Below are positions 1 to 64,000 of a stretch of DNA of 64,000 nucleotides, in pieces; position 1 is the first letter of the stretch, and each line of letters begins with the position of its first letter. The stretch is from the NCBI GenBank assembly GCA_029263455.1, contig JAJCXM010000026.1:1-64000 (forward strand), read 5' to 3'. This stretch comes from Holophagae bacterium (lineage in GTDB: Bacteria > Acidobacteriota > Holophagae > Acanthopleuribacterales > Acanthopleuribacteraceae). The notes under the pieces are model-generated. The model made no database searches. It was not told the DNA's origin and saw only the letters and a program-made list of their open reading frames with translations. Position numbers and translations under genes: made by a program.

Positions 1-809
1 GAACCTAACACCAAACTCTGCATCATCCATTCAGTCCGACGCAACACCAAATCGGCGATCTCGTCGAGGTCAAATGAGGCGATCGCCTTTTGTAAATCGG
101 CGGACTCAATCGGTAACTTACTGTCAAGATCATGCTCGCGATCAGCCAGATGATCCACAAATAACCGAAACGCCTTTTGCCGTTTGGCTTGGGTCTTTGC
201 GAACTCAAATCCCTTTATTTTAGGGAAGTTAACGCCCGCTGCTTTTTTCCCCCCGCGATGGAATCGACCCAGCGAACACCATCGATACTGCGAAGGCCGC
301 TGACATAGACCGGCCTGCACAGGGTTCATCTCGACATACGCCATACAGCGCAGGAAACCATCGCCATCATCGAGTAGCGTGGACTTGAAGCGATCGCCCC
401 ACAATCGACCTTTCGCCTTGTCCCGCCGATTCACGTAACGGGCAATAGAGAAATTGAGATCTTGCATGACACGCGACAGATCACTCAGCCGCTGCGCCCA
501 TTCGTCAAACAGCCATTCACGCCATTTCTTAGCGTGCCGCAAGCGACGTTGATAGACATCAAAGCGTGCTTTCACTTCCTTCTCGCTAAAACTCGGTTTA
601 TTCACCGTGAGTAAGATGTGGTAGTGGTTGCTCATGACGGCAATCGCGTGTAAATCGACGGTATAGATCTCGGCTAATGCCAATATTTCCTGATAGATCC
701 ACTCCTTGGTAACGTCGTCGTCAAAGAAGAACGATTGGCGGACCGTTCGATTCATAACGTGATAAGCCTGCCCATCTAAATGAGACTTCAAACGTGAAAC
801 CCGAGACAT
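1..809 (-). CDS. REP-associated tyrosine transposase (Y1/HUH), 3' end outside window
   Basis: The open frame runs off the left edge; 269 codons are visible. It resembles the IS200-type single-strand transposases called RAYTs, which cut hairpin-forming REP DNA using an HxH metal site and one catalytic tyrosine. The motif MSNHYHILL at residues 59-67 supplies His62 and His64, and NFSIARYVNRR supplies a plausible catalytic Tyr125. The ATG at 809 is preceded by GAGG five bases upstream. Family membership is inferred from these motifs and from the conserved stretches GRLWGDRFKS and MAYVEMNPVQAGL. I saw no REP hairpin arrays next to it within the window. The gene lies close to an insertion sequence and a toxin-antitoxin pair, so the local context is mobile. 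Confidence 0.85.
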   Translation of the reverse strand, partial: MSRVSRLKSHLDGQAYHVMNRTVRQSFFFDDDVTKEWIYQEILALAEIYTVDLHAIAVMSNHYHILLTVNKPSFSEKEVKARFDVYQRRLRHAKKWREWLFDEWAQRLSDLSRVMQDLNFSIARYVNRRDKAKGRLWGDRFKSTLLDDGDGFLRCMAYVEMNPVQAGLCQRPSQYRWCSLGRFHRGGKKAAGVNFPKIKGFEFAKTQAKRQKAFRLFVDHLADREHDLDSKLPIESADLQKAIASFDLDEIADLVLRRTEWMMQSLVLG

Positions 810-1082
810 TAGTACCTCACTGGTTGAGTTGACAAGGTAAACATGGGTTCCCAAACAACAAAAATCAAGTGTTTTCAATCAGTTTACCTGCGATGTCCCA
901 CTAAATTCCCGTTCTATGCCGTCTCTTGGGGCGCTCATCATTCGTCTTTGAATCAATTCGGCGAAGACTTGGGCAAAGCCGATAGTGGCCAGCCCGATCG
1001 TGGTCGCAATCGACTGTTCATCATCGCTGGCCAGTAGGCAGAGGACAGAAAGACTGACGTTGAAGCCATCGGCGCGGATCTC

Positions 1083-1110
1083 TGATGAGCGACAATTAAA
1101 AGTCTGGCCC
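1083..1110 (+). repeat. Left terminal inverted repeat of the IS
   Basis: The first 21 bases match the complement of 2907-2927 exactly. After two mismatches the repeat continues with GGCC. Confidence 0.9.
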
Positions 1111-1294
1111 CGTTGCCTCAACGAGTTATGTTACCAATAGAATCTATCTGGGAACAGCCTTCAAACCGGATGCAATTAGGTGTCCATCGAAACGATACCC
1201 GTAGGGTGAGTGAAGGTGCACCACCTAATTGCGTGCTCGGAGAACTCCTGGGAATTGGCTTGATCCGCCTTCCTGTGCCAGCTCTTCAGTTTGG

Positions 1295-2824
1295 TTAGCA
1301 AGTTGTTGGTCCTACCGCGATAACTGGCACGGAACATGGCATGCCATCACTTTCATTCAAGCATACATAAACTTGATGCTTGGCCATAAGTCCTCTCCAT
1401 TCTCGCACTCGTCTTTGAAGGGTTCTTAGTTGGCCATTGGGGTATCGACCTGGATTCTCTTTTTGAAGTCGCTTGAATAATTCTTTGGCTGTAATATCGG
1501 GTGTTTCTTGCAACGATTGAAGAACTTGAGGCCAGACCTCCTGAAATGGATCTTTTCTGGTTCTCCACCAACGTTGTTCGGCTCTTTTTGTCTGATGAGT
1601 GGGCCTTACCTCCGCCAAGCGCCACATGTTGGGTAATTCAGCAAGAAACGCCTGTAGAGTCCTTTGTCCAGGATCGCATTCTGTATTCGACAGCGCTGCA
1701 AGCGCTGCCTGGCTTTCTCGAATCTTAAACAACAATTCCATGGGGTCAAGGCGTTCCTGTAATGATCGAAGTCTATTCTTGTTCTCTGGTTTGACCCTCA
1801 GATCATTCATCAGTCTTTGACATGGTGTGGCAGGTTTGTGATAAATCTTCTTGATCTTGGACCCCACTCTTGTCTTTCCGCGCAGTTTAAACGAGGGCTG
1901 AAAGTAATTGGTAACTAGCCTGACAGATTGATACAACCGGGCAAGCGCTTGTCCAGCAACAACCCCCGAATACCTCGCGTGTCCAACATGCCTTCTAATA
2001 ATTGAGCCGTTCTTTTGTTCGATCCAAGCCTGATCATTCTTCCGATACGCTCGCGACCTCGTAAACTCGATGTGGTTTGTTTTGCAGTAGGTCACCAGTG
2101 TTTCATTAATAAACGCACCATCGTTATCTGAGTCAATACCCAAAATCGGCACCGGGAATTGGCGACGAAGCACCTCAAGTCCTTCGACGACAAGGGATTG
2201 CTCTCTTGCCAATAACGGGACGCTTTCTGTCCATCCTGAACACACATCCGTTGCGACGAGTGTGTGAATGACCGAACCGGCCATTGACCCTCCTCCATGA
2301 ACCACAAAATCAATTTCGAGGAATCCTGCACAAGGATCGTCCCAATCGGCAAATGTTCGAATGGGTATCTGCTTTCGGACTCTTTTTTGCGTAGGTTTCT
2401 TTCTCCTCGTTTTTGCTCTAACCGGAGAGAGCAATCGATCGATCGTTGCAGCACTTATCCTAAAGAGACGCTTTCGTACTTCGAGGTCAAGTGATAAATG
2501 CCCGTGTCTCTCCATGGCATCCACTAGGTCCGGGATGATTTGCTTAAGACGCTTCCCGCATATCCGATCGGATGCCTCCCAAACCACCGTCAAAGCTTCC
2601 TTTGTCGCATCGTCATATATTCGCTTTCCAAATCCTGTTGTCTTAGCAGAAGAAATAAAGTTACTGGCTCTCATTAAACGAATCGCATGTTTGCGATGAT
2701 ACCCAGTCGTCGCAACGAACTCATTCAGAATACTTGTTTTTTCGGCTTTGGCGGCCATCATGTACCTTCGCTTCACTACTCTAATCAACTCAAAACGCGT
2801 CGCGCGACTAACACCCATTTTCAT
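1295..2824 (-). CDS. DDE integrase-core transposase of the IS
   Basis: A 509-residue protein catalysing cut-and-join of the flanking inverted repeats. The N-terminal third is helical and basic with a helix-turn-helix-like segment (TTGYHRKHAIRLM, about residues 39-51). The rve-type catalytic core follows: Asp172 in FLEIDFV, Asp233 in GIDSDNDGAFIN and Glu269 in AWIEQKNGS form the expected DDE triad. A basic C-terminal region follows. The start ATG at 2824 has AGGAGG six bases upstream. The frame is intact with no shift or internal stop, so the element may be active or recently arrived. Confidence 0.88.
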   Translation of the reverse strand: MKMGVSRATRFELIRVVKRRYMMAAKAEKTSILNEFVATTGYHRKHAIRLMRASNFISSAKTTGFGKRIYDDATKEALTVVWEASDRICGKRLKQIIPDLVDAMERHGHLSLDLEVRKRLFRISAATIDRLLSPVRAKTRRKKPTQKRVRKQIPIRTFADWDDPCAGFLEIDFVVHGGGSMAGSVIHTLVATDVCSGWTESVPLLAREQSLVVEGLEVLRRQFPVPILGIDSDNDGAFINETLVTYCKTNHIEFTRSRAYRKNDQAWIEQKNGSIIRRHVGHARYSGVVAGQALARLYQSVRLVTNYFQPSFKLRGKTRVGSKIKKIYHKPATPCQRLMNDLRVKPENKNRLRSLQERLDPMELLFKIRESQAALAALSNTECDPGQRTLQAFLAELPNMWRLAEVRPTHQTKRAEQRWWRTRKDPFQEVWPQVLQSLQETPDITAKELFKRLQKENPGRYPNGQLRTLQRRVREWRGLMAKHQVYVCLNESDGMPCSVPVIAVGPTTC

Positions 2825-2899
2825 TACCAGCCTCCTGTTTCGGTAACATATTATTGAGGCAACGGATATGGTTGAAGTAACAAAAACCGTGAGTCAATG

Positions 2900-2927
2900 C
2901 GGCCGCACTTTTAATTGTCGCTCATCA
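2900..2927 (-). repeat. Right terminal inverted repeat of the IS
   Basis: The complement of 2907-2927 is identical to the left end at 1083-1103, and the weaker inner part shares GGCC with the left repeat. Confidence 0.9.
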
Positions 2928-3091
2928 CCCGCTGCTATCAGCATATTCCCGATTAGCGGATCTGCCAGAGAACGGTGGAATACAGGCCGATTCGGTAGAG
3001 CGCCTGGGTCAACTCTTTCGTACAGGGCAACACATGGCTTGTTTGCGTTCATGGATGACGCGTAATAGATGCCGTCCAAGGTGTAAGCGCT
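2928..3091 (-). pseudogene. Remnant of a RES-domain protein next to the IS
   Basis: On the minus strand, translation after a stop at 3092 gives about 55 residues including LDGIYYASSMNANKP, CVALYERVDPGALP and RPVFHRSLADPLIGN, ending exactly at the IS terminus. This resembles the C-terminal part of RES-family NAD+ phosphorylases, known as toxins of Xre-RES modules. There is no usable start upstream and no convincing continuation on the far side of the IS at 1082, so it is a truncated relic. The RES assignment rests on recalled family pattern (DGIYYxSS, CVALxER) and is only moderately secure. Confidence 0.45.
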
Positions 3092-3252
3092 TTAGAAAAC
3101 CTGCGACCACCCACGTGCTTTAGGTCGTGGCCCACTATTGATGGCCATCGAGGCACCTATACGCGTCGGAAAATTACTCGTCAAATTGATGAGCTGCAAG
3201 TTCTGATTCGATTCGAAATCTCAAGAATTTTGGGACGGTTTGTTTGCTGCTC

Positions 3253-3669
3253 TTACGTTTTCCACGGATCAATCACCGGTACGCCGGCCGCTTTGTACGG
3301 GGCGGTGTCGCGAGATGCCACAATGAAACACCTCGAGGCCGCAATTGCGGCAATGTAGCCGTCGGGTATTGGGAACCCTCGTCCGGCATTCCTTGCTGTT
3401 ACGGCTAGGTCGGCATAGTGGCGAGCTGCATCGAAATCGAATGGCAATAATCGGTCCCTAAATAGACCCATTAGGCCATCAAGGGCCTGTGACAACATGT
3501 CTTTACGCTTACTATTTGGGACAGCTGCGATACCGAACAAAAGCTCGGCCAGTGTCACACTGGACAGGTACAGGGTTTCGGCCACTTGATCATTCAGCCA
3601 GGCGCGTACTGACGGGTGTGGCTCCGGTTTCATCGCTTCGGAAACCACGTTGGTGTCTAGTACGATCAC
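3253..3669 (-). CDS. PIN-domain ribonuclease toxin (VapC/FitB-like)
   Basis: A 138-residue PIN-domain protein, expected to be a Mg2+-dependent RNase neutralised by the antitoxin encoded just upstream. It begins MIVLDTNVVSE, placing the first acidic residue at Asp5; further conserved acids are the Glu of LAELLFG, the Asp of PIPDGYIAAIA and the Asp of VASRDTAPY. Length and motifs fit FitB/VapC. The GTG start at 3669 overlaps the antitoxin stop in a GTGA arrangement, indicating translational coupling. The cellular target RNA cannot be predicted from sequence. Confidence 0.92.
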   Translation of the reverse strand: MIVLDTNVVSEAMKPEPHPSVRAWLNDQVAETLYLSSVTLAELLFGIAAVPNSKRKDMLSQALDGLMGLFRDRLLPFDFDAARHYADLAVTARNAGRGFPIPDGYIAAIAASRCFIVASRDTAPYKAAGVPVIDPWKT

Positions 3670-3917
3670 TCAAACCTCAAAGGCTCGGCCGGCGCCTTGC
3701 TGGCTTGGTCGAAAACTTCGAAATCCCCATTTGTCAGACCAATTTCTTGACCCAAGGCTGCAAGGGCTTCGCCCAGGCAAAGCCGGGTCTCTGGTTTTAC
3801 CGCCTCTGCCAGAATCTCTCGCACTTCAGCTTCGGTACTATTCCCATGCTGAGCGGCCCGCACCCGCAAGGCGCGATGCACTTCGTCGGGAAGATTCCTT
3901 ACTGTAAGCATAGCCAT
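3666..3917 (-). CDS. Ribbon-helix-helix antitoxin (FitA/VapB-like)
   Basis: An 83-residue protein starting MAMLTVRNLPDEVHRALR, the standard N-terminus of FitA-like Arc/MetJ-type antitoxins. The N-terminal strand and two helices (residues 1-45) bind DNA as a dimer; the tail (EVFDQASKAPAEP) would wrap the toxin. The ATG at 3917 is chosen because AGGTGGTGAT lies directly upstream; a longer upstream frame lacks a ribosome-binding site and overlaps the promoter. The pair presumably represses its own promoter through palindromic sites just upstream. Confidence 0.9.
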   Translation of the reverse strand: MAMLTVRNLPDEVHRALRVRAAQHGNSTEAEVREILAEAVKPETRLCLGEALAALGQEIGLTNGDFEVFDQASKAPAEPLRFE

Positions 3918-3950
3918 ATCACCACCTCGCCTAACGCGCCCTCTGCATTC

Positions 3951-3979
3951 ATTATAGTGAATTGCATGCAAGCCATCAA
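3951..3979 (-). promoter_or_regulatory. Promoter and candidate operator of the toxin-antitoxin pair
   Basis: On the minus strand, TTGATG (3979-3974) is followed after exactly 17 bases by TATAAT (3956-3951), about 34 bases before the antitoxin ATG. A perfect 10-base palindrome, TTGCATGCAA (3962-3971), sits in the spacer. A second dyad, ATTCA-6-TGAAT (3947-3962), covers the -10 box. The placement is as expected for autorepression by a ribbon-helix-helix antitoxin. Confidence 0.75.
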
Positions 3980-4320
3980 GAGTCAGAGGCTACTGACTCG
4001 AATGCGGTCCCGCCACCTCTACTCGTTCTCGTTTCAAGAATGGGTGGTAGTGTGGCTTGGCGACCATAGGTTCCTCAAGTTATTTCCAAATGCGCTCGAA
4101 TGAACGAAGGATGGACGCTAAACAGAGTACTTATCCATCTTTGTTCCCTACCATCTGGACTAGTAGCCATGCGCACACCCTCCGAATCTAAAGACGTTCA
4201 ATCTCATTTCCTTGCCTCCGCCCAAGAGAGTGACAGGTATGTCCCCCCTCCATTACGATTTGTAGCCCTGTGATGCTTGACGACCTTATTCAGCGATTTA
4301 TCGATCAACATTGGTTATCG
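3980..4320. other. Non-coding interval
   Basis: About 340 bases between the toxin-antitoxin promoter and the end of the 1,840-residue gene. I see no convincing gene, RNA or terminator here. Confidence 0.5.
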
Positions 4321-7300
4321 TTAGGGACAGGTTAGGGTGTAAGTGTAGGATGCGTTGCTGATGGCGTCGATCCAATCCAGCAGGCCTGTGGGTCCGTTGG
4401 GCCAGAGCGCCATTTCCGTTAATAAGAGCCCGGGATTGCCTTGGGAGTCGTAGAAGACGGTGATGCCAGCCGCTTCTAGGGTGGCAATCCCGCCGCATGC
4501 CGATACATTGAGCAGGTTGTACCTCAAATCCAGCTCTAGTAGGTTAGGCACGGTTGCCAATCCGGTAGGCGCTGTCATCAACCGATTCTCGTTGAGGTCA
4601 AGCATCTCCAAATCCGTCATTGAGCTGAGGTCGGGAAGATCAACTAGACGGTTATTGGCAAAAACGAGATCGACGACGGCCGTAAACTGTTCCAGACCAC
4701 CCAGATTCTGAATACCCTGTCCAGAGCCGTCCATTGCGCCATGAATGATGCCTGCTTCACTGGCAGTCACTCCGCCATCGCCATTGATGTCAATCCAGTG
4801 ATCCTGCGCATTGGGGTCCTGCCACATGCCTTCCAACAGGAACTGCTCAAATTCAGGGTCAACAAAATTGAGAAAGGCTGTGGGGTCATTGTCATCAATA
4901 GTCACGGAAATCATCCCGCTGCCAAGACTGGCGTTGGTGGGTGACGACAATAACAAATCAAAGGTTTCGACCGATTCCGGCGCACCATCGTCCACCAGTT
5001 GAATTGCGAACGGAGTTTCCCGCACCCCTGGTATGAAGGTCACCATACCGGCCGGCACGTCAAAGTCTGAGCCAGAATTAGCGCTCACGTCCAAGGCTGC
5101 GTAATCGATTAAAACCGGCAATTCGGAGTCGTTTCCCGACAACGACAACTGGATGGGCACCACACCGTCGCCCTCATTGACCACGGCCCAGCCGTATTTG
5201 AATCCCACGGTGGGCGCTGCATCGTTATCGGTATTGGTCATAATCAATTCATCAAGCAATACATTGTCGTATAGGGAGTCATCGGAGTACCCGGTCACAC
5301 GGATCACGTATTCCTGATCACCATCGTAAATGCCATCGTCCATGCCCATGACCGAGAAGCTTTGCGGCATATCCCAGTCATCAGGTGTGAATACCAGAAC
5401 CTCGGGGGATGGCATACCTTCGCCAGGGTCACTGGACACAACACCCACCCGAACCTCCCTGTTGGGCTGAGAGGCAAGCACAACATCGAAGTCCAGCGTC
5501 GAGCCGGATTCACTGGTCACCGTCTGCGGCAAGTTTTTGGGAACAGTATCGGTAACCACACCACCGGCAACGTCTGTTTCTATGCGGCGACGGTACAAGT
5601 CGATGCCACCGCCCGACCCAATCGTGCCGTGGTATTCCTGGGTCGTAGCCCACCATGCCCAGCGGCCATCACGGGTGACACCGCCATCAATGAGCGCTTG
5701 ATCGGTGGGCACATTGGGGAGTGTCCAATTGATACGCTCAAAGCCGTTATCTAGCGTGTAAATGAACAGGTCATTGAGTCCCGTGGCACGGCCGGGCGTG
5801 GTTAGGCCCGTTTTGTCGGCAACATAGGCGTAGATGCCTCCGCCCCCAGGCATAATGGTAATGGAGGGCTTGTGATTGTTGGCAATCCGTCCGGCTGAAG
5901 GTCCTAAAACGCCATTCCCATCTCCAGCAAAGACCACATAACGATCGGCCACACCACCCGCCAGCTCAAACGATATGTAGACGTCGGAATCTGACGTTTG
6001 AGAATTGGTATCCCCAACATCCAGATTATCCTCGGTGATAAATGAGATACGCTTCCCGGTTCGATCTACCCAGGCCTGTCGTCCACCTTTGGGGCAAAGA
6101 TCACCTTCATTGGCGTGACCAAAGGCATACACATTGAGGGGCACCGTGGTCACCGATGAAAAATCAATAGTGCCCATGGCATCAACACCGTTAAAACGCG
6201 CCACGACCGCATCACGCACATCGCCATTGGTATCCCCGCTAAAGAGATTCGTGTGCGACGTGTCAAAAGCTATTTCCAGACCATCGGCGGTACAGGTGGG
6301 TCTTAGAGAGCCGCCGGTTGAAATCAACCCACCAAAACCTTCCTCGCCAGCCGGGCCCAAGCTTACCCGACGAATCAGGGTGTTTCCCTGCATTAGGTCA
6401 CCGTCCAGGTCGGGGTCGAGGTCGATGCAATAGATATCGTGGTTGCTATTGGTGTCGCCCACGATGTAGTTGTCGAATCGATCGTTGAAGAACAGGTAGC
6501 GGCCATCGTAGGTGGCGGCCATGTTGAGATAAGCGGTTGTACCCGCAAATCCAACGCTCAAATCTGCCGGAAACCCGTCTCGATCCCTGTTGATTAGGGT
6601 GATACGCCCGGTAGCCAGTTCTTTGACATAGAGGTTAACGCCAGTCAGGGATTCTCCAGGAACCAGGTTTGTAGCCCAACTGGCAAAATAGACGAACGCG
6701 CCATTGCCGCTGATGGCCGGATAATAGGAGCGGCCATTACCCAAATCGCCAAGTTCGGAACTGCTGGCCATGACAATACTGCCGTTTTGCCAGGCGAACA
6801 CGTCGGATTGATCGTTGAGATCGCCGGGAATCAAATCCTTGCGACCGGACTCAAAAACGAAGACTGAACCGTCATCGGACACCTGGACTGATTGCACACT
6901 GCCTGCATTGGAGATGGCGTCGTCGACGCTGTCATCTCGTCTAGAGAGGACTTCCAAGTCTCTATCGCCAGTCAAGTCGATCACCTGATCCGTTTTTTCT
7001 ATCGCAAAAGTAACTGCGCCCGGATTACCTACAACATCCCGAGAAACGAAGGTGAGCAGATTCAGACCATCAAGCAGTTCAATATCGCCATACCACGCCG
7101 TAGGACGTCCGCCCGCTTGGCCGAAACTCAGAGGGCCGCCAGACAAAAGGTTGGTATTGCCAGGCTGGGTCAACTGCCAGTCAGGTGCGAGACCGTCGCC
7201 GGCCCGGATTTCAATGCGAACCACATCTTCGGCGGTTCGATAGTTACCGCTAGCCAGTTTCAGGGCAGCGGTTGTCCCGGCCACATCGCCAACAAACTGA

Positions 7301-9843
7301 ACGGAAACCGGCGGCGCTGTCCAGTCATACAACACGCGAAAGATATGATTGGCTGTGTTCCCAAGCTTATCCTGAGATGTAGCCACTAGATCGACCCAAG
7401 TAGCTTCCACATTGACGGGCGCGGTCGCCGCGATGTTAGTTTGCCCCATGGTGAATAGGCTGGGCGCAGACAGTGTCCCTTCAGGGTGACCTGGCACCGT
7501 AATCACCCCCTCGGCACCCCCGAACTCAACGTCCTGAGCGGTGTAGTGGAGCTGCGTATTCGGGCCCACCACAAAGTCCAGAGGATGGACCGGCTCGTAG
7601 TTCAAGGCATTCAATGGCGGTTCCTTGTCAACCAGAATACTGATCTGCTGAAGCACAGATTGATTGCCTGACCCATCTCGCCCCCGGAAATAGAGGGTAT
7701 GAAGTCCGTCGTCAAAAAAATCTGCCAGGTGCAGTGAGAATATCGTGCTGATCAAATCAACGGTTGTTGGAGATGAAAAGCCCGGATCATCCCAGGCATA
7801 GTCCACGAAACCAGTTTCATTAAAATCGACGCGAATAAAGGTACCCGTTGTGTTCTGTACAACCCAATCGCTCTCCCTCAGATTGAGAATCGCATTCAGA
7901 TTTGGATTCTGCACCTGAGCTTCAAGCAACGAGGAACGAACGGCCAAACGGCCCCTCGATTGACCACCACGTTGGCAGACTTTTGATGGCCCAGCTATGA
8001 CGTTAAAGACGTCGGTAAGCGTGACACTCGGCGCCAGCATGTCCATGCGGAAGAAGCAGGTGCGTATATGTTCGCGACCGCCCTGCAAATTGACAGATTG
8101 CCAGTCTAGTCGGAAAAGCTGTTCCCCATTTAGACTCAACGGAGCGACGCTATCAAGGCTGGAGAATGTATCTTGGAAACTAGGAAGGACAATTTGCCAG
8201 TTGCCAACTTGAGCGGATCCCTGATCGGGGAAGACAACGACGCGATAACGGATCTCAGCGGCAGTCGCCAAGCCGTTGTCACCAAACTGGTCCTCGTAGG
8301 CAACGGAAACGGGGTCGAAGGAGAATAGCGTTGACGGGCCCACCAAACCGTATCGGGACGGGACATTGAGGTAGGCCAGCGGTCCGTCCAGCACAAGTTG
8401 GGTTGTGGGGCAGACCAGCGACTGCAGCATCGTGAATCCGATCGCGCTCATCTCGGTGTGGATGTTCATGTGGTTAAGTCCGGGGTATCCCTGAACTGCC
8501 TGCATGTAGCCACCAGGAGCGAGAGTGGAGAGCATGGTTGCAGACACCGAACTCAGAGCCAAGTCACCGGGTGTTTTCTGGATCAGATTAGTATCGGTGA
8601 TGTTGTTGTAATTGGATGCGGCTTGATTAAGGGTTGGACTGACATTCATTTCCACTGGGTCACCTTCTCCCCAGATAACGAACTGTTTGGTATGTGGGTT
8701 TTCACTCCAGGCGTTCAGATTATCTACACTCCCTTGGGGATCCAAATCCGTCGATAGCTTGGGTTGGGCCGGGTATCCCATGGTGAACGACACCAAGCCC
8801 TTGATGGCCTCCACGCCCGCCGCAACCTCATCGCGCAAGCTACTCGAGTTGGCCAGATCAACGGCCGTCGCGGCTAAATTGAAACCCAATGCTAATCCCA
8901 CGTTAATTAACTGATCGGCCATATCGTCTATTTGTTGGTTCAATATCGGGAAGGCTTCATCGCGGACGTAAGTTGCGATCATGGCCTTAAGCAGGACACG
9001 CACGGGTTGAGATTGATCTCCAAGGCCCGTTGTGAACCATGGATTGACAAAAAAGCTGCCTTGAACAGGACCCGAATAGAGAATGCCACCCAACTCGGCT
9101 AAGGTGGATCCTCCAAACGGGGGTGCTGTGTAATAGACGTTGCCGATGCGTTCACGCTCCGCTTTGGAAGGGCTGAAATTCAGCCGATGCAATTGCGCGC
9201 GGGTATCGACGCCCCCGGCACTGTGCGTCACGATATTGATCTGCCTCAAAGCAGCGAAACGGCCACCGGGCGAAAATTCGGAACGCAACAGATCCAGCAT
9301 ATCAAGGGAATGATGCACGGTCGCACCATTGCGGTTGTAGTTGCTGACAAGGCCCTTTTGCGACAATTCTTCGATGAAATCCAAGGCAGGACTGTCACAA
9401 TCAAACCAGGTGGTTGGGTCCAGTAGGTTTGCATTGGGACAGCTGACAGGGATGCTGAGCTTATAGGCGTTTGAAAGAAAAAAGCCAATGGGATCTGGTG
9501 AAAGCAACGCGTTTCCGTTTTCCAGATCGTCCAGAGTTCGTAGCACGGCCCAGCCTTCAGCTGCAGTGGCATTCTCTTCGTTGTCCGGGCTCAGCCACTG
9601 TATGACGTAAGAATCCTGTTCATCTAGCACACCTGGGTCTGGATTGGTGTCGAAGCCAAGTGATTCCCAGTATGGCCCGCCATGGGGATGCCAGGTAGCG
9701 CCATCGGCATTGAATCCGTGGACATAGATGATTGGCATTTGGTCGGGCCCATCGTGAGGGATGGTCACCGATTGAGAAAATGCCTGCATTGGGATCAGGG
9801 CCAATAGAATCGAGATAGACAGACACATGAATCGCATGAACAT
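4321..9843 (-). CDS. Giant secreted lipase-like / beta-propeller / Calx-beta / LRR protein
   Basis: An 1,840-residue exported protein. Residues 1-23 form a signal peptide (ISILLALIPMQAFS). Residues about 35-470 are an alpha/beta-hydrolase: IIYVHGFN at 38-45 as oxyanion hole and IVTHSAGG with nucleophile Ser208, as in lipases. A beta-rich middle (about 480-960) contains Ig/HYR-like segments. Residues about 985-1430 hold PD40/TolB-like propeller repeats (SDDGSVFVFES, IPGDLNDQSDVFAW). Two Calx-beta-like domains follow (about 1435-1660), then a Ca-binding DINGDGG loop and leucine-rich repeats (about 1715-1790). The ATG at 9843 has GGAGG seven bases upstream. Likely extracellular or surface-bound; substrate unknown. 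It stands alone as a transcription unit. Confidence 0.8.
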   Translation of the reverse strand: MFMRFMCLSISILLALIPMQAFSQSVTIPHDGPDQMPIIYVHGFNADGATWHPHGGPYWESLGFDTNPDPGVLDEQDSYVIQWLSPDNEENATAAEGWAVLRTLDDLENGNALLSPDPIGFFLSNAYKLSIPVSCPNANLLDPTTWFDCDSPALDFIEELSQKGLVSNYNRNGATVHHSLDMLDLLRSEFSPGGRFAALRQINIVTHSAGGVDTRAQLHRLNFSPSKAERERIGNVYYTAPPFGGSTLAELGGILYSGPVQGSFFVNPWFTTGLGDQSQPVRVLLKAMIATYVRDEAFPILNQQIDDMADQLINVGLALGFNLAATAVDLANSSSLRDEVAAGVEAIKGLVSFTMGYPAQPKLSTDLDPQGSVDNLNAWSENPHTKQFVIWGEGDPVEMNVSPTLNQAASNYNNITDTNLIQKTPGDLALSSVSATMLSTLAPGGYMQAVQGYPGLNHMNIHTEMSAIGFTMLQSLVCPTTQLVLDGPLAYLNVPSRYGLVGPSTLFSFDPVSVAYEDQFGDNGLATAAEIRYRVVVFPDQGSAQVGNWQIVLPSFQDTFSSLDSVAPLSLNGEQLFRLDWQSVNLQGGREHIRTCFFRMDMLAPSVTLTDVFNVIAGPSKVCQRGGQSRGRLAVRSSLLEAQVQNPNLNAILNLRESDWVVQNTTGTFIRVDFNETGFVDYAWDDPGFSSPTTVDLISTIFSLHLADFFDDGLHTLYFRGRDGSGNQSVLQQISILVDKEPPLNALNYEPVHPLDFVVGPNTQLHYTAQDVEFGGAEGVITVPGHPEGTLSAPSLFTMGQTNIAATAPVNVEATWVDLVATSQDKLGNTANHIFRVLYDWTAPPVSVQFVGDVAGTTAALKLASGNYRTAEDVVRIEIRAGDGLAPDWQLTQPGNTNLLSGGPLSFGQAGGRPTAWYGDIELLDGLNLLTFVSRDVVGNPGAVTFAIEKTDQVIDLTGDRDLEVLSRRDDSVDDAISNAGSVQSVQVSDDGSVFVFESGRKDLIPGDLNDQSDVFAWQNGSIVMASSSELGDLGNGRSYYPAISGNGAFVYFASWATNLVPGESLTGVNLYVKELATGRITLINRDRDGFPADLSVGFAGTTAYLNMAATYDGRYLFFNDRFDNYIVGDTNSNHDIYCIDLDPDLDGDLMQGNTLIRRVSLGPAGEEGFGGLISTGGSLRPTCTADGLEIAFDTSHTNLFSGDTNGDVRDAVVARFNGVDAMGTIDFSSVTTVPLNVYAFGHANEGDLCPKGGRQAWVDRTGKRISFITEDNLDVGDTNSQTSDSDVYISFELAGGVADRYVVFAGDGNGVLGPSAGRIANNHKPSITIMPGGGGIYAYVADKTGLTTPGRATGLNDLFIYTLDNGFERINWTLPNVPTDQALIDGGVTRDGRWAWWATTQEYHGTIGSGGGIDLYRRRIETDVAGGVVTDTVPKNLPQTVTSESGSTLDFDVVLASQPNREVRVGVVSSDPGEGMPSPEVLVFTPDDWDMPQSFSVMGMDDGIYDGDQEYVIRVTGYSDDSLYDNVLLDELIMTNTDNDAAPTVGFKYGWAVVNEGDGVVPIQLSLSGNDSELPVLIDYAALDVSANSGSDFDVPAGMVTFIPGVRETPFAIQLVDDGAPESVETFDLLLSSPTNASLGSGMISVTIDDNDPTAFLNFVDPEFEQFLLEGMWQDPNAQDHWIDINGDGGVTASEAGIIHGAMDGSGQGIQNLGGLEQFTAVVDLVFANNRLVDLPDLSSMTDLEMLDLNENRLMTAPTGLATVPNLLELDLRYNLLNVSACGGIATLEAAGITVFYDSQGNPGLLLTEMALWPNGPTGLLDWIDAISNASYTYTLTCP

Positions 9844-10407
9844 TGTTCAACCTCCAAGGGTGCAAAAAGGGGTTTTGACCCATGCAATCTGTGTCGCTTT
9901 CCTATTAAAGACTTAAAATTTGGATTAGATTTTCTTTAGAAAAGTCTCTTATGGATGCCGATTCGCCTGCCAGAACAGGCGGAGATTCAACAATCACGAT
10001 CACAACAAAATCGCATACGTAGGATCACTGCGTGCAATGTATGCATCGCCAGACGAGGCTGTGATTCTGGAACTGTACCCTAACGCAACACCACGGGCTG
10101 CGTTCTTTTGCGCCTAGGCGCCAAATGATGCATGCCGATGGAGGGTTCACCTTTACGTGCTGACAAACCTATTTAACGGTTCCTAAGTTAAAAGGGGAAA
10201 GGTCAGCGAAATTTGAGTATTGATATAGCTCGACATAATTCGCACTCAGAAATAGACAATGAACGGCCATTACAATTACCGCAAAGACAACCATCGACAG
10301 GCTTCCAGCATTGGTCGAATCCGATCAGGGAACAACTATGGCCGCAGATATTGTTTTGATCCAAATGCGCCTCGGACATCAGAAGTCCAAGTCGCTGAAG
10401 CCAACGA
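9844..10407. other. Long non-coding interval with two hairpins
   Basis: 564 bases with no supported gene. It contains the upstream region of the giant secreted protein, a hairpin at 9964-9981 (CGCCTG, six-base loop, CAGGCG) without a T-run, and a 12-base perfect palindrome GCGCCTAGGCGC at 10110-10121. A 26-codon frame around 10036-10116 has no ribosome-binding site. The function of the hairpins is unknown. Confidence 0.5.
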
Positions 10408-10674
10408 CTAGAATAGGTGACCGCCAGAATTACTTAAAGAATCCCACCAAAACCAAGCCATCAAACTAGCTAGAGTGCCAACCACGAGGGATGAGACACT
10501 CAATCGATGACGTCCACCTAGCCACCAACCAAAAGAGCTGATCAAGATGCCAAAGAGCCCCAACACTCCCATCATACCTATGATCGGCAGCCAGCAAATC
10601 AGGGCAGAGGCCACCGAGACTAGGAAACCCGTCCAATGGCAGCAACTAACGAATCGGGATGTGCTTTTTTTCAC
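10408..10674 (-). CDS. Small multi-pass membrane protein
   Basis: An 88-residue hydrophobic protein with about three membrane-spanning segments: SVASALICWLPIIGMMGVLG, a second around LFGILISSFGWWL, and LSVSSLVVGTLASLMAWFWW after a short basic loop (GGRHR). The GTG start at 10674 has only a weak GATGAG upstream. No family recognised. It sits between long non-coding DNA and another unknown gene on the same strand, about 110 bases away, so co-transcription is possible but not shown. Confidence 0.55.
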   Translation of the reverse strand: MKKSTSRFVSCCHWTGFLVSVASALICWLPIIGMMGVLGLFGILISSFGWWLGGRHRLSVSSLVVGTLASLMAWFWWDSLSNSGGHLF

Positions 10675-10784
10675 AGCTCATCTTAGCTTGAAACCACATA
10701 GCGCGGCCATCCTGAGCTGACTCGAGCTTTATCAAACGCCGTTTCGGAAGACTCAAACGTAAATTCAAGAGGCAGCGCCAGCCA

Positions 10785-11333
10785 TTAACTACAGATGCGT
10801 ACTAACCTTGTGCGCGCGACATGGCGACGCTGCGCGATGGCCAGCTTCTCCATGGCGCCACCAAAGGAACGTAACTGATTGACGTGTTGGTCGGCATCCA
10901 TGCCGTGCTCTTCGAGATCGGCAAAAGCGCCCAGCATGCATGCGCCAGGACCCAGTGAAAGCGCACCTGGGATACCGGCCGTGAAGGCAACGTGCCTGAT
11001 GCATTCGGTCAAATCATCGTTTGTGAACTTCTGTGCAAAGGGGCCGCGCAACAGCTTTTCGGTAAACCGCTGACTCGTAACCGGCCAACAAGTTTCCACC
11101 AGGTGCATCGTTTTTGAGGACACAAAAACGTCGGTTGAGTAGGGTTCGGTTTCATCGTCAAAAAAGACGACCGACTGGTTAATCACCGAAATGAGACCCG
11201 TCGATAACTCGTGTGCGTTTGCTAGGGTGTCATATGCCAGCGCAACCACCGTGGCGCAGCGATAGTCATATTCCGATAGAGTTAGGACGAGTTGGTTAAT
11301 GCCAGCACTTGCCTGCTCCCATGTTAGCTTCAT
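10785..11333 (-). CDS. Hypothetical protein, 182 residues
   Basis: Begins MKLTWEQASAGINQL with a good AGGGGG ribosome-binding site about eight bases upstream of the ATG at 11333. Mixed alpha/beta composition, no signal peptide or membrane segment, so probably cytoplasmic. A glycine-rich stretch (TAGIPGALSLGPGACMLGAF) lies near the middle and the end is basic (RRHVARTRLVRICS). I do not recognise a family. It is divergent from msrAB, with about 240 bases between the two starts. Confidence 0.6.
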   Translation of the reverse strand: MKLTWEQASAGINQLVLTLSEYDYRCATVVALAYDTLANAHELSTGLISVINQSVVFFDDETEPYSTDVFVSSKTMHLVETCWPVTSQRFTEKLLRGPFAQKFTNDDLTECIRHVAFTAGIPGALSLGPGACMLGAFADLEEHGMDADQHVNQLRSFGGAMEKLAIAQRRHVARTRLVRICS

Positions 11334-11572
11334 AGCTTTCGCCCCCTTTCGTGACCTCAGATATTGTGTTCTGAGCTCCGTAACCTTAATAATGGTGTCT
11401 GGGAGCCCAAAAAAGCAGGTACTTTTGTCACTAATATGGGAGACATTTCTGCATTCGAAGTTGCAACATTACCAATCGATCAGGTTGAAATGAATTGCAA
11501 CCAAGTGGCGTTTACGAATTCAGGACCGTGGCTCCCGCGCCTTACTAGCTTTGATTATTCTGGAGATTTGTG

Positions 11573-12682
11573 ATGACAAAACTGATTTGTTTAGCTCTAC
11601 TTTCTAGCGTTTGGTTTGCCTGTGGCCATCAAGGTGTGGAACAAACATCCACCTCAACACTTGCCTATACAGATACAGGCCAATATCAGCTCGCGACCTT
11701 TGCGGGTGGCTGTTTTTGGTGCATGGAAGCGCCATTCGAAAAGCTTGATGGCGTTGTTTCGGCTGTATCCGGATACTGTGGGGGCCCTGAAAAGAACCCA
11801 AGCTATAAAGATGTGGCATCGGGCAAGACTGCCCACACCGAGACCGTTCAAATAACCTTTGATCCGAACATAATCAGTTACGATCAGCTGTTGCAAGTTT
11901 TTTGGCGTCAAATCGATCCAACCGACAGCGGCGGCCAATTTGTGGATCGTGGCTCTCAGTACCGCTCCGAGATTTTTGTACACGACGCGCAGCAGCGCCA
12001 GATCGCTGAGGCTTCTAGAGATGAGCTAGACCAATCGGCCCGCTTTCGCGACCCCATCGTGACTGCAATCACGACCTACGACACCTTCTATGCCGCGGAA
12101 GGCTACCACCAGGACTTCTATAAAAAGAGTCCTGACCATTATCACCGCTACCGCAACGGATCGGGCCGCGACCCATTCCGCAAGAAATTCTGGGGAGCTG
12201 ACTTGGACATCCATTTCGACAAGTCGCCCAAACGAACCAGTTATACAAGACCATCAGAAGGTGAAATACGCGCAAGTTTAACCGACTTACAATATCGAGT
12301 GACCCAAGAAGAAGGCACAGAACGCGCGTTCAGTAATGAATATTGGGACAACAAACAGGATGGCATTTACGTGGACATCGTTTCAGGTGAACCTTTGTTT
12401 AGTTCCACCGACAAATTCAAGTCTGGTACCGGATGGCCCAGCTTCACCCAGCCCATCAGAGGCATCGAGATTGTGGAGAACACCGATCATCACATCGGAT
12501 ACGCCCGCACTGAGGTTCGCAGTAAAGTGGCGGACTCTCATCTTGGACACGTTTTTAAGGACGGTCCCACACCAACAGGCTTGCGTTATTGCATCAATTC
12601 TGCGGCTTTGAAGTTCATCCCTAAAGACGAGCTAGAGTCAGAGGGTTACGGTGATTTCCTTAAACTCTTTGAGTTGCCTTAG
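11573..12682 (+). CDS. msrAB: Bifunctional methionine sulfoxide reductase MsrA-MsrB, probable lipoprotein
   Basis: Repairs oxidised methionine in exported proteins: the MsrA domain reduces the S form, the MsrB domain the R form. A hydrophobic leader ends FAC-G, suggesting lipidation at Cys17, although the lipobox is not canonical. MsrA (about 38-195) has GCFWC at 46-50 with catalytic Cys47. MsrB (about 230-360) ends in [11 protein letters not shown] with catalytic Cys340. The MsrB part has no other cysteine: the usual zinc CxxC pairs are absent, and GTGWPSF has Thr where many homologues have Cys. The ATG at 11573 is preferred over the GTG at 11570 because GGAGA is then six bases upstream. Confidence 0.93.
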
Positions 12683-12685
12683 TTC

Positions 12686-13774
12686 TCACTTGAACTGGAT
12701 TCCTGACATATCGGCAACCTTGCACATGACGCCCCAACCCCCGAAACTCTCGGAAACGGCAAAAACCAGCTCGTTGGCGCCAGCTTTCAAAGGCAAGCTG
12801 ACTGAATCAAATAGGCCAATGGTGCCTAAATAACGATAGTCTCTGGTTCGATATCCGTTGTCTCCTTGATACAAAGGCACACCATTCAAGAAGACGCGCA
12901 CTCGGTCGCTATATCCAAACTGAAAATCCTTGGTCATCGTTTTCTCGGCATCGATGGCTACCTTGGCGAAGACGGTGTTTTTTTCTTGGGTAAGTTTATT
13001 CATCTGAGCGAGGTTGGCCACACCTGACGATTCACTGGCCATCGAATGCCAACTGACATCCTTTCCGATTTTCTTAAATTCATCTTTCTGTAACCGGGCT
13101 TCAGCAAATGTTGACGATACTTGCCAGCTCTTGACATAACCATCGGGTGCCGCGCCATCATTGACGTAGCTCATCTTGCCAGGACTCGTTTTCGTGACGC
13201 TTAAGTTGGCGAAATAAGCGGGTCCCAGAGCACTTGCGGTGAAAGCAAGTGGCCCTTCAATAGGCATTTGTTTCAGCCTCTTGGATACCAACAGCGGTTG
13301 ATTCATATCCTTCACAAAAAACTCGGCTTGTTGACCTTTAAGCACGATCTTCACATGCATCCAGGCATCAAAACTAAAATCGATGGCGTGACTGTATTCC
13401 GGTCCGAAATACAGTTGCCAGCCTGCTACGCCGTTGTATTGCGGCGTGTATTGATTGGCGTCTTCAAATCCGCTCTGATGGGGACGCAAATAGAAGTGCT
13501 CATAGGTTTGCAGGTCTTGAGCACGAAAAGCGATGCCCGAAAATGAACGAATCGGAGGAAAGGCGATGTCGAATTCGATGGTGCCATCCATCATCACGAT
13601 ATCTTTTGGTTGAGCCATGCCGCCTCGTAGGCGCAATGCTTCCTGACCCAAATAATTCACAATATGAGCTTCTTGAGCCTGGATATTCCACTGATCCAAA
13701 TCAAATGGGATCTGCTGTGCAAAACCAGCAAGCGGGCTCAAAACCAACATATATATCCAGTGTCTCAACATCAT
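12686..13774 (-). CDS. Secreted LamG/DUF1080-like beta-sandwich protein
   Basis: A 362-residue exported protein with a signal peptide (MLVLSPLAGFAQ, cleavage near residue 20). Residues about 30-210 resemble the concanavalin-like fold of DUF1080/GH16-type domains (GTIEFDIAF, FSGIAFRAQD, HVKIVLKGQQAEFFVKD). The C-terminal half has a jelly-roll-like pattern seen in carbohydrate-binding modules (DRVRVFLNGVPLYQGDNGY, LPLKAGANELVFAVSESFGG). A catalytic acid pair is not evident, so binding rather than hydrolysis is likely. The ATG at 13774 follows GGAGTGAA. Its stop lies three bases from the convergent msrAB stop. Confidence 0.7.
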   Translation of the reverse strand: MMLRHWIYMLVLSPLAGFAQQIPFDLDQWNIQAQEAHIVNYLGQEALRLRGGMAQPKDIVMMDGTIEFDIAFPPIRSFSGIAFRAQDLQTYEHFYLRPHQSGFEDANQYTPQYNGVAGWQLYFGPEYSHAIDFSFDAWMHVKIVLKGQQAEFFVKDMNQPLLVSKRLKQMPIEGPLAFTASALGPAYFANLSVTKTSPGKMSYVNDGAAPDGYVKSWQVSSTFAEARLQKDEFKKIGKDVSWHSMASESSGVANLAQMNKLTQEKNTVFAKVAIDAEKTMTKDFQFGYSDRVRVFLNGVPLYQGDNGYRTRDYRYLGTIGLFDSVSLPLKAGANELVFAVSESFGGWGVMCKVADMSGIQFK

Positions 13775-13851
13775 TTCACTCCTTGGGCTCGGTTAGTCAA
13801 CACGTTTTGTCTACGTGCCTCGTCAACCTAGTTATTCATCAATGTATCAAT

Positions 13852-14703
13852 TTACAGATAGGCCGTATTGTAAAAATGGGACGGGCTAGTGGACGCGAAA
13901 TATTGAGAAAGTGGACTGGCGTCGCGTGTCAGTACCGGGCATTGGGGCGTTGATTGCGTAAATCTCTTAACTTCATGGATCAAATGAGCTTGGTCGTAAA
14001 ATCCGCAACAGTCAACAACATCGCGCCAACCCAGTCCAGCACGAAAGAGGCGTAAACCGCTTTGAAACCTGAAGATAGCGCCCAGCGATTTAGGGCCTAA
14101 ACCGACGCAGAAGTCGAATTGCCGCTGGAGTTGACGCCGACTCAAGCCAAGCTGTTTCGCCAACTGGTCGATCTTCATCTTTGGCGCTCTTTTCAGAACA
14201 CTAATAGCATGTTTTGCGCGCGCCAATATATTCAAATCAGTTACAGCCGTGCGCCTGAGAAACGCCACGACTACATCTACGCGTTCGCGCCCGTCGCTAC
14301 ACATACCTAACTCGTCAATCAGCCTTTGATATTCGTGTTTGTCCATGAGATCACGCAATGGCACGTTACAGTCCCGAAGCTCGCTGAGCCTGACCGCGAA
14401 TATGTGTCGAGCAGCCCAGGGATGGAAGCGCACAATGAGGATTCCAGTTTGTCCGCTGGCCACGACCTCAACCGGCCGCGTGCGTTGACCCACGAACGAC
14501 AACTTGGGCTCCTGTTGCCAGCCATCTGGACCACGGACCAGAAACGGGTCCCGATAGTTAACAATCAAATCCAAGCAGCCGGAGGGCAGAACCCGAGTAG
14601 GCCGTGCAAGATGCAGTGGTACAACAAGGTTATCTTCTTGTAACCATATCTCGTAGACCATGTGAGCCAAATCTTCACTTGGCTTTATCCGGGCATAATG
14701 CAT
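13852..14703 (-). CDS. AraC-family transcriptional regulator
   Basis: A 283-residue regulator with an N-terminal sensor domain of the DUF6597 kind (residues about 1-140; RVLPSGCLDLIVNY is typical) and a C-terminal double helix-turn-helix (about 160-255; KMKIDQLAKQLGLSRRQLQRQF and a second helix pair around RDVVDCCGFYDQAHLIHEVKRF). The residues after TQSTPQCPV form a non-conserved tail. Ligand and targets are unknown; the gene is not adjacent to an obvious catabolic operon. The ribosome-binding site is weak. Confidence 0.85.
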   Translation of the reverse strand: MHYARIKPSEDLAHMVYEIWLQEDNLVVPLHLARPTRVLPSGCLDLIVNYRDPFLVRGPDGWQQEPKLSFVGQRTRPVEVVASGQTGILIVRFHPWAARHIFAVRLSELRDCNVPLRDLMDKHEYQRLIDELGMCSDGRERVDVVVAFLRRTAVTDLNILARAKHAISVLKRAPKMKIDQLAKQLGLSRRQLQRQFDFCVGLGPKSLGAIFRFQSGLRLFRAGLGWRDVVDCCGFYDQAHLIHEVKRFTQSTPQCPVLTRDASPLSQYFASTSPSHFYNTAYL

Positions 14704-14789
14704 TCAGCAGACCGCAAGCGTATCGTTGCATGAACCTACGGATTTGGGATTAATAGGTTCAGAACGCTCGACTCACGGCCCGGGTCCGT

Positions 14790-15122
14790 CTAAAGCGACT
14801 CGTCAAAGGCCAAAAAGAATTTGTCGATCTCCTGGCGCATCACCTTTTCAGAAGCCTCGGAAACAGCATTGACTTTGATAGAAACCACACTTTCGCCTTG
14901 TGTAACCTTGATGACTAATTTGACATTGGATTTGGTCTGAACTGTCAACTCTCCTTTACTCTTGGACGCCGATTCCACGTTCCACGAAAAACCAGCACAG
15001 GCATCGTTAGCGGTCTGCCAGGCTTGGTCGAACGTCAATACGGTGTTCTTGGTCGCCATGATCGTTTGCGATTGCGCAAAACATGTCGGCGAGACTAATA
15101 AGAGCCAAAGCAATGGATTCAT
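14790..15122 (-). CDS. Small exported protein, unknown function
   Basis: 110 residues with a clear signal peptide (MNPLLWLLLVSPTCFAQ, cleavage near residue 17). The mature part has alternating hydrophobic strands (GELTVQTKSNVKLVIKV) and a C-terminal helix (KVMRQEIDKFFLAF), resembling DUF3568-type small periplasmic proteins, but I cannot assign a family. The ATG at 15122 follows TGAGGAATC. Divergent from the nitrilase gene, about 100 bases apart. Confidence 0.6.
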   Translation of the reverse strand: MNPLLWLLLVSPTCFAQSQTIMATKNTVLTFDQAWQTANDACAGFSWNVESASKSKGELTVQTKSNVKLVIKVTQGESVVSIKVNAVSEASEKVMRQEIDKFFLAFDESL

Positions 15123-15223
15123 GATTCCTCATTTGCTGCGAGACATACTGCAATTGGAATAAGATAGGTTCGAATCGTCAGCTAAGCTATGATTTTTTTC
15201 ACGTTATTGGTGAGGTAATTGAA

Positions 15224-16180
15224 ATGAGCGCTGATTCGACACTTGTGGTAGGTCTCGCGCAAATGAGCCCTGTTTTTCTTAATCGCAATGAGACTTTATC
15301 CAAGGTCATTCAATGGATCGAACAGGCTGCAAAAAGTAACTGCCACATGGTCGCTTTTTCAGAGGCATTGGTACCCGGATACCCGTTCTGGTTGGAATGG
15401 ACCGATGGGGCTCGCTTTAATGACGCGCGCCAGAAACGGCTCTTCGCCTGGTACAGCGCCGAGGCCGTGTGCATAGAGTCTGGTCACTTAGACGCCGTGT
15501 GTCAGGCCGCCAAAGATCATCATATTTGGGTGGTCTTGGGCATCATTGAACGTCCGCTGGACCGTGGCGGGCACAGTCTATATGCCTCGGTTGTCACCAT
15601 CAACGATCAGGGTGTGATCGTCAATGTGCACCGGAAACTGTGCCCAACATATGAGGAACGCTTGGTTTGGTCGCCTGGTGACGGGCACGGACTACGCTGT
15701 TTTGACGTAGGCGCTTTCAAAATGGGATCACTGAACTGTTGGGAAAACTGGATGCCGCTTCCCCGAGCTGCGCTGTACGGACTGGGCGAGAACCTACACA
15801 TTGCCATTTGGCCCGGAAGCCGGCGCAATACCGAGGATTTGACGCCTGTCCTAGCAAAGGAGGGGCGTTCATACGTGATGAGTGTCGCAGCTCCTTTCCA
15901 TCGCGACATGATCCCAGATCATCCCGACTTCGAATCGTGGCGAGAACAGGCACCCGAGTGGCTTGCAGATGGTGGCTCATGCTTGGCGGCTCCAGATGGC
16001 ACTTGGCTGATAGAACCGCAAACTCATCGTGAAGAATTGTTTACGGCAGAAATATCGATGATGCACGTGCGCGAAGAAAGACAGAGCTTTGACCCTTCGG
16101 GCCACTACTCTCGACCGGATGTCACGCAACTGACCGTTGACCGACGGCGACAATCGACCTTGAATATTCGGGAGCCTTAA
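15224..16180 (+). CDS. Nitrilase-type carbon-nitrogen hydrolase
   Basis: A 318-residue member of the nitrilase superfamily, which hydrolyses nitriles or amides through a Glu-Lys-Cys triad. The triad is visible as Glu47 (AFSEALVPGYPFW), Lys138 (HRKLCPTYEERLVW) and Cys172 (SLNCWENWMPLPR). These surroundings match branch 1 true nitrilases (aliphatic/aryl nitrilase, cyanide hydratase) rather than amidases. Cytoplasmic. The ATG follows TGAGGTAATTGAA. The stop TAA directly abuts the ATG of the deformylase-like gene, so the two are co-translated. The substrate cannot be decided from sequence. Confidence 0.9.
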   Translation: MSADSTLVVGLAQMSPVFLNRNETLSKVIQWIEQAAKSNCHMVAFSEALVPGYPFWLEWTDGARFNDARQKRLFAWYSAEAVCIESGHLDAVCQAAKDHHIWVVLGIIERPLDRGGHSLYASVVTINDQGVIVNVHRKLCPTYEERLVWSPGDGHGLRCFDVGAFKMGSLNCWENWMPLPRAALYGLGENLHIAIWPGSRRNTEDLTPVLAKEGRSYVMSVAAPFHRDMIPDHPDFESWREQAPEWLADGGSCLAAPDGTWLIEPQTHREELFTAEISMMHVREERQSFDPSGHYSRPDVTQLTVDRRRQSTLNIREP

Positions 16181-16726
16181 ATGGGCAATAGGACCGTACT
16201 GAAAATTGGCCATCCAGGATTGAGGGTTTCTTGCGAACCCGTATCATTTCCTTTTGATCAAGATACGCAAACAGCCGCCGACGAATTATTAGAGACATTG
16301 AAATGGTTCCGTGCTCAACAGGGTTTTGGACGAGCCATGGCCGCACCTCAGGTTGGATTTGGTAAGCGAATGATTGCTGTTGCCATGCCCGCTTGGCCAA
16401 GTCTAATCATCAACCCAGTCATCACCTGGAAAAGCGAAGAGACATTTACGCTCTGGGATGACTGCATGTCGTTCCCGTTCATGCTGGTCCGCGTCAGAAG
16501 ATCTGAGTCGATTTCGCTGACGTTTCAAGACCAAAACGGACTCGAACATAAACGGTCGAAGCTGGATTGCGCAGCTTCTGAATTGTTCCAACACGAAATT
16601 GATCATCTCAACGGCGTTTTGGCAACCGACCTTGCCTTGGACCACGCATCCTTGTTGAGTCGGACAGAGTTTGAGGCCAACCCTTCAATCTATCGAGCCC
16701 AGGTGGACTACTGCATCGGCGATTGA
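16181..16726 (+). CDS. Peptide deformylase-like protein
   Basis: 181 residues of the polypeptide deformylase fold. Motif III is intact (QHEIDH at 137-142, metal-binding His138 and His142, catalytic Glu139). The motif II metal-ligand Cys95 is present but in DDCMS instead of EGCLS. Motif I is GRAMAAPQVG (50-59) with Ala at the position of the second glycine. The metal site is therefore complete but the surroundings are atypical, as in second-copy deformylases. The start directly follows the nitrilase stop (TAA-ATG), and no independent ribosome-binding site is strong. A housekeeping def gene, if any, must be elsewhere; the role beside a nitrilase is unknown. Confidence 0.85.
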   Translation: MGNRTVLKIGHPGLRVSCEPVSFPFDQDTQTAADELLETLKWFRAQQGFGRAMAAPQVGFGKRMIAVAMPAWPSLIINPVITWKSEETFTLWDDCMSFPFMLVRVRRSESISLTFQDQNGLEHKRSKLDCAASELFQHEIDHLNGVLATDLALDHASLLSRTEFEANPSIYRAQVDYCIGD

Positions 16727-16830
16727 GTCATGCCCTGTCGATTTCACAGGACTGAGCAAGACCTCCCATCTGTTACAATTCCGACAATTCACATTCCGAA
16801 TGGGACGCAAACCGAGATATGGAGTAGACC

Positions 16831-18579
16831 TTGTCATCTTCCAGCCAATTAGTAGTTCGAATGCGGCTCACAAAAAAGGGCTGGACCGGAGCTACCCTAA
16901 ACGGATCTCACACCGTTCAATTAGCGCTACCCAAGGATGAGCAAATCGAGGATGGCGACATTTGTATCGTCAAAAAAGAAGGCGGCCACTACTTTTTCGA
17001 GCACAAACTTACGGATGGTCAACCTCTCTTCGAGAAGTGGATCCGCCTATTTGAGCAGCAGGGCGTCCCGCTTACATATGACGAACAGACCTATGATGAA
17101 TCTCAACAGCTGGCACTTGACGCTGGTACATCCGATCCCAAGCTCAAAGATCTGTGTTCGCTCCCTTTTGTTACCATCGACAATGCCGATTCGCGTGATT
17201 TAGATCAGGCCCTTTTCATCGAGCAATCAAAGCTAGGATTCGTTGTTTGGTACGCATTGGCGGATGCTTCTTATTTCGTAAAGCCAGGAAGTGCACTTTT
17301 TGACGAAGCGATTCGGCGAGGCACCAGTTATTATTTGCCAGGCTTAAGTGCGCCCATGCTACCCAGATCCTTGTCTGAAGGCGTCGTGTCATTGAACCCC
17401 GATCAGAACAGGCGTGCGCTTGTATTTGAAATGCACGTTAATCATGACGGCGATTGCGTAGCGACCCATATTCACCGTGCCCGTATCTGTAGCCGATTCA
17501 AACTAAGTTATCGCGGTGTGCAGGATATCTACGACGGCCTCATCGAACCCGAAGCGGAAATTGCCAGTTCGTTAGCGGCACTCAAAGCCGTAGGCGAGTT
17601 ACGCATGAAGTTATCCGAATCCAAACATGTGGTTCGCTTTCGCAACAGTGAAATTGAAGTGCAATGTGGGGATCATGCGCTTGGCTTCCAAATTGGCATC
17701 GATGAATCCATGCCGGTCGAACGCTATAACGAACAGATCTCACTCTTATGCAATATTGAAGGCGCGAAAAAACTAATCGCCGCGAGCCATGAAGATCACG
17801 TTCAGGCCATTTACAAGGTCCACCCTTCACCCATGGCGCGTGACCTAAATGATTTGGCCGCCATGACCAAAGACCTAGCACAGGTTCACAAACTGGACCC
17901 GAAAGTCTGGGTTTGGCCGGGACCCAAAAAACAGCCATTGGCTAAGTACTTGAAGCAGCTTCCCCTTATTGGTCCACAATCGCGTTATACGCACGCCATT
18001 GATCGACAAGCGCGCATGACCAACCACCGTTCAAGCTTCCAAGACGAGCCCGGTCTACATTTTGGTATCGGAGCCCCAGTCTATGCGCGATTCTCCGCGC
18101 CCATGCGCGAGATCGTTGGTATTTTTACGCACAAAGAGCTTTGGGAGGCTTTGGGTTTGGCCAGCGCAGACGCAAACCTTGACCATGATTTGAGGGAGCG
18201 GATCATTAAGGCTGGCAATCGCGCCAAAACCATCCAAGGCCGACTCACACGTGCGGCGAACAAGGAAGTGCTTGATCGCTTTTTCGATCGCGAAAGCAGC
18301 TTACCGCTTGCAAATCGCCCTAAACGAGCAGCGACGGTGCTCGGCCTGACCGCCAGCAAAATCTATCTTCAATTCGACGATCCGCCGCTGGAAATCAAGC
18401 TTTATAGCTCTGATCTATCCGCGCAGTGGCAGCAAGAGTTCTCGTTGAGTCGCAGTGGATCATGCTTGCTAGACAATCAAAAGGAAGTTGCGATCGCTTT
18501 AGGCAGCTCTCTCAGCCTTGTCGTCGACCAGTATCATAAAAACCGACAGCGCTGGCTCTTCCACGTAACCAAAATTTGA
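16831..18579 (+). CDS. RNB-domain exoribonuclease (RNase II/R-like)
   Basis: A 582-residue 3'-5' exoribonuclease of the RNB family, shorter than RNase R and close to RNase II in size. The catalytic acids lie in VTIDNADSRDLDQAL (about residues 114-128: Asp117, Asp120, Asp123, Asp125). Further family motifs are YYLPGLSAPMLPRSLSEGVVSLNP, read as two adjacent blocks, and ARFSAPMREIVG. The N-terminus (about 1-60) is a compact OB-like region; a recognisable S1 domain at the C-terminus is not obvious. The TTG start at 16831 is chosen for GGAG seven bases upstream. It is followed after one base by a small gene, so they form an operon. Confidence 0.88.
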   Translation: MSSSSQLVVRMRLTKKGWTGATLNGSHTVQLALPKDEQIEDGDICIVKKEGGHYFFEHKLTDGQPLFEKWIRLFEQQGVPLTYDEQTYDESQQLALDAGTSDPKLKDLCSLPFVTIDNADSRDLDQALFIEQSKLGFVVWYALADASYFVKPGSALFDEAIRRGTSYYLPGLSAPMLPRSLSEGVVSLNPDQNRRALVFEMHVNHDGDCVATHIHRARICSRFKLSYRGVQDIYDGLIEPEAEIASSLAALKAVGELRMKLSESKHVVRFRNSEIEVQCGDHALGFQIGIDESMPVERYNEQISLLCNIEGAKKLIAASHEDHVQAIYKVHPSPMARDLNDLAAMTKDLAQVHKLDPKVWVWPGPKKQPLAKYLKQLPLIGPQSRYTHAIDRQARMTNHRSSFQDEPGLHFGIGAPVYARFSAPMREIVGIFTHKELWEALGLASADANLDHDLRERIIKAGNRAKTIQGRLTRAANKEVLDRFFDRESSLPLANRPKRAATVLGLTASKIYLQFDDPPLEIKLYSSDLSAQWQQEFSLSRSGSCLLDNQKEVAIALGSSLSLVVDQYHKNRQRWLFHVTKI

Positions 18580-18580
18580 T

Positions 18581-18811
18581 ATGCCAAAGAATTTAGACCC
18601 TGACTATTCAGAACTAGACAGCGACGCTCTCTACGAACGTTACACAGAATTAAACGCTGATGAAGACCCTGAGCGCGCACGAGCTATTCTCAAGGCGATC
18701 AAAATGAGACGTTCACCTCGTTCCTCTAAGTTCAGTCAGAACCAAAAGTTGATCGTAATTGCTGCCGGTACCTATCTACTAATTCGATTGGGGTTCCGGC
18801 TCTTTAGCTAA
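18581..18811 (+). CDS. Small tail-anchored protein, unknown function
   Basis: 76 residues: an acidic N-terminus (DPDYSELDSDALYERYTEL), a basic linker (KMRRSPRSSKF) and one C-terminal hydrophobic segment (LIVIAAGTYLLIRLGFRLF). The layout suggests a membrane-anchored accessory. It starts one base after the RNB gene stop, so it is translated from the same message. Its last 33 bases overlap the convergent hydrolase gene. No family recognised. Confidence 0.6.
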   Translation: MPKNLDPDYSELDSDALYERYTELNADEDPERARAILKAIKMRRSPRSSKFSQNQKLIVIAAGTYLLIRLGFRLFS

Positions 18812-19966
18812 TTTGTCGTCGCGCTTTTGGATCGAGTCCAATATTTCCTTCGCCTGCAGAACCACCCTTTCCTTCCAACGTGGATGCATCTTTTCTGTTT
18901 CCGCTAGCTCAAGCGCCATTTCTGCTTGCACTTTGGCTTCATCGAACATGCCTTGTGCTAGGTTTATCGACGCGTATCGCGAGCGCACGAACGGATCTTT
19001 TGGGTAAAGATCCAAGGCAAGAGCCAACGCTTTGTCGGCTTTGTCAGGCATATCCCAGTCGACCAATGCGGCGGCCACATCGGTTAACGAGTCTGACGAA
19101 ATGGCCCTATCCATGCCTCTAAACCGCTGTTTTGGGTCCTTTTCGCGATGCGCCTTACGGTATGCGGCTTCGGCAACCGACCACTCGCCTGTTCGAGCGA
19201 GCTGTGCAAACGACTGGGCCGAGAGCGGCATTGTCGACGTTCTTGTGGCGGTCAAGTTACGCTGCATATGGATTAGGCTACGTTCAATTGCGTCAGCTGT
19301 CTGCCAGGTATCATCTAAGACGTCAAAGGCGTGACGTGCTCCTGGCAAATTGATCCAGTCTAGCTGACCATCCATTTCCATGAGGCGTAATGCCATATCC
19401 TGCATGCCAAGGTTCAAATCATAACGATCCATGCCGGACCGAACCAGCAAGGTGGGTGTTTCACGTTTCAATAGACTTGGATCGGCGTGCCCGTAAAAGA
19501 CCTGTAAGCACTGGACACCGGCTTGTTCAGCGGCAGCCTGGACACCAATGGGTACATTCCCTGAACAGCACCAAATGCCAACTCGTCCCATGTCCAAGTG
19601 ATAAGTCTTCGCCTGTTCGCGTAAAAAGGCGAACATCTGTTGCGTATCTTCAGCTACTGATTCGTATTGCGCTTCATAGGTGATTGCTACTAGCCCTCGT
19701 GCTGCCGTTAAGCGTGCCCAATCTTGATAAACACGCCATTGTGGTAGGGCTTCTGAGCCCACACCATTGATGAACACAACAACGGGTCTTAGCTCTTGTG
19801 ACGGCAATTCATAAATGAAGAGTTCCAAAGATTGGTCGTCAATCTGCTTGTAAGTTTGCTTCTGCATTTGAACCGCTTGCGTGCGCTCATCGTCATAGAG
19901 AACGGGCAGCTCTGTCAGTGACTGAGCAACTAAAGTTTGGGCAAATAACAACAACAAACAATACAT
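18779..19966 (-). CDS. Exported dienelactone-hydrolase-like protein with TPR tail
   Basis: 395 residues with a short signal peptide (MYCLLLLFAQTLVAQ). Residues about 55-290 form an alpha/beta-hydrolase fold: PVVVFINGVG as oxyanion region, a nucleophile elbow GIWCCSGN (130-137) in which Cys133/134 or Ser135 could act, an acid in LLVRSGMDRYDLN and His in PGARHAFDV. Residues about 300-395 look like TPR helices (ADKALALALDLYPKDPFVRSRYASINLAQG). The ATG at 19966 has AAGGAG upstream; the longer upstream frame overlaps the next gene. The start overlaps the upstream gene stop (TAATG). Confidence 0.75.
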   Translation of the reverse strand: MYCLLLLFAQTLVAQSLTELPVLYDDERTQAVQMQKQTYKQIDDQSLELFIYELPSQELRPVVVFINGVGSEALPQWRVYQDWARLTAARGLVAITYEAQYESVAEDTQQMFAFLREQAKTYHLDMGRVGIWCCSGNVPIGVQAAAEQAGVQCLQVFYGHADPSLLKRETPTLLVRSGMDRYDLNLGMQDMALRLMEMDGQLDWINLPGARHAFDVLDDTWQTADAIERSLIHMQRNLTATRTSTMPLSAQSFAQLARTGEWSVAEAAYRKAHREKDPKQRFRGMDRAISSDSLTDVAAALVDWDMPDKADKALALALDLYPKDPFVRSRYASINLAQGMFDEAKVQAEMALELAETEKMHPRWKERVVLQAKEILDSIQKRDDKLAKEPEPQSN

Positions 19967-20412
19967 TAAAGACTCCTTGGGTTTCGCTGAGTAGCCACCC
20001 CACCCTTTTGGCGATGGGACAGGATTACCTGGACTAATACGCCAAAAACGGCAAAAAAGATGCCTTGGCGGGTCAAGGGGCGGGTTAAGTCCGAAGCGCC
20101 CGATTCGAAAAAGAACGAGAAAAGGATCAGGAACGGCGAAAAGGCAATCGCGGCACTTGAAAGCCACCACAGTGTGACCAATTTGCCCAATGCACCCGGT
20201 TTTTGGTTAGCCGCCAATAGATTTAATAACGACGCCCACAAAAGGTAAATGTGTGCCGTGCGATACATCATGCGCATGCCGTGCTCCATCCCTTGCAGAT
20301 GATTGAGCCAGTGATCCATATATTGGCCCGTGAGCAAAAACAGGATCAGACCCAGCATTCCGATCGTTAGATGTATCCTCGAAATGATTGTGCTGGAAAT
20401 GCTGGATGACAC
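19966..20412 (-). CDS. Integral membrane protein, unknown function
   Basis: About 148 residues with four predicted membrane segments (HLTIGMLGLILFLLTGQY; TAHIYLLWASLLNLLA; LWWLSSAAIAFSPFLILFSF, read in two parts; GIFFAVFGVLVQVIL). The conserved-looking loop MDHWLNHLQGMEHGMRMMYR between segments 1 and 2 is His-rich, which could suggest metal or haem contact, but this is a guess. The start is uncertain: the frame is open further upstream into the divergent gene; a GTG at 20412 keeps all four segments, with only a weak AAGAGA site. Coupled to the downstream hydrolase by TAATG overlap. Confidence 0.6.
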   Translation of the reverse strand: MSSSISSTIISRIHLTIGMLGLILFLLTGQYMDHWLNHLQGMEHGMRMMYRTAHIYLLWASLLNLLAANQKPGALGKLVTLWWLSSAAIAFSPFLILFSFFFESGASDLTRPLTRQGIFFAVFGVLVQVILSHRQKGGVATQRNPRSL

Positions 20413-20524
20413 GGATTCAATTCTCTTGAGATGTAAATGGAGCCCAGATATTAAAACACTTCTGTCGATGAAGGCGTAGAATAACCAAGAAACGATTTTC
20501 GAAATGCTTCTGGAGGACCCTAAT

Positions 20525-22858
20525 ATGACGAGATCACTGTGCGCTCTGTTAACCTTACTTTCTGGATACGTGGCAGCTGGGGACTGGCCCCAATTCCGCG
20601 GACCCGATCTAACCGGTTCCGTGAGCGGCGAGAACATCATCCCGGGCGATGAATTTGGACTGGAAGTGGTCTGGAAAAAATCGCTTGGTTCGGGTTACGC
20701 CTGTGTATCTATCGCCGGTGAAAAGGCGGTTACCATGTTTTCGGATGAGTCATCCGATATTCTGGTCGCGTTAAATGCTCAAACAGGTGACGAACTTTGG
20801 CGCTATGTTATGGGTCCCGTCTATAAAGGTCACTCAGGATCCGATGATGGACCTTCCAGCACGCCCACCATCCACGATGGAATCGTTTACGCGCTGGACA
20901 CTCACGGTATTCTGGTCGCTGTGTCCCTAGACAAGGGTGAAAAGATTTGGCAAAGAAAATTAGGTGACGATTTGGCGGCACACGTACCGCATTACGGCTT
21001 CAACACCGTGCCGACCGTCGCCGGTTCATCTTTGATTGTTATGACGGGCGACAAAGAAGGACGTGCCGCTACCGCACTAGACCTTAAAACGGGTAAAACG
21101 AAATGGAGCGTCGGTGATGATACAAACACGTATCAGTCGCCATTTGTTTGGAACCACGAAGGGCACTCCACCGTGCTTGCGATGACGGACAACCACTTGA
21201 TGGGCATCAACCCAGATGACGGAACGCTTCGTTGGCAACACGATCACACCTTGCAGGACGGTGAATCATTTGGATTTCCACTACCCGTCGGTGATCACGC
21301 TTTTCTATTAACCAGCTTACGTGGCGCTATGGTACTAGATCTTGATCATGAAGGCAGTAACGCCAAAACACGGTGGCAGGAAAACGCGTTTATGAATACC
21401 TATGCCATCCCCGTTTTTCATGATGGTTACCTTTACGGCTACAGAGCCCAATTCATGAGCTGCGTCAATCCAGCGGACGGCAAAGTTATGTGGCGCTCGC
21501 GTCCACCAAGTGGCCGTGGGTTGAGCCTTATCCAGAACATGATCTTTTCGGTTAGCAACCAGGGAGACTTGGTCGCTATTGCCGCAAACCCTGACGAATA
21601 CAAAGAAACCGCGCGCATCAATATATTTGATCAAGCCTCGTATACGTCGGTTAGTTATGGTGCCGGACTCGTTTTTGCCCGTAACCTTAAAGAGATCGCC
21701 GCTATCCGTATCACCGACAAGCCCAATGAAATGGTCGCAATGGCAGATGCCAAGCCTGCCGTTGAACTCATGGGCGAATTTGGTAATTGGGTCAAAAAAG
21801 TTCAGGCCAGCAAGGACAAGAAGTCCATGATCAATGGCTTTTTGAAAGAAAACAAAACATCACCCCTGATCGAGGGTGATGTGGTCCACTATTTCTTTAG
21901 TGGTGATGTTGAAGATTTGGCTGTTAGCCGCGGATTTGAAGATGAAAAACCAATGGCACGCATTGAGGGCACCAACTTCTACTATTTCAGTGAGAAACTT
22001 GACGAAGCTGGTCACTGGGAATATTCATATAGCGTCTATGGCGACCAACGCCTAGATCCGCTTAACCCACTCGTTGTTGGCGAAGGCGAGAATGCAGCTA
22101 ACGAGTTAAGGATGCCGAAGTGGGTGGCACCAGACTATTTTGGAGAGCCTACCGGGAAACGGGGTAGCCTTGCCGAAACCACCCTCACCAGCAAATTATT
22201 TGAAGCTGACTTCCCACTCAAAGTCTATCTACCCCCATCTTATGGTTCAAGTGACAGCCAATACCCTCTGGTAGTCGTCACACACGAAAGCATGCTCAGT
22301 ACTGGCAAGATGGATCGCGCCTTGGACAATCTCATCGGCAAAGAAATTGCCGAAGTCATCGTCGCCTTCGCGCCCCGTATTACCGGCGAGCAAGCAGGGC
22401 CACGGCGAGACGATTATCTTGCCTACCTGGGTGATGAACTTATCCCCTTCATCAATGAAAATTACCGCACCAAAAAGGATCCAAGTACTAGACTGGTGAT
22501 GGGTTATGGGAGAAGTGCTCTGCTTTCCGCTTATGCCGGACTCAAACGGCCTGACATAGCCGGTAACTTCTCAATTCAATCCTTTGTTTACATGCCACCT
22601 GCAGGCGAAGACACCAAAACCATGTTGGGCGAAGCCACTGCAATCACGCCTAGATTCATCGTTGAGGTCAGCACCAATGACTATGACTTTCCTGGCTTTC
22701 AAGCTGAGGCAGATAGCCGCGACCTCGTAGCTCAACTAACGGCAAAGGGTGCCAAGGTTACACAACTCGACACGGCTGGCTCACCGAGTTGGAGCGGATG
22801 GCGTGGTAGCGTGGGTCGCATCCTAAAGGCCGTCTATCCAGTCGCACAAACAAACTAA
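20525..22858 (+). CDS. Exported PQQ-like beta-propeller fused to an esterase-like domain
   Basis: 777 residues. Signal peptide 1-18, then DWPQFRGP, the usual start of PQQ-type outer-membrane propellers. Propeller blades run to about residue 410 (LVALNAQTGDELWRY, VAVSLDKGEKIWQRKL, ALDLKTGKTKWSVGD). A linker of about 110 residues leads to a C-terminal esterase-D-like alpha/beta hydrolase (about 545-777): PLKVYLPPSYG, YLGDELIPFINENYRT and a nucleophile region MGYGRSALLSAYAG with Ser664 in place of the usual GHSMGG context. The ATG at 20525 has GGAGG about eight bases upstream. Divergent from the membrane protein/hydrolase pair, which also encodes a hydrolase. Confidence 0.8.
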   Translation: MTRSLCALLTLLSGYVAAGDWPQFRGPDLTGSVSGENIIPGDEFGLEVVWKKSLGSGYACVSIAGEKAVTMFSDESSDILVALNAQTGDELWRYVMGPVYKGHSGSDDGPSSTPTIHDGIVYALDTHGILVAVSLDKGEKIWQRKLGDDLAAHVPHYGFNTVPTVAGSSLIVMTGDKEGRAATALDLKTGKTKWSVGDDTNTYQSPFVWNHEGHSTVLAMTDNHLMGINPDDGTLRWQHDHTLQDGESFGFPLPVGDHAFLLTSLRGAMVLDLDHEGSNAKTRWQENAFMNTYAIPVFHDGYLYGYRAQFMSCVNPADGKVMWRSRPPSGRGLSLIQNMIFSVSNQGDLVAIAANPDEYKETARINIFDQASYTSVSYGAGLVFARNLKEIAAIRITDKPNEMVAMADAKPAVELMGEFGNWVKKVQASKDKKSMINGFLKENKTSPLIEGDVVHYFFSGDVEDLAVSRGFEDEKPMARIEGTNFYYFSEKLDEAGHWEYSYSVYGDQRLDPLNPLVVGEGENAANELRMPKWVAPDYFGEPTGKRGSLAETTLTSKLFEADFPLKVYLPPSYGSSDSQYPLVVVTHESMLSTGKMDRALDNLIGKEIAEVIVAFAPRITGEQAGPRRDDYLAYLGDELIPFINENYRTKKDPSTRLVMGYGRSALLSAYAGLKRPDIAGNFSIQSFVYMPPAGEDTKTMLGEATAITPRFIVEVSTNDYDFPGFQAEADSRDLVAQLTAKGAKVTQLDTAGSPSWSGWRGSVGRILKAVYPVAQTN

Positions 22859-22868
22859 CTTCATCCAA

Positions 22869-22893
22869 GGGTCGGTGTCTATGATACCGACCC
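22869..22893. terminator. Hairpin between convergent genes
   Basis: GGGTCGGT and ACCGACCC form an eight-base perfect stem with a nine-base loop, placed between the esterase fusion stop and the end of the HxlR gene. Neither strand has a clear T-run, so termination is only suggested by position. Confidence 0.4.
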
Positions 22894-23577
22894 AAAAGCA
22901 CTCCCTAACATCCAGTCAGCCATTCGCGCTGTCATTTCTCGACGACCTTCACAGGAGAGGTGTTTGGATTGGAGCGCTTGGCTATAACTCAATTTGCCTA
23001 ACCAAATGTGCGTTAAGGTGCGGACATGGGTAGAGACGACAAGATCCGAATCGCGGCCCGGATCGCGGCGACACAAATCGACATCGCGATGATCAACGAC
23101 AAGCCACCAGTACTTTTTGTTGGGACGCTCGCCGGAAAATACAAATTGTATGACTGTGGGCGTTCCAAACTGATTAATGATTGACGTATCCAAGTTACGA
23201 CGAATATCCCACATCAATAACATGGGGTCCAATTCGTCGTCACGTAAATCGTCCGTGATGTAGCGGTGACCCCAGTTACCCAATTCCACGACCACGGTTT
23301 CTAGTGCTTTTCCAGACTCAGTCAATTGATAGGACGTGCCCTTGCCACCGCGATCTCTCTTTACTAGCAAGCCTGCGTCCGCTAATTCATTTAGCCGTTT
23401 CGATAAGGTGGTTGGCGATATCTGCGGAATCCCCTTTTTCAAGTCAGAAAACGTTTCGCAGCCAAACAACAACTCCCGCATGATTAATGGCGTCCAGCGT
23501 TCTGCAAAGATTTCGGCTGCCCTGGAAATTGGGCAGAACTGGCCATAGGTTTTACCCGGATTCAATTGAACGCTCAT
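22879..23577 (-). CDS. HxlR-family transcriptional regulator
   Basis: 232 residues. The N-terminal winged helix (about 15-105) has the HxlR signature: CPISRAAEIFAERWTPLIMR, FSDLKKGIPQISPTTLSKRL and LNELADAGLLVKRDRGGKGT. Cys15 is at the position where redox-responsive HxlR proteins often have a cysteine. The C-terminal half (about 125-225) resembles the SCP2-like extension of longer HxlR proteins. Divergent from the acyl-CoA dehydrogenase with about 110 bases between starts, which suggests it regulates that gene and itself. Confidence 0.87.
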   Translation of the reverse strand: MSVQLNPGKTYGQFCPISRAAEIFAERWTPLIMRELLFGCETFSDLKKGIPQISPTTLSKRLNELADAGLLVKRDRGGKGTSYQLTESGKALETVVVELGNWGHRYITDDLRDDELDPMLLMWDIRRNLDTSIINQFGTPTVIQFVFSGERPNKKYWWLVVDHRDVDLCRRDPGRDSDLVVSTHVRTLTHIWLGKLSYSQALQSKHLSCEGRREMTARMADWMLGSAFGSVS

Positions 23578-23685
23578 ATAGTACTCAATTCAAACAAGTT
23601 AAGGAGGTACACATTCTGTACTTTAACCTTGAGTTTTTGTCGACTAGATTCACTATAGCTGAACGACAAGGAGTAACGAAACAGA

Positions 23686-24813
23686 ATGAATGCAAATTTA
23701 GACCTCAAATCAGTCATTAACGAACTAGGCCCGGAATTCGCGGCCCGCGCGAGCGAAGTCGATCAAAACGATCTATTCGTCGCGGAAAATCTTGAAAAGC
23801 TCAAGCATAGGGGCGCCTATAAAGCGCTTATCCCTACCGATCTGGGCGGGGCTGGATCCAGCTATACGGACATGTGCCAATTCTTACGCACGCTTGCCGG
23901 CTACTGCGGATCGACTGCTTTGACGCTTTCAATGCACCAACATCTAGTGGCCGCTCAGGTGATGAGTTTCCTGAACGGCAAACCTGTTCGCGCCTTACTT
24001 GAACGTATCGCGCGCGAAGATTTGGTGCTCATAAGCACAGGTGGCGGCGATTGGTTGTCTTCAAATGGCGAAGCCGTCCGTGTCGACGGGGGCTATCGTG
24101 TTACCAGTTCAAAATACTTCTCAAGCGGGTGCTTGATAGGCGACATAGCAATGACCAGCTGCGCCTATCGCGATAGTGATGGCGACGAACACGTGCTGCA
24201 TTTTGGCGTTGGGCTTAAAGAAGAAGGTGTATCGATCGAAGAAAACTGGAAAGCCATGGGGATGCGGGGCTCCGGTTCTCACTCCATCCACATGAAAGAC
24301 GTCTTCATCTCAGACGAACGTGTCGGCTTGATGAGGCAAAGAGGAGCATGGCATCCTATCTGGGATCTGGTTGGCACGGTGGCTTTTCCTCTTTTTATGG
24401 CGCCTTACGTGGGCATTGCAGAAGAGATGCACGGTCGTGTGGTTCGCCAATTATCGAAAAGGCGTGTCAGTCCGGCCATTGCAAGCGTATTGGGCGAAAT
24501 GAATAACCAACTTCGCATCGCTCAATTGGCAATTGATGACATCGTCTCCGCTGTTGGTGATTGGACGATTAAGCCCAGTCTAGTATCCGCTAATCGCTGC
24601 TTGACAGCCAAGACGCTCATCGCTCGCTCTGTGCGCGAAATGGCGCAAAAAGCCATGGAAGCCATGGGCGGACGCGCCTACTTTCGTGATATCGAGCTTG
24701 AACGCATGTATCGTGACTTATTAGCCGCTGAGTTCCACCCGCTACAGGAATCAAAACAGCGAGAAGCTTCAGGGCACGTCCTATTAGGAGGTACACCGGC
24801 CGATATTGCCTAA
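23686..24813 (+). CDS. Acyl-CoA dehydrogenase family flavoprotein
   Basis: 375 residues with the full ACAD layout: helical N-domain (1-115; ALIPTDLGGAGSSYTDM), beta middle domain (about 115-215; VRVDGGYRVTSSKYFSSG, WKAMGMRGSGSHSIHMKDVFI) and helical C-domain. FAD-dependent oxidation of an acyl thioester or related substrate is expected. The C-terminal segment AMEAMGGRAYFRDIELERMY is typical of the monooxygenase-like/DszC side of the superfamily as well, so the exact reaction is open. AAGGAG lies an unusually long 12 bases before the ATG. Alone downstream of the divergent HxlR promoter region. Confidence 0.85.
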   Translation: MNANLDLKSVINELGPEFAARASEVDQNDLFVAENLEKLKHRGAYKALIPTDLGGAGSSYTDMCQFLRTLAGYCGSTALTLSMHQHLVAAQVMSFLNGKPVRALLERIAREDLVLISTGGGDWLSSNGEAVRVDGGYRVTSSKYFSSGCLIGDIAMTSCAYRDSDGDEHVLHFGVGLKEEGVSIEENWKAMGMRGSGSHSIHMKDVFISDERVGLMRQRGAWHPIWDLVGTVAFPLFMAPYVGIAEEMHGRVVRQLSKRRVSPAIASVLGEMNNQLRIAQLAIDDIVSAVGDWTIKPSLVSANRCLTAKTLIARSVREMAQKAMEAMGGRAYFRDIELERMYRDLLAAEFHPLQESKQREASGHVLLGGTPADIA

Positions 24814-24875
24814 AAAGCATGTATTTAGGGACACTTGGCCGATGCGCTCGTTCGGCTTTGAAGTAACTGATTTTG

Positions 24876-24905
24876 GGCAAGCCAAAAGAATCTTTTTGGC
24901 TTGCC
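24876..24905. terminator. 12-bp perfect hairpin after the acyl-CoA dehydrogenase
   Basis: GGCAAGCCAAAA at 24876-24887 pairs perfectly with TTTTGGCTTGCC at 24894-24905 around a six-base loop. It lies about 60 bases past the dehydrogenase stop. No T-run follows on the plus strand, so it may be a 3'-end stabiliser or an atypical terminator. Confidence 0.5.
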
Positions 24906-24952
24906 AAGCGCAGGAATTGGAGCACGGCGATCTCCCATCAAACCCCAACATG

Positions 24953-24971
24953 AGTTACACTAAGTGCAACT
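24953..24971. promoter_or_regulatory. Dyad upstream of the beta-helix gene
   Basis: AGTTACACT, one base, then AGTGCAACT: a nine-base inverted repeat with one mismatch, ending 16 bases before the ATG at 24988. It could be an operator or a small mRNA hairpin next to the ribosome-binding site. Confidence 0.35.
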
Positions 24972-24987
24972 TAAGTGGAGATCGTTC

Positions 24988-26565
24988 ATGACACGGATTA
25001 TCGTCGTGTGCCTTTTTGCTGTGTCGCTCTCAGCTCAGACGTTTTACGTCGACACGATGGGCTCGGACACCACAGGCATCGGCTCACAGGGCAACCCTTG
25101 GGCGACAATTCAATTTGCTTTAGATCAAGTACCCGACGAGGCTTTAGTCCTGGTTGGACCGGGCGAATATTTTGGACGTACACGATTAAGGGGAATATTT
25201 CCTGTCGGCGTTACCGTCAGAAGCGAAGTCAGGTACCAAGCGCAACTGCGCCACACAAGCACCGTTGTGACTTGTTTTTATGGCGTGGGTATCACTCTGG
25301 AGGGATTCGATATTGCGCACACTGGACCAGGCGCAGGTGCACTTGTCATCCAGGTACAGAACCTCAATGTTTCACCTGATCCTGACGTAAGTCGCATCGT
25401 ATTTCGAGACAATGTGATCCATGACAGTTTCAATAACGACCTTTTGAAGATCAACAACGGAGCGCTCGATATCTTGGTTGAAGGCAATATTTTCTACAAT
25501 CAAGCAGGCTCTGATGAACATATAGACATCAATGGCGTCGTGAATATAGAGGTTCGCGACAACATTTTTTTCAACGATTTTGAAGGCAGTGGGCGACCTA
25601 ATAATAACGACACCAGTAGTTTCATCGTTATCAAGAATTCAGGCGCCCATCCTCTGAATGAACAGTTCCATATTCACAGAAACGTTTTCTTGAACTGGCA
25701 AGGTAGTTCGGGTTCTAACTTTTTGTTGTTTGGAGAGGACGGTCAGGCCATTTACGAAGCCGAAGATGCTTGGGTAGAGAACAACCTATTCATCGGGAAC
25801 TCGCCCAACAATATGCGCGCCGCGTGGGGTGTCAAAGGTTGTCGTCTCATTCGTTTTCGCAATAATACCGTGGTCGGAGACTTACCCGCCCTCGCCTTCG
25901 CCATGCGAATCAACCAGGAGGGCGCCAACCTCGTCAACGATGAAATTAGCTTCTATAACAATGTTTGGTGCGACCCCACAGCCACGATGGGTGCGGAATT
26001 TGGGCAATCAAATAATGATTTCTCCGACACACCGCCTACCGCTACTGACCAATTCGTGATCGAACAAAACCTATACTGGAATGGTGGAGCGCCAGTCCCT
26101 GATGACCCAAACGAACTAATCAATATGAGTGATGACGCGCTGGCTGTGGTTGGTGACCCGCAGCTCCCAGCTCAGGCGGCCATTGTCTTGCCTCGTTGGG
26201 ACGCGGGTTCCATGACATTCGTAAGTGGTAACTCAACCATCCGCGAAGAATTCTTGCGCTTAGTTAACGGCTACGGAAAACCTGGGCTAGGCAGTCCAGT
26301 TACTGATATGGCAAATCCGCTCATGGCACCTCTATACGATATTTTGGGTGAAATTCGGGGACCCAACCCTGACTTAGGCGCCTTTGAACTTGATGCTTGC
26401 TCTCTGCCTTCCGATTTAGACGGTGACTTCGACGTCGATGCCGATGACCTGGCTATTCTCGTTTCGTTATGGCGCACCGATTTTCCATTTGACCTCAATC
26501 AAGACGGCGAGATCAATGTATTAGATATGATCATCCTTATCGACTCATATGGGAGTTGCCTATGA
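24988..26565 (+). CDS. Secreted parallel beta-helix protein with dockerin-like C-terminus
   Basis: 525 residues. The signal peptide MTRIIVVCLFAVSLSAQ is followed by FYVDTMGSDTTGIGSQGNPW, the DUF1565-like opening of right-handed beta-helix proteins. Residues about 90-330 carry repeated short strands with Asn turns (RDNVIHDS, EGNIFYNQ, RDNIFFND, HRNVFLNW, ENNLFIGN, RNNTVVGD), one per coil. The last 60 residues contain two EF-hand-like loops (DLDGDFDVDADDL and DLNQDGEINVLDM), like type I dockerins. Polysaccharide binding or cleavage outside the cell is plausible. The ATG at 24988 follows TGGAGATCGTTC. No cohesin gene is seen nearby. Confidence 0.78.
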   Translation: MTRIIVVCLFAVSLSAQTFYVDTMGSDTTGIGSQGNPWATIQFALDQVPDEALVLVGPGEYFGRTRLRGIFPVGVTVRSEVRYQAQLRHTSTVVTCFYGVGITLEGFDIAHTGPGAGALVIQVQNLNVSPDPDVSRIVFRDNVIHDSFNNDLLKINNGALDILVEGNIFYNQAGSDEHIDINGVVNIEVRDNIFFNDFEGSGRPNNNDTSSFIVIKNSGAHPLNEQFHIHRNVFLNWQGSSGSNFLLFGEDGQAIYEAEDAWVENNLFIGNSPNNMRAAWGVKGCRLIRFRNNTVVGDLPALAFAMRINQEGANLVNDEISFYNNVWCDPTATMGAEFGQSNNDFSDTPPTATDQFVIEQNLYWNGGAPVPDDPNELINMSDDALAVVGDPQLPAQAAIVLPRWDAGSMTFVSGNSTIREEFLRLVNGYGKPGLGSPVTDMANPLMAPLYDILGEIRGPNPDLGAFELDACSLPSDLDGDFDVDADDLAILVSLWRTDFPFDLNQDGEINVLDMIILIDSYGSCL

Positions 26566-26684
26566 GTTTGCGGTTATCCAGAAAAGAAATAGTGTCTTAA
26601 ACTTTAGAGGTCAAGGCTGGAGTCCGATGAATCAGATAGAGACTTGTTCGCATTTAAATTCGTCACCAAGATGAGGTTTACACT

Positions 26685-28751
26685 TTGCCTTCTTGTATCC
26701 TAATTGTCGACGACAACGAGCTCAACCGCGAGATACTTTGCCATCAGCTACGCGGCAATAGTTACGACACGCTGACTGCTGGCGGGGGTCAAGAAGCCGT
26801 TGAGCTTGCCAAAACAGGCACCGTCGACTTGATCTTATTGGATGTCGTGATGCCGGACATCGATGGCTTCGAGACTTTAAAGCGGTTACGTAAACTCTTC
26901 CCCATATCTGAACTGCCCATCATCATGATTACAGCTTTAAGCCAAAGCAAGGACATCATCCGCGCCTTGTCTCTCGGAGCAAACGACTATATAACCAAGC
27001 CGATTGATACGGCGGTAGCACTGGCCCGCATCAAGACTCAGCTGCACTTAAGGGAATCAGAACGGGCCTTACGCGAAAGCCAGGAACGTTACGCATTAGC
27101 GGCCGCAGGCGCAAATGATGGGCTCTGGGATTGGGAGTTACAGTCTCAGAAAATCTATTTCTCGCCGCGCTGGAAGTCGATGCTTGGTTTCGACGACGAC
27201 ACCCCCAACGATACGCAAATTTGGTTTGATCGCATCCACCCAGACGATAAGGCACGCGTGCAAACCGATATCCAGCGCCACCTAACCAGCGAAACCGAAA
27301 ACTTCGCATCGGAATATCGAATCCTCCACACAAACGGCAGCTATATTTGGGTTTTCTGCCGAGGGATCGCAGTCCGAAATACAGAGGGAAAACCCTATCG
27401 CATGGCAGGCTCGCAAACCGATATCACGCATCATGGCATGCACGACGCGCTGACTGGACTACCCAAACGCTCGCTGTTCCTACATAGTCTCTCGCGTTCA
27501 GCAAAACGCCATACAGGCTTGGCCCACACTTGTGCCGTCCTGTACTTAGACTTGGATCGGTTCAAGATGATCAATGACAGTTTTGGGCATCAGGCTGGCG
27601 ACGAAGTACTCATCGAAGTTGGCCGACGATTAGATAATTGCATCAAACCGCGAGACACATTGGCACGGCTGGAAGGCGATGACTTCGCCATCTTACAAAG
27701 CGAGTTGGAATCCGAACACGATGCGATCGATCTGGCTCGTCAGATCCAACGCGTCCTGGCTGAACCTCAACGCGTAGGTGAGCATGACTTATCCATGGAA
27801 GTCAGCATTGGCATTGCTTACGGCGGAGTTCATGAAGACAAGGCTGATAACTTATTGAGAAATGCGCACACAGCCCTATTCCACGCCAAATCAATGGGCA
27901 GCGGAAATATCGATGTATTCGACAAGGACATGCATCAAAAGGCTCGAGCCCGATTAACCCTGGAGACAAACTTACGCCGCGCCGTTAGAAACTTGGATTT
28001 CAGCTTGTGTTATCAACCTCAGATCGACCTAAAAACACGGCAGTTGGTGGGTTTAGAAGCACTCATACGCTGGAAAGACGAGGAACTCGGCACGGTATCG
28101 CCGACCGTGTTCATCCCTATCGCAGAAGAATTGGGCCTCATTGGCGCCATTAGTGAGTGGGTGCTCGACAGCGCCATCAGCGAAGCCAAGAGTTGGGAAA
28201 AACAAGGTTTGCCTGCCGTAAGAGTAGCCATCAACCTTTCGCCGAAGCAATTTAACCGCATTGACCTAGTCGACCAGATTCGGTCGGTCCTAAAGCGGCT
28301 TAACTACAACCCGAGCTTGCTAGACATAGAGATCACCGAGTCAGTCTTGATGGACGACAATGAAAATGCGGTCGAAATCCTCAAACAACTTCATGACATG
28401 GGAGCGCGCATAAGTATCGATGATTTCGGAACGGGATACTCATCGTTAGGTTACCTGAAGAGTTTTCCGATTGACTGCATCAAGATCGATAAATCATTCG
28501 TGTTGGACATCATAAATAACGCAGACGACGCGGCTATTACGGCGGCTATCGTTGCCATCGCGCACAATCTTCACATGTCAATCATCGCTGAAGGCGTTGA
28601 AAGTGAAGCACATGTGGCCCATCTCCTAGCCATCGGTTGTGAAGAAGGCCAAGGCCATTTCTTTTCGTACCCACTAGATAGCAAAGAGATCATTGAATAT
28701 TTACGGGCGATTAAGAAGCCAGCCGATCCCGCCATACGGGCTGCTAATTGA
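26685..28751 (+). CDS. REC-PAS-GGDEF-EAL protein, probable c-di-GMP phosphodiesterase
   Basis: 688 residues, cytoplasmic. Receiver domain 1-120 with Asp9/Asp10, phospho-acceptor Asp53 and Lys105. PAS/PAC domain about 130-250 (GLWDWELQSQKIYFSP, YRMAGSQTDIT). GGDEF domain about 252-415, where the active-site motif is EGDDF (330-334) rather than GGDEF, so cyclase activity is doubtful. EAL domain about 425-680 is intact: EALIRW (458-463), EITESVLMDD, IDDFGTGYSSL, IKIDKSF and AEGVES. The likely output is c-di-GMP breakdown gated by phosphorylation. The TTG start at 26685 has GAGG eight bases upstream. No histidine kinase is encoded nearby. Confidence 0.88.
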   Translation: MPSCILIVDDNELNREILCHQLRGNSYDTLTAGGGQEAVELAKTGTVDLILLDVVMPDIDGFETLKRLRKLFPISELPIIMITALSQSKDIIRALSLGANDYITKPIDTAVALARIKTQLHLRESERALRESQERYALAAAGANDGLWDWELQSQKIYFSPRWKSMLGFDDDTPNDTQIWFDRIHPDDKARVQTDIQRHLTSETENFASEYRILHTNGSYIWVFCRGIAVRNTEGKPYRMAGSQTDITHHGMHDALTGLPKRSLFLHSLSRSAKRHTGLAHTCAVLYLDLDRFKMINDSFGHQAGDEVLIEVGRRLDNCIKPRDTLARLEGDDFAILQSELESEHDAIDLARQIQRVLAEPQRVGEHDLSMEVSIGIAYGGVHEDKADNLLRNAHTALFHAKSMGSGNIDVFDKDMHQKARARLTLETNLRRAVRNLDFSLCYQPQIDLKTRQLVGLEALIRWKDEELGTVSPTVFIPIAEELGLIGAISEWVLDSAISEAKSWEKQGLPAVRVAINLSPKQFNRIDLVDQIRSVLKRLNYNPSLLDIEITESVLMDDNENAVEILKQLHDMGARISIDDFGTGYSSLGYLKSFPIDCIKIDKSFVLDIINNADDAAITAAIVAIAHNLHMSIIAEGVESEAHVAHLLAIGCEEGQGHFFSYPLDSKEIIEYLRAIKKPADPAIRAAN

Positions 28752-28756
28752 GTTAT

Positions 28757-29842
28757 CTAAACGTTGAATCGAAAGTGCATAATATCGCCATCCTGCACTA
28801 AATACTCTTTGCCTTCTAGTCTCATGAGGCCACGCGCCTTAATTTCCGCCTCCGTTTTGCAATCTTCCAAGTCTTGTAGGGTATAGACTTCAGCGCGAAT
28901 GAAACCCTTTTCAAAGTCAGTATGGATGACACCTGCCGATTCTGCGGCTTTGGCACCCTTGCGCACCGTCCATGCGCGAATTTCTTTTGGTCCGGCGGTG
29001 AAATAGCTTTGCAAACCCAAAAGTTGATAGGTTTCGCGAGCCAGCGAGTCGAGGCCAGACTCAACTAAGCCTAGCTCTACCAAAAAGTCGCGCGCCTCAT
29101 CGGCTTCAAGGTCTGCTAACTCTTCCTCGATACGACCACAAATGGGAACCACTGCAGCTCCATGACCTGCCGCATAATCCTTAACCATATCTAAGAGTGG
29201 GTTGTCTTCACCGATATTGGATTCGTGTAGGTTGGCTAGAAACAGAACGGGCTTCATCGAAAGTAAGAACATGGGCCGCAAAATAATGCGTTCGTCGTCA
29301 GACCATTCTTGGGTTGCGAGCCATTTTCCTGCGTCTAGAAATTCACGGACACGTTCAAGAACCACGCGTTCGCGTTTGTACTCGGGTTCATTGCGCTTAC
29401 CAATTCGAGTCAATCTCTTCGAAACCGCATCCATATCCGCAAAGATAAGCTCCAATTCAATGTTCTCGATGTCACGAATCGGATTCACGGAGCCGTCAAC
29501 GTGGATGACATCGTCATCATCAAAACAGCGAACCACATGCAGGATGGCGTCTACTTCGCGAATATTGGCCAGGAATTGGTTACCTAGTCCTTCACCCTTG
29601 CTAGCACCTTTGACAAGACCCGCAATATCGACCACTTCAATAACGGCCGGAATTATCTTTGCCGTGGGCATAAAGTGATCAATGCGATGTAAACGTTGAT
29701 CGGGCACAGGTGCGATTCCCACGTTAGGCTCAATGGTACAAAACGGATAATTAGCGCTTTGCGCTTTACCCGAACTAAGTGCGTTAAATATGGTGGATTT
29801 ACCTACGTTCGGTAATCCCACCATGCCAGCTGACAATCCCAC
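28757..29842 (-). CDS. ychF: Ribosome-binding ATPase/GTPase YchF
   Basis: 361 residues from a GTG at 29842, which gives an N-terminus VGLSAGMVGLPNVGKST aligned with YchF and has GGGAGG five bases upstream; a longer start would add nine unusual residues. The P-loop GLPNVGKS, the switch region DIAGLVKGASKGEGLGN and the C-terminal TGS domain (AEVYTLQDLEDCKTEAEIK) are all present. YchF is a universally conserved OBG-family protein that binds ribosomes. The stop is six bases from the convergent c-di-GMP gene. Confidence 0.95.
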   Translation of the reverse strand: MGLSAGMVGLPNVGKSTIFNALSSGKAQSANYPFCTIEPNVGIAPVPDQRLHRIDHFMPTAKIIPAVIEVVDIAGLVKGASKGEGLGNQFLANIREVDAILHVVRCFDDDDVIHVDGSVNPIRDIENIELELIFADMDAVSKRLTRIGKRNEPEYKRERVVLERVREFLDAGKWLATQEWSDDERIILRPMFLLSMKPVLFLANLHESNIGEDNPLLDMVKDYAAGHGAAVVPICGRIEEELADLEADEARDFLVELGLVESGLDSLARETYQLLGLQSYFTAGPKEIRAWTVRKGAKAAESAGVIHTDFEKGFIRAEVYTLQDLEDCKTEAEIKARGLMRLEGKEYLVQDGDIMHFRFNV

Positions 29843-29896
29843 ATGAACCTCCCGACGACAAACAGCCACGCATTGTAGCGGAATTCGCTCAGACTG

Positions 29897-31171
29897 TCAT
29901 GCCGCTTGAACGGGTAGCCGATTTTTGACAACCCAGTTCCCAGCTTTCATCACATGCTCAACATGGTTAATTCCCCAGTTATACACAAGGAAAAGCGGGT
30001 TGTGGGTATCTAAGATTGCTATATCTGCAGATTTCCCAACTTCCAGTGTCCCTAGGCGATGCGCCTGTTGAATGGCGGCAGCCGCGTTCAAGGTCACGCC
30101 TACAAACGATTGCTCAAACGTCATGCCTAGGTTCATACAACCGAGCGCCATCATTAAGGATTGAGAACAGGTGTGGCTGCTGCCCGGGTTGAAGTCTGTA
30201 CTGAGTGCGATCGCACAGCCTGCTTCTCGAAATGCCTTTGCATCTGCATAGTTACCGCGCAAAAAGAAGCTAGTTCCGGGAAGTAGAGTCGCCATCACGC
30301 CGGCCTCAGCCATACGTTCCATGTCCTTGCGATCCGCGTAAACCAGATGATCGGCACTAATTGCGCCCACCTCAGCTGCCAGCCCAGAACCGCCCATATG
30401 CACAAGTTCATCCGCATGTAGTCTGACCCCAAACCCAAGCTCACACGCTCTTTCTAAATGGCGACGTGAATCTTCTAACTCAAATACCCCACGTTCACAG
30501 AAGATATCAACATAAGTCACGTCACCCCGCGCTTTAACTTCAGGTAACAGATCCTGATTGAGATAGTCGATGTAGTCGGCCGGTCGGCCTTCAAACTCGG
30601 CTGGTATTTCATGGGCACCCATAAAGGTCTGAACCATTTCGACAGGGTGTTTTTGGCTCAAGCTGCGCATCGCATCCAGCTGTTTGATTTCCGTGGCATG
30701 ATCCAACCCGTAGCCGGACTTGGCTTCAATGGTTGTCACACCCTGCATCAACATTTGATTCAATACTTGAATGCCACGTTGCTCCAACTGCAACTGGGTA
30801 GCCGCACGCGTAGCGCGCACGGTGGACTTAATACCGCCTCCAGCTTTGGCGATATCCACATAAGTGGCGCCATGTAAGCGACGATTGAATTCCTCACAAC
30901 GATCACCAGCAAATACCAAATGGGTGTGGGGATCGATCATGCCAGGGATTGCCGACTTGCCGGTCATGTCTATGCGTTCATCAAATTGTCCGCTTCGTGC
31001 CAAAACCTGATCTGGCGGGCCCACATCCACGATCATTCCGTCTTCGATGGCAATTGAACCTGGGCAGAATCGCTGTATGGTTGCATCACCAACGACAGCC
31101 TGATTACCCACGGCGGTCAACACTTCGGTGAAATTTTCTAATAGTGTGCGCTTACACCCCGTGCTCGTCAT
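29897..31171 (-). CDS. hutI: Imidazolonepropionase (histidine degradation)
   Basis: 424 residues. HutI hydrolyses 4-imidazolone-5-propanoate to N-formimino-L-glutamate, the third step of histidine breakdown. The metal-binding and substrate motifs are present: DPHTHLVFAGDR, GGGIKSTVRATR, SGYGLDHATEIKQL, HADELVHMGG, SADHLVYAD and STDFNPGSSHTCS. The ATG overlaps the upstream divIVA-like stop by four bases (ATGA). No hutU, hutH or hutG lies in the window, so the gene is separated from the rest of its pathway or used differently. Confidence 0.94.
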   Translation of the reverse strand: MTSTGCKRTLLENFTEVLTAVGNQAVVGDATIQRFCPGSIAIEDGMIVDVGPPDQVLARSGQFDERIDMTGKSAIPGMIDPHTHLVFAGDRCEEFNRRLHGATYVDIAKAGGGIKSTVRATRAATQLQLEQRGIQVLNQMLMQGVTTIEAKSGYGLDHATEIKQLDAMRSLSQKHPVEMVQTFMGAHEIPAEFEGRPADYIDYLNQDLLPEVKARGDVTYVDIFCERGVFELEDSRRHLERACELGFGVRLHADELVHMGGSGLAAEVGAISADHLVYADRKDMERMAEAGVMATLLPGTSFFLRGNYADAKAFREAGCAIALSTDFNPGSSHTCSQSLMMALGCMNLGMTFEQSFVGVTLNAAAAIQQAHRLGTLEVGKSADIAILDTHNPLFLVYNWGINHVEHVMKAGNWVVKNRLPVQAA

Positions 31172-31707
31172 GCACCGCTTTCCTTACGAACACGATTCAA
31201 GACATGCGGCTCGTTCTTATTGGCTTCCGAAGTGAAGCTACGAAGTTTGTCCGACTCGACCGACATTTGCCGTTCCGCATCCACAAAATGTGCGAAGCGC
31301 GTTACCATCATTTCAACTTCGGCGAGAATGTCGTTTCTAACGCGACGAACTTCTTGTACTTGACGCGCCATCTTGTCTACTTCTTTACGAGCATGTTCGT
31401 ACAGAGTCTCAGCTTTGAGTTGTCCTTCACGAACAGTCAGTTCCGCTTCTTTTGAGGCGTTTTCCTGGATCTCGCGTTTAATCTGTTGCGCCGAAATGAG
31501 GGTGTCCTTAAGGATCTTGTCGCGATCCTCCATGTCACCGACTCGCGCACGCAAAACGCTTAACTCACGCGTGATGACATGATTGTTTTCCAGTAGATTG
31601 GCAAACTCTTCCGAAATCAAATACAAGAAGTGTTTTACTTCTTGCGGGTCACAACCACGAAGTTTGGTGGCAAATTCCTGATTTTGTATTTCGAGAGGGG
31701 TAATCAT
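31168..31707 (-). CDS. DivIVA-domain coiled-coil protein
   Basis: 179 residues starting MITPLEIQNQEFATKLRGCDPQEV, the DivIVA/GpsB opening (ITPLDIxxxxFxxxxRGYDxxEV), followed by two coiled-coil stretches (about 25-80 and 85-155). DivIVA proteins bind curved membrane and organise growth or division. The gene sits directly upstream of hutI (four-base overlap) and downstream of yggT, an arrangement that parallels the yggS-yggT-divIVA cluster of other bacteria; only hutI is unexpected. Confidence 0.87.
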   Translation of the reverse strand: MITPLEIQNQEFATKLRGCDPQEVKHFLYLISEEFANLLENNHVITRELSVLRARVGDMEDRDKILKDTLISAQQIKREIQENASKEAELTVREGQLKAETLYEHARKEVDKMARQVQEVRRVRNDILAEVEMMVTRFAHFVDAERQMSVESDKLRSFTSEANKNEPHVLNRVRKESGA

Positions 31708-31763
31708 GAATCACTCCGATAAATGACTGAACTCATGATAACACAAGGTGATCCGTCAATTCG

Positions 31764-32039
31764 CTAGTGTGCGAGGATCAGGAAAAGTCGAATCAGCGCG
31801 TAAACAGCGAACCAAAGAATGATGGGCGCAAAATCGAAACTACCCGTGACCGTTTTCCCTTGGGTCCATTTCCGAATCAATCGTAGCGGCGGCTCCATGA
31901 GCTCTTCCAAAAAAACAAACCAAGGCACATAGCGGTCTCTGACAAAAAAAGAGGCCAAGACATAGGCCAGCAATAACCATTGGTAAATATTCGCGGCGAG
32001 AATCAAAACGTTAAAAACAAATACTTTAAAAGCTATCAC
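31764..32039 (-). CDS. yggT: YggT-family membrane protein
   Basis: 91 residues with two membrane segments (about 5-33 and 68-90) separated by the conserved YggT core FLEELMEPPLRLIRKW. The GTG start at 32039 overlaps the yggS stop by four bases. Function not established; the family is linked to osmotic stress and to division clusters. Confidence 0.88.
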   Translation of the reverse strand: MIAFKVFVFNVLILAANIYQWLLLAYVLASFFVRDRYVPWFVFLEELMEPPLRLIRKWTQGKTVTGSFDFAPIILWFAVYALIRLFLILAH

Positions 32040-32737
32040 TGGATTCGTTCTCCGAAAATGTCGGTACCGATCCTCAAATAATTGGCCCCTGCGGCGATGG
32101 CCATTTCGAAGTCACGGGACATACCCAAACTCAACCTACCGGACCATTCGGGGTAAGTTTGTTTAAGCTGTTGACGTAGCTCATCCATCTTGACGAAGTA
32201 ATCGCTGGCCTGTTCCAGGTCATAGCCGACCGGCGGCATCGCCATCAAGCCACGACACTCAAGATGTTGACACGCAAGTGCTTGACCTAACACGTCCTCC
32301 ACGGTCTCAGCGATAAGACCGTGCTTATCTTGGTCCTGCACCAAGTTGACCTGCAAAAATACGATGGGCCGAAAACGTTCCTCGCTAGCAATTTGATCAA
32401 CACGCTGCAGCAATTTCAAACTATCAATGCTGTGGATATAAGCAAAATGTTTCACGCAAGCGCGTACCTTATTCTTCTGCAGGTGCCCGACAAAATGCCA
32501 TTCGATGTCTTTGGGTGCGGCCTTTATTTTGGGCACGCCCTCTTGGATTTGGTTTTCACCAAAATGTCTAACACCGAGCGCATAGGCATCCAAGACCTGA
32601 CGCAGAGGTTGACGCTTACTCACCGCAATCAGGGTCAGATTGCCTCGATTTCTCAACGAACGGCTCAACGCTTCATCAATTCGATGTTCTACGTTTTCGA
32701 GCCGTTCGCTAAGGTCGCGATCGGCACTTTTGCCCAT
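32036..32737 (-). CDS. yggS: Pyridoxal phosphate homeostasis protein (YggS/PLPBP)
   Basis: 233 residues of the single-domain alanine-racemase-like fold that binds PLP. LIAVSKRQPL carries the PLP-binding lysine; FGENQIQEGVPK, WHFVGHLQKNK, LQVNLVQDQDKHG and LSLGMSRDFEMAIAAGAN are standard family motifs. The start overlaps the zinc-ribbon gene stop by one base (TAATG), so the genes are translationally coupled. Confidence 0.94.
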   Translation of the reverse strand: MGKSADRDLSERLENVEHRIDEALSRSLRNRGNLTLIAVSKRQPLRQVLDAYALGVRHFGENQIQEGVPKIKAAPKDIEWHFVGHLQKNKVRACVKHFAYIHSIDSLKLLQRVDQIASEERFRPIVFLQVNLVQDQDKHGLIAETVEDVLGQALACQHLECRGLMAMPPVGYDLEQASDYFVKMDELRQQLKQTYPEWSGRLSLGMSRDFEMAIAAGANYLRIGTDIFGERIQ

Positions 32738-33456
32738 TAGGAAGTCAGCGCCTCTTCATGGAAGTAAAGAATACGTTGGCAACTATCGCATTTGATAACG
32801 CGCTGGTTGTGGCGAATCATCTCAACGACATTAGAGCGGATGTGGACATTACATGCGGAACAAATCGAATCAACACACAGGGCCAGTCCAATTCCTTGTC
32901 TACGATCAGCGATCCGTGCAAATTGACGCATGAGCGATTCAGGGACCAAGGCCGCCTTTTTATCGCGTTCTGCCACATTGCTTTCGAGTTCTGTTTTGAA
33001 CTCGCTTTGTGTTGCTCGGTACTTCCTGAGCGCGGACTGGTATTTAGACTTCGATTGAGACGCAAGCTGCTTGCATTCGTCTATGTTCTTCGTAATCTCT
33101 TCTAGATCCACCATTCGTTTCGTTATGTCATCGTTGAGACTGGACACCCGTTTGCGTATCGCATCGATTTCTTTGATGACCGCATTGTATTCCTTACTAT
33201 TGGTTACTTCGTTAAGGTCTTTCTCGAACTTCTTGGATTTCTCCGTTGCTTCGGCAAGGGCAGTGTCCTGAGTCTTTTGAGTTAGGCTCTGCTCCTCGTG
33301 GCGTGCAACAAGTTCAGCTAACCGTTCTTTCATTGTCTGCCACTCATTTTCGAGTACCTGAACATCTTCAGGTACAAACGAAAGTAGCTTTTCCAATTCG
33401 GAAATTCGGTTTAGGACTATCTGGTAGTCTTTTAGCGCAGTTAAAGCGTCGTTCAA
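32737..33456 (-). CDS. C4-type zinc-ribbon coiled-coil protein
   Basis: 239 residues: a long coiled coil (about 5-165) followed by a zinc ribbon with CSAC and CDSC pairs near the C-terminus (zf-RING_7/DUF164 family). Such proteins are thought to bind nucleic acid or act as adaptors. I chose a TTG at 33456 because GGAGG lies five bases before it. The in-frame ATG at 33474 lies immediately after the T-run of the tRNA terminator and has no ribosome-binding site, and the start at 33507 would be inside the terminator. First gene of the yggS-yggT-divIVA-hutI unit. Confidence 0.85.
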   Translation of the reverse strand: MNDALTALKDYQIVLNRISELEKLLSFVPEDVQVLENEWQTMKERLAELVARHEEQSLTQKTQDTALAEATEKSKKFEKDLNEVTNSKEYNAVIKEIDAIRKRVSSLNDDITKRMVDLEEITKNIDECKQLASQSKSKYQSALRKYRATQSEFKTELESNVAERDKKAALVPESLMRQFARIADRRQGIGLALCVDSICSACNVHIRSNVVEMIRHNQRVIKCDSCQRILYFHEEALTS

Positions 33457-33474
33457 CGTAGCCTCCGTCAGCAT

Positions 33475-33499
33475 AAAAAAAGGTGCGTCAAGCGCACCC
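33475..33499 (-). terminator. Rho-independent terminator after the tRNA
   Basis: On the minus strand GGTGCG, a five-base loop and CGCACC are followed by seven T residues. It lies 70 bases past the tRNA 3' end and just upstream of the zinc-ribbon gene. Confidence 0.85.
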
Positions 33500-33568
33500 T
33501 TACCCATCTATCGATCCGTGATCCGTACCCTTTTTGTCTGGAACGCATCGCGTCGCCTCGGTCAAATT

Positions 33569-33645
33569 TGGTGGGCCTACCAGGACTCGAACCTGGGACA
33601 GCCCGGTTATGAGCCGGGGGCTCTAACCAACTGAGCTATAGGCCC
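33569..33645 (-). tRNA. tRNA with CAU anticodon (Met or Ile2)
   Basis: A 77-base tRNA with encoded CCA. Acceptor arms GGGCCTA and TAGGCCC pair perfectly; the anticodon stem CCCGG/CCGGG encloses the loop CTCATAA, giving anticodon CAU; the T stem CCAGG/CCTGG encloses TTCGAGT. The acceptor starts with a G-C pair, so it is not a typical initiator tRNA. Elongator methionine and lysidine-modified isoleucine tRNAs share this anticodon, and I cannot separate them here. Confidence 0.95.
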
Positions 33646-33673
33646 GGAAATGCGCGTTACACGCAAGTCGCAT

Positions 33674-33702
33674 ATTATAGTACGCAGATTTCTTGAAAAC
33701 AA
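33674..33702 (-). promoter_or_regulatory. Promoter of the tRNA gene
   Basis: On the minus strand TTGTTT (33702-33697), 17 bases, then a consensus TATAAT (33679-33674), about 28 bases before the tRNA 5' end. Confidence 0.7.
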
Positions 33703-33749
33703 GTAAGCGATTGATTATTTGAACAAAGACATCAGTTATACTGCGCAAC

Positions 33750-34583
33750 ATGCGCTTCAGCGATGACTCAAATTATGAAACGCCATGGATAGCGGGTATT
33801 GATGAAGCCGGTCGTGGCGCGCTGGCAGGACCGGTTGTCGTTGCCTGCGTCAAGTGGATGCCCAAGCAAGCTGTTGAACAACCCTGGTTTGTCGAACTTA
33901 ACGATTCAAAGAAGGTAAGTGCTAAGAAACGCCTGCAATTGGCATTCGCGATTAAGCGTTTTGCCTGGTTTCGAATCGCCTTTGTTAGCCACATCGTCAT
34001 CGATCACATCAATGTACTGCGCGCCAGCTTGCACGGATTTGAGTTGGTTGCACCCGATCCAGACGACCAGACAAGTATCATCATCGACGGTAACCAGAAA
34101 CCCACCAGCATGCCACAGAGCTCCACATTAACAAAGGGCGACCAAAGGGTCAGCGCAATCGCTGCTGCCTCGATCTTAGCAAAAGTAGCCCGCGACGCGT
34201 ATATGACCAACCTATCCCTATCATTCCCTAACTATCAATTCCACCAGCACAAGGGCTACGGCACCGCCGTCCACTTGGCGGCCCTTAGTTCGCATGGCCC
34301 CTGTCGGTACCATCGAAAAACTTTTGCGCCGGTTTCTCAAAATTCCACACCAGCTCCTGGTCAGGAACAATTATTGTTCAAGCAATTGAATCTGGCCGTG
34401 ACGCAGCATGACTTAATCAAGCTCTGGAACCAATTCAGCGACACCTATACGTCCTATTCACAAGAAACAGTCAGGCGGTTTCTGCTCGATTTCCAGGCGC
34501 GAGGCATGCCGGTTTTGGCGACACCCCAGTCGCTGCGACCTCAATTTTCATTAACCGACCACAAAGTTGAATCTCGCGCCTAA
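33750..34583 (+). CDS. rnhB: Ribonuclease HII with C-terminal extension
   Basis: 277 residues. RNase HII removes ribonucleotides from DNA and RNA primers. Catalytic acids: Asp and Glu of GIDEAGRGALAGPVV (about 16-30), Asp of SIIIDGN and Asp of KVARDAYM. The motif HQHKGYGTAVHLAAL is typical. The final ~80 residues (after about 195) are an extension beyond the usual ~200-residue enzyme, rich in Gln/Leu, of unknown role. Divergent from the tRNA; a TATACT box lies just upstream of the ATG at 33737-33742. Confidence 0.93.
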   Translation: MRFSDDSNYETPWIAGIDEAGRGALAGPVVVACVKWMPKQAVEQPWFVELNDSKKVSAKKRLQLAFAIKRFAWFRIAFVSHIVIDHINVLRASLHGFELVAPDPDDQTSIIIDGNQKPTSMPQSSTLTKGDQRVSAIAAASILAKVARDAYMTNLSLSFPNYQFHQHKGYGTAVHLAALSSHGPCRYHRKTFAPVSQNSTPAPGQEQLLFKQLNLAVTQHDLIKLWNQFSDTYTSYSQETVRRFLLDFQARGMPVLATPQSLRPQFSLTDHKVESRA

Positions 34584-34629
34584 TCCCTGCGTACGAATCT
34601 TGCACACGGGCTGTCAGGAGGTAGTGACT

Positions 34630-37600
34630 TTGCAGCGATTGATTTTTTTCCTAACCACGTTCGTTTCGTCTTGGGTAATGGCTAACTATCCGGCTAACTA
34701 TGCGGATGCACGTGTTGAAGCTTTAGCCGAACAGGTCCAACAAAACAAGGCAACTGAGCCACTGGACGCAACGCTCATTGCAGAAGAACTCTATTTCCTG
34801 ACCCATGAATCCAGCCGCCAAGCTGACATCCTAGAGCTGGTACGCACGCTTTTTGACCGCACAGTTCAGGCCGAAGCACGCGCCGAAATCGGTTACCTTT
34901 TGACACAGATCTACCGCCAGATCGGTCAAGTTGACGCGGTCGCCGATCTTGTCCCTTCATTAGGTTATATTCCCGAATGGCGCATTTTGGGCCCCGTCGA
35001 CGCCGGCCACAACCAGGCCATAAAATCCATCCTTGAAGCAAAGCAAACTGACGGATTACATCGTCAGGTCTCATGGCAGACCGTCAAGAGTTGGGACGAT
35101 GAAAGCTATACCAGTTCGGGCCTTGGCCATTACGGGTACTTCAATGCCAATCACGCCGTTTACCCGTATCAATTGGCAGGCGCTTACTTCAACACGGCTT
35201 TTCATCTTGATGAAAAACAAACCATCCGCTTAGGGTTAGGCTTTAGTCACCGCATTCGCGTATGGATCGATCGATTCGAAGTGACAGATCAGTTAGAGAA
35301 ACAAGAATCGCATCCCGACCAACTTGTAATTCATGCCCAAGTAAAGAAAGGTTGGCACGCGTTAACCATCTATCGCGAAACCGATAACGACGCCACTAAT
35401 CTCGGGTTTTTTGCCCGACTAACTGATGCGGAGAACCAACCGCCCCAGTTTGACTCGACCCGTGGCCACAAGACGAGTCGCAGCAAACCAAGCCATGTCG
35501 ACGTAGGCATGTCCGAACTTGTCCTGCAGGCGCAAGCTCAATCTCAAGCCGCTCTCGGAAGCTTGATGTTGATCAAAGAGTTCAATCAACATTCCATTCT
35601 AGGTAATCCACGCGATCACTTGCTTGCGGCATTTGACAACAAGCCAGACCAACGAATCGCTGAAAAGCTGCTTTCTTTAACACCCAACCCAAACGATCGA
35701 GTCGCACTCATTAACCGATTTCTCGCGCAACAACCGAACTCAGCTTGGGGATTAACGCAATTGGGTCAAATCGCCCTGTCTCAAGAACGATATTGGGAAG
35801 CACGTCTCTACGCACAGCGCGCCCGTGAAGCCGATCCACAGTATTGGCCCGCCGAAATTTTGCACACCAATACCTTGGCAAACTTGCGGTTAGTTGGGGA
35901 AGCCTTGCGTCGAACCGAAGATCTTTCCAAGCGTTACCCTGACGTACCTTGGATCATGATGGATTTGTGTGACCTTTACTGGTCGATGGATTTTGATCAG
36001 GAGAGCGAAGCTCTACTAGACCGCATCATGAAGATTCGACGTGGCCAGGCTAAATACACAGAGCGCAAGATGATCCTGCTCAAGAACAAAGGCGATAGTG
36101 CGGCGTTGGACAAGCTCTATCAGCAGCTTTTGTTAGATGCGCCCTATTCGATGAGTATTGCTATCGAATATGCAAATTTGTTGGCAGCAAACCGTCGCTT
36201 TGACAAAGCTGAATCGATGTTGCTCCATTACTTAAAGCAAACCCCTGAAAACCCGTACATCCTACAAGCGTTAGGGGAATGCAAATTGCGGCGCGGCGAT
36301 GCCGAAGCCGTTGATTTACTAAAAAAGGCATTGGCTTTGCGGCCACAGAATCCGCCTTTAGAACGTGTCGTCACTGCGCTTGAACAAACTCAGAGCGATT
36401 TTTATGCGGCGTACCGCGTCGAGAAGAGCCCAGAAACAGATGTGCTTGAAAGATCATCCATCGTACTCAATATCGATAACCGTGTCGTGAAGTTGGCGCC
36501 CAACGGCCAGAGCTCTGAATATCATCAACTTGAATATGAAATCATGACCGAAGCGGGTACAACCGAATTACCGGGATACTCGTTTTCGTATGCGCCCTTG
36601 CGACAAACCGCCAAACTGATTTCAGCGGTACTGACGCGCGGCGATGAACGTACCCTCTTAACCAATGTAGGGCGCGCCCGCGTCTCGGAACCTGAATACC
36701 GCATGTACTACGATTTGGTCGCATTCCAGGTTGCCTTCCCGGCACTGCAAGTAGGCGATCGCATTCAACTTGAGTACCGAATCGATCATCACGATGCGAC
36801 CAATATTTTCGGCGACTATTTTGGTGATTTAGTTTACTTCGCATCCTCTTATCCTACGAGGCGTGTTGACTACCGACTGATGGTACCCAAGGGACGCCAG
36901 ATTTATCACAAATCTGAGAATATGAATGCCAAATACGATGTCGAAGAGCGAGATGAATTCACCGTGCACCATTGGAATCTGAACCAATCGCCTCCTTACG
37001 AAATGGAAGCTCGCATGCCTGGCATCGCCACATACATGCCCTATGTCAGCATCTCCACCTTCTCGGATTGGCAGGCCATGTCTAAGTGGTATTCAGAACT
37101 CATAAAAGGGCAACTGCAATTGGACCGAGCCAGCAAACAATTGGCTAAGGACATTGTCGGCGATACCACCGATCACCTGGAGATCGTCAAAAAGGTCCAT
37201 GAATACGTGGTAACCAACACGCGTTACGTCGCCCTTGAATTTGGCATCCACGGCTATAAGCCTTACCCCGTAACGCAAGTTTGTAGTCGTCAATTCGGCG
37301 ACTGTAAAGACAAGGCAAGTCTATTGATTGCCCTACTGCGCGAAGTGGGCGTAGAGGCCAGCATTGCCATTGTTCGAACCTATGACAAGGGCGATATTCA
37401 TACGTTCCCAGCTAGTCTGTCGTATTTCAACCACGCCATAGCGTATGTGCCCGAATTCGATATGTACTTGGACGGAACCGCCGAGTTCTCAGGCATCAAT
37501 GAACTACCTGACATGGATCAAGGTGCGCTTACTTTGGTCGTAGATGAACAGGGCCGTGGCAAATTGAGCCACATCCCATTCAATGATAACAATCGACGAC

Positions 37601-38220
37601 AATATTCCTTTGATGTACAGCTTGATCAAGGCGGCAAGGCTCAAATCAGCGGTGAACTTACTTATATCGGCTCACAGGGACCGCCCATACGTCAATACTT
37701 GTCCATCGAATCTAAACTTGACCGTAACATTCAAGATTTGCTTACCGCGAGTTTTCCTGGGCTGAAAGTGCAATCGGCTAGTCGTCAAGACTCTAACTTG
37801 CAGGAATCTATTCAACTCTCCTTTGCAGGTGAATCTCAGTCATTAGCCCAACAAGACGGCACGGGTTATCGATTGCCACTCAAGATGCTGAACGATTCGT
37901 TAACGCAAGCATTTACACCCAACTCAAGGCGCATGTTCCCGGTCGAAATGGGTGTTCCAAGAGAGCAAACGATCCGCGTGCAAATCGGCACGCCTGAAGA
38001 ATTTGAAATCGCAGATCTTCCCGACCAATTAAAACTTGAAGACGACAATGTCAGTGTGGCCATCACTTTCGACCAGACTCAGCCACACCAAATCACGGTC
38101 AACTACTCCTTAAGATTCAAGAAACAACGCATTGAGCCCAACGAATACGACGCAATACGCACTCTTTTCTTAGCTCACGATCAGACCCTCAATCAATCCA
38201 TCCGTTGGTCTAACCCTTAA
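34630..38220 (+). CDS. DUF3857-transglutaminase protein with TPR region, triad intact
   Basis: 1,196 residues, exported. The TTG at 34630 is chosen because AGGAGG lies eight bases upstream and a signal peptide follows (LIFFLTTFVSSWVMA). A helical TPR-rich N-terminal half (to about 600; ARLYAQRAREADPQYWPAEI-like repeats) precedes a DUF3857 beta domain (about 610-800) and a transglutaminase core. The core triad is complete: Cys892 (QFGDCKDKAS), His935 (YFNHAIAYV) and Asp948 (YLDGTAEF). A further beta domain closes the protein. The family is periplasmic or outer-membrane linked in Gram-negatives; substrate unknown. Followed nine bases later by a paralogue. Confidence 0.82.
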   Translation: MQRLIFFLTTFVSSWVMANYPANYADARVEALAEQVQQNKATEPLDATLIAEELYFLTHESSRQADILELVRTLFDRTVQAEARAEIGYLLTQIYRQIGQVDAVADLVPSLGYIPEWRILGPVDAGHNQAIKSILEAKQTDGLHRQVSWQTVKSWDDESYTSSGLGHYGYFNANHAVYPYQLAGAYFNTAFHLDEKQTIRLGLGFSHRIRVWIDRFEVTDQLEKQESHPDQLVIHAQVKKGWHALTIYRETDNDATNLGFFARLTDAENQPPQFDSTRGHKTSRSKPSHVDVGMSELVLQAQAQSQAALGSLMLIKEFNQHSILGNPRDHLLAAFDNKPDQRIAEKLLSLTPNPNDRVALINRFLAQQPNSAWGLTQLGQIALSQERYWEARLYAQRAREADPQYWPAEILHTNTLANLRLVGEALRRTEDLSKRYPDVPWIMMDLCDLYWSMDFDQESEALLDRIMKIRRGQAKYTERKMILLKNKGDSAALDKLYQQLLLDAPYSMSIAIEYANLLAANRRFDKAESMLLHYLKQTPENPYILQALGECKLRRGDAEAVDLLKKALALRPQNPPLERVVTALEQTQSDFYAAYRVEKSPETDVLERSSIVLNIDNRVVKLAPNGQSSEYHQLEYEIMTEAGTTELPGYSFSYAPLRQTAKLISAVLTRGDERTLLTNVGRARVSEPEYRMYYDLVAFQVAFPALQVGDRIQLEYRIDHHDATNIFGDYFGDLVYFASSYPTRRVDYRLMVPKGRQIYHKSENMNAKYDVEERDEFTVHHWNLNQSPPYEMEARMPGIATYMPYVSISTFSDWQAMSKWYSELIKGQLQLDRASKQLAKDIVGDTTDHLEIVKKVHEYVVTNTRYVALEFGIHGYKPYPVTQVCSRQFGDCKDKASLLIALLREVGVEASIAIVRTYDKGDIHTFPASLSYFNHAIAYVPEFDMYLDGTAEFSGINELPDMDQGALTLVVDEQGRGKLSHIPFNDNNRRQYSFDVQLDQGGKAQISGELTYIGSQGPPIRQYLSIESKLDRNIQDLLTASFPGLKVQSASRQDSNLQESIQLSFAGESQSLAQQDGTGYRLPLKMLNDSLTQAFTPNSRRMFPVEMGVPREQTIRVQIGTPEEFEIADLPDQLKLEDDNVSVAITFDQTQPHQITVNYSLRFKKQRIEPNEYDAIRTLFLAHDQTLNQSIRWSNP

Positions 38221-38229
38221 GGAGTGAAC

Positions 38230-41200
38230 ATGTTGCGATCGTTAATCCTGTTACTTGCAAGCTGTTTTTCGCTAGCTAATAACCTTGACGAAGCTTGGTC
38301 CGAACTCATAAATAACCGTCCGCAATCTGCCCGCGCTCTGTTTGAGCAAGCCATGGTACTTGATAAGGATCCGAGCCTAGCAAAAATTGGCTGGTTCCTG
38401 ACCTACACCGGAAATGGCCCAACAGACGAGTTGGCTGAGGCGGCTCTGAAGATCTTGCGTGACGATCCGCTTGATCCTGCCGTTGAGTTGGTGATGGCCT
38501 GGATGAAGCCGATGAGGAGCTTCCACCCAACTTGGGCAACCGATGCGCGACCATTGATTGAAGACAGTCAGCCCGAGAACCCCGAGTTAAGAATCCACTT
38601 CTCTAACCACTTGCGGCACATTGCGAGCCTCGAAGGCGACAGGCAATTATTCGAAAAAGCATTGGCCATGTCGTCCTATCTAAATCAATGGCGCTTTTCG
38701 CGTCGCTTTGGCAGCTATCCCATTCCAGACTTTGATCAAGTTTGGCCGCCGGAGAAAACCAGCTATTGGGCTGAGCAGCCACTTTCATCTTTCAGAAGTG
38801 GCGTTGTTGTGCCCGCCGGACAAGCGACTGGTACAGGCATCGTTTACGCCTATTCTGACTTTTCACTGAAGGCGGCGGCACCTGTCCTATTCCGTATCTT
38901 CTCTTATCAAACCATCAAGGTTTTTGTGGATGGGCGGTTACTCGTCAGTATCCCTCATCTTGAACGCGAAGAAGGCCGCATTCAAAGTTTTAGAGCTAAC
39001 CTGCCCGCCGGTCACCACGAGGTGCTTGTCAAGATCACGCAGACAAGAGGCAAAAACGGACAGTTCTCGCTGAGCTTGCTCGCGGATGGTTTGCAAATAT
39101 CCGAACCCAAGTATCCGGCTCTCGATTTGAACCAAAAACGGTGGAAAGCCAAGCCCGTAAGCTATGGACTCAAGCAAAAAGTGACGGGTGATCCTAGGCC
39201 TTTAGCGCGCTTTGTGGCTGGCTATATTGCAGCCGGTGAGCGCGATCTGCAATTGGCATTGACGACGTTCGAAAACTTGGTCCAGAGCAATCCGTCGAGC
39301 CAGCTACTAGGCGGCATCCTGGCGGAAATCAAAATGACGGGCGTACGCTTCCAACCCGAAGAAAAGAGCATGGGCCACGCCTACCAGATCCTGTCTCAAC
39401 TTTGCGCAGACGAAAACCGAACAGCCGATAACCTTACCCGTCTCGGGCGCTTGCTATACAACGCACGTTACAGCGAGGAAGCGATTCCCTTCATTGAGGC
39501 TGCCCTGGAATTGAACCCAGCCCACTGTGAAGCCATCGAAACGCAATTGGACCTAGCGATCAAAGAGAACCTATTTGATCTGAGAGCAAAAGCCATTAAG
39601 AATCTCGAAGGACTGGGCGATGATCACCGCTGGGCGTTACGCTTGCGGTTTGCCAATGCAAAGGCCGAGGACAATCTCGACGAAATTCGATTCTTACTTG
39701 AGAAACTTGCTGACTTGGAACCCTGGGACGGTTATCGGGCAGAACTATTGGGCATGAACGATGACTTTCTAGGCGCGATCGCTAACCTGGAATACAGGTG
39801 GGAAATATTCCCCGAAAACAATGACTACCCGTATGAAATCGCCAACAATTACGCCAAACTTGGTGACCGAGTGTCTCAGCGGGACTGGCTAACGCGAACC
39901 CTGGAACGTGATCCAAGCCATCGACGTGCCCTACTCGACATCATCAATTTGGACAGTTACGAGGGCCAATCAGAAACCGCCAAAGCACGCATCCTAGATT
40001 ACCTTTTGATTGAACCCGCGGATTCCGCCTTTAGGCAAATGCTCAGTCACATGGAAGGTCGAACTGCGTTCGAATCATTTCGCGTCAATACCCATGACGT
40101 TATTGAAGCGGCTCGACACTTACCCCCGGCAAAGGACGCCGACTCAGAACTATTACTCGACCAACTGATGATCCGTCTCTTTCCCGATGGTTCGCAAATG
40201 CGATATACCCATTTGGTCACACGTGTTTTGACTAAAGACGGTGTTGATAACGAGAGTGAGCTGAATCTGCCACAAGATCTCGAGATACTTGAGCTGCGGA
40301 CCATCAAGCAGGACGGAACCGTTTTTTATCCCGAGAACATCGACAACAAAACCACCATAAGTCTAAGCGGTATTGGCGTCGGCGACTTTATTGATGAAGA
40401 ACACATCGAATATCTGCCACCCGCCTATTACGACCCCAATGGTGTCGACGCCAGCATGAGTTTTGTTTTTCAAGGCATCGACCGTGTTTACCACCACAGT
40501 GAATTGGTACTTATTTATCCTTCTGGCCTAGAACCGGCACCCAATATCCAATCAAAGAACTATCCCGGCGAACCCGAAACGCGGGAAGAAGAAGATTTAA
40601 CCTATGTACGCTGGCTAACCAAAGAGATGCCTCCTGTGGCGCCCGAACCGTCGATGCCCAATCCCGGATATTTTCTTCCTCGTGCAACCTTAAGCTTCAA
40701 TACGGAATGGTCAGAGATACGCGACTTCTTCACCAATGCGGTTAGGTTACGCATGATCATGACTAAGCCATTGGATGAACTCCTCAAGACGTGGCAGGCT
40801 GAACACCCCAAGAAGTTCGACTTGGCCGAACACATGTACCGAACAGTGGTTGACGCCATCGAACCATCCAATCAGTTCTATCAAAACATTAACCTAGTCT
40901 GGGAGAACAAGAGTGGCAATGCCTCTCTACTGCTCGCCAAGCTTTACGAAGAAGCCGGAATCCCTTGCCAAATCGTTCTAGCTCGTCCAGCAGAACTCTT
41001 ATTGGTTAGTTTCGACTTGCCATTGCCTGATCTATTCACGTATGCCCTATTGAAAATAGAGGTGAACGGCAAGACCATTTGGCTGGACCCTAACCAGAAA
41101 GATTTACCTTTTGGCTACATCCCCTTTGATTTTCGAGCGTCCAATGGATTGGTGCTGGACCCCCAACAGGACCCGCCACTGCTAGACATCCCCATGACGG

Positions 41201-41838
41201 ATATCCGTTCCGAACGAATCGAGTTTGAATACGAGTTCCTGTTTGATGAGGACGGCCAAGTTGCTGCCCTAGGCACGGAGAGATTTTTCGGCTCGCTAGC
41301 AGGCCAATTAAAGGAACGGTTCTCGACGCTCAACCAACCTGAGATAAGGCAGCGAGTCGAAGTCGGCATTAACGCCAACTTCCCCGGTTCAAATGTCACA
41401 ATCGTAGAAATCAAAGATGCTGACGTGATCGGCGTGTTTGCCATTGAAAGCGCATTTGAAAACAGTGGCTTAGTGCAAAAAGGAGATACCTGGCGTATTG
41501 ACCAACTCTTGCCAGGCAATTCAATCCAAGGCAAGTACGCCAGTCAACCGACACGCCACCTGCCCCTCCATATTCGCAACCCACATATCAATGCCGGAAA
41601 GGTAACGCTACATTTACCCGAAGGGATGCGCTGGCTGAGTGAGGAACAAACCATTCGCCGCGAAAGCCCATTCGGGAAATTTGAGCTTTCCATCACCCAC
41701 ATTGATGACTTAACTATTGAAGTCAAACGCAGTTACAACATCCATGCGCAAATCATTGAGGTCCCGGACTATCAGTCTTTCCTTGAGTTCTGCCAATTCA
41801 TGACTGAGAATGAAGAAGTCAGACTACAAGCAAAATAG
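38230..41838 (+). CDS. DUF3857-transglutaminase paralogue with degenerate catalytic triad
   Basis: 1,202 residues with signal peptide (LRSLILLLASCFSLA). The ATG at 38230 has AAGGAG five bases upstream; that site overlaps the end of the preceding gene. Same layout as its neighbour: TPR half, DUF3857 (LELRTIKQDGTVFYPENID), transglutaminase-like core. Aligning GNASLLLAKLYEEAGIPCQI with the neighbour's DKASLLIALLREVGVEASI puts Lys894 at the catalytic Cys and Tyr938 at the His; only Asp953 (IWLDPN) remains. It is therefore predicted to be catalytically inactive, perhaps a partner of the active copy. The pair arose by tandem duplication. Confidence 0.82.
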   Translation: MLRSLILLLASCFSLANNLDEAWSELINNRPQSARALFEQAMVLDKDPSLAKIGWFLTYTGNGPTDELAEAALKILRDDPLDPAVELVMAWMKPMRSFHPTWATDARPLIEDSQPENPELRIHFSNHLRHIASLEGDRQLFEKALAMSSYLNQWRFSRRFGSYPIPDFDQVWPPEKTSYWAEQPLSSFRSGVVVPAGQATGTGIVYAYSDFSLKAAAPVLFRIFSYQTIKVFVDGRLLVSIPHLEREEGRIQSFRANLPAGHHEVLVKITQTRGKNGQFSLSLLADGLQISEPKYPALDLNQKRWKAKPVSYGLKQKVTGDPRPLARFVAGYIAAGERDLQLALTTFENLVQSNPSSQLLGGILAEIKMTGVRFQPEEKSMGHAYQILSQLCADENRTADNLTRLGRLLYNARYSEEAIPFIEAALELNPAHCEAIETQLDLAIKENLFDLRAKAIKNLEGLGDDHRWALRLRFANAKAEDNLDEIRFLLEKLADLEPWDGYRAELLGMNDDFLGAIANLEYRWEIFPENNDYPYEIANNYAKLGDRVSQRDWLTRTLERDPSHRRALLDIINLDSYEGQSETAKARILDYLLIEPADSAFRQMLSHMEGRTAFESFRVNTHDVIEAARHLPPAKDADSELLLDQLMIRLFPDGSQMRYTHLVTRVLTKDGVDNESELNLPQDLEILELRTIKQDGTVFYPENIDNKTTISLSGIGVGDFIDEEHIEYLPPAYYDPNGVDASMSFVFQGIDRVYHHSELVLIYPSGLEPAPNIQSKNYPGEPETREEEDLTYVRWLTKEMPPVAPEPSMPNPGYFLPRATLSFNTEWSEIRDFFTNAVRLRMIMTKPLDELLKTWQAEHPKKFDLAEHMYRTVVDAIEPSNQFYQNINLVWENKSGNASLLLAKLYEEAGIPCQIVLARPAELLLVSFDLPLPDLFTYALLKIEVNGKTIWLDPNQKDLPFGYIPFDFRASNGLVLDPQQDPPLLDIPMTDIRSERIEFEYEFLFDEDGQVAALGTERFFGSLAGQLKERFSTLNQPEIRQRVEVGINANFPGSNVTIVEIKDADVIGVFAIESAFENSGLVQKGDTWRIDQLLPGNSIQGKYASQPTRHLPLHIRNPHINAGKVTLHLPEGMRWLSEEQTIRRESPFGKFELSITHIDDLTIEVKRSYNIHAQIIEVPDYQSFLEFCQFMTENEEVRLQAK

Positions 41839-41856
41839 CCGTAGGGGTACTCGACG

Positions 41857-43179
41857 ATGAATCTTAGTCAACTGTTTCAAAGCCATATCTCTGTCATGCA
41901 GTCGCGTTACGAAGAGACACTTGCATTACTACAAAAAGAGGACATCCATATCGAGGCCGTCTTGGTCCACAGCGGCACTGAATCCGTCTATTTCGCGGAC
42001 GATAATCATGTTCTTTTCCAGGCACACGCTCATTTTCAACACTGGCTCCCTGTACAGAGACCTGATCAGATGGTGCTCTTTCAGCCAAACAAACGGCCCG
42101 TCTATTTTCAGGTCGTACCAACCGATTTTTGGTATGAACAAACGGTTAATGTTGAAGATTGGTGGGCCAATTCTTTTGACATCGTCAAGCTAAGCGACAG
42201 CAATGAGGTCATGGACCACCTGCCAAAACTGAGACGAATTGCCTTTTTGGGCCAGAACACGGCATTTGCCAGCTCGCTTGGCATCCCAAGTCAATTACAG
42301 AATGAACGGCACCTATGCAATCGCTTAGATTACTGCCGTAGCATCAAAACTGACTACGAAGTTTCCATGGTCGAGCAGGCCAACCAAAAAGCCATGCTCG
42401 GTCATCAGGCAGCCTTCGACGCGTTCATGGGCGGCGGTTCCGAGTGGGGCATCCACATGTCGTTCCTGACTGCCAGCGAAATAATCGAAAGCGAATCTCC
42501 GTACACCAATATTGTTGGATTGGACGAGAAGTCTGCCATTCTTCACTATCAAAATAAACGTCGTCAATCTGGCATGAAGAGTCGGGTCCTTCTGATTGAC
42601 GCGGGCTGCAAAGTGAACGGCTACTGTTCAGATATAACCCGAACGTATACGCGAGGCGACGCGCATCCCGTATTCACAGCGCTGGTTGCTGGTGTCGATC
42701 AATTGCAACAGGACCTTGTTGAGCAAGTGGTGTCGGGGCTTTCATATACCGAACTGCACAATCAAGCCCACGAAGGGGTTTTGGACCTGTTATTGGAACA
42801 TGACCTTTGTCGCGGTTCGCGCGAAGAACTAAAGGAAAAAAACGCGACAGCTGTTTTTTATCCGCACGGGACCGGGCATTTACTGGGATTACAAGTCCAT
42901 GATGTGAGCGGCCATTTCAAAGACAATACTGGGGTCCTCGCGCCGCCGCCCGAAGAACACAGATTCTTACGGCTAACGCGTAAAATGGAGCCCGGCATGG
43001 TGTTCACCATCGAACCAGGTCTGTATTTTATTCCAGTGCTATTGGATCCACATCGAGAAGACGAACTAGGCAAGTTAATGAACTGGACGTTGATCGACGA
43101 ACTCACACGACTGGGTGGCATCCGTGTTGAGGACAACATTGTTGTTACTCAAGATGGACGACGAAATCTAACTCGCTAA
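41857..43179 (+). CDS. pepQ: Xaa-Pro dipeptidase (PepQ-like)
   Basis: 440 residues, close to the usual 443. Cleaves dipeptides ending in proline with a dinuclear metal site in a pita-bread fold. All five ligands are visible: Asp in LLIDAGCKVNGY, Asp in CSDITRTYT, His in HGTGHLLGLQVHD, Glu in FTIEPGLYF and Glu in RVEDNIVV. The N-terminal half is the creatinase-like domain (ESVYFADDNHVLFQAH). Cytoplasmic. It follows the paralogue stop by 18 bases on the same strand, so it may be co-transcribed. Confidence 0.93.
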   Translation: MNLSQLFQSHISVMQSRYEETLALLQKEDIHIEAVLVHSGTESVYFADDNHVLFQAHAHFQHWLPVQRPDQMVLFQPNKRPVYFQVVPTDFWYEQTVNVEDWWANSFDIVKLSDSNEVMDHLPKLRRIAFLGQNTAFASSLGIPSQLQNERHLCNRLDYCRSIKTDYEVSMVEQANQKAMLGHQAAFDAFMGGGSEWGIHMSFLTASEIIESESPYTNIVGLDEKSAILHYQNKRRQSGMKSRVLLIDAGCKVNGYCSDITRTYTRGDAHPVFTALVAGVDQLQQDLVEQVVSGLSYTELHNQAHEGVLDLLLEHDLCRGSREELKEKNATAVFYPHGTGHLLGLQVHDVSGHFKDNTGVLAPPPEEHRFLRLTRKMEPGMVFTIEPGLYFIPVLLDPHREDELGKLMNWTLIDELTRLGGIRVEDNIVVTQDGRRNLTR

Positions 43180-43206
43180 TTCTTTTTACATAAAGGAATC
43201 GCGTTT

Positions 43207-43476
43207 TTAGGCCGTGCACACAGCTTCCTGCTTCAATTCGGCGGGCACATTCCAAAACTGGCTTACGACAAGTGCAAAATCCCGCACATTGTGCCATGGG
43301 TCATCGACCTCATAGAACGTAGGATATGGGTGGGTTGTCACGCCACCACGCCGAAGTGCGCGCTCAATAAGGGTACGAACGGTATCTGCCAATGGTCCTT
43401 TAAGCTCGCCGGTGTCCGGATTCCACATCACCGTGCCACCTGCATGTCTGCCGATTGGTGAAAGACTGATTTTCAT
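43207..43476 (-). CDS. Hypothetical protein, 89 residues
   Basis: Starts MKISLSPIGRHAGGTVMWNP; the ATG at 43476 has GGAGG five bases upstream, which supports a real gene. Soluble, with one amphipathic helix (ADTVRTLIERALRRG) and an aromatic C-terminal half (YPTFYEVDDPWHNVRDFALVVSQFW). No family recognised. It is convergent with pepQ and divergent from thrS. Confidence 0.6.
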   Translation of the reverse strand: MKISLSPIGRHAGGTVMWNPDTGELKGPLADTVRTLIERALRRGGVTTHPYPTFYEVDDPWHNVRDFALVVSQFWNVPAELKQEAVCTA

Positions 43477-43844
43477 GGAAACCTCCACATCTGAATCATC
43501 GGATATTCAACCGTTGTTGCGGTGATTCTGATTTAGTTGCTGAATTACAGGGCAAGATCTGGGCCAGAAAAGGTGCTAAGTGCAGGAAACAGGGCACCAC
43601 AAACGGCAAGGTTTTCCCAAGTTTTACTTAAGCGCCCTAAAATGCAGTGCTTTAGCGTTCTTGAAAAGGGTCCAAGATGGGCGAATCAGGCCTAGTGTCC
43701 AATCTCTTGGACGTTTGTGGATGCGTCATTCCCTCAACCCGGTCAACTTGACATGATCAAAGTGATCGTCTACATTCCTACAACCTAAATGAGCGGGCAG
43801 CCGGGCATTTCGTCCTAGTCCGACGTGGTAAATGGGTGGTCTAT
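43477..43844. other. Non-coding interval upstream of thrS
   Basis: About 370 bases with a promoter near its right end and no gene. I looked for a T-box, threonine-rich leader peptide or tRNA-like operator for thrS and saw none. Confidence 0.5.
43748..43776 (+). promoter_or_regulatory. Probable thrS promoter
   Basis: A consensus TTGACA (43748-43753), 17 bases, then TACATT (43771-43776), about 70 bases before the thrS ATG. The spacer contains a direct repeat TGATC...TGATC. Confidence 0.55.
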
Positions 43845-45758
43845 ATGATTGAAATTAAGTTACCTGACTCCACTGTGATGGCCCTAGAACCCGGCTCAAG
43901 CGCAAGAGATGTGGCGACTACGATTAGTCCTGGGTTGGCTCGTGTTGCCGTTGCAGCTAAGGTCAACGGTCAGGCGCAAGATTTGACACGCCCTCTAAAA
44001 GATGGCGATCAGGTTCGGATTTTGACCTTTAATGATGACGAAGGTAAACGCATCTTTTGGCATTCCTCTGCCCACATCCTAGCTCAGGCCGTCAAAAGAC
44101 TTTTCCCTGATGCAAAGCCCACCATTGGCCCACCAATCGAGAACGGGTTCTTCTACGACTTCGCCGATTTGCAGGTCAGCGAAGAAGATTTCGAGCGCAT
44201 CGAAAACGAAATCCGCGCAATATTAAAGGAAGACCACGAACCGCAGCGCATTGAATACGATTCGCAGCAAGAAGCTATCGACGATTTTGCCGACAACCCG
44301 TTCAAGCGCGAATTGATCGAGAACTTAGAAGAGGGCCTTTCGGCTTACCGACAAGGTGAGTTTGTAGATTTGTGCACGGGCCCACATATTCCAAGACTGG
44401 GTTTGGCGAAGGCTTTTAAGGTCCTCAAGACTTCCGGCGCCTATTGGCGAGGCGACTCAGCTAATACTCAATTGACCCGAATCTATGCGATCAGTTTCCC
44501 AGACAAGAAGATGTTGAAAGCATACTTGCACCAAATGGAGGAGGCCCGCAAACGCGATCACCGCGTGGTGGGCCGACACCTGGACCTATTCTCGTTCCAA
44601 AAAGAAGGACCAGGCATGCCATTCATCCATCCCAAGGGCATGGTGATTTGGAACGAATTGCTCGCATTCTGGCGAGAGCTTCACTTAGAAGACGATTATG
44701 TGGAAATCAAAACACCCACCATGCTGGGGCGGGAACTCTGGGAGACGTCAGGTCACTGGGAAAACTATCGCGAGAACATGTACACCTCTGAAATTGAAGA
44801 GAAGGTTTTCGCCATCAAACCCATGAACTGTCCGGGCGGGATGTTGTTCTTTAAAGAGAACCAATTCTCGTATCGTGACTTACCCCAGCGAGTTGCGGAG
44901 GTCGGACACGTCCACCGCCACGAAATGAGTGGCGCTTTATCGGGTATGTTCCGCGTTCGTTCTTTCCATCAAGATGATGCGCATATCTATATGAAGCCTG
45001 ATGATATTAAAGATGAGATTGTGGGTGTCTTGAAACTCGCCGACAAGATCTATAGCCAATTTGGGTTGTCTTATCACCTTGAATTGAGTACCCGGCCAGA
45101 AAAATCGATTGGCAGTGACGAAGATTGGGAACTCACCACTGAAGGTTTACGAGCGGCATTAGAAGAATACGGTCGTGAATATCAAGTGAACGAGGGAGAC
45201 GGTGCCTTTTATGGTCCCAAGATCGACTTCCACATTAAGGATGCCATTGGTCGTACATGGCAATGTGGCACCATCCAATTGGACATGTCTTTACCGACAC
45301 GATTCGAAATCAGTTACATCAATGAGTCCGGCGAAAAACAACAGCCAATCATGCTTCATCGCGCGATTTATGGTTCTGTTGAACGCTTTTTTGGCATTTT
45401 GGTGGAACATTATGCGGGTAGATTCCCGCTTTGGCTTTCGCCCGTGCAATTACGTTTCTTACCCGTCGCAGACAGACACCACGAAAAGGCCATGGAATGG
45501 AGGAAGCGCTGCAAGCAACTTGGGCTTAGAGCCGATGTGGATTCGTCCAGCGAGTCTATCAATAAAAAAGTACGCAACGCTCAGGTCCAGCAAGTGAACT
45601 ACATTGTCGTTATCGGCGATCGCGAAGTAGAAGAACCCGTTCTCTCGGTTCGGACCCGCGACACCAAAGTCCATCCTGGCGTTGAGCTGGAACCGTTCTT
45701 GACACTGTTGCAAAAGGAAGCTCAGGATCGGTGCCCGGAGTCGCTACTACAGGATTAG
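43845..45758 (+). CDS. thrS: Threonyl-tRNA synthetase
   Basis: 637 residues. Charges tRNA-Thr. Domain order: TGS (1-60; IKLPDSTVMALEPGS), second additional editing domain (about 65-225; IFWHSSAHILAQAVKRLFPD), class II core (about 240-535) with zinc ligands in MNCPGG, FHQDDAH and LHRAIYGSVERFFG, and a C-terminal anticodon-binding domain (QLRFLPVADRHHEKA to the end). The ATG at 43845 is preferred over the GTG at 43836, since GGGTGG then sits at a normal distance. Full length, no anomalies. Confidence 0.97.
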   Translation: MIEIKLPDSTVMALEPGSSARDVATTISPGLARVAVAAKVNGQAQDLTRPLKDGDQVRILTFNDDEGKRIFWHSSAHILAQAVKRLFPDAKPTIGPPIENGFFYDFADLQVSEEDFERIENEIRAILKEDHEPQRIEYDSQQEAIDDFADNPFKRELIENLEEGLSAYRQGEFVDLCTGPHIPRLGLAKAFKVLKTSGAYWRGDSANTQLTRIYAISFPDKKMLKAYLHQMEEARKRDHRVVGRHLDLFSFQKEGPGMPFIHPKGMVIWNELLAFWRELHLEDDYVEIKTPTMLGRELWETSGHWENYRENMYTSEIEEKVFAIKPMNCPGGMLFFKENQFSYRDLPQRVAEVGHVHRHEMSGALSGMFRVRSFHQDDAHIYMKPDDIKDEIVGVLKLADKIYSQFGLSYHLELSTRPEKSIGSDEDWELTTEGLRAALEEYGREYQVNEGDGAFYGPKIDFHIKDAIGRTWQCGTIQLDMSLPTRFEISYINESGEKQQPIMLHRAIYGSVERFFGILVEHYAGRFPLWLSPVQLRFLPVADRHHEKAMEWRKRCKQLGLRADVDSSSESINKKVRNAQVQQVNYIVVIGDREVEEPVLSVRTRDTKVHPGVELEPFLTLLQKEAQDRCPESLLQD

Positions 45759-45807
45759 CGTAGGAAATTCCATCTTTCTAAACGCAGCGGCAAGCTGAAG
45801 GGCCAAA

Positions 45808-45851
45808 AACCGCCTGCCCGAGCTAGAATAGAAGATTCAGGCGGTTGTTTT
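45808..45851 (+). promoter_or_regulatory. Hairpin overlapping the ispDF ribosome-binding site
   Basis: AACCGCCTG (45808-45816) pairs perfectly with CAGGCGGTT (45838-45846) across a 21-base loop, followed by GTTTT and the ispDF ATG at 45852. AGGCGG in the 3' arm is the only plausible Shine-Dalgarno for ispDF, seven bases before the ATG. It can be read as the thrS terminator, as a translational switch for ispDF, or both. Confidence 0.6.
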
Positions 45852-46982
45852 ATGGCGGACCAGAAAATCAAAGTAATTATTCCGGCCGGTGGCATTGGGT
45901 TTCGATTCGGCTCCGACCAGCCCAAACAATTCCTGCCATTTCGCGGAAAAACGCTGATTGAAACGACACTTGCGTTGTTTTCCGATTACGAGGTGTGGGT
46001 GCCGGTCCCTGAAGCGTTTGAATCGGACTTTCGTCGTCTGTTAGGCGATCGAGTTAACTTGGTATTGGGCGGTTCCACGCGCTTTGATTCAGTAAGGAAT
46101 GCGTTCGAGGTTATGAACGCGGACGACGATTGCTGGATAGTCATTCACGATGCAGCTCGTCCCTTCTTTGATCCAGCCACGCTACTGCCAGCAGTAGAAG
46201 CGGCTCAGGCAACTGGAGCTGCCATTTACGCAGCACCTGCCACCGACACCATCAAGTGGGCAACTGACGGCTTGGTAGAGAAGACATTGGATCGCAGTCA
46301 TATTTATCATGCCCAAACGCCACAGATATTTCGCGCAAGTCTATTACGTGATGCCTACGCCGTATGCCAGCAATCGCCAACACCGACGGACGAATCGGCT
46401 ATGATCGAGGCCTTCGGAATAAGGGTCGCCATCTTCCCCTGCTCCCATTCCAATCGTAAAATCACTCAACCGGAGGACATGTCTTTGCTACACGCGCCCA
46501 TTCGTATCGGTCACGGTTATGACGTCCATCGATTTGAAGCAAGTCGACCTCTATTCTTAGGCGGCATTGAGATTCCGGGCGGGCCCGGCCTGTTGGGACA
46601 CAGCGATGCCGATGTGGCCATTCACGCTCTGATTGATGCGTTATTAGGTGCCGCAGGTAAAGGCGACATAGGCCATTGGTTCCCAGACAACGACGATCAA
46701 TTCAAGGACATTCGCTCAACCCAGCTACTAGAGAAAGTATGGGCTGACCTCAGCAGCCAAGGCTTTCGCTTAATGAATGCCGACATCACGATCCAAGCAC
46801 AAATACCTAAACTAGCGCCCTATATCGAACAAATGAGGCTCTGTTTAAGCGCCATCCTTGCCATCGACAGTCAGGCAATAAACATTAAAGCGACCACGAC
46901 GGAAGGTCTCGGATTTGTGGGTGAGAAACAAGGAATGGCCTCACATGCCGTTGCCTTACTGAGCCAAGAAGGTCGAGGTTAA
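45852..46982 (+). CDS. ispDF: Bifunctional MEP cytidylyltransferase / MEcPP synthase
   Basis: 376 residues joining two steps of the non-mevalonate isoprenoid pathway. IspD part (about 1-215): IIPAGGIGFRFGSDQPKQFL nucleotide-binding loop, VIHDAARPFF, ATDTIKWA and QTPQIFRASLL. IspF part (about 218-376): RIGHGYDVHRFE with metal-binding Asp and His, GLLGHSDADVAIHALIDALLGA, DIGHWFPDND and KATTTEGLGFVGEKQGM. Both active sites look complete, so it is a genuine fusion. Its ribosome-binding site is inside a hairpin. plsB follows two bases after the stop. Confidence 0.96.
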   Translation: MADQKIKVIIPAGGIGFRFGSDQPKQFLPFRGKTLIETTLALFSDYEVWVPVPEAFESDFRRLLGDRVNLVLGGSTRFDSVRNAFEVMNADDDCWIVIHDAARPFFDPATLLPAVEAAQATGAAIYAAPATDTIKWATDGLVEKTLDRSHIYHAQTPQIFRASLLRDAYAVCQQSPTPTDESAMIEAFGIRVAIFPCSHSNRKITQPEDMSLLHAPIRIGHGYDVHRFEASRPLFLGGIEIPGGPGLLGHSDADVAIHALIDALLGAAGKGDIGHWFPDNDDQFKDIRSTQLLEKVWADLSSQGFRLMNADITIQAQIPKLAPYIEQMRLCLSAILAIDSQAINIKATTTEGLGFVGEKQGMASHAVALLSQEGRG

Positions 46983-46984
46983 GC

Positions 46985-49543
46985 ATGGAAAGCAATAAGT
47001 TTGGGTTCATTTTTCACATTTTTGACATGCTGCTGGCTCCCTTCACCAGACGCGTAAAACATATTGCTGATACGCAAGCTCAGTTGAAGATCCTATTTGA
47101 ACAAGGCCAAGTCGTCTTTGTTGGACGAGCTGCTTCATTTATTGAGTTCCTAGTCGTCCGTCGCACGCTCAAAAAGTTTGGCCTGCCACAGCCTGATTTT
47201 TGCAATGGCATCAATCCCTACCTCTGGCTGCCGTTCGGACAAGCTACCAAGATCTTCTTTAGTCGTTTGTTTCGTGACTCGGATGCCGTGGGCCAAGAAG
47301 AAGTGAATCAACTACTGGAAACCGTGGCTCAAGGTCGACATGGGATGATTTTCCTTAAAGTGCGCCGGGGCATTGTTCGCGACTTGGATTACCATTACAG
47401 CGGCTTTTTTGGGCAGGTGGCCACATCGGGTGATAGTCGGATGGCGCCTACCTTCCTCGTCCCTACTTCGGTATTCCTGACACGACGTCGTAAAAACACG
47501 CAACGAACATTATGGGATATATTCTTTCGCACCTACGATGTGCCGGGCCGGTTTCGAACCTTGGTTCAACTGATCGCGTCAGGCAGTAAAGGTATTACCC
47601 TTTTTTCCAAAGAAATCGACGTTCGCAGCGAAACAGAGCGCGCCAGGGCTCGCAATACCGGTGAAGTCGCATTGGAAAAAAGATTCAGATGGACACTACT
47701 CTTTCACCTAAACAATGAGGATCGCGCATATAGAGGCCCCACAAAACGCAGTCGCGAACGAAAAGTACGTCGCATTCTAAAAGAACAACGGTTACGACTT
47801 GATTTGGCCAAGGTAGCTGAACGCCAAAACCGTAGTTTTGATAGCGTCCTAAAGGAAGCCGATAAAACACTACACGAAATTACATCGGACACATCAGAGC
47901 GCATGGTCAATTTCTTACGCATGTTCTTTGACTTCGTTTGGGCCCGTACGCTAGAGGGCATTGATTTCAAGCCCAGCGACTACAACCGCATGCGCGAACT
48001 GAGCAAGCAAGGTCCGGTCGTATTCTTACCATGCCACCGCAGCCACGTTGACTATCTCGTTTTTGCCTATATGTTTGAAAAACAAGGCATGAATTACCCC
48101 AGATTTGCTGCCGGCGATAATCTGAGTAAATGGCCGTTGGGCATGATTTTCCGGCGTGCTGGTGCCTTTTTTGTAAGACGAACCTTTAAGGGTGAAGCTA
48201 TTTTCCCCATCGTTTTTGATGCCTACATCCGCTACCTCTTGCGCGATCGACATGTGGTGGCTTTTTTCATGGAGGGTGGCCGCTCACGAACCGGTAAGTT
48301 ATTGCACCCAAAAGTAGGATTGTTAAGCATGATTATGGATGCTTGGCTTAAAGACGTCGTCGACGATGTGCCCTTAGTCCCTGTCACCATTGACTATGGT
48401 CGAATTTTTGAGGGTAAAGCTTATCTAAAAGAGATGGGCGGTCAAGAGAAGCAAAAAGAGAACCTTAATGCGCTGCTCCGCACTCGCAAGTTCCTGCGCA
48501 AAAAGCACGGCATTATTCGTATGCGTTTTGGCGAACCAATTTACTTGAGCGAGCACCTGAAGAAGGCTGGCCTAAAGAAAGAGGAAGTGGGTTTCCGCAA
48601 CAAACTACCTTTGTTGCACGACCTCGGGTTCCAGGTCATGAATGACGTCAACCGAATGGTCACCATCACGGCGGCCAATGTTCTGGCCGGGATCCTGATG
48701 GGAAATCCTCATCGCGGGATGACACTTGACGAGATACGAACACTCTTTGTGATGAGCGTCCGCTACTTAACACGACGTGACGTTGAGCTGGCTTTTCCTG
48801 AGAAGAACCTCGAAATCGCACTAGACAATGCCATTCAAACCTTTAAGCAATGGGAAACCGTGGTTTTGGTGGAGGTGGGTGGTGAAACGGTCATCAATAT
48901 CCCGCCCAATAAACGTGCCGAGATGGAGTATTACAAGAACAACGGGCTGCATTTCATGTTGGACTTGGTACTAGTTGCCACAGCCCATAAATGCATCATG
49001 CATCCATCTAGATCGGACATCTTCCACCTGTGCAAAGACATGTATGAGTTATTACAGCTCGAGTTCATCATGGCACCCGATTACCCTTCGGTGGACGCCA
49101 TTGATGGCGCCATTGATTCGTTGATCGATATGGGTGCTTTAAAGCAAGACGGCGACGAACTAAGGAGAGGCGACGATGAGAATGGCCGACTCGCATTTGA
49201 AGTATGTGGACGTCTGCTAGTTAATTTCTTGGAGTCTTACTTCGCCGTTGTTGAATACCTGATCAGTGCGCTCAAGAGTGATTCAATGTCCAGTAAAGAT
49301 GCACTCAAGAACATGCTTATTCGCGCCGAACTCTTGTATGCGGTAGGTACGATACAAAATCGTGAATCCATTAACCGCGTGACTTTTGATCAGGCCATGC
49401 AGCGATTCAATAAGAAATCATGGATCCAGCTTCGTACACCCAAGGGTCAGAAACATCCCATGGTGTCACTCAACAAGGAAAAACTACCAGAGTTCAATCA
49501 ACTGCGAGAAACGCTGCTAGCTTGGATGCGTTCGGTCTACTAG
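46985..49543 (+). CDS. plsB: Glycerol-3-phosphate acyltransferase PlsB
   Basis: 852 residues, slightly longer than E. coli PlsB (807). It acylates sn-glycerol-3-phosphate at position 1 at the inner membrane. Acyltransferase motifs in order: PCHRSHVDYL (HX4D), GAFFVRRTF, FFMEGGRSRTGK and VPVTIDYGRIFEGKAYLKE. The N-terminal ~300 residues and C-terminal ~300 residues match the flanking regions of the PlsB family rather than the short PlsC type. It starts two bases after ispDF, so both are in one message. The CRISPR array begins 48 bases after the stop. Confidence 0.94.
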   Translation: MESNKFGFIFHIFDMLLAPFTRRVKHIADTQAQLKILFEQGQVVFVGRAASFIEFLVVRRTLKKFGLPQPDFCNGINPYLWLPFGQATKIFFSRLFRDSDAVGQEEVNQLLETVAQGRHGMIFLKVRRGIVRDLDYHYSGFFGQVATSGDSRMAPTFLVPTSVFLTRRRKNTQRTLWDIFFRTYDVPGRFRTLVQLIASGSKGITLFSKEIDVRSETERARARNTGEVALEKRFRWTLLFHLNNEDRAYRGPTKRSRERKVRRILKEQRLRLDLAKVAERQNRSFDSVLKEADKTLHEITSDTSERMVNFLRMFFDFVWARTLEGIDFKPSDYNRMRELSKQGPVVFLPCHRSHVDYLVFAYMFEKQGMNYPRFAAGDNLSKWPLGMIFRRAGAFFVRRTFKGEAIFPIVFDAYIRYLLRDRHVVAFFMEGGRSRTGKLLHPKVGLLSMIMDAWLKDVVDDVPLVPVTIDYGRIFEGKAYLKEMGGQEKQKENLNALLRTRKFLRKKHGIIRMRFGEPIYLSEHLKKAGLKKEEVGFRNKLPLLHDLGFQVMNDVNRMVTITAANVLAGILMGNPHRGMTLDEIRTLFVMSVRYLTRRDVELAFPEKNLEIALDNAIQTFKQWETVVLVEVGGETVINIPPNKRAEMEYYKNNGLHFMLDLVLVATAHKCIMHPSRSDIFHLCKDMYELLQLEFIMAPDYPSVDAIDGAIDSLIDMGALKQDGDELRRGDDENGRLAFEVCGRLLVNFLESYFAVVEYLISALKSDSMSSKDALKNMLIRAELLYAVGTIQNRESINRVTFDQAMQRFNKKSWIQLRTPKGQKHPMVSLNKEKLPEFNQLRETLLAWMRSVY

Positions 49544-49591
49544 TCAACTAATTCTGATCAAACTTTTTACTGATATGGTCCTGTTTTCTGT

Positions 49592-52093
49592 TTATTGATC
49601 CACGCTCTCGCGTAGGGAGCGGCGAGATACTCACCCCAGCATTGTTCGAGCGTATTGGAGTTTCAATCCACGCTCCCGCGTGGGGAGCGACCAAGACAAG
49701 GCCGTCGGCAAAGCTATCAGCTACATGTTTCAATCCACGCTCCCGCGTGGGGAGCGACCATCTGCTATTGTTTTTAATAATGGTTCATCTAGAGTTTCAA
49801 TCCACGCTCCCGCGTGGGGAGCGACATAGTTCTCGATGTCAACTCTCGCATAGATCCGTTGTTTCAATCCACGCTCCCGCGTGGGGAGCGACTCGAAGAT
49901 GCGCGGAAAGCCTGCAATGCCATAGATGTTTCAATCCACGCTCCCGCGTGGGGAGCGACCTTGAGCAAACTATGTTGCCTTTTCTGTTGGACAGTTTCAA
50001 TCCACGCTCCCGCGTGGGGAGCGACCCATGCTAGGCGCTTTCGTTTCGGCCGTTCCGGCTTGTTTCAATCCACGCTCCCGCGTGGGGAGCGACCGAGACC
50101 GCCAAAAAGGCGTTTTATCACCTGGCGCTGTTTCAATCCACGCTCCCGCGTGGGGAGCGACTCCGGGTTTATCGCGGTAAACCATTTGATCAAAACGTTT
50201 CAATCCACGCTCCCGCGTGGGGAGCGACTTGGGATGAGTGCGGCAAGCCGTCATGGATATATGTTTCAATCCACGCTCCCGCGTGGGGAGCGACTTAGGA
50301 GGTTCATTAGATAATCGGCATTGACGCGTTTCAATCCACGCTCCCGCGTGGGGAGCGACGTTCAAGTTCTGGAGCGCTTGTTATCAGAGGACCAAGTTTC
50401 AATCCACGCTCCCGCGTGGGGAGCGACATGCTTTGGTGTTTTGCTGTGTCTACTAAAAATGTTTCAATCCACGCTCCCGCGTGGGGAGCGACGACCAATG
50501 GCATTGACCTGACCTTAAACTTCGCGTGTTTCAATCCACGCTCCCGCGTGGGGAGCGACGTGGGTTTTTGGTAAATTTTGGTTTGTTTGGACCGAGTTTC
50601 AATCCACGCTCCCGCGTGGGGAGCGACAATAAAGCAGTGCAATAAAACCTATTGGGATTTAGGTTTCAATCCACGCTCCCGCGTGGGGAGCGACATATTA
50701 CTTTGGGTAAGGATGTCTTCAGGACGAAAGTTTCAATCCACGCTCCCGCGTGGGGAGCGACGCGATTATGCTTTGAATTTGGGCGATGATAGTGTGTTTC
50801 AATCCACGCTCCCGCGTGGGGAGCGACGCGATTATGCTTTGTATTTGAGCAATGATAGCGTGTTTCAATCCACGCTCCCGCGTGGGGAGCGACCCAGATC
50901 TGCCGTCACTGCCCGATGCCGATATAGTTTCAATCCACGCTCCCGCGTGGGGAGCGACGGCCAGCAAAAACAATAGAGCTTGACGCAAGCGATGTTTCAA
51001 TCCACGCTCCCGCGTGGGGAGCGACACGTTGATAGCCCATGCCGCGTCATCCTCAATTGTGTTTCAATCCACGCTCCCGCGTGGGGAGCGACAGATTGAT
51101 CGCCCATGCAGCATCGTCTTCAATCGTGTTTCAATCCACGCTCCCGCGTGGGGAGCGACATGACCTATATTATAGGTATAGAGAGACACGGAGGTTTCAA
51201 TCCACGCTCCCGCGTGGGGAGCGACGGACGCATTTTCACTATAAAATCTGATTTATGAGGTTTCAATCCACGCTCCCGCGTGGGGAGCGACTATGTTTGT
51301 TCGAACGAGTGAGACGGGCCCATAAAGTTTCAATCCACGCTCCCGCGTGGGGAGCGACGATTTTGTGGTGTGTTTGGTTGGGGTTAGAGATGTTTCAATC
51401 CACGCTCCCGCGTGGGGAGCGACTCGGTATTTCTCGGCAATTCGTTTCGCTCTCCTGGGTTTCAATCCACGCTCCCGCGTGGGGAGCGACCCGGGGCTAT
51501 ACGCGCCCGTATTGGTATCTAGTTTGTTTCAATCCACGCTCCCGCGTGGGGAGCGACGAATTGTCAGCCGCCATCACGCCCGTTGACCCGCCTGTTTCAA
51601 TCCACGCTCCCGCGTGGGGAGCGACTGTTGAGCGCCGTCACGGCTGCCGAGTCGATATCTGTTTCAATCCACGCTCCCGCGTGGGGAGCGACGTAAACGT
51701 CGCGCTCAATCGTGCGCGTTAACTGCGCGTTTCAATCCACGCTCCCGCGTGGGGAGCGACCACGATTGTAAGCGCGAGTGCGCCTACTTCGGCAGTTTCA
51801 ATCCACGCTCCCGCGTGGGGAGCGACGCTGACGCGTTGAATCCGCCACTCGAGCTATATCCGTTTCAATCCACGCTCCCGCGTGGGGAGCGACTAACGTG
51901 GCGTCGACTTCTAGCCCCGAGTTAACACCAGTTTCAATCCACGCTCCCGCGTGGGGAGCGACAATTTGCAACGGGCTCAATGTGGCGATTACACGGTTTC
52001 AATCCACGCTCCCGCGTGGGGAGCGACCACAGGCGTCCCGCCTGTGATGTCAAAGAGATCCGTTTCAATCCACGCTCCCGCGTGGGGAGCGAC
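49592..52093 (-). CRISPR. Type I-C CRISPR array: 38 repeats, 37 spacers
   Basis: The repeat is 32 bases; on the plus strand it starts GTTTCAATCCACGCTCCC and ends GTGGGGAGCGAC. 37 copies (49660 to 52093) are identical; the leftmost (49592-49623) has lost the GTTTCA end and carries three further changes, marking the old, leader-distal end. Spacers are 33-37 bases. Read on the minus strand the repeat ends ATTGAAAC, the normal type I-C 5' handle, with stem CGCTCCC/GGGAGCG. The array is therefore transcribed leftwards from the leader beside cas2. Spacers 50762-50795/50828-50861 and 51026-51060/51093-51127 are two homologous pairs. Confidence 0.98.
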
Positions 52094-52267
52094 TCCCTCA
52101 CTATAATTGATTAGATTCAAAACGGTTAGTCGCAATTACGCGCTAACCTCCCGAAAAAGGCAGAAAAGCCATTTCATAATTGACCAATATGTCATAACCA
52201 TTTTTATACCTAAGCACTTAACAAAACGCTAGCCTCCTGGCTATTGTCTGTGTACGTGTGGTTAGCG
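52094..52267 (-). promoter_or_regulatory. CRISPR leader
   Basis: 174 AT-rich bases between the cas2 stop and the newest repeat. On the minus strand it has a TATAAA box near the middle and TATAGT just before the first repeat. GCGCTAACC (52140-52148) and GGTTAGCGC (52260-52268) form a long-range nine-base inverted repeat that brackets most of the leader. A weak TAGCC/GGCTA hairpin lies just past cas2. Confidence 0.8.
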
Positions 52268-52561
52268 CTAAATAATTAGGGGATCGCGAAAGACATCATT
52301 TGCCAGCTTGGCTCCAAAGTGGTGAACCTTTTGGCGACCTTTCTTTCCAAGCATATAGAACCTTAAGCTATCCTCGTCTTGACTCATAATTTGGAGTAGT
52401 TCGTTCTTAAGAAAAGAGAATTGGGCTGGATTTACATCACATTCAAAGACAGAGTTCTGGACTCGAATCCCGTAATCGACACAAACTTTCGCTATCTTCC
52501 GAAGCCGACGCCGGCCATCTTTCGTAACGACACTTACATCATATGTCACCAAAACAAGCAC
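52268..52561 (-). CDS. cas2: CRISPR endonuclease Cas2
   Basis: 97 residues, the type I-C length. MLVLVTYDVS carries the conserved Asp8 at the end of strand 1; RRLRKIAKVCVDYGIRVQNSVFE, read as two adjoining pieces, is the characteristic helix and strand. Cas2 forms the central dimer of the Cas1-Cas2 spacer-integration complex. It follows cas1 by four bases and is the gene nearest the leader. Confidence 0.97.
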   Translation of the reverse strand: MLVLVTYDVSVVTKDGRRRLRKIAKVCVDYGIRVQNSVFECDVNPAQFSFLKNELLQIMSQDEDSLRFYMLGKKGRQKVHHFGAKLANDVFRDPLII

Positions 52562-52565
52562 TAAG

Positions 52566-53582
52566 TTACTTCACAAAGAACGGTGGGTACTGATTTAAGT
52601 CGCCTCGCAAATGCCGCGACAACAAAAGAGCTTGGCAATGCGGAATTAGGCCCACAGCGACCTTTTCGTTGAGATAGGGGTGTGTGACGATTTCTTGTTT
52701 CTTGGCTTGAAATGCCATTAGAACCGATCGACGTGAAGCCTCCTTCAAAATAACAGCGCCACTTGCCTGATAATCGAAATCCGAGGTCTTTAGTTCTCTT
52801 CGATTGATCAGGTTGAGTGCAAGACGATCACACCACCACGCCCTGAATTCCTCCAAGATATCTAAAGCTAAGCTAAGTCGTCCCGGCCTATCCGTGTGCA
52901 AAAATCCCACATAAGGGTCTAACCCCACACCCTGTAGTGAAGATGAAACTTCGTGAGTCACCAGTGTGTATAAAAACGAAAGCAATGCATTCACTGGATC
53001 TGTCGGTGGACGTCTAATTCGACCTTCGAAACGGAAGCCTTTGCCCTTAATAAGGTTATTAAATACGCCAAAATAGATTGCGGCCGCTTCACCTTCGATT
53101 CCTCGTAAAATGGCGACATCATCCGTTCGTTGACAACGCTGGAGACATATAGCTAGTCTTGAAATGGCATCGTCCAGCTCTTTGGTGCCGCCAGCATTAC
53201 GTATTTCGCGCTGTAATATTCGTCGACTATTGGAAACCTTAGCCGCGACAATGTTACGTGCAATAAGAATACTTTTTTGACCGTCGTCACTAATGCGGTA
53301 TTGCGCCCTCCGCAATAGGACATTGCCATTCTGTGCACCTTGTATTCGAGCTAAGAATTTACCGTACTCAGTGAAGAAGGCTAGACCAATACCCTTCTCG
53401 CCACAGTACCCCATCAGAAACGGAGAGACAGACACTTGACCAAAACACAAAATATTAGCAATCGCATGGGAAGGGAATTGCGCCAATTTTGCTTTAGCGC
53501 GCTTGATGACGATCGTTTCACGTTCCTTGTGGACATAACTTTCCTGCGTAGTTACATAAAGGCTGTTCTGTAGCTTCTTCAT
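52566..53582 (-). CDS. cas1: CRISPR integrase Cas1
   Basis: 338 residues. It integrates new spacers at the leader-repeat junction. Metal-binding residues: Glu163/Glu165 in RGIEGEAA, His229 in GFLHTDRPGR and Asp241/Glu244 in LALDILEEF. N-terminal beta domain 1-95, helical catalytic domain after that; full length. The start overlaps the cas4 stop by four bases. Confidence 0.98.
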   Translation of the reverse strand: MKKLQNSLYVTTQESYVHKERETIVIKRAKAKLAQFPSHAIANILCFGQVSVSPFLMGYCGEKGIGLAFFTEYGKFLARIQGAQNGNVLLRRAQYRISDDGQKSILIARNIVAAKVSNSRRILQREIRNAGGTKELDDAISRLAICLQRCQRTDDVAILRGIEGEAAAIYFGVFNNLIKGKGFRFEGRIRRPPTDPVNALLSFLYTLVTHEVSSSLQGVGLDPYVGFLHTDRPGRLSLALDILEEFRAWWCDRLALNLINRRELKTSDFDYQASGAVILKEASRRSVLMAFQAKKQEIVTHPYLNEKVAVGLIPHCQALLLSRHLRGDLNQYPPFFVK

Positions 53583-54193
53583 AGTCTATAGATGTTTCTA
53601 ACGTAGCGCTCCGAGAAGTCCTTTTGGAGGGCCTGGGGCTGACAGTCATCAATCAGTGAACATGATAAACACCGTTTGTCGTAAATCGGCGCAGGATTGA
53701 GTTGGAACGCAAACATCTCTTTCAATTGGCGAATGACATTCTTGGTTTCGTTTCGAAGATTTTCATCCAAATCAATCCAACTTCGCTTTCTTACTTGCCA
53801 ATACCAAATCGCGGCTCGGTTAATGTTGACACTCCGCATTTCCTCCAAGCACAATGCTTGCGCGCATAACTGAACTTTGTCGCAATTGTTCAATTTCGGC
53901 TTACCGCGCTTGTACTCGACTGGCATGAAGGTGTTCTCTATTGTGTCTATTTCCATTACATCAAGAACGCCATGAATACCCAATGCGTTGCTAACAACTG
54001 GGACAGAGCGTTCAACACGCAGGTTAGCTCTTTGCTCTGGCGTTCCTTCGTCTGTTCGTTGATGTAGGACCCTTCCCTGGGCAGTCCAATAGTTTTCAGT
54101 CCACAATCGTTCAATATGTATCAGTGCGCACTGGCGTGGACAGAATACGAAATGCTGAAGGGCGGAAATCGGGATTAACTTTTCTTCATCCAT
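53579..54193 (-). CDS. cas4: Cas4 RecB-like iron-sulfur nuclease
   Basis: 204 residues. Cas4 trims prespacers and helps choose the PAM. RecB nuclease motifs are in GVLDVMEI and MPVEYKRGKPK. Iron-sulfur cysteines: one near the N-terminus (FVFCPRQCA, Cys18 or Cys22) and three in RCLSCSLIDDC at the C-terminus. Complete, and located between cas7 and cas1 as usual for type I-C. Confidence 0.96.
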   Translation of the reverse strand: MDEEKLIPISALQHFVFCPRQCALIHIERLWTENYWTAQGRVLHQRTDEGTPEQRANLRVERSVPVVSNALGIHGVLDVMEIDTIENTFMPVEYKRGKPKLNNCDKVQLCAQALCLEEMRSVNINRAAIWYWQVRKRSWIDLDENLRNETKNVIRQLKEMFAFQLNPAPIYDKRCLSCSLIDDCQPQALQKDFSERYVRNIYRL

Positions 54194-54195
54194 TT

Positions 54196-55071
54196 TCAGA
54201 ATCCGTGTATCACCTCAGGTACAAGACCCTCAAGAGCGGATCCCAATGATTGCGTCAAGTGATCAGTATCTAATGGTTCCCCTTTGTTAATTAAATCACG
54301 AAGAGTCTTATGAACTCTAGATGATGAATACTTACCTGCTTTTGATGAATGCTGCCACCAAATTAGATTATCAATTGCCATTGAACCCTCAGGTCTCGCC
54401 GACGACGCATCGCCTTCAAACAATTTGAGCAGCACACTTTTAATTTTTATTGAATCTTCATTGCTGAACCCGGTCCTTTCCGCGAGCTGTGGCGACATGG
54501 CCCCATAGGCAACATAGGTGGCTTCATCAACGCGATGTTTCATACCCATAGTGTCTGAGCCTTTCTTTGAGCCATCGCCTTCGCCACTCACGCTTTTCGT
54601 TATTTGAAGGCTACTAATGCTGACCGGCTTGACGCTGAATGCGGAGTGAATCGTTACAGGTCCACGTATGGGAATTGATACCCCATCCTTGGATTCACTC
54701 TTAAAGGCGAATAACTGACCAAAGCTGCGAACGTCGATCCATTTGTCGCAAGCCAATCTTGCCGCTTCTTCCGATGAGGTCTTCTTTACATTCAGTGCAT
54801 CTTTGCCCAACCCATACTCACTAGACTCAGCCCTGTTTCTTAGGCTCGTCATGCCGTCCGTTTTCTTTTCATCTGATTGTACAAAGATGGATTCCCCAGC
54901 TTCTTGCAACCGGTCTCGAATTTTGCGTTTAAGACATACGTCTGAAATCTCGCCAAATCCGTCATAGTCAATTCTAGGCCTGTTCCCATTTAAAGGATCA
55001 CCATTTGGGTTAGCATTCTTAACCGAAAAAATAATTGCAAAATCAATCTTGTTCGATAGTGGTGCCATCAT
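54196..55071 (-). CDS. cas7: Cascade backbone protein Cas7c (Csd2)
   Basis: 291 residues of the Cas7 RAMP fold that coats the crRNA. The opening KIDFAIIFSVKNANPNGDP is the family signature, followed by GFGEISDVCLKRKIRDRL. GMKHRVDEATYVAYGAMSP is also typical. Full length. The start overlaps the cas8c/cas11c stop by four bases, so it is translated in step with them. Confidence 0.97.
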   Translation of the reverse strand: MMAPLSNKIDFAIIFSVKNANPNGDPLNGNRPRIDYDGFGEISDVCLKRKIRDRLQEAGESIFVQSDEKKTDGMTSLRNRAESSEYGLGKDALNVKKTSSEEAARLACDKWIDVRSFGQLFAFKSESKDGVSIPIRGPVTIHSAFSVKPVSISSLQITKSVSGEGDGSKKGSDTMGMKHRVDEATYVAYGAMSPQLAERTGFSNEDSIKIKSVLLKLFEGDASSARPEGSMAIDNLIWWQHSSKAGKYSSSRVHKTLRDLINKGEPLDTDHLTQSLGSALEGLVPEVIHGF

Positions 55072-55502
55072 TCATCTCCTTGTTCTTCTGCGTTTTTGTC
55101 TGCAATTGCCTTAACCTTCCATTCGCCTTTTTCCAATCTGTGATCCCGGAGCCATCTTCTCTGACAATGAAAACCGAGAAGATATTCGCCAGTTAGCCTT
55201 GTGTCCGATTTGAAATCCTCTTTTGAGAAAAGATCGCATATATCATCAAGAAGTTTCTTGTAAGCTGACTCCAAAGACGTCCGTTTTGTGCGTAGTCGCT
55301 GTTGATATGGGGCTAGTCCAGTTTCAATGGTTAGCCAGGTGGACGAAGGACGATCTGAGAATCGTTGCATTAAGCGGCTCGCGTGCGTGCTTCTTGCAGG
55401 TTCTTTTGCAATAATCATTGCCATTTCTTCGATTCGCTCTGCAACGGCCAGAAGTCGTCCATAGAGATAGTCTTTCGAGCTGTACTCTAAATCTAGTGAC
55501 AT
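55068..55502 (-). CDS. cas11c: Cas11c small subunit from an internal start within cas8c
   Basis: Within cas8c, in frame, the ATG at 55502 (residue 527) is preceded by AAAAGGAGGG with eight bases between, a stronger ribosome-binding site than many genes here have. The product would be 144 residues, MSLDLEYSSKDYLYGRLL onward, largely helical. Internal translation of cas11 within cas8c is established for type I-C systems; the location and length fit. The site is seen directly; production of the protein is inferred. Confidence 0.8.
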   Translation of the reverse strand: MSLDLEYSSKDYLYGRLLAVAERIEEMAMIIAKEPARSTHASRLMQRFSDRPSSTWLTIETGLAPYQQRLRTKRTSLESAYKKLLDDICDLFSKEDFKSDTRLTGEYLLGFHCQRRWLRDHRLEKGEWKVKAIADKNAEEQGDE

Positions 55503-57080
55503 GCTGTAATCCCTCCTTTTGCCTCTAATTGGGTGTCGTTTATGAAATCCGCGATAAAGTGCACATGCGACGCCAACATTGCGCTCCCACAACCAATGTT
55601 CACAACCGGCAGGACTACTAGCCCGCGTAACCGCCAGATTGACGACATCTAACGGAACTGTCCGTCCTTCAACGATACATGGCAAGAGACGCTCAATAAG
55701 ACTCTTTTTGAGTGTTGCGTTACTTTTGACAATATCCCCGTACGCAGCCTCGATAATATTCCTCGGAGATGGCGCACAAACGAACCAACGTACCACGGTC
55801 TTTGACTTCTTGCCGGTCGATTCAATTGGCATGCTTATGCGTTGAGGCCACGCAAATTCGGAGTGCCACTTTTCCACGACTTGCAAATAGTCGTTAGGCG
55901 AGAAATCACGGTAATAGGTAACCGCCATGCGACCCGGCGTTGCCGAATCCAACGACATTACAATAATCGAATCATTAGCCTCCAATTTAACTCGGTATCC
56001 TGAAATTGCTTTCTTCAGCGAAATCGCAAATCTTTGGCCCATGTCACGGCCATAGTCACTGTGGCATTCCTGTCCACCATCCGGCTCATAATGATCCGAG
56101 ACATCTTCAATATCGAATGAAAGCGTGTCAGCAATCGGTTCAGGGATCGGTTTACCGGAAACCGCCCAGGCAACAACGACTTGGTCTCCATTTCTGTAGC
56201 CCTGCCTTGAAATAAGCCATCTTAGGGCATTATGAGCCTTCTGCGTTGACTCATAACTAACACTGGCTACATCGTGACTTTTTACGAACTTGCCACGAAA
56301 TGTAAATCCGGATTTATCATTAGCCGATAACAGTTTGGCCTTGTCGCCTGTATGACGCAATTTTGCAGGGTGATTGACCGCAACTTGGGTGTAGTGACCC
56401 GACACGTAACATAGCGACTCGCCCCTTGATGACTGAGCATCAAAGTCTATCCAACTTTGCTGAAGACTCTTATCCAGCCAAGTCTCCGATTCGCTGTCTC
56501 CGACTATTTCAACTGTCCAACACACAAGCGCATTTCCTTGCTTGAACAGGCGTTTCTCTTTCGGCAACACCTTAAACAGCAAAGGCAGGGGATGGCTCTC
56601 TGTGTCTTCATATGGCCACGACGTCAACAACGCTCCATTATTGTCCAAAAAACAGACTTCTGAATTTACTAAGTCGCGGATCACCGTTTCTTTGGTTACA
56701 TAACTAAGGACAGCTTTGGCTTTTGGGTGACTGTATTTTGAAGCACACCATGACTCCAGTAATTCCTTGTAGTTCTTATAAAATGATGGTTTCAATCCTC
56801 CATGTTTTCGATAGTCAGCTGCTACATATTGAAGCTTGTCCGCTAACGGGTGAGGCGGCGGAATTTTGCCGGCTCTTCCTGCAGATCCTTCGGTGGCTGG
56901 CAAGATTACTTTAATTTTTTCTAATGCTTTTGCTTTTATGAAGTTCCCCGTGCCATCGATCACTATATTGATGTAGGCGGATTGTAAAGTATGACTAATA
57001 GGCATGGGTTTCAGCTCGTCCCCAATATCCAAATTCATACCCTGTTCATAAGTCTCATGGAGTTTCGCCATCCAACTCAT
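55068..57080 (-). CDS. cas8c: Type I-C large subunit Cas8c (Csd1)
   Basis: 670 residues. Recognises the PAM and opens target DNA within Cascade. Family features include HPLADKLQYV near residue 76, FRGKFVKSHDVASVSYESTQKAHNAL read in two parts, VVAWAVSGKPIPEP, and a C-terminal helical region from about residue 527 that matches the small-subunit fold (DYLYGRLLAVAERIEE). The start overlaps the cas5c stop by four bases. The C-terminal part also appears to be made separately as Cas11c from an internal start. Confidence 0.95.
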   Translation of the reverse strand: MSWMAKLHETYEQGMNLDIGDELKPMPISHTLQSAYINIVIDGTGNFIKAKALEKIKVILPATEGSAGRAGKIPPPHPLADKLQYVAADYRKHGGLKPSFYKNYKELLESWCASKYSHPKAKAVLSYVTKETVIRDLVNSEVCFLDNNGALLTSWPYEDTESHPLPLLFKVLPKEKRLFKQGNALVCWTVEIVGDSESETWLDKSLQQSWIDFDAQSSRGESLCYVSGHYTQVAVNHPAKLRHTGDKAKLLSANDKSGFTFRGKFVKSHDVASVSYESTQKAHNALRWLISRQGYRNGDQVVVAWAVSGKPIPEPIADTLSFDIEDVSDHYEPDGGQECHSDYGRDMGQRFAISLKKAISGYRVKLEANDSIIVMSLDSATPGRMAVTYYRDFSPNDYLQVVEKWHSEFAWPQRISMPIESTGKKSKTVVRWFVCAPSPRNIIEAAYGDIVKSNATLKKSLIERLLPCIVEGRTVPLDVVNLAVTRASSPAGCEHWLWERNVGVACALYRGFHKRHPIRGKRRDYSMSLDLEYSSKDYLYGRLLAVAERIEEMAMIIAKEPARSTHASRLMQRFSDRPSSTWLTIETGLAPYQQRLRTKRTSLESAYKKLLDDICDLFSKEDFKSDTRLTGEYLLGFHCQRRWLRDHRLEKGEWKVKAIADKNAEEQGDE

Positions 57081-57781
57081 ATGCGACCATCCTCAAGCTC
57101 AACGCCAAGTATATTTTCGTTCATTTCGAACGATTTCGGCTTCATTTTGCGAACGAATCGACGAATCTGACAATCTTCTGGTCGCGGAAATGATAAGACG
57201 CCGTGCTCCATCCTTGGCTGCCAGAAACGTGTTTGAAGCTCGTTCTTTCCCGTTTCGTCAGGATAATCAAAGCCATGAAACATCAAGCCAAAACCAAGCT
57301 CGGGGATATCGTCGTATGCACCTGATCCCGAGCCAAATTCACAGGGTTCAACATATCCCTGACAGTCCCTTACGCCCAAAAAAATGTCTTGCCTGCCCCC
57401 TTTTTCAAGCATGCGATTTAGGATTGAAAAGTGTTTACCGTCAATGCGGTCCTTCTCTAGCTCGGGCCTATTCAAATTCCACTCAAAGTGTGCTTTTACC
57501 TGGTACGCGACATCATGAAGAAAGGTGTAAATGGCTAGACTGTTCCCCCCTCCCCAGTTGAGTGGTTTTGTTCCTTTAGTTTGGGTGCGAAACGCATTAA
57601 GCACGCGTACTTGATCCACGTACCAGACCAAAGTCGGTTTCCAGTATATTGATTTCAGCACACCTTTAATTGCTTCATATGTGGGTAGATGATACGAACA
57701 TTTTTCTCCACCCACCTTTGTTATAGGGTCGGTGAATAAGGCGTAACGGCCCCAAAGTCTGAAAGTAATCTCATTACGCAT
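57077..57781 (-). CDS. cas5: crRNA-processing endoribonuclease Cas5c (Cas5d)
   Basis: 234 residues. In type I-C, Cas5 replaces Cas6 and cuts the repeat RNA, leaving an 11-nucleotide 5' handle. Tyr46 (KSIYWKP) and Lys116-His117 (DGKHFSI) stand at the same numbering as the catalytic Tyr-Lys-His of the Bacillus halodurans enzyme. NRMLEKGGRQDIFLGVRDCQ and GYVEPCEFGSG are family signatures. The gene starts 10 bases downstream of cas3. Confidence 0.96.
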   Translation of the reverse strand: MRNEITFRLWGRYALFTDPITKVGGEKCSYHLPTYEAIKGVLKSIYWKPTLVWYVDQVRVLNAFRTQTKGTKPLNWGGGNSLAIYTFLHDVAYQVKAHFEWNLNRPELEKDRIDGKHFSILNRMLEKGGRQDIFLGVRDCQGYVEPCEFGSGSGAYDDIPELGFGLMFHGFDYPDETGKNELQTRFWQPRMEHGVLSFPRPEDCQIRRFVRKMKPKSFEMNENILGVELEDGRI

Positions 57782-57791
57782 TTATCGCCCC

Positions 57792-60260
57792 CTAAACTCC
57801 CATAAATTGTTGCCCCTGAACGGGTTCCACGTTAATCCCAAATGCTTCGCTGTAGAATTCATTTTTCAAATAGAAGATGCCGTGGCCCGGCTGGGTTTCT
57901 TCAACTGCTTGATTCTTGATCAGTTGCGTCCACATGTTCGGGAAAACATTTACACTGAATTGTTGTGCTTCACGTAAGAGTTGGTAGTACCGCCGCACGT
58001 CAAACTCTTTAGCCGCCGAACACAAATCCGTTACAAGTTGATAGCCTTCTCCATGTTGAACGATAACGGATTGAGTCGGTGCATCTATGGCTTTGAATTG
58101 TTTTCCTGCTTCCATAAATGACTGGCTCAACAATCCGCCACCAGCATTAGGCGAAACTCTGCGCGGGCAAAGTGGATTATCACTCAATAAGTTGAGCAAA
58201 CTATCGTCACGGCCGATATCTTTGACTCCAAGTTCGTAGACCATGGCATCTGCACGTTGGTAAAAATAGTATTGAAAGTACCTTTCCATAGCGCTGGGAG
58301 CCAGCAAGTTTTCATGATCTTCGCGCATGACACGCTCAGCGATTTCTTTGCCTACCTTGATGGCCGGCAGCATACCCACGGATTCCTTGTCGGGATTTAA
58401 GACGTAGACATTTCCCTTCACCTTGTTACCACTGGCATCTTTGAGCATGCCATTGCGATTACAGCGTCCAGCAGCCTGTGCAATCGAATCTAGACCAGCT
58501 AGAAAGCGAATCACGGTCGCAAAATCCACATCCACTCCAGCCTCTATCAATTGTGTGCTAATGCAAAGAACAGGCGCGCCTGACTTCAATCGTTCCTTAA
58601 TTTCATTCAGCATTGACTTACGGTGAGCGGGGTATTGATAGGTACTCAAATGAAATAGATCATCTTGACTCACTCTACCCTCACACTCTTGAAAAAGTGA
58701 CTTTGCCCACGCCTTTGTATTGACGATAACAAGACAGCTCCCATAAGCACGAAATTCATCCATTGCAAGCTGAGTAATTTCGCCTGAATTCCAACCGCCA
58801 ATCTTGCACTTGTTATGAATTTTCACTCTTTGAAGGTCGACAAAATGTCTTTCAATGTCGCCAGCCAACTCGTTTCCATTTGGAACAATGAGCTGACCGT
58901 ACTGAGGCGACTTTAGATTCGTCAACAAGGGTTGTGTTGCCGTGCATAGCACAACCGTCGATCGACAATGATTAGTCAAGAAATTGATGGCATTGCAGAA
59001 GATATGAACACAATTTACTGGAAGGGTTTGAATCTCGTCAAAGATTAAGACGCTTTTGGCAAGATGGTGTAAGCGGCGAACGCTTCGGGTTCCGCCACCA
59101 AAAAATGCCTCCAATAATTGAAACATCGTCGTCAAGACGATTGGCGCATCCCAATTCTCTGAAACTAACTTGCTTTGCCATGTTTGTTGATCAGGTTCTA
59201 AATTGGAATGATGTTCTAATACCCACTTCGCTGTGTCATCGTCACGTTCAACAACATCGCGAATTGCCTTAGCGTTTTGATCAATAATTGATGTGTACGG
59301 AATCACGAAGAAGATATGTTCTAAATTGAACTTCCGAGCGTGGTGAAGTGCAAAACGCAAACTGGCGTAAGTTTTGCCGCCACCAGTTGGAACTGTTAGT
59401 GTAAAAATCCCTTGCTGCGTCTCGGCTTTTGACCTGCAATTATTTGATATCTCACCTCTCAGATCGTCGACGTAGTTTTTCGGCACTAAGGATTTCAAGT
59501 GCTCCTCAATGCGTGCAACAGCCACATCCCAGGTGGGCGGGCCGACCCTAATGATCCTTGCTACTTTTCTCGATTCGTCTTCGAACTCGGCACTATTTAG
59601 TCGATCCGCATCAATAAGGCAGCTAAATAGGAAGCGTAACAAGAAGCCACGCTCGAAAAGAGCTATCTTGCGCCCCAATGATCCTGACCGTGCTTCAATC
59701 TTACCTATCGCCTCTATTAACTCGCCCACCAAAGGGCGATCTAGCAGTTGGTTTGCTCGGTCCAGGATTTGTTTGTCACTAGCTTGGCAAGATTCGTCCA
59801 AGTGCGCCTTTTCTTCTGCCTTTTTCATCCGTCTTTCAAAAACATTCTCGCCATCGAGATTAAGGCTATCTATCAAACCGCTGTGGTGTGACGCAATGGC
59901 AATAGCTAGTATTTGTCCGCTAAGTCGGCCCTGTCCTTTTGCGCCTATCGTAGACAACTTCTTCCAAATATATTGGGCGCCAGCACTTGAATGGTCAATT
60001 TTCCCTTTCAGAGATTTGAAGTCGACGTAATCGTCCATGTCTTGATTGATGAGTCCAGTAGCCGACTTAATATAGGCTTGGAACGCTTGACTATACTTAC
60101 CGAAGTCGTGAAGCAGGCCAATAATTTCGCCAGCCATTGGGCAACCGATTTTATCAGCAAACGTCTTTGACAATTCTGCGACTTCGGAGAGATGGGATAA
60201 CAGGCTCTGTTCTTCCCTGTCGAACTTTCTCACATGCGCTAAGAATTCATTATTACCCAT
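57792..60260 (-). CDS. cas3: CRISPR helicase-nuclease Cas3
   Basis: 822 residues from the ATG at 60260; an in-frame TTG at 60281 is possible and neither has a strong ribosome-binding site. The N-terminal HD nuclease has His23 (LSHLSEVAEL) and His51-Asp52 (LLHDFGKYSQAF). The SF2 helicase has Walker A VPTGGGKTYAS, motif II LIFDEIQTLP (DEIQ), VLCTATQP, STQLIEAGVDVDF and QAAGRCNRNG. Recruited by Cascade to degrade target DNA. First gene of the operon. Confidence 0.96.
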   Translation of the reverse strand: MGNNEFLAHVRKFDREEQSLLSHLSEVAELSKTFADKIGCPMAGEIIGLLHDFGKYSQAFQAYIKSATGLINQDMDDYVDFKSLKGKIDHSSAGAQYIWKKLSTIGAKGQGRLSGQILAIAIASHHSGLIDSLNLDGENVFERRMKKAEEKAHLDESCQASDKQILDRANQLLDRPLVGELIEAIGKIEARSGSLGRKIALFERGFLLRFLFSCLIDADRLNSAEFEDESRKVARIIRVGPPTWDVAVARIEEHLKSLVPKNYVDDLRGEISNNCRSKAETQQGIFTLTVPTGGGKTYASLRFALHHARKFNLEHIFFVIPYTSIIDQNAKAIRDVVERDDDTAKWVLEHHSNLEPDQQTWQSKLVSENWDAPIVLTTMFQLLEAFFGGGTRSVRRLHHLAKSVLIFDEIQTLPVNCVHIFCNAINFLTNHCRSTVVLCTATQPLLTNLKSPQYGQLIVPNGNELAGDIERHFVDLQRVKIHNKCKIGGWNSGEITQLAMDEFRAYGSCLVIVNTKAWAKSLFQECEGRVSQDDLFHLSTYQYPAHRKSMLNEIKERLKSGAPVLCISTQLIEAGVDVDFATVIRFLAGLDSIAQAAGRCNRNGMLKDASGNKVKGNVYVLNPDKESVGMLPAIKVGKEIAERVMREDHENLLAPSAMERYFQYYFYQRADAMVYELGVKDIGRDDSLLNLLSDNPLCPRRVSPNAGGGLLSQSFMEAGKQFKAIDAPTQSVIVQHGEGYQLVTDLCSAAKEFDVRRYYQLLREAQQFSVNVFPNMWTQLIKNQAVEETQPGHGIFYLKNEFYSEAFGINVEPVQGQQFMGV

Positions 60261-60635
60261 GGCGTGAAAACCCGTGTTCAATATAAAAACAATAGTCTTA
60301 TGAAATCGGAATGTCTACGTGAAACTTGAGAATTTTGACTCTTTTACATTCGGATGTACGCAACTATAAATAGGGAATCAGCAACGACGGCAATTTGAGT
60401 ACCCAACGATACCTGAAATCGCTGCGTTTTTCCTCTCCCTCAGCGTCCGCTCTACCCGTCTAGTTGTTGTTTGGCACTCTGGAGAAACGACGCACATTCG
60501 CCTTTTGGCGGTTTTTTTGATTTTTGAAAGCGGGCCATCGGTGATAAGAATAGCTTAGGCTCAAGCATTCACCATTAAGAATGGCGAAGAGTTAGTTACA
60601 CCAAATAAATAAGTACCAACCCATAAGGATATACA
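60261..60635. other. Regulatory interval between cas3 and mutS2
   Basis: 375 bases between divergent starts. It holds an imperfect palindrome TACATTCGGATGTA (60345-60358, 12 of 14 bases symmetrical) that may be an operator for the cas promoter. It also holds a short plus-strand terminator-like element: CGCC, TTTT, GGCG at 60499-60510 followed by G and seven T residues. I could not fix either promoter with confidence. Confidence 0.45.
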
Positions 60636-63059
60636 TTGGCTTTGAATGCGCGTCAGCACGAAGCGACCCAAAAAGGAAACTCGCTCGTCAGCGATCTGCT
60701 GGATGAAACTCATGTTGCGTTGGCTTGGGATACGGTTCGCCGCTATTACGGCGTGCGCGCTCAGACCCAACTGGGTAAAGCGGCTATAAGTGCACAGAAG
60801 ATCCTTACTGATTCACAACGAATTGAACACTATCAGTCGCTAGCCTTATGGAAAGAATACCTCGCCAACCACCCAGAAATGAGTTTCCCGGAACCTCCCG
60901 ATCTTGATTTCTTATCAACTAACCCTCACCTCGATCCTTTTGAACCCAAACAACTGAGACAGTTTCGAGATTTGCTTTCGTTTTGGATGACGTTAGCCAA
61001 ATCCGACATGCCGCACCTGGCAACCCTAGCCGCCGAGACCAGTGCCGAACTACAACCGCTCTTCGACCAACTTAAGGACATGTTTACCGCCAATGGTGAC
61101 TGGTCCTTATCCGTTTCACCCACCTACGCAACGTTGTGCCATCAAAAGGAACGTCTTCAGGAGCGCTTGACCCAGCAGGTACTGGCATCGCTTAAACGTT
61201 ACGCCGATTACCTGAGCGAGGCGGTCGTATTCGAGCGTAACGGACGCAAAGTGTTGGCCGTGTCTGCGCAGCACAAGAATCGCGTTCGCGGCATGGTGCA
61301 AGACATTAGTGCATCGGGCCAGAGTCTCTTCATTGAACCCGAATCACTGATTGAGGTGCAAAACGCACTGGTTGAAACAGACGCCAATATCAGAGAAGAG
61401 CTGCTGCGTATCCGTCGAGAAGTCAGTCGACAAATCCTGGCTATGCCCCAATGGTCAACTATCATTCCCACATTGGTTGAGTGCGATCGATTACAAGCAC
61501 TGTGCTTGACGGCACGCGAAGTCGATGCCCAAATCATCATGCCCAACAAAGATCAGCAATTGAGCTTATTGCGCGCTCGGCATCCCTACCTGGATGAGCG
61601 ATTTGCGCGCTTAAGGCAACTTGCCGATGATTTACCCGCTGAAGACAAACACCACATGGTTGCTTTCGATCTGCACTTAGACAGCGAGACTCGGGGTTTA
61701 ATTATTTCTGGGGCAAATACCGGCGGCAAAACGGTGACCTTAAAGACAACCGGTCTGATGGCACTCATGGCCAACGCTGGCTTTCCTGTTCCCGTTGATG
61801 AGGGCAGTAAAGTACCCGTTTACGACTGTATCCTCGCCGATATTGGTGACCATCAATCTATGACTCAAAGCCTTTCCACCTTCGCCTCACACCTGCGTGT
61901 CCTCAAAACGATGGCGCAACAAAAAGGAACCACCACATTGGTGCTGATTGACGAGATGGGATCCGGTACCGATCCACTGGAAGCCGACGCACTAAGCCAG
62001 GCGTTGATGGAGACTTTTGTCGACAATCAGATTCATTTCATCTGCACAACACATCACCAGGTCTTGTGTACCTTTGCTTTGAACCATGCTCAACTCGAAA
62101 ACGGTTCTATGGCCTTCGACAGCCATCAGCTGCGTCCAACCTACCGTTTCACTCAAGGCGTACCGGGCCGTTCTCATGCCTTGGAAATCGCACAAAAGAC
62201 AGGCATGGACACCGATCTGTTAACAAGAGCACGCAGTCTACTCGACAACAATATGGTCGACATACAAGCCGCAATTCTATCGCTACAACAAAGCGCGAAA
62301 GATCTTGAGCGCATGAAGTCAAAGGTGAGGCGCCAAGAACTAAAGCTGCACCACCGCATAAAGGAAACCAAGAACAAGGAAAAAGCGCTTCAAGACGCCC
62401 AAGAAGCCATACAAGAAAAGGCCCGAGAACGTGTTCAGAAGAAGGTTAGTCAAGCCGAAAGCAAACTGAGAGTTCTGTTGCAAGAGCTAGAAAGCAACAA
62501 ACAGAAACGGCACGCAGCGGCGGCATTCCAGCAATTAAAGAAGGAGATCCAAGAACCTGAACCCGAATCCAAGGTGAAGAAGCTTGATTTACCTGTTTCC
62601 GGAACGCCCGTTGAGAAATGGGCCAAAGGGGACTCTGTCTATCTACGTTCATTCCAGAAGTCCGGCAAGCTCGAGTCGGTTGACCGCCGCTCAGCGCGCG
62701 TCGATTTGGGCGGCATGACCGTGACCGCCAGCATCAAGGACATCTTGCACCTCTCGCCATTACAGGAATCCGACGCCGACGAAGTTCTAATCCATGAACA
62801 TCACGATTTTGATCAGCCTGCACAGCTCGAAGTTTCCTTTATCGGCATGCACGTGCAAGATGCACTGATTGAATTGGATAGGAGCCTGGATAAGGCGCTA
62901 AGTAGAGGATTACCCTACTTAACAGTCATCCACGGACACGGCACGGGACGCCTCAAGACGGCCATCCGCGACCATCTTTCGCGCCACCCCGCTAAACAGG
63001 CTTGGCAGATGGTTTTGCGCCCCGAAAACGACGGTCAAACCGAACTAAAGTTCGACTAG
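60636..63059 (+). CDS. mutS2: MutS2 ATPase/Smr endonuclease
   Basis: 807 residues. MutS2 lacks the mismatch-recognition domain of MutS and acts in ribosome rescue or recombination control. The TTG start has AAGGAT about six bases upstream. Clamp and lever helices are followed by the ATPase: Walker A SGANTGGKTVTLKT (from about residue 358), DIGDHQSMTQSLSTFASHL and VLIDEMGSGTDPLE. A long coiled coil (about 535-640) and a C-terminal Smr domain (about 731-807, VIHGHGTGRLKTAI) close it. The usual LDLRG motif of Smr reads SFIGM here. Stop overlaps argR tail to tail by four bases. Confidence 0.95.
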   Translation: MALNARQHEATQKGNSLVSDLLDETHVALAWDTVRRYYGVRAQTQLGKAAISAQKILTDSQRIEHYQSLALWKEYLANHPEMSFPEPPDLDFLSTNPHLDPFEPKQLRQFRDLLSFWMTLAKSDMPHLATLAAETSAELQPLFDQLKDMFTANGDWSLSVSPTYATLCHQKERLQERLTQQVLASLKRYADYLSEAVVFERNGRKVLAVSAQHKNRVRGMVQDISASGQSLFIEPESLIEVQNALVETDANIREELLRIRREVSRQILAMPQWSTIIPTLVECDRLQALCLTAREVDAQIIMPNKDQQLSLLRARHPYLDERFARLRQLADDLPAEDKHHMVAFDLHLDSETRGLIISGANTGGKTVTLKTTGLMALMANAGFPVPVDEGSKVPVYDCILADIGDHQSMTQSLSTFASHLRVLKTMAQQKGTTTLVLIDEMGSGTDPLEADALSQALMETFVDNQIHFICTTHHQVLCTFALNHAQLENGSMAFDSHQLRPTYRFTQGVPGRSHALEIAQKTGMDTDLLTRARSLLDNNMVDIQAAILSLQQSAKDLERMKSKVRRQELKLHHRIKETKNKEKALQDAQEAIQEKARERVQKKVSQAESKLRVLLQELESNKQKRHAAAAFQQLKKEIQEPEPESKVKKLDLPVSGTPVEKWAKGDSVYLRSFQKSGKLESVDRRSARVDLGGMTVTASIKDILHLSPLQESDADEVLIHEHHDFDQPAQLEVSFIGMHVQDALIELDRSLDKALSRGLPYLTVIHGHGTGRLKTAIRDHLSRHPAKQAWQMVLRPENDGQTELKFD

Positions 63060-63457
63060 CCAATCAAGAGCTGAATTTCGCGCCGTACTGATGACAAGAG
63101 TTCAGGTGGGCTGACGACGACTATGACCGTATCATCGCCACCTACCGTACCAGCCAAACCCTGTATTCGAGATTCGTCCAGCCTGAAAGCGATGGGCTGA
63201 GCATGACCGGGCGGCGATTTGATCACCAACAAATTAGGTGGCGCTTCCGTCACGACGATGGAAGGGATGCGGAATAGCGTCTGCTCAGGCCTCACATAAA
63301 CGCCTGCCTGTTTGCGTATACCTAATTTGGTTAGGTGCCGCGACAAAGTCGATTGATTGAGTTCGACACCGCGACGCTGCAGTTCGGCGGCAAGCTCGGC
63401 TTGCGTGCCTAACTCCTCTTGTTCCACTACTTCCAAGATCAAACGATCCACACTCAT
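63056..63457 (-). CDS. argR: Arginine repressor ArgR
   Basis: 133 residues from the ATG at 63457. An upstream extension of 34 residues is rejected because it crosses the argG control region and is rich in Cys/His. N-terminal winged helix (1-70; GTQAELAAELQRRGVELNQS, STLSRHLTKLGI) and C-terminal arginine-binding trimerisation domain with GLAGTVGGDDTVIVVV. Arginine-bound hexamers repress biosynthetic genes; the divergent argG is the obvious target. Confidence 0.93.
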   Translation of the reverse strand: MSVDRLILEVVEQEELGTQAELAAELQRRGVELNQSTLSRHLTKLGIRKQAGVYVRPEQTLFRIPSIVVTEAPPNLLVIKSPPGHAQPIAFRLDESRIQGLAGTVGGDDTVIVVVSPPELLSSVRREIQLLIG

Positions 63458-63484
63458 GCAACTATTCTCATCTTTTCGCCATAA

Positions 63485-63515
63485 TATGCAAAATAATGCT
63501 TGAATATGAAGTGTT
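63485..63515. promoter_or_regulatory. Candidate ARG boxes between argR and argG
   Basis: Two AT-rich partly symmetrical 18-base sites in the divergent region: TATGCAAAATAATGCTTG (63485-63502) and GCTTGAATATGAAGTGTT (63498-63515). They resemble the loose TGAAT-type ARG box and lie where ArgR should bind. The match is imperfect. Confidence 0.35.
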
Positions 63516-63557
63516 ATGTGGGTATTCTGGCAGAAATTGTGACCCTGGAGGTTGGGC

Positions 63558-64000
63558 ATGCATGTTGTTTTAGCTTATTCGGGAGGTTTGGATACCTCGA
63601 CTGCCATTCCCTGGCTTAAACATCAGCGCGGTGCCGATAAGGTAACGGCTGTTTTGGTTGATGTGGGACAAGACGAAGATTTGTTGGCAGCTCAAGCACG
63701 CGGTTATGCCCTGGGTGCAGATAACGTACGCATTGTCTCCAAAACTGAAGCCATGGTTCAGCAAGGCATCGCACCCATGTTGAAGGTGGGTGCATTTTAT
63801 GAGGGTAGCTATTTATTGGGTACAGCCATCGCGCGCCCATTCATTGCCGATGCCTTGATTGAAGTAGCGCTTGAATGTGGCGCACAGGCCATTTGTCACG
63901 GCGCGACCGGTAAAGGCAACGACTATTTGCGCTTCGAACAACGCATTCGACAGCAAGCGCCAGGCCTGGAAATCATCGCTCCTTGGCGTGAATGGGACTT
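63558..64000 (+). CDS. argG: Argininosuccinate synthase, 5' part
   Basis: 147 codons visible; the gene continues past the right edge. ArgG joins citrulline and aspartate using ATP. AYSGGLDTS at residues 6-14 is the PP-loop; LVDVGQDED, YLLGTAIARPFIADAL and CHGATGKGNDYLRFE are standard family motifs. The ATG at 63558 has TGGAGG six bases upstream. Divergent from argR, so probably repressed by arginine. Confidence 0.97.
   Translation, partial: MHVVLAYSGGLDTSTAIPWLKHQRGADKVTAVLVDVGQDEDLLAAQARGYALGADNVRIVSKTEAMVQQGIAPMLKVGAFYEGSYLLGTAIARPFIADALIEVALECGAQAICHGATGKGNDYLRFEQRIRQQAPGLEIIAPWREWD

Follow-up and report, generated by a model that had tools for sequence, protein, structure and literature searches.

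Spacer pairs in which the same region of an invader was captured twice are already known in type I-C systems from Legionella (PMC5071653). In a Legionella type I-C priming experiment, one protospacer with the PAM GAA was acquired independently two times, and two natural pairs, each made up of an older mismatched and a newer perfectly matching spacer, target overlapping regions of LME-1 and were interpreted as the result of primed acquisition following escape (PMC5071653). Homologous spacers acquired independently from one viral locus have been described in Sulfolobales (PMC6858448). For type I-F, spacer length variation has been located at the PAM-distal cut (PMC5059440).

The window (the whole 64,000 nt stretch of Holophagae bacterium DNA that was analyzed) adds a clear example to the Legionella cases. 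Like L. pneumophila Toronto-2005, it is of type I-C and holds an older and a newer spacer on one region of an evolving invader; in Toronto-2005 the older spacer of each of the two pairs mismatches that invader (PMC5071653). In Toronto-2005, however, the invader is known, the targets overlap, and it is in PAM or seed match that the older spacers differ, whereas in the window the spacer ends are in exact register, synonymous changes bring the divergence to as much as 23%, and the spacers are all that is known of the invader. The Sulfolobales spacers are likewise homologous and independently acquired from one viral locus, but they came through different adaptation modules into arrays of different repeat type, carry at most 2 mismatches, and are not neighbors within an array (PMC6858448). 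Within the open-licence literature, no paper using a synonymous signature of spacer pairs was found.

The array is part of a complete type I-C locus (Table 1). The minus-strand operon at 52268-60281 reads cas3-cas5c-cas8c-cas7-cas4-cas1-cas2; Cas1c, Csd2, Csd1 and Cas5c scored above the cut-off of type I-C models, and Cas2, Cas4 and Cas3 are also there. The repeats (32 nt, of the GTTTCAATCCACGC...GCGAC kind) and the spacers (33-37 nt) are those of a type I-C array. As the probable leader adjoins cas2 and the degenerate repeat is the old end, spacer A2 would have been acquired later than A1 and B2 later than B1, an order that assumes standard leader-side insertion. Within the newest spacer (52028-52061) there is a perfect inverted repeat, CACAGGCG...CGCCTGTG, which could allow the crRNA of this spacer to fold back on itself. 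Spacers 50560-50595 and 51359-51391 show a strong purine/pyrimidine strand asymmetry and are G/T-rich on the plus strand.

Table 1. Coordinates of the type I-C locus and of the two spacer pairs in the window.
Feature	Coordinates	Strand	Detail
Degenerate terminal repeat	49592..49623	-	25/32; old (trailer) end of the array
CRISPR array	49660..52093	-	37 identical 32-nt repeats and 36 spacers; minus-strand reading
Spacer B1 (older)	50762..50795	-	TIIAQIQSII
Spacer B2 (newer)	50828..50861	-	AIIAQIQSII
Spacer A1 (older)	51026..51060	-	TIEDDAAWAIN; crRNA sense ACAATTGAGGATGACGCGGCATGGGCTATCAACGT
Spacer A2 (newer)	51093..51127	-	TIEDDAAWAIN; crRNA sense ACGATTGAAGACGATGCTGCATGGGCGATCAATCT
Probable leader region	52094..52267	-	between cas2 and the first repeat, assigned by position
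cas2	52268..52561	-	
cas1, type I-C	52566..53582	-	TIGR03640
cas4	53579..54193	-	
cas7/csd2, type I-C	54196..55071	-	TIGR02589
cas8c/csd1	55068..57080	-	TIGR01863
cas5c	57077..57781	-	TIGR01876
cas3 helicase-nuclease	57792..60281	-	

Spacers A1 and A2 (pair A) are identical at 27 of 35 nt and differ, counted on the plus strand, at positions 2, 3, 9, 18, 21, 24, 27 and 33; the coordinates, the lengths and these eight positions had been given exactly in the preliminary description. When all spacers were compared with all others within 90 arrays (1804 spacers), unrelated pairs reached at most 67% identity, and from there to 77% was a gap without any pair. A1 and A2 are truly related, as their identity lies beyond this gap. 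Seven of their eight differences share a codon phase. When a duplicated spacer was left to drift in simulations, zero amino-acid change in any of the six frames arose with P about 1-3e-4.

With a spacer length of 35 nt, the third codon positions of plus frame 0 and minus frame 0 coincide, so that codon phase alone does not decide the strand of pair A. Read on the minus strand, both spacers encode TIEDDAAWAIN, with no residue differing over 11 full codons; the 7 changed codons are all synonymous, and the eighth difference falls in the last codon, which is incomplete. All four two-fold degenerate sites have changed in this reading, each by a transition, as is required there. On the plus strand, LIAHAASSSI is present in both spacers, but only 10 of the 11 residues are identical, and one codon changes from Thr to Arg. 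The minus (crRNA-sense) reading was preferred because of its 11/11 residues and the transitions at the two-fold sites; TIEDDAAWAIN is thus probably the coding-strand reading and LIAHAASSSI its antisense. The strand and the LIAHAASSSI peptide given in the preliminary description were probably wrong.

Because the two spacers share their length and both ends and differ almost only synonymously, A1 and A2 diverged under protein-level selection outside the array. Pair A thus combines homology in register with coding-constrained divergence, the pattern of recapture; substitutions falling regardless of codon phase, the pattern of drift, were not seen.

A second neighboring pair (pair B; 50762-50795 and 50828-50861), on which the preliminary description was silent, lies four spacers from pair A toward the old side. 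B1 and B2 (34 nt) are identical at 30 of 34 nt; three of the four differences are synonymous, and one residue differs on the minus strand. Taken alone, pair B was not significant against drift (P 0.18-0.36).

The repeat kind of the window array is also present at 120 other genome loci. Scanning for the type I-C repeat gave these 120 loci, with 88 usable arrays from other genomes, and these arrays, the window and one family relative formed the survey set of 90 arrays and 1804 spacers. Spacers of the window had no match among those of the 89 other arrays. Related, non-identical spacer pairs recur among the 88 arrays of other genomes. Related type I-C sets of this sort include spacers 18, 20 and 34 of L055, spacers 9 and 10 of L129, and spacers 33, 62 and 64 of L101, and in some of these sets the ends are slipped by 1 nt.

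In the 90 arrays, 8 pairs had an identical core and unequal ends; the PAM-side end was exactly common in 7 of the 8, and the far end varied by 1-3 nt. A common PAM-side end with a variable far end is the pattern expected of independent PAM-anchored captures of one protospacer, and the sharing of the PAM-side end agrees with the strand assignment. Diverged pairs, defined by three or more mismatches, numbered 9, of which 6 lay within two array positions (permutation P 0.0005). Without the window, 4 of 7 lay within two positions (P 0.012), and strict adjacency was not significant (P 0.11). Tandem spacer duplicates identical at both ends were found as 13 pairs, many of them adjacent. The survey suggests that recapture of the same site is regular in type I-C arrays.

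One array of the survey (L138) provides a sister case with real protospacers. Its spacers 4 and 6 (33 nt) carry 7 differences, all synonymous (GKRKIRYYLCG), for which simulated drift gave P about 1e-4 to 5e-4. As in pair A, the two spacers have common ends, differ only synonymously and are near neighbors in the array; unlike the window pairs, they have public microvirus protospacers with a readable PAM position, and the strand that codes is not the crRNA-sense strand but its complement. The matches, 32/33 and 30/33, are in the replication gene VP4 of two fecal microviruses, from fox and pig, and the best matches of the two spacers lie in two different microvirus genomes. The PAM edge carries the three bases GAG and GAA, which encode the conserved Glu in the CGEYG motif. 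Homologous protospacers with the PAM at a common edge were thus found in different genomes, which for L138 directly supports capture of diverged homologous genes in the same register, and a conserved residue can hold a PAM site in place. The L138 array also contains a block duplication, in which spacers 0-1 recur as 3-4.

Searches of IMG/VR, of phages and plasmids, and of 93 genomes of the class yielded no protospacer for pair A or B, nor for any other spacer of the array. Degenerate scans of IMG/VR with the pair A and pair B peptides gave no true protospacer, and BLASTN gave nothing usable with 36 joined spacers against phages or 26 joined spacers against plasmids. The search with the LIAHAASSSI peptide covered 21 related genomes only. 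A shorter scan with EDDAAW returned 56 loci, mostly in unrelated proteins or non-coding frames, and the sole EDDAAWAI match (L013) was not convincing. A self-derived origin was rejected, as the own genome and 92 genomes of the class returned nothing but the spacers and a cellular protein that is unrelated to them. For pair B, tape-measure proteins (L215/L218) were weak candidates that match IAQIQSIIA only.

The best in-frame homologue of pair A came from uncultured phages (L160, L171). This 629-aa protein has relatives in phages of Flavobacterium, Microcystis and Rhodothermus. It reads TIEDDAAWEIN, which is 10 of 11 residues and 28 of 35 nt to A2. T7-like DNA polymerases carry RLEHDAAWACA in the frame of pair A, a weaker match than that of L160/L171. 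It is doubtful that the target of pair A was either a large-myophage structural protein of the L160 family or, failing that, a T7-like DNA polymerase. The tail-like L160 family was downgraded, as the residue after Trp is always Glu or Asp in these relatives and Ala in the spacers; the polymerases, first favored on weak BLASTN matches, were downgraded for an invariant His where the spacers have Asp. Both matches are short and were picked after the search, and could be due to chance.

These pairs very probably arose when a conserved coding site was captured independently, with PAM anchoring, from phages that had diverged. The preliminary description had likewise taken pair A for two in-register captures from homologous coding sequences that had diverged, and not for a drifted duplicate; the simulations support this for pair A, and the L138 spacers, with their like pattern, map to real homologous virus genes. 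The anchor of each capture would be a type I-C PAM, which reads TTC in crRNA sense and GAA on the opposite strand; for pair A the TTC would be an in-frame Phe codon of the target gene. As such a PAM codon is fixed by the amino-acid position, one protospacer would stay available across diverged relatives, and preferred sites could be captured from them again. The later capture (A2, B2) would restore a full match to a relative, against which the older crRNA would have 8 or 4 mismatches. That the captures stand near one another in array order suggests that related phages infected at short intervals, and the older, mismatched spacer may have aided recapture through priming. For pair A, we infer the PAM anchoring, the difference between the invaders and the order in time.

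Of the other explanations, the one that survives best makes priming the cause, in that the mismatched older crRNA guides Cascade and the protospacer of the escape variant is preferentially retaken and placed beside the old spacer. This has a lesser but real chance of being right. Diverged pairs are closely spaced in arrays, both window pairs have a mismatch at crRNA seed position 3, type I-C priming is strong, and the natural Legionella pairs were so read (PMC5071653). Identical protospacers were retaken too, however (the 8 pairs with identical cores and unequal ends), so neither divergence nor priming by a mismatched spacer is necessary; infections clustered in time account equally well for the spacing, the seed mismatches fit priming but do not tell it from repeated infection, and nothing pointed to a preference for the priming site itself. 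A stronger form, in which type I-C memory is updated in place, with an imperfect crRNA steering the retaking of the exact protospacer and a corrected copy systematically following the outdated spacer, we consider unlikely. If it were true, its footprints would be both pairs of the window and those other diverged pairs whose members stand no more than two positions apart.

New spacers often arrive in bursts from one invader, and the members of each pair are adjacent, as they would be if a single invader had carried two paralogous gene copies and both had been taken in one infection. This is very unlikely, since it would require two paralogues for each of two unrelated peptides, and the L138 spacers best match two different microvirus genomes. 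Duplication of a spacer within the array, followed by drift of the copies through mutation, is the least probable of all: exact tandem duplicates are common in the survey and the 4 differences of pair B are by themselves compatible with drift, but in pair A 7 of the 8 differences share a codon phase and none of the 11 codons changes its residue, and the array is not gathering mutations at 23%, as all 37 repeats are identical.

A synonymous signature tells true recapture from spacer duplication, a separation that most spacer surveys do not make. Spacer pairs that differ only synonymously indicate that diverged relatives attacked one host lineage, and they reveal the reading frame and a conserved peptide stretch of invaders without sequenced genomes. 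In the window, pair A probably exposes the reading frame of a virus gene that nobody has sequenced yet.
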